Part shown: positions 1 through 14,551 of the stretch, in pieces
How the letters are laid out: every line of letters begins with the position of its first letter
How positions within the stretch are numbered: the first letter of the stretch is position 1
Source: Candidatus Sumerlaeota bacterium
Lineage (GTDB): Bacteria > Sumerlaeota > Sumerlaeia > JAFGJS01
Direction: 5' to 3'
DNA length: 14,551 nt
Assembly (NCBI GenBank): GCA_016928995.1
Contig: JAFGJS010000146.1
Location: 1 to 14,551 of the forward strand
The notes under the pieces: generated by a model
The model's database searches: none
What the model saw: the letters and a program-made list of their open reading frames with translations, nothing else
What the model was told of the DNA's origin: nothing
Program-made: the position numbers and the translations under genes

Positions 1-389
1 AGGTCGCGATAGCGCGACGCCCGGATCGCCGGCTCGAAATCCTCGCGCCACTTATCGCCAGCCATTTCCATGCTAGGCAAACCGACAATGACCGTTTCGC
101 CGATCTCAAACAAGTGATACATCGCCGGGATCACGACGCAGCTCAACGTCTTGCCGCTCTGCGTGCAGCCGGTGCCCCAGTGCCGCTCGTACCTTCCCGA
201 ATCCACCGCCTCGAACCAATGCCGGATCGACGGCTGACTGTCGATCCTGTAACGCGGCAGCCCCGGCTCATCCGGAATCCGGATCTCTTGTTCGGCAAAC
301 TCCGCCATCGTGCGCTGCTGGCGCGCCCGGGCATTGCGCGTAAGCCAGGAGTATTCCTTCGCTGTAGTTGGTTTGAGTGCGATGGCCAC
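1..389 (-). CDS. Terminase large subunit, N-terminal part (runs off the window)
   Basis: This is the ATPase and nuclease motor that cuts concatemeric phage DNA and pumps it into proheads. Only the first 129 codons are present. The frame is open from a GTG at 387-389, directly after the TAA of the small subunit, with an AAGGA ribosome binding site about 8 bases upstream. A P-loop, GTGCTQSGKT, lies at about residues 72-81, followed by a hydrophobic strand and then TVIVGLPS at about 99-106, as expected for the start of the ATPase domain. The short N-terminal arm and the P-loop form resemble the lambda gpA-like (GpA) terminase family. That family assignment is an inference from the N-terminus alone; Walker B and the nuclease domain lie outside the window. 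The preceding gene looks like a Nu1-type small subunit, which supports the call. The ORF begins with GTG and has no stop here. Confidence 0.85.
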   Translation of the reverse strand, partial: MAIALKPTTAKEYSWLTRNARARQQRTMAEFAEQEIRIPDEPGLPRYRIDSQPSIRHWFEAVDSGRYERHWGTGCTQSGKTLSCVVIPAMYHLFEIGETVIVGLPSMEMAGDKWREDFEPAIRASRYRD

Positions 390-971
390 TTACGTATCCT
401 TTTTTACCAATCCCGCTTCGACTTCCTCGTCAAACTCATCGAGCGCCTGATCGAGAATCACTTGCGCCTTGGGTCCATATTGCCGCTGCAGCGCCGTTCC
501 GGCATTGCGCAATTTCGCCGCAAGGCGCACCATCAATTCGTGAATCTCATCGCGTGGAATCAGGTTCCGTTCCTTCGTGTCATTTTCGATCTGCAACTTG
601 CGCAGACGCTCCCGCTCCAATGGATTGAGTTCTTCCGGATCCTTCTTGTCGTCCTGGCGCAGTTTCCACTTATTCTCCGCGAGGAAATCATGGAACCATT
701 TGACAACTTCATAGAGGTCGATCACCTCGCCGCGAAGCGGGATGCCATGATGATCGGCCTGCTTGTTCAAAACCCACGCCGGCCGTCCTGACATCTCCCG
801 GTAATCCGTCTTGGACACGGTCTTGTAATATTCCTTGCGCCTTTCCTTCTCGCGTTCTTTCTCGATTCTGTTCAACGCCGCCGATTCTCTCGCCGTCGGC
901 TCCACGCCCCGCTTTTGTTTTTCCAGCGCCGCGATCGCCAGACGCCGGTCCGTGTCAGTGACAGCCTTCAC
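390..971 (-). CDS. Terminase small subunit, Nu1-like
   Basis: A 193-residue protein that likely recognises the packaging site and recruits the large terminase subunit. Residues 1-50 form a charged, mostly helical arm rich in Lys, Arg and Glu. Residues about 55-97 look like a winged helix-turn-helix (SGRPAWVLNKQADHHG, then a wing and VIDLYEVVKWFHDFL). The stretch PLERERLRKLQIENDTKERN (117-136), followed by LIPRDEIHELMVRLAAKLRN, is the helical pattern typical of Nu1-type subunits, which use it to oligomerise and contact the motor. The start is GTG at 969-971, overlapping the methyltransferase stop as GTGA, with AAAGGA 7 bases upstream. The large subunit begins at once after the stop. The family call rests on domain pattern and position, because small subunits are poorly conserved in sequence. 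The long N-terminal arm ahead of the helix-turn-helix is somewhat unusual. Confidence 0.8.
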   Translation of the reverse strand: MKAVTDTDRRLAIAALEKQKRGVEPTARESAALNRIEKEREKERRKEYYKTVSKTDYREMSGRPAWVLNKQADHHGIPLRGEVIDLYEVVKWFHDFLAENKWKLRQDDKKDPEELNPLERERLRKLQIENDTKERNLIPRDEIHELMVRLAAKLRNAGTALQRQYGPKAQVILDQALDEFDEEVEAGLVKKDT

Positions 972-1969
972 GCTTCAATCCTTTCCAGCATCTCGCTTCT
1001 GACGTGCTGGGCGATCGCCTTCATCATCAGCGGCGGAACGCAGTTGCCGATGCGATAGAAGCCCCACTTCCAATCGCCGGGAAATTTGAAGTCGTCCGGG
1101 AAACTGGCCAGCCGCTTGTACTCCAGCAGGGAAAAAGTCCTGGTGTAAAGCGGGTGACAGCCCACGGACCGCAGGTAGGGCGGCATCGCCTGCGCTTCAT
1201 GGGCCGGCTTGGTCAACGTGCCCGCCGGCTTGTTCCACTCGTAACGGCGCTGCTGCCCCGCGTATTTCTTGCCCTGCTTCGCCCGGCGCGCCAGCTGCCA
1301 GGTCTTCGTGTTGCGGCCCGCGGGCGACTCGTCAATCCACACGTGATCGCGGGCGGGATCGGGCGTGTCGCCCAGATCGCCGATCGCGCTGCGGATGCTC
1401 AGCGGCCGCGTCATGGGCTTCGGATGGCTGGGCGCGGGCGTCAGGTCATTGCAGACGCCGATGAAGATCAAGCGTTCGCGCGATTGCGCGACGCCGTAGT
1501 GCATCGCGTTCATCAGGCAGCAGCGCACCTGGTAGCCCGCGCTTTTCAGCGTCAGCAGAATCTCCCTGAAGGCCGCACGCATCTTGCCCTTGATCATGCC
1601 GGCGACGTTTTCCATCACGAAGACCTTCGGCCGAAGACCGGCAAGCAGCCGCACGTACTCCTCGAACAACCGGTTGCGCGTGTCGCCATAGTTGCGCGTT
1701 CCGGCCAGGCTGAAGCCCTGGCACGGCGGCGAGCCATCGAGCACGTCCAGTTCGCCAGGTTGAATTCCGGCCAGCGCGAGGCATTGCTCGATCGACAAAT
1801 CGCAGATGTCGCCGTGGTGGACCTTCAGTTCCGGAAAATTGACCTTGAGCGTCTCGACGGCGTGATCGTCCCACTCCACCGCCAGCAGCTCGCGATAGCC
1901 AGCCCAGAGATAACCGAGCGACGAACCGCCACATCCCGCGAATGTTGAAATCACCGCCGTCTTTGTCAT
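968..1969 (-). CDS. DNA (cytosine-5) methyltransferase
   Basis: A 333-residue S-adenosylmethionine-dependent C5-cytosine methyltransferase. The motifs occur in canonical order: motif I FAGCGGSSLG (10-19) for cofactor binding; motif IV GSPPCQGFS (79-87) with catalytic Cys83; motif VI MENV (119-122); motif VIII QSRERLIFIG (162-171); a motif IX-like NKPAGTLTK (246-254); RLASFPDDF (286-294); and motif X GNCVPP near 308-313. The target-recognition region between VIII and IX is short, so the sequence specificity cannot be read. The frame is open upstream to 2233, but I start at the ATG at 1967-1969, because motif I follows directly, an AAGGAAT ribosome binding site precedes it, and it overlaps the upstream ParB-like gene as ATGA. 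No restriction endonuclease is adjacent, so this looks like an orphan phage enzyme, perhaps protecting viral DNA from host restriction. Confidence 0.95.
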   Translation of the reverse strand: MTKTAVISTFAGCGGSSLGYLWAGYRELLAVEWDDHAVETLKVNFPELKVHHGDICDLSIEQCLALAGIQPGELDVLDGSPPCQGFSLAGTRNYGDTRNRLFEEYVRLLAGLRPKVFVMENVAGMIKGKMRAAFREILLTLKSAGYQVRCCLMNAMHYGVAQSRERLIFIGVCNDLTPAPSHPKPMTRPLSIRSAIGDLGDTPDPARDHVWIDESPAGRNTKTWQLARRAKQGKKYAGQQRRYEWNKPAGTLTKPAHEAQAMPPYLRSVGCHPLYTRTFSLLEYKRLASFPDDFKFPGDWKWGFYRIGNCVPPLMMKAIAQHVRSEMLERIEA

Positions 1970-2499
1970 TTCGGGAATTCCTTTTGGCAAAACGGACACA
2001 CAACCATCTCGACCGCATCGGCGACGCTCTCGTCGATTTCCGGCGGATCGCCCGACGGCATCACGCCCAGCAGTTCGCTGAGCAGCAACGCCTGCGACAA
2101 TTCCGGAACTGCCAGTTCGATTTCCAGCAGCAGCGCATCCAGATCGGCGCTGAAGTCGCCGGCAATCTCGTGATTGTTGAGCGTCACGCACAGACCTTTT
2201 TCTTTCACCGAGTCCGGCTCGATGTTCACCCACGTGATGTCATCCGCATGAATCCAGTCCTGCCCGAGTTCCAGCAGCGCCTTGACGCGTTGATGCCCGC
2301 CGATGATCCGGTTGCCGTTCACATTGACCGTGATCGTGCCAACCATGCGCAGGCCGTTGGCCGCGTCCCAGCCTTCCACGTTGGCGCTGAATTCACGGAT
2401 CGAAGCCATCAAGCCATCCAGCGCCGCCGGCGAGATTTCCCGCGGATTGTAATCCAGCGGCGTCAAGTCCGAGATTTTGATTTTCCGTTCATTTGTCAT
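1966..2499 (-). CDS. ParB/Srx-type nuclease-fold protein next to the methyltransferase
   Basis: A 177-residue protein. Residues 5-95 resemble the ParB N-terminal (ParB/Srx-fold) domain: an opening IKISDLTPLDYNPREIS (7-23), then GNRIIGGHQRVKALLELG (62-79), which is the GHRR-like box that binds or hydrolyses nucleotide in this fold. Residues 99-145 (KEKGLCVTLNNHEIAGDFSA and following) match the extension seen in phage ParB-domain proteins that are often fused to DNA methyltransferases. Here the methyltransferase is a separate gene joined by an ATGA overlap, which suggests a shared role in DNA modification or specificity. The last ten residues carry CPFC (168-171), half of a zinc knuckle. No ParB helix-turn-helix is seen, so partitioning is unlikely. 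An AGGTGAG ribosome binding site lies 8 bases before the ATG. Confidence 0.8.
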   Translation of the reverse strand: MTNERKIKISDLTPLDYNPREISPAALDGLMASIREFSANVEGWDAANGLRMVGTITVNVNGNRIIGGHQRVKALLELGQDWIHADDITWVNIEPDSVKEKGLCVTLNNHEIAGDFSADLDALLLEIELAVPELSQALLLSELLGVMPSGDPPEIDESVADAVEMVVCPFCQKEFPK

Positions 2500-2576
2500 T
2501 TTTCACTCACCTGGTCGAAAAAATTCAGTTCGTATAAAAATTGCGACAAGAAGAAAGCCGAACCCTCGATCCACCC

Positions 2577-2596
2577 CCCTCGGAAGGACCCGAAGG
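2577..2596 (-). other. Small hairpin in the 108-base gap after the resolvase gene
   Basis: On the minus strand CCTTCGG, a GTCCTT loop and CCGAGGG form a 7-bp stem with one G-T wobble, 12 bases beyond the resolvase stop codon. No run of T follows, so it is not a standard intrinsic terminator. It could be a processing or pausing hairpin or chance. The rest of the gap (2500-2607) holds no gene I can support. Confidence 0.3.
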
Positions 2597-2607
2597 TTTA
2601 TCCGTGC

Positions 2608-3006
2608 TTAGACCTCCTCGATTTGGATCCAGATGCCAGGCGTTTCCACCGTCCAGAACTTCTCGATGATTTCCGATGCGACTTGCGCGTCGTCGTTCCA
2701 GAATTTCAGATCGGTCATCACATCGAACAGGAGTTTGTTCAGGTTGTGCGTATCCGGACGCGTCTGCTTGAATTTGCCATGCAGCGATTTCTTCCGAGTT
2801 GGAAACAGCCACTTGACCATTACGCGAAGCGGGAGCGATGAGTCGAACGGCTGTGCCGGTCTGTGCTGAGCCAAGTGCGCGGAGAGTTTGGCTCTGGCCT
2901 CTTTCAATTCGGGGTTTTCGAAAAACACAGGCTTGCCAGTCGTCGCATTGACGGACTTTGTCTGATGCGTTGTTCTTGGCGGTTTCATCGGCATAAAGAA
3001 CTGCAT
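2608..3006 (-). CDS. rusA: RusA-like Holliday junction resolvase
   Basis: A 132-residue, RusA-sized endonuclease that would cut four-way junctions arising during phage recombination and replication, yielding DNA fit for packaging. The family signature is clear: RPDTHNLNKLLFD (83-95) followed by FWNDDAQV (102-109), aligning with RRDLDNLQKAAFD and FWLDDAQV as I recall them from E. coli RusA. Asp85, Lys91, Asp105 and Asp106 are kept. The residue matching the second catalytic Asp of E. coli RusA is His87 here. The ATG at 3006 has an AGGA about 12 bases upstream, rather far; ATG codons at residues 5 and 7 are alternatives. It sits downstream of the inverted-repeat block and upstream of the modification genes. 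The family is secure; activity is less so because of the changed residue. Confidence 0.88.
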   Translation of the reverse strand: MQFFMPMKPPRTTHQTKSVNATTGKPVFFENPELKEARAKLSAHLAQHRPAQPFDSSLPLRVMVKWLFPTRKKSLHGKFKQTRPDTHNLNKLLFDVMTDLKFWNDDAQVASEIIEKFWTVETPGIWIQIEEV

Positions 3007-3060
3007 GGTTTGCTATTGTCCTTTTTTTGAATTTCATCGCTTCTTTTTTTCTTCCGCGCG

Positions 3061-3164
3061 CATTCCCTCGTTCCCGACAGTGTAGGCACGTCGGGGAAAC
3101 CCCAGTCCCCGACTGCCTTCACGTAAGGGAATGAGAGGGAAACGATACTACCCGTAGGGTAGTA
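3061..3164. repeat. Nested GC-rich stem structures beside the repeat array
   Basis: Several inverted repeats are stacked here. TACTACCC (3146-3153) and GGGTAGTA (3157-3164) form a perfect 8-bp stem with a 3-base loop. GTCGGGGA (3090-3097) pairs perfectly with TCCCCGAC (3106-3113). TTCCCGAC (3071-3078) can compete for the same GTCGGGGAA. CATTCCCT (3061-3068) pairs with AGGGAATG (3126-3133), enclosing the inner stems. GGGG-AAA-CCCC at 3093-3103 is a further alternative. The pairings are mutually exclusive in part, so more than one fold is possible. No coding sequence fits this region. Positions 3007-3060 hold only the purine-rich leader of the resolvase gene. Confidence 0.6.
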
Positions 3165-3372
3165 GATTTCCCTTCCCGATTTCCCTCGGAAAGGAAATCT
3201 GCTAGTACATTTCCCGATTTCCCTCGGCGGACAGAACAGGGAAATCGGGAAATCAGTTAACAGATTTCCTTCCCTCGCACGGAGTAGGGAAATCGGGAAA
3301 TTGTAGCGTGATTTCCCGGTTTCTCTATCGTGAGGGAAATTGGGAAATCTGCTAGTCATTTCCCTTTCCCTC
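3164..3372. repeat. Inverted-repeat array of GGGAAATC octamers; candidate replication origin or ParB site
   Basis: Four stem-loops follow each other. First, AGATTTCCCTTCC (3164-3176) with GGAAAGGAAATCT (3188-3200), one mismatch. Second, ATTTCCCGATTTCCCT (3209-3224) with AGGGAAATCGGGAAAT (3238-3253), 16 bp perfect, 13-base loop. Third, AGGGAAATCGGGAAAT (3286-3301) with ATTTCCCGGTTTCTCT (3311-3326), 16 bp with two G-T wobbles, 9-base loop. Fourth, GAGGGAAATTGGGAAAT (3332-3348) with ATTTCCCTTTCCCTC (3358-3372), with a 2-base bulge. A further half-site is at 3263-3275. Each arm is itself a tandem of the octamer GGGAAATC. A longer motif, GAAATCTGCTAGT followed by CATTTCCC, occurs twice (3194 and 3343). 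The primase-helicase stop codon sits in the fourth loop. Iteron-like repeats next to a replication initiator gene commonly mark an origin; that role is inferred, and a parS-like role is the main alternative. Confidence 0.75.
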
Positions 3373-5589
3373 CCCAATCTCGACAACAAGGCCATTTTTG
3401 ACGGCATATTTTGGATGATCCTTTACGTAGTTCCGCACTGTTTTCTCGGTGCAAGCCATGAACTCGGCCACATCGGCGATAGTGACCGGCTCTCCAAACT
3501 TCGCCTGAACAGCCTCTTCCAGCGACTCCATACGATCTTGTCTCTGTTCTTTTACTAACTCTTTACGCCGGCGTTTTTTCTCTTCGTGTGACACCTGCTT
3601 ACGCGCCCATGGCGGCTCTTCACCTTCGGCCTTGGCGTCTTTCAGGAAGCCGTCCTCGTCGACCACATGCGTCGGGTAGCGAAAGTATAGTGTTTTGGGC
3701 GCGAACGCTGGAAACTCTCTCAGAGTGCCTTCCAAGCGCCATCCTGTGGCCTTCTCAGCGGACTCTCGCGCTTGTTCGCGCACAGGCCTGAGTAACTCGG
3801 CATGACCCGTGCTTTCAGCCCATTCGACCAATTTCTCCGCTACCAGCATGTCGTCCTGGCCGATAGTGCCGCGCCAGCTCTGCACAGTCCGGTCAAGATG
3901 TTTGACCATGGCTTCACATTGCCAGCGATTGACAATCTGCTTGCGGCGGTCCTCGTCGATCTCCAGTTCGATAAGGTCGATAATCGTATCCGGATCGCGC
4001 GAGAACACGCCGGAGCCGGAAGAGCGATCCTGGGACTGCTTCTGGCCCTGGGCGCCCTTGCTGTGATGATGACAAACGATTGTCGCCGCTCCGAGTTGCG
4101 CGCAAATCTTGTCGAACTGGTTGCAGAAGTGCGCCATCTGCTCCGCCGAGTTTTCATCGCCAGTCAGCACTTTGTAGATCGGGTCAATGATCACGGCCTT
4201 GTATTGCTTCTTGAGCGCCCGGCGGATCAGTTTCGGCGCCAGTTTGTCCATACTGGTGGCGGAGCCCCTCAGATTCCACACGTCGAGCATTCCCGGCGTT
4301 TTCCGGATGCCCGCCTCCCGGTAGATTTTCCAAAAGCGATGCCTGCAGGAAAGCGGATCAAGTTCCAGGTTGACGTAAAGGACGCGGCCCCGGCCGGTCT
4401 GCCAACCGAACCACTGGCGGCCTTCGGCGATTGCGATGGCCAGTTGGATCAGTGCGAACGATTTTCCGGCCTTGGATGAGCCGGAGAGCAGCATCTTGTG
4501 CCCTTCGCGAAGCACTCCCTGGATGAGTTCCGGGGCCAATTCCGGTTCGCTGTCGTCGATTACAATTTCTTCGATGTCCGGCAAGTCGTCGTTCAGGTCT
4601 TTGATCCATTCTTCCCATTCCGCCCACGAAGCCTTGCCGATATGAGTGTCGATCAAATATTGCTTGTGACCATTGCGCATGACGCCCGGCATTCTGGACA
4701 GCCTGGACGGATTGCGGTTCTGGCGGTCGATCTTCAGGCCGTTGCGTCCGCAAACCTCATAGAGAAAGTCCACGCGCTTGCGATACTCTTCCATCGTGTC
4801 GGCCTCGATGCGCACAATGGCATGAACCGACTTTCCACCGCTGTAAACCAGCGCGGTGATCGGCAATTCCAGTTCGCGGAACATGGCGTTTTGCTTTTCC
4901 AGCGACATGGCGTCCGACTCAACCAGGGCGAAGCGAAACGCCGTGACGTTGGAGTCGCGAACGCCCTGTCCATCCAACGGATTGAAGCGAATCCATGCGC
5001 CCACGTCCGGACGGCAATCGCCCATGACGGAGCCAATATCGCCGTTGCACTTGCCCAGGGCGTCGATCAACTGGCCTGCCGTGCGATCATAGCAACCGCG
5101 CTTTGGCAGGAAATGACCGTCTTTCTCCCATGACTCCGTGACGTAACCGACGTGCTCCTCGGCGTCAAACAACAGCGACAGGTAAGTCGTCAAATCACTC
5201 ACTGCGTCCCAGCCGTCGCCAGGCTCTTGCAGTTCCTTGCCCTCAATCCAGTTCATATCGACGATTCGCAGATCGTCGCCTTCATCCGGATCGTAGATCA
5301 CTTCATCCCAATCGAGCGCGCGGCCTTCATCTCGCGGAGGCGACCAGCCATGTTCTTTCGCCAGCGCGAAAAGCGTGGCAATTGTGACGGGATTATTGGA
5401 GCCGCGAAAGCCTTCCCACTTGCGCAGACACTCGCCTTCGACATATCGCGCTGAATCGCGGCGGCTCCAATTGTCCCAATCCGTGGCCGTCGCTCCGGCG
5501 TCTTTAAGAGCCATGCCCACGCTGAGCCATTGCTCGTAATCCAGCGCGACGGGATTGATATGTTTAAGCAGTTCGAGAGGATTGTTCAT
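3352..5589 (-). CDS. Primase-helicase with PriCT-2, primase-like and RecA-fold domains
   Basis: A 745-residue multidomain replication protein. Residues 10-83 match the PriCT-2 pattern (WLSVGMALKDAG, WSRRDSARY, KWEGF, ITIATLFALAKEHGW-like end). Residues about 195-305 look like an archaeo-eukaryotic-type primase core: WIRFNPLDGQG, then FRFALVESD (218-226), the motif II-like SGGKSVHAIVRI (250-261), and IDRQNRNPSRLSRMPG (287-302). Residues 355-545 form a RecA-fold ATPase (AAA_25-like) with Walker A GSSKAGKS (370-377), Walker B AVIIDP (465-470) and IVCHHHSKG (504-512), like RepA/DnaB-family helicases. A C-terminal helix-turn-helix is likely at about 700-728 (TIADVAEFMACTEKTVRNYV). It probably primes and unwinds DNA at the phage origin. 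It overlaps the upstream helicase gene as ATGA. Its 3' end runs into the repeat array. In the primase core the first acid motif reads E-S-D rather than D-x-D. Confidence 0.85.
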   Translation of the reverse strand: MNNPLELLKHINPVALDYEQWLSVGMALKDAGATATDWDNWSRRDSARYVEGECLRKWEGFRGSNNPVTIATLFALAKEHGWSPPRDEGRALDWDEVIYDPDEGDDLRIVDMNWIEGKELQEPGDGWDAVSDLTTYLSLLFDAEEHVGYVTESWEKDGHFLPKRGCYDRTAGQLIDALGKCNGDIGSVMGDCRPDVGAWIRFNPLDGQGVRDSNVTAFRFALVESDAMSLEKQNAMFRELELPITALVYSGGKSVHAIVRIEADTMEEYRKRVDFLYEVCGRNGLKIDRQNRNPSRLSRMPGVMRNGHKQYLIDTHIGKASWAEWEEWIKDLNDDLPDIEEIVIDDSEPELAPELIQGVLREGHKMLLSGSSKAGKSFALIQLAIAIAEGRQWFGWQTGRGRVLYVNLELDPLSCRHRFWKIYREAGIRKTPGMLDVWNLRGSATSMDKLAPKLIRRALKKQYKAVIIDPIYKVLTGDENSAEQMAHFCNQFDKICAQLGAATIVCHHHSKGAQGQKQSQDRSSGSGVFSRDPDTIIDLIELEIDEDRRKQIVNRWQCEAMVKHLDRTVQSWRGTIGQDDMLVAEKLVEWAESTGHAELLRPVREQARESAEKATGWRLEGTLREFPAFAPKTLYFRYPTHVVDEDGFLKDAKAEGEEPPWARKQVSHEEKKRRRKELVKEQRQDRMESLEEAVQAKFGEPVTIADVAEFMACTEKTVRNYVKDHPKYAVKNGLVVEIGEGKGND

Positions 5590-7178
5590 CTTGATCCCTT
5601 CGCAGGATTATATTCCTTCGGATCAATATCTTGCGGAACCTGCCAGCGGTTGGCTGCAATACGGTCGATCAATTTGCGAGCATATTCAAAGTCCCACCGG
5701 CCGACATGCTGAAAGCCCATACGTTCCAAAAATCGAATTTGTTTGGGCGTCGTCAGCCCTTCGTTCCGGCGTTTTTCCAAACGGTCGAGTATCTTCGCCG
5801 CTTTGCCGGCGCTCTCGATGTCGTCCGGCAGGATGCCGAGTTTTTCGAGGGTTTTCTGTTGCGCCTCGGACGGCGGAGCCATTTCCCAGCCGAATGCGGG
5901 AACGTAGTTCGCCAAGTCTTCAGCCTGGATGGACATTTCAAATTGAAGCGGATCAACCAGTTTGCGTTTCCGCTTTTTCATCTCATCAAGTTTTTTGGCG
6001 AGCGCAGCCTCGCGTTCAGCAACGGCGTCGCATTCGGCCTGCTGCTCTGCTTCTTCCAGCTCAACCGGTTCACCAGCCGCATTCTCCATGTTCTCAGTCA
6101 TTTTCCGGGCGACTTCTTCCGATTCGCAGATTAGATGCGCCGGACGGCTGAGTTCATGGCGTTCTGAATGCCAAAGGAAGTCGAGGAGCAACAAGTCTTG
6201 TTTGCCCGGATGCAGACGAGTTCCGCGGCCGACAATTTGGCAATAGAGGCTGCGAATCTTGGTCGGACGCAGACACACAATGCAATCCACCGATGGGCAA
6301 TCCCAGCCCTCGGTGAGCAGCATGGAGTTGCAGAGCACATCATAAGCGCCGTTGTCGAAGTCGCGCAGAATCTCGTCGCGGTCTTTGCTTTTACCGTTGA
6401 TCTCGGCCGCTCGAAATCCTTTGCGCTTGAGAATATCGCGCATCTTCTGGCTGGTGGCGATGAGGGGAAGAAAGACAACGGTTTTTCGATCGCGACAGTA
6501 TTGCGTCATCTCTTCGGCGATTTGTTCTAGGTACGGATCAAGCGCGCTGCCCAGGGCGCTTGCCTGGAAATCGCCGGACTGAATTTTCACGCCACTCAGA
6601 TCTATTTTCAGCGGAATTGTGACAGCCTTGATTGGACACAGGTAGCCGTCCTTGATTGCCTTCGGAAGTGAATACTCATAAGCCAGGTCTTCGAAATACT
6701 CGCCCAGGTTGCGCATGTCGCCGCGATCGGGCGTCGCGGTCACGCCAAGCACTTTCGCTCCCTCGAAGTGGCTCAAAACACGCTGATAGGACTTCGCAAG
6801 CGCATGGTGCGCCTCATCGACAATGACCACGTCGTAATAGTCTGGATGGAACTGCTTCAACCGTTGCGGACGCATCATCGACTGAATGCTTCCCACGGTG
6901 ACGCGAAACCATGAATCGAGCGCCGACTCTTCCGCTTTTTCCGTCGCGCATCCAAGGCCGGTCGCTCGGTTCAATTTGTCCGACGCCTGGTCGAGCAGTT
7001 CGCCGCGATGTGCGAGAATCAAGCATCGCTTGCCCTGCTCGACCATCTTCTTGATCAATAAGCAAAACACGATCGTCTTGCCAGTTCCCGTGGGTAGCAC
7101 AAGGAGCGTCCGGTTATATTTTTCCCATGAGCGCAGAATCGCTGTTTCTGCCTCAGATTGGTACAGCCTCGGTTGCAT
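5586..7178 (-). CDS. DEAH-box superfamily 2 helicase
   Basis: A 530-residue ATP-dependent helicase of the SSL2/type III restriction-like SF2 group. Seen in order: LYQSEA (5-10), motif I LPTGTGKT (28-35), motif Ia LAHRGEL (55-61), motif II DEAH (121-124), motif III TATP (147-150), motif V LLTEGWD (287-293) and motif VI QIVGRGTRLHP (314-324). A charged probable coiled coil spans 376-407. The C-terminus holds two copies of a small module (about 436-471 and 476-511), each with Gln, Leu, Gly and a LDR/IDR followed by a basic end. Such helicases are common in phage replication clusters and may melt the origin or remodel forks. The ATG at 7178 is 6 bases after the previous stop; its ribosome binding site is weak, suggesting translational coupling. 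The helicase call is secure; the cellular role is inferred from context. Confidence 0.92.
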   Translation of the reverse strand: MQPRLYQSEAETAILRSWEKYNRTLLVLPTGTGKTIVFCLLIKKMVEQGKRCLILAHRGELLDQASDKLNRATGLGCATEKAEESALDSWFRVTVGSIQSMMRPQRLKQFHPDYYDVVIVDEAHHALAKSYQRVLSHFEGAKVLGVTATPDRGDMRNLGEYFEDLAYEYSLPKAIKDGYLCPIKAVTIPLKIDLSGVKIQSGDFQASALGSALDPYLEQIAEEMTQYCRDRKTVVFLPLIATSQKMRDILKRKGFRAAEINGKSKDRDEILRDFDNGAYDVLCNSMLLTEGWDCPSVDCIVCLRPTKIRSLYCQIVGRGTRLHPGKQDLLLLDFLWHSERHELSRPAHLICESEEVARKMTENMENAAGEPVELEEAEQQAECDAVAEREAALAKKLDEMKKRKRKLVDPLQFEMSIQAEDLANYVPAFGWEMAPPSEAQQKTLEKLGILPDDIESAGKAAKILDRLEKRRNEGLTTPKQIRFLERMGFQHVGRWDFEYARKLIDRIAANRWQVPQDIDPKEYNPAKGSR

Positions 7179-7184
7179 TGCTCA

Positions 7185-7418
7185 TCACCCGTTCTTTGAC
7201 TTCAGAAGATTGCGCAACTCTCGTAAATCATCCTGCAATGCTCCGTATGCCGCTCGCGGATGATTCGGTCCGGCGTCTGCCTGCAACGACTCCAGGAATT
7301 TTTGCGCGTCGATAACAATGACGCCTTTGTGGAGTTTGAACGGCGCCGGCGGCAAATCCGCCACAGCGACCGTTTGAATCCACTCATACAGATTGATGAA
7401 ATCAGAAGGGCAATGCAT
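7185..7418 (-). CDS. Small protein of unknown function (77 residues)
   Basis: I do not recognise this protein. I start at the ATG at 7416-7418, which overlaps the end of the ssDNA-binding protein gene by 17 bases; the frame stays open to 7565, but that longer version would lie wholly over the well-supported gene. It ends 6 bases before the helicase ATG. The sequence is mildly acidic overall, with a hydrophobic segment KGVIVIDAQKFLESL (31-45) that looks like a strand followed by a helix, and a C-terminal amphipathic helix ALQDDLRELRNLLKSK (60-75). No transmembrane segment or metal site is seen. Its place between an ssDNA-binding protein and a helicase suggests a small replication accessory or loading factor, but that is inference. 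No strong ribosome binding site is visible, consistent with coupling to the upstream gene. Confidence 0.7.
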   Translation of the reverse strand: MHCPSDFINLYEWIQTVAVADLPPAPFKLHKGVIVIDAQKFLESLQADAGPNHPRAAYGALQDDLRELRNLLKSKNG

Positions 7419-7890
7419 CTTCAGCCGGAGCCTGAGTCTGCTGCCGCGATGATTGCTGCCATGCCGCTGGCGTTTCCGCCGGCTGATTCTCCGGATCGAC
7501 GAACGACTTGATGTCCTGAAAGTCATTCCCTTTATATTTGCGAACGCCAAGTTTCGCAAAACCACGACACCCCGGGACGGCGTTCCAGTTGAATTTCAGG
7601 GGATCGCCTTTTTTGCGAAGACCAATCCCGCGAAAAAACTGCGCAAGCAGTCCGGTTGTCTTGGAGTGCAGGAAAAGCTTGTGTTTGACCGTCGTTGTGC
7701 CAAGCTGCCCGCCGTCGAACTCAATATGCACCGTAGCCATATTGCAGGGCGGCAACTTGTCGCTTCCCGTGTGCCGGCCGCGCTCGAAATGTTTGACTAC
7801 AAACGGATAAACACCTTCAGGAAATATGACGAAGTCCCCTTCGTCCGGATTTTCGATGGTTTCGTCCCAACCGTATTCGCGCTCTTCCAT
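7402..7890 (-). CDS. DUF669-type phage ssDNA-binding protein
   Basis: A 162-residue protein. The core (about 8-132) has the DUF669 pattern: GDFVIFPEGVYPFVVKHFER (18-37), a beta strand ATVHIEFDGG (52-61), HKLFLHSKTTGLLAQFFRGI (70-89) and a Gly-rich GCRGFAKLGVRKYKGNDF (107-124). DUF669 proteins are found beside phage Sak4/AAA recombinases and are regarded as ssDNA-binding proteins. A disordered Gln/Pro/Ala linker (135-156) leads to the final residues EDALPF (157-162), which resemble the acidic hydrophobic tip of bacterial SSB. That tip normally docks helicases, nucleases and primases. The ATG at 7888-7890 shares its A with the TAA of the Sak4-like gene and has a GGAGG 8 bases upstream. An in-frame upstream extension to 7932 exists, but it lacks a good start. 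Confidence 0.85.
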   Translation of the reverse strand: MEEREYGWDETIENPDEGDFVIFPEGVYPFVVKHFERGRHTGSDKLPPCNMATVHIEFDGGQLGTTTVKHKLFLHSKTTGLLAQFFRGIGLRKKGDPLKFNWNAVPGCRGFAKLGVRKYKGNDFQDIKSFVDPENQPAETPAAWQQSSRQQTQAPAEDALPF

Positions 7891-8942
7891 TAGTTGTTTC
7901 CTCCTCGAATGGCTTCGACGACTTTGTCCCACGCGGCGACAAGGACGCCGTCGATGAATTTAGGATCGTAATTACAAATTGGCGTGTCTTTGGTGTAGTA
8001 GCCTCGTTGAGCCACTACTGATTGAACCTGGTCAACAGTGATCCCGGCAGACGACATCAGTTGCATGAGTTGCGGCGGAATGCCGTCTGCCGGGGGAACA
8101 GGAACTGGAGCAAGAGCAGGGGCGATAGCGGGCACAGGATACTGCGCTGACGCAGGCTCAGGAGTGGGAACGGGCGCTTGCTGAACAGGAGCCGGAACCG
8201 GAGCAGGAGCGGGAGCAGAAGCCGGAGTTTGAACCGAAACCGTGAAAAGATGGGCGATTTTCCCATATTCAAAAGGAAGTTCGTCGGGCAAGCCATGACG
8301 ATTCTTCGCATCCCAGCATGGATGATGGTTGACATGCATGACTCGCTGTCCGCCCTGAGCCTTCTTTTTGCCGTCAACCTCGACAACCAGCGTCTTGTAG
8401 TTGGCGAATAAAACCATGTCTGCCCATTCCTTGACCAGCGGGACGCATTTTTTCGACAGCTTCAATTCCCAGCGATCATAAGCGCCAGTCTCGTCAGGCT
8501 GTTCAAATTTGCGCATCTGAGCATGCGCGAGCAGGACGACATTGACGCCTTTGTCACGAACTTCGTTCAGAAAATTCAGGAACTTTCCGAACGACTCAGC
8601 AAGATACGTATATCCCTTGCCATAGCCGAAATCTTCGATGCCCGCTTTTCCCGCCTCAGAGCAGATATGCGCGATGCACAAAAGCTCCGCCCAGTCAATC
8701 GTGTCGATGATCAAGGTCTTGAAACCTTGCTGATCCAGATTGAAATGTTGCAGAATCTGACCAAGCATCGCCCATGATTGCGGTTTTTCAGTCCGCGCAA
8801 TATCGAGCTGATCCGTGCCGCCTTCCGTGTCCACAAAAAGCGGATTCGGGAACTTTGAAGCGAAGGTCGATTTGCCGATACCCTCCGGGCCATACACCAC
8901 AACACGTTGCGCGCGTTGCTGCTTGCCTTTGCTGATTTGCAT
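7890..8942 (-). CDS. Sak4-like RecA-fold recombination ATPase
   Basis: A 350-residue ATPase of the phage Sak4 (AAA_24) type, related to the RecA/Rad51 core, which acts in single-strand annealing or strand exchange together with its partner ssDNA-binding protein. Walker A GPEGIGKST is at 18-26, DTEGG at 38-42, Walker B LIIDTIDW at 77-84, and VVLLAHAQ at 135-142, all typical. A Pro/Ala-rich linker (about 238-286, with alternating AP and VP units) tethers a small C-terminal domain (about 291-347) with GITVDQVQSVVAQRGYY and a helix around FIDGVLVAAWDKV. I choose the ATG at 8940-8942 because AGGAG lies 6 bases before it; a TTG two codons upstream is less likely. The next gene, the DUF669-type protein, starts inside its stop codon, the usual Sak4-SSB pairing. 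Confidence 0.88.
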   Translation of the reverse strand: MQISKGKQQRAQRVVVYGPEGIGKSTFASKFPNPLFVDTEGGTDQLDIARTEKPQSWAMLGQILQHFNLDQQGFKTLIIDTIDWAELLCIAHICSEAGKAGIEDFGYGKGYTYLAESFGKFLNFLNEVRDKGVNVVLLAHAQMRKFEQPDETGAYDRWELKLSKKCVPLVKEWADMVLFANYKTLVVEVDGKKKAQGGQRVMHVNHHPCWDAKNRHGLPDELPFEYGKIAHLFTVSVQTPASAPAPAPVPAPVQQAPVPTPEPASAQYPVPAIAPALAPVPVPPADGIPPQLMQLMSSAGITVDQVQSVVAQRGYYTKDTPICNYDPKFIDGVLVAAWDKVVEAIRGGNN

Positions 8943-8984
8943 TTCCAACTCCTTTTAATATTCGATTGATGATCTTTTTTTTGA

Positions 8985-10277
8985 TCAGAACGTGCCCGGT
9001 GTGTAGGCCGGTTGTAATGACCTTTCTGGGGCTTGCTGACGCATCACAAAGCCGTCTTCGATGATGATCGAACATTCGTCGCCGGTTGACACTCGCGTGG
9101 CGATAACCTGAAGCCCTTCATGCTCAAGCCATTGGCTGAACTCTTGAAGCGTCTCAGTGTCCATTTGCTCCAATTTATCGAGCAGGGCGAATCCACACTC
9201 CGGATTGAGTTTCCGTACGATCGCCGTGGCGACGCGCAACTGATCTGAGCCGCTCATACAATCCCACTGACGACCATTGTAAAGCAGGTCGCCCTGTTCG
9301 ACAGTCAGGCCAGGCAGCGGCAGGTTAGCGCCATTAAGCAGCGCCGCCTTTTGCGCGCGAACCTGTTCGATTTTTTGAGTCAGTACGGTATATTGGTTAT
9401 CGTGCTGTTCGGCGTCTTCGTTGGCCTTGGCCTTGTCCAGGTTGGCGCGAACCTTGACGTTGATCTCGTCAATCTCGCGAAGGCTTGTTTCAATTTCCGC
9501 GGTCGATTCATCTTGCAGTTCATTTGCCGATTTGAGGGCGATCGCCAAGTCGTCCGAAACATTCCTGTAGTGCTCTTCTGCCTTGGCGAGTTCTCCCTTC
9601 AATCGTTGAAGCGCAGCGTCCGCCTCGATTCGTTCTCGTTCCAACCATTCCGCGTGTTGCCGTTTGCGCTGATTCTCGCCGTTGCGCGCAAGGATTCCCT
9701 GCTGCCGTTCGATGAGTTCCCTCGCCGACACCGGTGTTTCCGGCGCGTCATCGTAATGCGGCAACTCATTTGCAAACTTGCGCTTCTGATCGGCAATGCG
9801 GCCAAAGGCATGGCGCTCATCGTAAATGCGTTTCTCTTCCAGCTCCAGGCGAGCAAGTTCCTCGCCCACGCCGATGACTTGCAGCAATGTATTGGCCTTT
9901 TCCTTCGCGGACGAATTGAGAAACTTCGGCAGATCCAGCGCAAACTGGTGGATGAATGAATCCAGCAGTTTTTGCCCGCCGCGGTTGCCTTGCGGATCGA
10001 TCACCTTCAGCGCGGAATTCTTGCCTTTCCGCTCAACGACAAGTCCGTTGGAAAGCGTGATCCTGATTTCTGGATCGGCGACGGATTCTTCGCGCCGGAC
10101 ATTTGAAGGACGGAAACGCTCGCCGCCCAGCGCAAATGAAATCGCGTCCAAAACGCTGGTCTTGCCCTGGCCATTGCGGCCGCCGATGACGGTCAGCGCA
10201 TTGCCGGCGCACTCGACCTTTACGGCCTTCACACGCTTGACGTTTTCAACTTCCAATGTATTGATTTGCACAGACAT
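8985..10277 (-). CDS. SMC/RecF-like ATPase with coiled coil
   Basis: A 430-residue ABC-type ATPase of the SMC/RecF/SbcC class, much shorter than chromosomal members (SMC proteins are around 1100-1200 residues). The N-lobe has LEVENVKRVKAV, then Walker A GGRNGQGKTS (32-41). Two helical stretches (about 138-235 and 255-310, rich in Glu, Lys and Arg) form a compact coiled coil. The C-lobe has the ABC signature MSGSDQLRVA (341-350), Walker B GFALLDKLEQMD (362-373) and an H-loop region VIATRVSTG (391-399). Similar short ATPases with the pattern LYNG, an S-x-x-QLR signature and D-x-L-x-x-x-D occur in phages. Likely role: DNA tethering or end processing in replication or recombination. The ATG at 10277 has AAGGAGA 7 bases upstream. 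It lies 12 bases after a ParB-like gene. The usual catalytic Glu after the Walker B Asp is Lys368 here. Confidence 0.85.
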   Translation of the reverse strand: MSVQINTLEVENVKRVKAVKVECAGNALTVIGGRNGQGKTSVLDAISFALGGERFRPSNVRREESVADPEIRITLSNGLVVERKGKNSALKVIDPQGNRGGQKLLDSFIHQFALDLPKFLNSSAKEKANTLLQVIGVGEELARLELEEKRIYDERHAFGRIADQKRKFANELPHYDDAPETPVSARELIERQQGILARNGENQRKRQHAEWLERERIEADAALQRLKGELAKAEEHYRNVSDDLAIALKSANELQDESTAEIETSLREIDEINVKVRANLDKAKANEDAEQHDNQYTVLTQKIEQVRAQKAALLNGANLPLPGLTVEQGDLLYNGRQWDCMSGSDQLRVATAIVRKLNPECGFALLDKLEQMDTETLQEFSQWLEHEGLQVIATRVSTGDECSIIIEDGFVMRQQAPERSLQPAYTPGTF

Positions 10278-10289
10278 TTTTTATTCTCC

Positions 10290-11972
10290 TTATGCCGCCT
10301 TTTGCTGACGCGTTTTTTTCTTGTCTGCCTTCTTTTTCGTCGCGGTCTTCGGCGTGCCGTCCGCGTTGAGCTTCGCCCAGGACTTCGGATCGGGTTTTTC
10401 GCCGACGGCCTCGCTTTGCATTTCCTTCAGGTTCAGACCGAGCGCTCCGCAGATGCTGGAGAGTTCGACCTGTGCATCCTTCTCGCTGTAGTTGCCGTCT
10501 CGCAGGCAGCAAAGGCGCTTGCGCAGGATCGGCAGAACGCACTTGTAGGTTTCCGCATCCATGAGCATGGCGTCTTCGCGGCTCAACGCCCGGTAGCGAT
10601 TCCAGCAATCTGCGGGCTTCCGGTTTTCCCACGTCTGGCCATAGTCCAGCGTGCCCCAGGTCAGGGCGTCGTTTTTGAAATCCATGCCGAACGCGGCGGC
10701 CAGCGAAGGCGCGTTGCAGAATTGCAGGAAGGGAACAATTTCGGCCGCGGGCAGTTTAAGCCGGGCGTCAAGGTCTTCGATGATTTTGCCGATCACGATT
10801 TTGCGGCGCGATTTGTCCAGCGCCTCGCGCCGCTCTTTCAGCGTCTTCACGCCGTCCGGTCCCGGTCCGGCCCCCTTGCGCGACTGCGACGCGGCGCTGG
10901 AATTGGACATGGGCGGACGGCAATACAGCACGACCTTGCCCGGATTGTCGCCGGCGACGACGAGTCCGGGCAGCGCGCCCTTTTCCGCCTTCTTGCAGCG
11001 CGTCCAATTCCAGTGCGGCAGGACCACGCGGTTCTTGAACGCCGCAAAGGGCGACGTGCTTTCATAACTGTCGCTGATCAACAACACGTTGCCGTGTTTT
11101 TCCTTCAGTTCATCGTGCTTGGCGCTGAGCCAGGCGTTGAGTTTCGCTTCCCAGCATTGCGGATCAAGGCAGCGGTCGGTCTTGCTGATTTTCGCGTTTT
11201 CCGGCGCGGGCTCCTCGTCGTCGAACAAGTCCGGCTGGCAGCCGGAGCGCTTCTTGCAGTTCAGGCACGACGGCGTATTGGGCAGCAGTTCCTTGTCCTC
11301 AATCTGCCACGGCGCGCAACGTAGCAGGTGCATCAAATCGCCAAGCCAGTTGCGCAAATCCTGCAGCGTTGCACTGGCCCATTCTTCCACTTTCCACTTA
11401 ACTTCATGAATCGCGTCAAACAGCTCGTCCTGGATGTTTTTGGGATAGACCGCAATCGCCTCAAGGTGCGAAGCCGACCACGCGACGAACGGCGAATCAT
11501 CCTTGAGCATGACCTTGCGCCAATTGTCCGACAGTTTCGTGATCGACGCGCGGCGGGCGACCCATTGACGGCCCTTGCCCAATTGGTTCGCCACCTGGTC
11601 ATAGGTCCAGCCATCGTCAAGCAGCATCTGAATGCCCGCGGCCTCTTCAAGCGGGTGCAGGTCTTCGCGCTGCAGGTTTTCCGTGACAGTGATTTCGCGG
11701 GCTTCCTTGTCGCTCAGCTCGCGCACAATCGCCGGGATTTTTTCCAGCCCCGCGACTTTTGACGCGATCAGGCGGCGCTCGCCGGCGCGCAGGTCGAACT
11801 TGCCCTTGCGCGTGGGATGCGGCCGCGCGAGCACCGGCTGCAAGACGCCCATCGCCTTGATCGACTCCGCCAGTTCGGCGATGCACGCCGCTTTCGGATT
11901 CAGTTTCTTGCGCGGATTGTCCGGCGTCGGAATCAGGTCCTTCACCGGAATGAGTTGGATTTGAGACTCCAT
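10290..11972 (-). CDS. ParB-like protein with a cysteine-rich middle region
   Basis: A 560-residue ParB/RepB/Spo0J-family protein. Residues 5-110 carry the N-terminal ParB domain: IPVKDLIPTPDNPRK (8-22), GVLQPVLARP (42-51), FDLRAGERRLIAS (59-71) with the GERR CTP-binding box, and ITVTENLQREDLHPLEEA (94-111). A helix-turn-helix follows (WTYDQVANQLGKGRQWVARR, 122-141). Residues 236-273 hold CLNCKKRSGC and CLDPQCW (Cys236, 239, 245, 268, 273), a likely zinc site seen in some plasmid and phage ParB-like proteins. The rest is less familiar and ends in a Lys-rich tail (541-560). It probably binds specific DNA, as a partition, origin-handling or silencing factor. No ParA gene is in the window; the next gene is an SMC-like ATPase. 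The start ATG at 11972 follows AAAGGGG. Chromosomal ParB is about 300 residues, so this one is long. Confidence 0.87.
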   Translation of the reverse strand: MESQIQLIPVKDLIPTPDNPRKKLNPKAACIAELAESIKAMGVLQPVLARPHPTRKGKFDLRAGERRLIASKVAGLEKIPAIVRELSDKEAREITVTENLQREDLHPLEEAAGIQMLLDDGWTYDQVANQLGKGRQWVARRASITKLSDNWRKVMLKDDSPFVAWSASHLEAIAVYPKNIQDELFDAIHEVKWKVEEWASATLQDLRNWLGDLMHLLRCAPWQIEDKELLPNTPSCLNCKKRSGCQPDLFDDEEPAPENAKISKTDRCLDPQCWEAKLNAWLSAKHDELKEKHGNVLLISDSYESTSPFAAFKNRVVLPHWNWTRCKKAEKGALPGLVVAGDNPGKVVLYCRPPMSNSSAASQSRKGAGPGPDGVKTLKERREALDKSRRKIVIGKIIEDLDARLKLPAAEIVPFLQFCNAPSLAAAFGMDFKNDALTWGTLDYGQTWENRKPADCWNRYRALSREDAMLMDAETYKCVLPILRKRLCCLRDGNYSEKDAQVELSSICGALGLNLKEMQSEAVGEKPDPKSWAKLNADGTPKTATKKKADKKKTRQQKAA

Positions 11973-12009
11973 ATTTTTCCCCTTTGTGTTGATTGATTGT
12001 TGTCTTGCC

Positions 12010-12219
12010 TCACGCCTTATTGAGCATGTCCCCCTGTATTCCTGAGGACTTGGCCATCTCGTTGAAGTGGTCCGCGATGGCCTGCATCATGTCGATGCGC
12101 CGCTGGTTCTGATGCGAAATCCGCTTCGATCCGTGGGCGCTGTAAACCCATTTGCGGTATTCGATCTCGCGTTCGACTTCCTTCGCCAGCTGTTCGGGTG
12201 TGAATCCGTTGATCATCAT
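12010..12219 (-). CDS. Small soluble protein of unknown function (69 residues)
   Basis: I do not recognise this family. The chosen start is the ATG at 12217-12219, which overlaps the stop of the membrane peptide gene as ATGA and has GGAG 8 bases upstream; a second ATG follows at once. The frame is open up to 12267, but that extension lies over the membrane peptide gene. The protein looks wholly helical and charged: FTPEQLAKEVEREIEYRKWV (6-25), a basic turn HGSKRISHQNQRR (30-42), then IDMMQAIADHFNEMAKSS (43-60). No membrane segment or cysteines are seen. The basic turn between helices could contact nucleic acid, but this is speculative. It is the last of three overlapping tiny genes and is followed by 37 bases before the ParB-like gene. 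Confidence 0.65.
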   Translation of the reverse strand: MMINGFTPEQLAKEVEREIEYRKWVYSAHGSKRISHQNQRRIDMMQAIADHFNEMAKSSGIQGDMLNKA

Positions 12220-12326
12220 CGCCACCACTCCGGAAAGGCCGCCCAGCACAGCCACAACAGCGCCCACGCGGAAAGGGCCAGGACTGCGACGGCGACAAAA
12301 TTGAGGATGAATTCAAAGCGGCTCAT
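12216..12326 (-). CDS. Membrane peptide of 36 residues
   Basis: A tiny gene between two others. ATG at 12324-12326, stop TGA at 12216-12218. It overlaps the upstream basic peptide gene as ATGA and the downstream 69-residue gene as ATGA, so it fills exactly the space between them; this double coupling is the main reason to believe it. After MSRFEF comes one long hydrophobic segment (about 6-31, containing ILNFVAVAVLALSAWALLWL), then a Trp-rich end PEWWR. It would be a single-pass inner-membrane peptide. There is no signal peptidase site of note. I do not recognise a family. Phage early regions often carry small membrane proteins that act on the host envelope or on competing phages, but nothing here proves such a role. 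Too short to be picked up by most gene finders. Confidence 0.65.
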   Translation of the reverse strand: MSRFEFILNFVAVAVLALSAWALLWLCWAAFPEWWR

Positions 12327-12463
12327 GATTTTTTCTCCCGCTTGATCTCCGCGATACTCAGCTCGATTTCGAGTTCCCGCTCGAGCTCCTGCCTGGACTT
12401 CCGGCGCGCGGATTTCGCGCTTGCCTTCTTTGCCCGCTTGCGGGCAGTCTTCTTTCCAGCCAT
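12323..12463 (-). CDS. Basic coiled-coil peptide of 46 residues
   Basis: ATG at 12461-12463 with GGAGG about 10 bases upstream, stop TGA overlapping the next ATG as ATGA. The first 24 residues are very basic (MAGKKTARKRAKKASAKSAR and onward), as in DNA- or RNA-binding tails. The rest, RQELERELEIELSIAEIKRE (24-43), is an amphipathic helix with heptad-like Leu/Ile spacing that could pair with itself or a partner. It is the first gene after a 71-base gap containing a stable hairpin, so it heads the micro-cluster. I do not recognise a family. The strong ribosome binding site and exact overlap with the next gene support it as real; its function is unknown. Confidence 0.65.
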   Translation of the reverse strand: MAGKKTARKRAKKASAKSARRKSRQELERELEIELSIAEIKREKKS

Positions 12464-12492
12464 GACACGGGTCCCTCCGTGTTGTTGGTTAG

Positions 12493-12525
12493 GCCCGGTC
12501 AGGTGCTGCTAACACCTGGGCGGGC
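12493..12525. promoter_or_regulatory. GC-rich hairpin in the gap before the micro-cluster
   Basis: On the plus strand GCCCG (12493-12497), CAGGTG (12500-12505), loop CTGCTAA, CACCTG (12513-12518) and CGGGC (12521-12525) form a two-part stem with a 2 x 2 internal loop. On the plus strand it is followed by TGTTTTAATTT, which looks like an intrinsic terminator, yet no plus-strand gene lies before it. On the minus strand it lies in the leader of the basic peptide gene, 30 bases before its start. It may block antisense transcription, tune downstream expression or shape mRNA processing. The role is inferred. Confidence 0.45.
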
Positions 12526-12534
12526 TGTTTTAAT

Positions 12535-13023
12535 TTAGAGCAACGCCTCCAGCGAGTTGATCGCCTGGTCGATGTTGTCACGATATGTGCGCAAGTTATC
12601 GATCATGCCATGAATTTGTCCGGCGGCAGCCTTCGCGATCGGCGCAGTTTTTGCTTCCGGCATCTGTTGTTGGGCCGCCGCCGTTTTGCGTTTCTTATAT
12701 TTCCGTTTTGCCGGTTGCCCCTCCCCAGCAGGATTGATCTTGATCTCGCGCGAGCTGTTTTTCTTTTTGCTTGCGTCGAATTCAGGCGTCAGGGATTGGG
12801 ACTTCTTTGCCTTTTCCCAGCCCGAATCCGGACCATTCTCGATCAAACGTTCCATGAACTCGCGAGCCGACGGACCGGTTTTAAATCGAGCTGAGCCGAT
12901 AACCGAATTGCCTTTGTCATCGATCATTTCCCTGATCAGCGCGTCCTGTTCGGCGTCGTAACGAACTTCCGTCACGTAGCCTGCGCGTTTTTGATCGTGT
13001 AACTGCCATATCTGTGATTCCAT
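12535..13023 (-). CDS. Lysine-rich protein of unknown function (162 residues)
   Basis: I do not recognise this family. Residues 1-75 look like a small folded domain of strands and helices (GYVTEVRYDAEQDALIREMI, then NSVIGSARF and AREFMERLIENG). Residues 85-115 are strongly basic and probably disordered, with KKKNSSREIK and KRKYKKRK, typical of a nucleic-acid-binding linker. The last 30 residues (IHGMIDNLRTYRDNIDQAINSL, 137-158) form a helix that could oligomerise. No membrane segment or cysteines are present. The ATG at 13021-13023 has AAAGGAG 7 bases upstream, and the upstream gene ends 12 bases away. A DNA-associated accessory role is plausible from the basic linker only. It lies in the early-type accessory block, ahead of the gap with the GC-rich hairpin. 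Confidence 0.75.
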   Translation of the reverse strand: MESQIWQLHDQKRAGYVTEVRYDAEQDALIREMIDDKGNSVIGSARFKTGPSAREFMERLIENGPDSGWEKAKKSQSLTPEFDASKKKNSSREIKINPAGEGQPAKRKYKKRKTAAAQQQMPEAKTAPIAKAAAGQIHGMIDNLRTYRDNIDQAINSLEALL

Positions 13024-13035
13024 GATTCGCTCCTT

Positions 13036-13506
13036 TTATTTTTCATGCGCTGGCAGCGCCAGGCACTTCGGCATCTTCCCCAAACGCACCAGTTCTTGCA
13101 GTTTCGGCAGTGCGTGATCGGCGAATGTCTTGCCGTCCGGCATCACAATGAATGGCAAAAACTCGCGTTCAATCGTGCTGATGCCTGTTTCGACGGCTTC
13201 AAGTTTGGCTTTGATCGCCAGCAGCAATGCGCGCCAGCGCTGCCGGACTGACTGCTCATAGACCGCCATTGCGGAGTTTTCCTTGCGGGGACGGCCGGAG
13301 TCGGTCATCTGGAATTCGTCGCTGTTAAGGTCAGGCATGGGCACAAGAATCTGAACCGTCATGCCCTTGAACTCAAACATGACAGCGCCATGATCGTTGC
13401 GCTCAATTACGCCAAAACTCTCGGCTCCGTATCGCCGCAGAGTGTCCCGAATCTGCATTTGGCTGCGTTCGACATTGACTGAAGTGTTTGAGGCGAATTT
13501 GGCCAT
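13036..13506 (-). CDS. Widespread phage protein of unknown function (156 residues)
   Basis: The overall pattern is one I recognise from many phages and prophages, usually annotated as hypothetical. N-terminal VNVERSQMQIRDTLRRYGAE (10-29) is followed by strands GAVMFEFKGMTVQILVPMP (40-58), then the hallmark YEQSVRQRWRALLLAIKAKL (83-102), EAVETGISTIEREFLPFIVM (103-122) and PDGKTFADHALPKL (123-136). The family has no established function that I know; its usual place is the early or recombination-related region, as here. The protein is soluble and mixed alpha/beta. The ATG at 13504-13506 is preceded by AAGGGA, only 4 bases after the end of the upstream cysteine-rich protein gene, so the two are likely co-translated. 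Confidence is high that the gene is real, low on what it does. Confidence 0.85.
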   Translation of the reverse strand: MAKFASNTSVNVERSQMQIRDTLRRYGAESFGVIERNDHGAVMFEFKGMTVQILVPMPDLNSDEFQMTDSGRPRKENSAMAVYEQSVRQRWRALLLAIKAKLEAVETGISTIEREFLPFIVMPDGKTFADHALPKLQELVRLGKMPKCLALPAHEK

Positions 13507-13510
13507 GAGA

Positions 13511-14164
13511 TTATTTCCCTTCGCTTATGCATCCCGAAATTTTTTTTGCCCCGGTTTCTTCGACGCGCCCGGGGCTCGCGCGCTTTCCACCCAGGAGGCG
13601 GGGCCGAAGATCAAACGGCAATGGCCTTGCGCCGATTGAATGGTAATAATCGTTGATGGCGTCGAGATTCGCTTCGTCGTCGTCATACTCAATACATGCC
13701 GTGCAGATCGGCGGATCATCTTGCGCCCATCCGCAACCGCCCGGGCATGCAGCGGCCTCAATGCATCCGCAAATTGCACAATGTTTGAGGCCAAGTTCAG
13801 TAAATCCGCCACCTGCTAATTGGCCTAACGTGTAGGATAAACGTGCCTTTGCATTCTCAGCATTTAGTCCTTGCTCTTCGCGTTGAAACATTGTGATCGC
13901 TGCATAATGAATTACAGTCATCATCAGCCTGTGAAACTTAACCGACGGCTCGAATGCAGACGCTGTAAGCAGCGCAATTATCACTTCCCCGGCCGCTTCG
14001 CGGCGGTCGAAAACCTCTTCAGGCGTCAGATCGTCTTCGTCTTCGCCGTGATAGGCGATGAACTTCCGCCGGCATTCCGTCTCATCCAGCGCAAGCGTCG
14101 AACGCTGCGGTTCCCACTCGCCGTGGCTGTCTCGATACATTCCGATGTAAGCGATTGGTTTCAT
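13511..14164 (-). CDS. Cysteine-rich putative zinc-binding phage protein (217 residues)
   Basis: Function unknown. The N-terminal part (1-60) is acidic and contains GEDEDDLTPEEVF (40-52). The middle is helical and fairly hydrophobic (VIIALLTASAF and HRLMMTVIHYAAITMF, 76-93). Residues 129-157 hold a dense Cys cluster, CAICGCIEAAACPGGCGWAQ and then ICTAC, giving Cys129, 132, 134, 140, 144, 154 and 157. The CPGGCxW pattern flanked by CxxC pairs is one I have seen in other phage hypothetical proteins and suggests a zinc site. The C-terminal 40 residues are basic and low in structure. The start overlaps the upstream gene stop as ATGA, and GGAGG lies 10 bases before it. A nucleic-acid or protein-binding adaptor is possible but unproven. 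Confidence 0.8.
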   Translation of the reverse strand: MKPIAYIGMYRDSHGEWEPQRSTLALDETECRRKFIAYHGEDEDDLTPEEVFDRREAAGEVIIALLTASAFEPSVKFHRLMMTVIHYAAITMFQREEQGLNAENAKARLSYTLGQLAGGGFTELGLKHCAICGCIEAAACPGGCGWAQDDPPICTACIEYDDDEANLDAINDYYHSIGARPLPFDLRPRLLGGKRASPGRVEETGAKKISGCISEGK

Positions 14165-14551
14165 GATCTGGAGGCCTCCTTGTTTTGCATGATTCGCAGG
14201 CGGCCCTGCACGTCCGCCTGCGCGGATTCGATCTGCGCTGCGGCTTCGGCCAGCGCGGCTTCAAGACGATGCAATTCTTTCCGGTCAAACATGCCCGGCG
14301 TGTCGTCATCGACTGACAGATCCTGCAGAATCATCTGGATCATCGACGTGGCGCGTTGCAAGTTGCCGCCGATGTCGTCCGCGATCTGCTGATCGGTGAC
14401 ATTGCCGGAAAGCCGCCGGAGCACGCGCCAGTGATGAATCAGCGCCTCAGTGGCGTACGCGCCAGTGATCCGGTAAACGTCTTCGAGATCATCCGCGTCA
14501 AACTGATAGCCCGTTCGCTCCGCGCGCTTGTAGACCGCCCACGGGCCGATG
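14161..14551 (-). CDS. Protein of unknown function, C-terminal part (begins outside the window)
   Basis: The reading frame is open from the window edge to the stop at 14161-14163, 129 full codons. No ATG occurs in the first 42 codons; the first usable in-frame start is a GTG at 14422-14424, but the upstream residues look coding (PWAVYKRAERTGYQFDADDL and EALIHHWRVLRRLSGN), so I treat it as truncated at its 5' end. The middle has VTDQQIADDIGGNLQRATSM, which has a helix-turn-helix-like look, and the end (ELHRLEAALAEAAAQIESAQ) is a probable coiled coil. Low resemblance to families I know. It overlaps the cysteine-rich protein gene as ATGA, so it belongs to the same transcription unit. Confidence 0.65.
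   Translation of the reverse strand, partial: IGPWAVYKRAERTGYQFDADDLEDVYRITGAYATEALIHHWRVLRRLSGNVTDQQIADDIGGNLQRATSMIQMILQDLSVDDDTPGMFDRKELHRLEAALAEAAAQIESAQADVQGRLRIMQNKEASRS

Follow-up and report, generated by a model that had tools for sequence, protein, structure and literature searches.

A stretch of the analysed phage DNA, positions 3065-3370, probably serves a phage of the InversePrim-primase group as its replication origin, with the adjoining primase-helicase as the probable initiator. We put the probability of this reading at about 80%. The window, i.e., the whole stretch of DNA that was analysed (14,551 nt), ends where its contig ends. We infer origin function of the repeat array because the predicted binder carries primase and helicase domains, because the array sits 3' of the binder's own gene, as in SaPI and SCCmec, and because replication of pRN1 depends on a stem-loop 3' of its primase-helicase gene. 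An earlier reading made from the letters of the DNA alone (the sequence-only reading) had already suggested iterons beside an initiator gene and probably an origin; the position of the array, its recurrence in related phages and its co-variation with a winged helix all support this suggestion. The features discussed below are listed in Table 1.

Table 1. Features of the candidate origin region and the adjoining genes in the window.
Feature	Position	Strand	Remarks
RusA-like Holliday junction resolvase	2608-3006	-	Pfam RusA, E 4.5e-24
Long imperfect stem-loop	3065-3137	-	Counterparts in many relatives: shape conserved, sequence changing
Tenth half-site, degenerate (GGGAATGAGAGGGAAACG)	3127-3144		Beyond the palindrome; pairs with 3165-3171 around the palindrome
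Short perfect palindrome, TACTACCC-GTA-GGGTAGTA	3146-3164		At the distal end of the array
Main iteron array	3165-3370		Nine alternating half-sites, variants of AGGGAAATCGGGAAAT; the last (3357-3370) inside the primase reading frame
Primase-helicase, candidate initiator, 745 aa	3352-5589	-	Pfam, phrog_2597, RSF1010 RepA by profile and fold
C-terminal winged helix, residues 704-737	3379-3480	-	AlphaFold2 models
Recognition helix, residues 715-724 (EKTVRNYVKD)	3418-3447	-	Predicted; K716 and N720 are candidate base-reading residues

Exact inverted repeats of 10 bp or more within 80 nt take up 96 of the 209 bases of 3164-3372. In 2000 dinucleotide shuffles the average was 0.7 such bases and the highest count 44, and the other 209-nt windows of the contig hold at most 22, which bears out the earlier claim that these repeats are beyond chance. 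Eight of the nine exact copies of the octamer GGGAAATC in the window fall within 3120-3380. The sequence-only reading described four stems plus an extra half-site. The repeats are present, but they belong to a single array at 3127-3370, whose ten half-sites alternate strictly in orientation and are all variants of AGGGAAATCGGGAAAT. In plus-strand coordinates the half-sites start at about 3127, 3165, 3188, 3208, 3239, 3263, 3287, 3310, 3334 and 3357, with a spacing of 43-55 bp between those on the same strand, and the perfect 16-bp stem is formed by 3209-3224 and 3238-3253. The fourth stem was said to run across the stop codon of the primase-helicase gene. It ends at 3349, short of the TAG at 3352-3354, and the extra half-site is coding. 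The limits of 3164-3372 hold repeats as described but were drawn too narrowly, missing the palindrome, the half-site at 3127-3144 and the long stem-loop. The minus strand of the palindrome with its flanks folds to a single hairpin (3138-3171). A dispersed host element is rejected, as the tandem 16-mer has a single match with one mismatch (contig C25) elsewhere in the 4.55-Mb assembly; dispersal through the host genome had been named beforehand as a finding that would speak against the proposal, and it was looked for in the assembly and not seen.

The primase-helicase matches phrog_2597 with 1048 bits. In Pfam, PriCT_2 was found ahead of the primase domain, at residues 6-77 (E 3.8e-20), and AAA_25 at residues 346-513, with no match to a Toprim domain. 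Between PriCT and the helicase lies an AEP-like primase domain (residues 120-345, approximately), in which E224, D226, H256 and D288 are invariant among 37 aligned homologues. This pattern fits an archaeo-eukaryotic primase (AEP), with motifs assigned by eye and from knowledge of the family and with no fold match; in the whole-model fold search the list was filled by helicase matches. The helicase (about residues 340-640) is RSF1010-RepA-like with a RecA fold. RSF1010 RepA is the closest solved helicase in both profile and fold comparison, with E 5.6e-8 in a PDB profile search and, against 1g8y_A, a VIA-align Z of 21.3 (rmsd 3.4 Å over 227 residues). At the C-terminus AlphaFold2 places a winged helix, consisting of helices 704-711 and 715-724 and strands 728-731 and 734-737. 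It has structural neighbours among winged-helix proteins, e.g., DtxR (Z 8.0). On the predicted recognition helix, residues 716 and 720 are separated by about one turn. The features known from InversePrim that were found here are the N-terminal PriCT, the RepA-family helicase after the primase and the AEP motifs with a histidine in motif II.

For comparison with related phages, primase loci were drawn from IMG/VR, GTDB genomes and phage records and reduced to a non-redundant set of 113 loci (primases <85% identical). An automatic test asked whether the 300-nt window at the primase stop is the densest inverted-repeat place of its locus, which applies to 87/113 loci, or beats a composition-matched null (p<0.01), which applies to 84/113. 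By either criterion, 90 of the 113 phrog_2597-related loci have an array between primase and rusA, and several of the 23 loci failing the automatic test show arrays by eye (L070, L093, L104). Others that fail have repeats displaced downstream by an insertion (L063, L091), and in L039 and L044 there are none. The sequence-only reading had proposed to look for the octamer array at the same place in related phages. Place and format do recur, but the octamer sequence differs between phages, with half-sites such as GGGACAAAA, GTGGAAAT, TGTCAAAA, CCGCAAAA, GGAAGAAAAC and others. No exact match to the 17-mer of the array was found in IMG/VR, which is expected if every phage has its own half-site. Among 99 genomes of closer host relatives there was only one strong homologue (L029, 57% identical), and it has its own, different array. 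The hosts of the relatives include Streptococcus, Paenibacillus, Bacillus, Enterococcus, Ruminococcus and others. In BCJA1c and Vegas, the two complete phage genomes tested, the array window is the densest inverted-repeat window of the genome. The GC skew of two complete phages has no turning point at the array and is uninformative as origin evidence.

The order of array, short palindrome and often long stem-loop recurs between primase and rusA in the relatives. RusA, found in 95/105 loci, is the next gene and forms the outer boundary of the origin region in most of them; the RusA match begins a median of 449 nt away from the primase stop. In arrays whose core is clear, the median number of exact core sites is 6, over about 200 bp. 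Strict alternation of half-sites is not a general rule of the family, since only 166 of 361 neighbouring core sites are in opposite orientation. Two loci have no repeat array after the primase stop together with an intact-looking helix-turn-helix, namely L039 (63% best-segment identity; after 5786) and L044 (after 5711), and their origin may lie elsewhere or have been lost.

Several loci differ in detail. L063 and L091 have a stretch resembling a small gene between the primase stop and the repeat-dense region, and L066 and L068, which are similar to L063, have no array directly 3' of the primase stop. At the place of the array, Enterococcus phage EFC-1 (L280, 4650-4960) has direct repeats of TAGCTATTTA, not inverted half-sites. 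The primase of L100 (match 3501-5708) has an in-frame stop near its C-terminus, where the repeats begin. In the window itself, a C-5 cytosine DNA methyltransferase gene (968-2104, minus strand; DNA_methylase, E 1.2e-61) adjoins a terminase-small-subunit-like gene where the early region ends.

Half-sites that differ from phage to phage can be compared with the protein that might read them. In a partial Mantel test over 60 loci, array k-mer similarity was set against winged-helix identity with correction for the remainder of the protein, under a permutation in which loci count as exchangeable. With this correction, array similarity is correlated with the winged helix at a partial r of 0.38 (p 0.0005). 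The converse test leaves little for the remainder of the protein to explain once the winged helix is accounted for, with r of 0.06-0.11 and p of 0.19, 0.07 and 0.046 for k = 5, 6 and 7. In steps of 20 residues along the protein, the array signal was located within residues 661-740. RusA identity, used as a linkage control, has no link to the array (r 0.03).

Each half-site has a specificity block and, after it, an A-run. A rule was written from the first 60 loci, before new loci were fetched: R720 goes with C directly before the A-run, N720 with G, and N716 with GTC. Of 46 new non-redundant loci, 29 were predictable and 23 of these were predicted correctly (Fisher p 1.7e-4 on the C/G cases). 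Independent contrasts were taken on a tree built from the remainder of the protein, and 16 of the 18 contrasts changed as predicted, none in the opposite direction and 2 not at all. Six of the 18 pairs are wholly held-out (4 as predicted, 2 unchanged), and the other 12 include loci from which the rule was found. When all alignable protein columns were scanned, with no region chosen, the best column for base -1 was residue 720 (z 6.7), and bases -2 and -3 were both best predicted by residue 716 (z 12.7 and 6.0, respectively); the scan has no phylogeny correction and includes the training loci, and some unrelated columns reach z 5-7. T stands at -2 in 6/6 N716 proteins and C at -3 in 6/6 D716 proteins. 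A coding-DNA control gave no residue-base link. The window, with K716 and N720 in its protein and AGGG before AAA in its half-sites, is in line with the rule.

Across these sequences, residue 720 tracks the last base in front of the A-run, and residue 716 the one or two bases preceding that base. The co-variation statistics strongly indicate, at the level of sequence, that the primase-helicase recognises the array via its C-terminal winged helix. The C-terminal helix-turn-helix had been named earlier as a candidate binder, a proposal which the partial Mantel test, the column scan, the held-out prediction and the contrasts all favour. The array adjoins the 3' end of the gene, and the co-variation might thus reflect mere linkage, with adjoining DNA inherited together by recombination. 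This is highly improbable. RusA on the other side is without link to the array, so that linkage alone does not explain the co-variation; the signal peaks at two residues four apart in the recognition helix, and in 16 of the 18 independent contrasts a given residue change is again paired with the same base change.

Most arrays end distally in a short palindrome with a small loop, for example TATATATACTACGTATATATA, TATATATAAATATATA or TACCCTAAAGGGTA. The palindrome is AT-rich in most relatives. As a general unwinding element, however, an AT-rich palindrome fails in the window, where the phage is GC-rich and the palindrome is not AT-rich, and in several other GC-rich cases (L065, L117). Many phages of the group also have the long stem-loop, built in three tiers (e.g., L040 5943-6003 and L078 5860-5922). 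Of the 11 pairs predicted for the consensus of the family, 9 show at least one compensated double change. By analogy, we would guess that the long stem-loop is a priming site. It could equally act in the transcript, because it has G-U pairs on the sense strand.

The whole array might likewise act as RNA, as a run of hairpins at the 3' end of the primase transcript that serves as attenuator, terminator or processing element. The minus strand can indeed fold into consecutive hairpins, and the compensated changes and sense-strand G-U pairs of the long stem-loop mean that this element could function as RNA. Nevertheless, we regard an RNA role of the array as very unlikely. The half-sites of one array share one sequence, which a DNA-binding protein needs and RNA pairing does not, and their bases follow the residues of the recognition helix. 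In addition, no Rfam match was obtained for the window and nine relatives, no T-run follows the long stem-loop and terminator-like matches in the region are weak.

Two ParB-like genes are encoded in the window, at 10290-11972 (minus strand, 560 aa, HTH_ParB domain) and at 1966-2499 (minus strand). Sites for ParB are palindromic, and the sequence-only reading had considered such sites here. parS sites are usually conserved. The half-sites, in contrast, differ between phages, and their sequence tracks the winged helix of the primase instead. Most array-bearing loci are also without a relative of either ParB-like protein: in flanks of a few kb, the large one has a relative in 5/104 other loci and the small one in 0/104. 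ParB is thus rejected as the general binder of the arrays, with relatives rare among 104 other loci of which most hold only part of the phage, and a parS-like partition site for the two proteins of the window is extremely improbable.

Co-variation is evidence of recognition, not of origin function, and these data would also fit an operator or a partition-like site bound by the same protein. An autoregulatory site of this kind could control rusA and later genes or shut off transcription. The array is flanked by two genes of the same operon and has one weak promoter-like match, which would suit such a site, yet promoter-like matches are near background. A median of 6 core sites over about 200 bp is more than operators usually need, the binder has primase and helicase domains, and a conserved palindrome and stem-loop adjoin the array. 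We therefore consider a purely regulatory site unlikely and favour a replication origin.

At such an origin, several initiator protomers would bind the alternating half-sites, and a RepA-like ring might be loaded at the palindrome. The AEP primase domain could then prime on the strand thus exposed, possibly at the long stem-loop, in the way that RepB' starts at the ssi hairpins of RSF1010, and the primers would be extended by the host polymerase. A broader reading, for which we see even odds, is that the origins of InversePrim phages form a class that can be read from sequence. One chain would do the work of RepA, RepB' and RepC, residues 716 and 720 would set specificity by a simple and repeatedly switched code, and many mutually private origins would be served by one conserved engine, with the shape-conserved stem-loop as the start site of the primase.

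The papers searched contain no replication mapping, binding or genetic data for any member of the group. They do not describe the array anatomy or the recognition code, nor did a search with the family name find them, and both appear to be undescribed in this literature. The array provides a candidate origin for a large group of temperate phages for which none was found described in the literature searched. The natural co-variation supplies a code for protein-DNA recognition that can be tested and that has switched independently many times; with it, the specificity of an origin can be predicted from the sequence of its initiator. A further suggestion is that related phages keep their replication systems separate in this way.

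InversePrim is an AEP family of the PrimPol-PV1 supergroup which is found mostly in prophages of Firmicutes (Kazlauskas et al., 2018, PMC5862659). The protein described here resembles it in having PriCT before the primase, a RepA-family helicase and a histidine in motif II, and in its occurrence in prophages. The consulted parts of that paper name PriCT-1, whereas Pfam gives PriCT_2 for the present protein, and they describe neither a C-terminal winged helix nor an origin, both of which are added by our analysis.

The sequence-only reading could not match the repeats to a known format, which holds only in part: the position directly 3' of the helicase gene and repeat binding by a C-terminal domain are known from SaPI Rep, and an origin with a stem-loop from pRN1. 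The alpha protein of P4, acting at ori and crr, unites primase, helicase and a repeat-binding winged helix in one polypeptide. The iterons of the P4 origin are octamers. Its primase is of the Toprim type and its helicase of another class, in contrast to the AEP-like motifs found here. The SaPI and SCCmec (Cch2) helicases use C-terminal domains to bind repeats located immediately 3' of their own genes (PMC7581432), and the SaPI Rep/ori system shares with the present locus an array of short repeats directly 3' of the helicase gene. These helicases are of the DUF927 or D5-like Primase_Cterm type, unlike the AAA_25/RecA-fold, RepA-like helicase with an AEP in front, and the alternating inverted octamer tandems, the palindrome and the long stem-loop are features of the locus described here.

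In the plasmid pRN1, a stem-loop 3' of the gene for the primase-helicase ORF904 is required for replication (PMC4234260). ORF904 also combines AEP, helicase and winged helix in one chain, and the shape but not the sequence of its 3' stem-loop is conserved. It differs in its SF3 helicase, where the present protein has a RecA-fold helicase, and its origin has no iterons. In RSF1010, RepC binds iterons, RepA unwinds and RepB' primes at stem-loops. The RepA-type helicase is shared, and oriV likewise has iterons and stem-loops at which an AEP primase starts. RSF1010 uses three separate proteins, whereas a single chain of 745 aa is present here. By analogy, the RSF1010 division of labour appears to be the likely model, with its activities joined in one chain. 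The locus would therefore be of a familiar type, in which an iteron origin adjoins the gene of its initiator; new are the widespread conserved anatomy and a code written out by natural variation.
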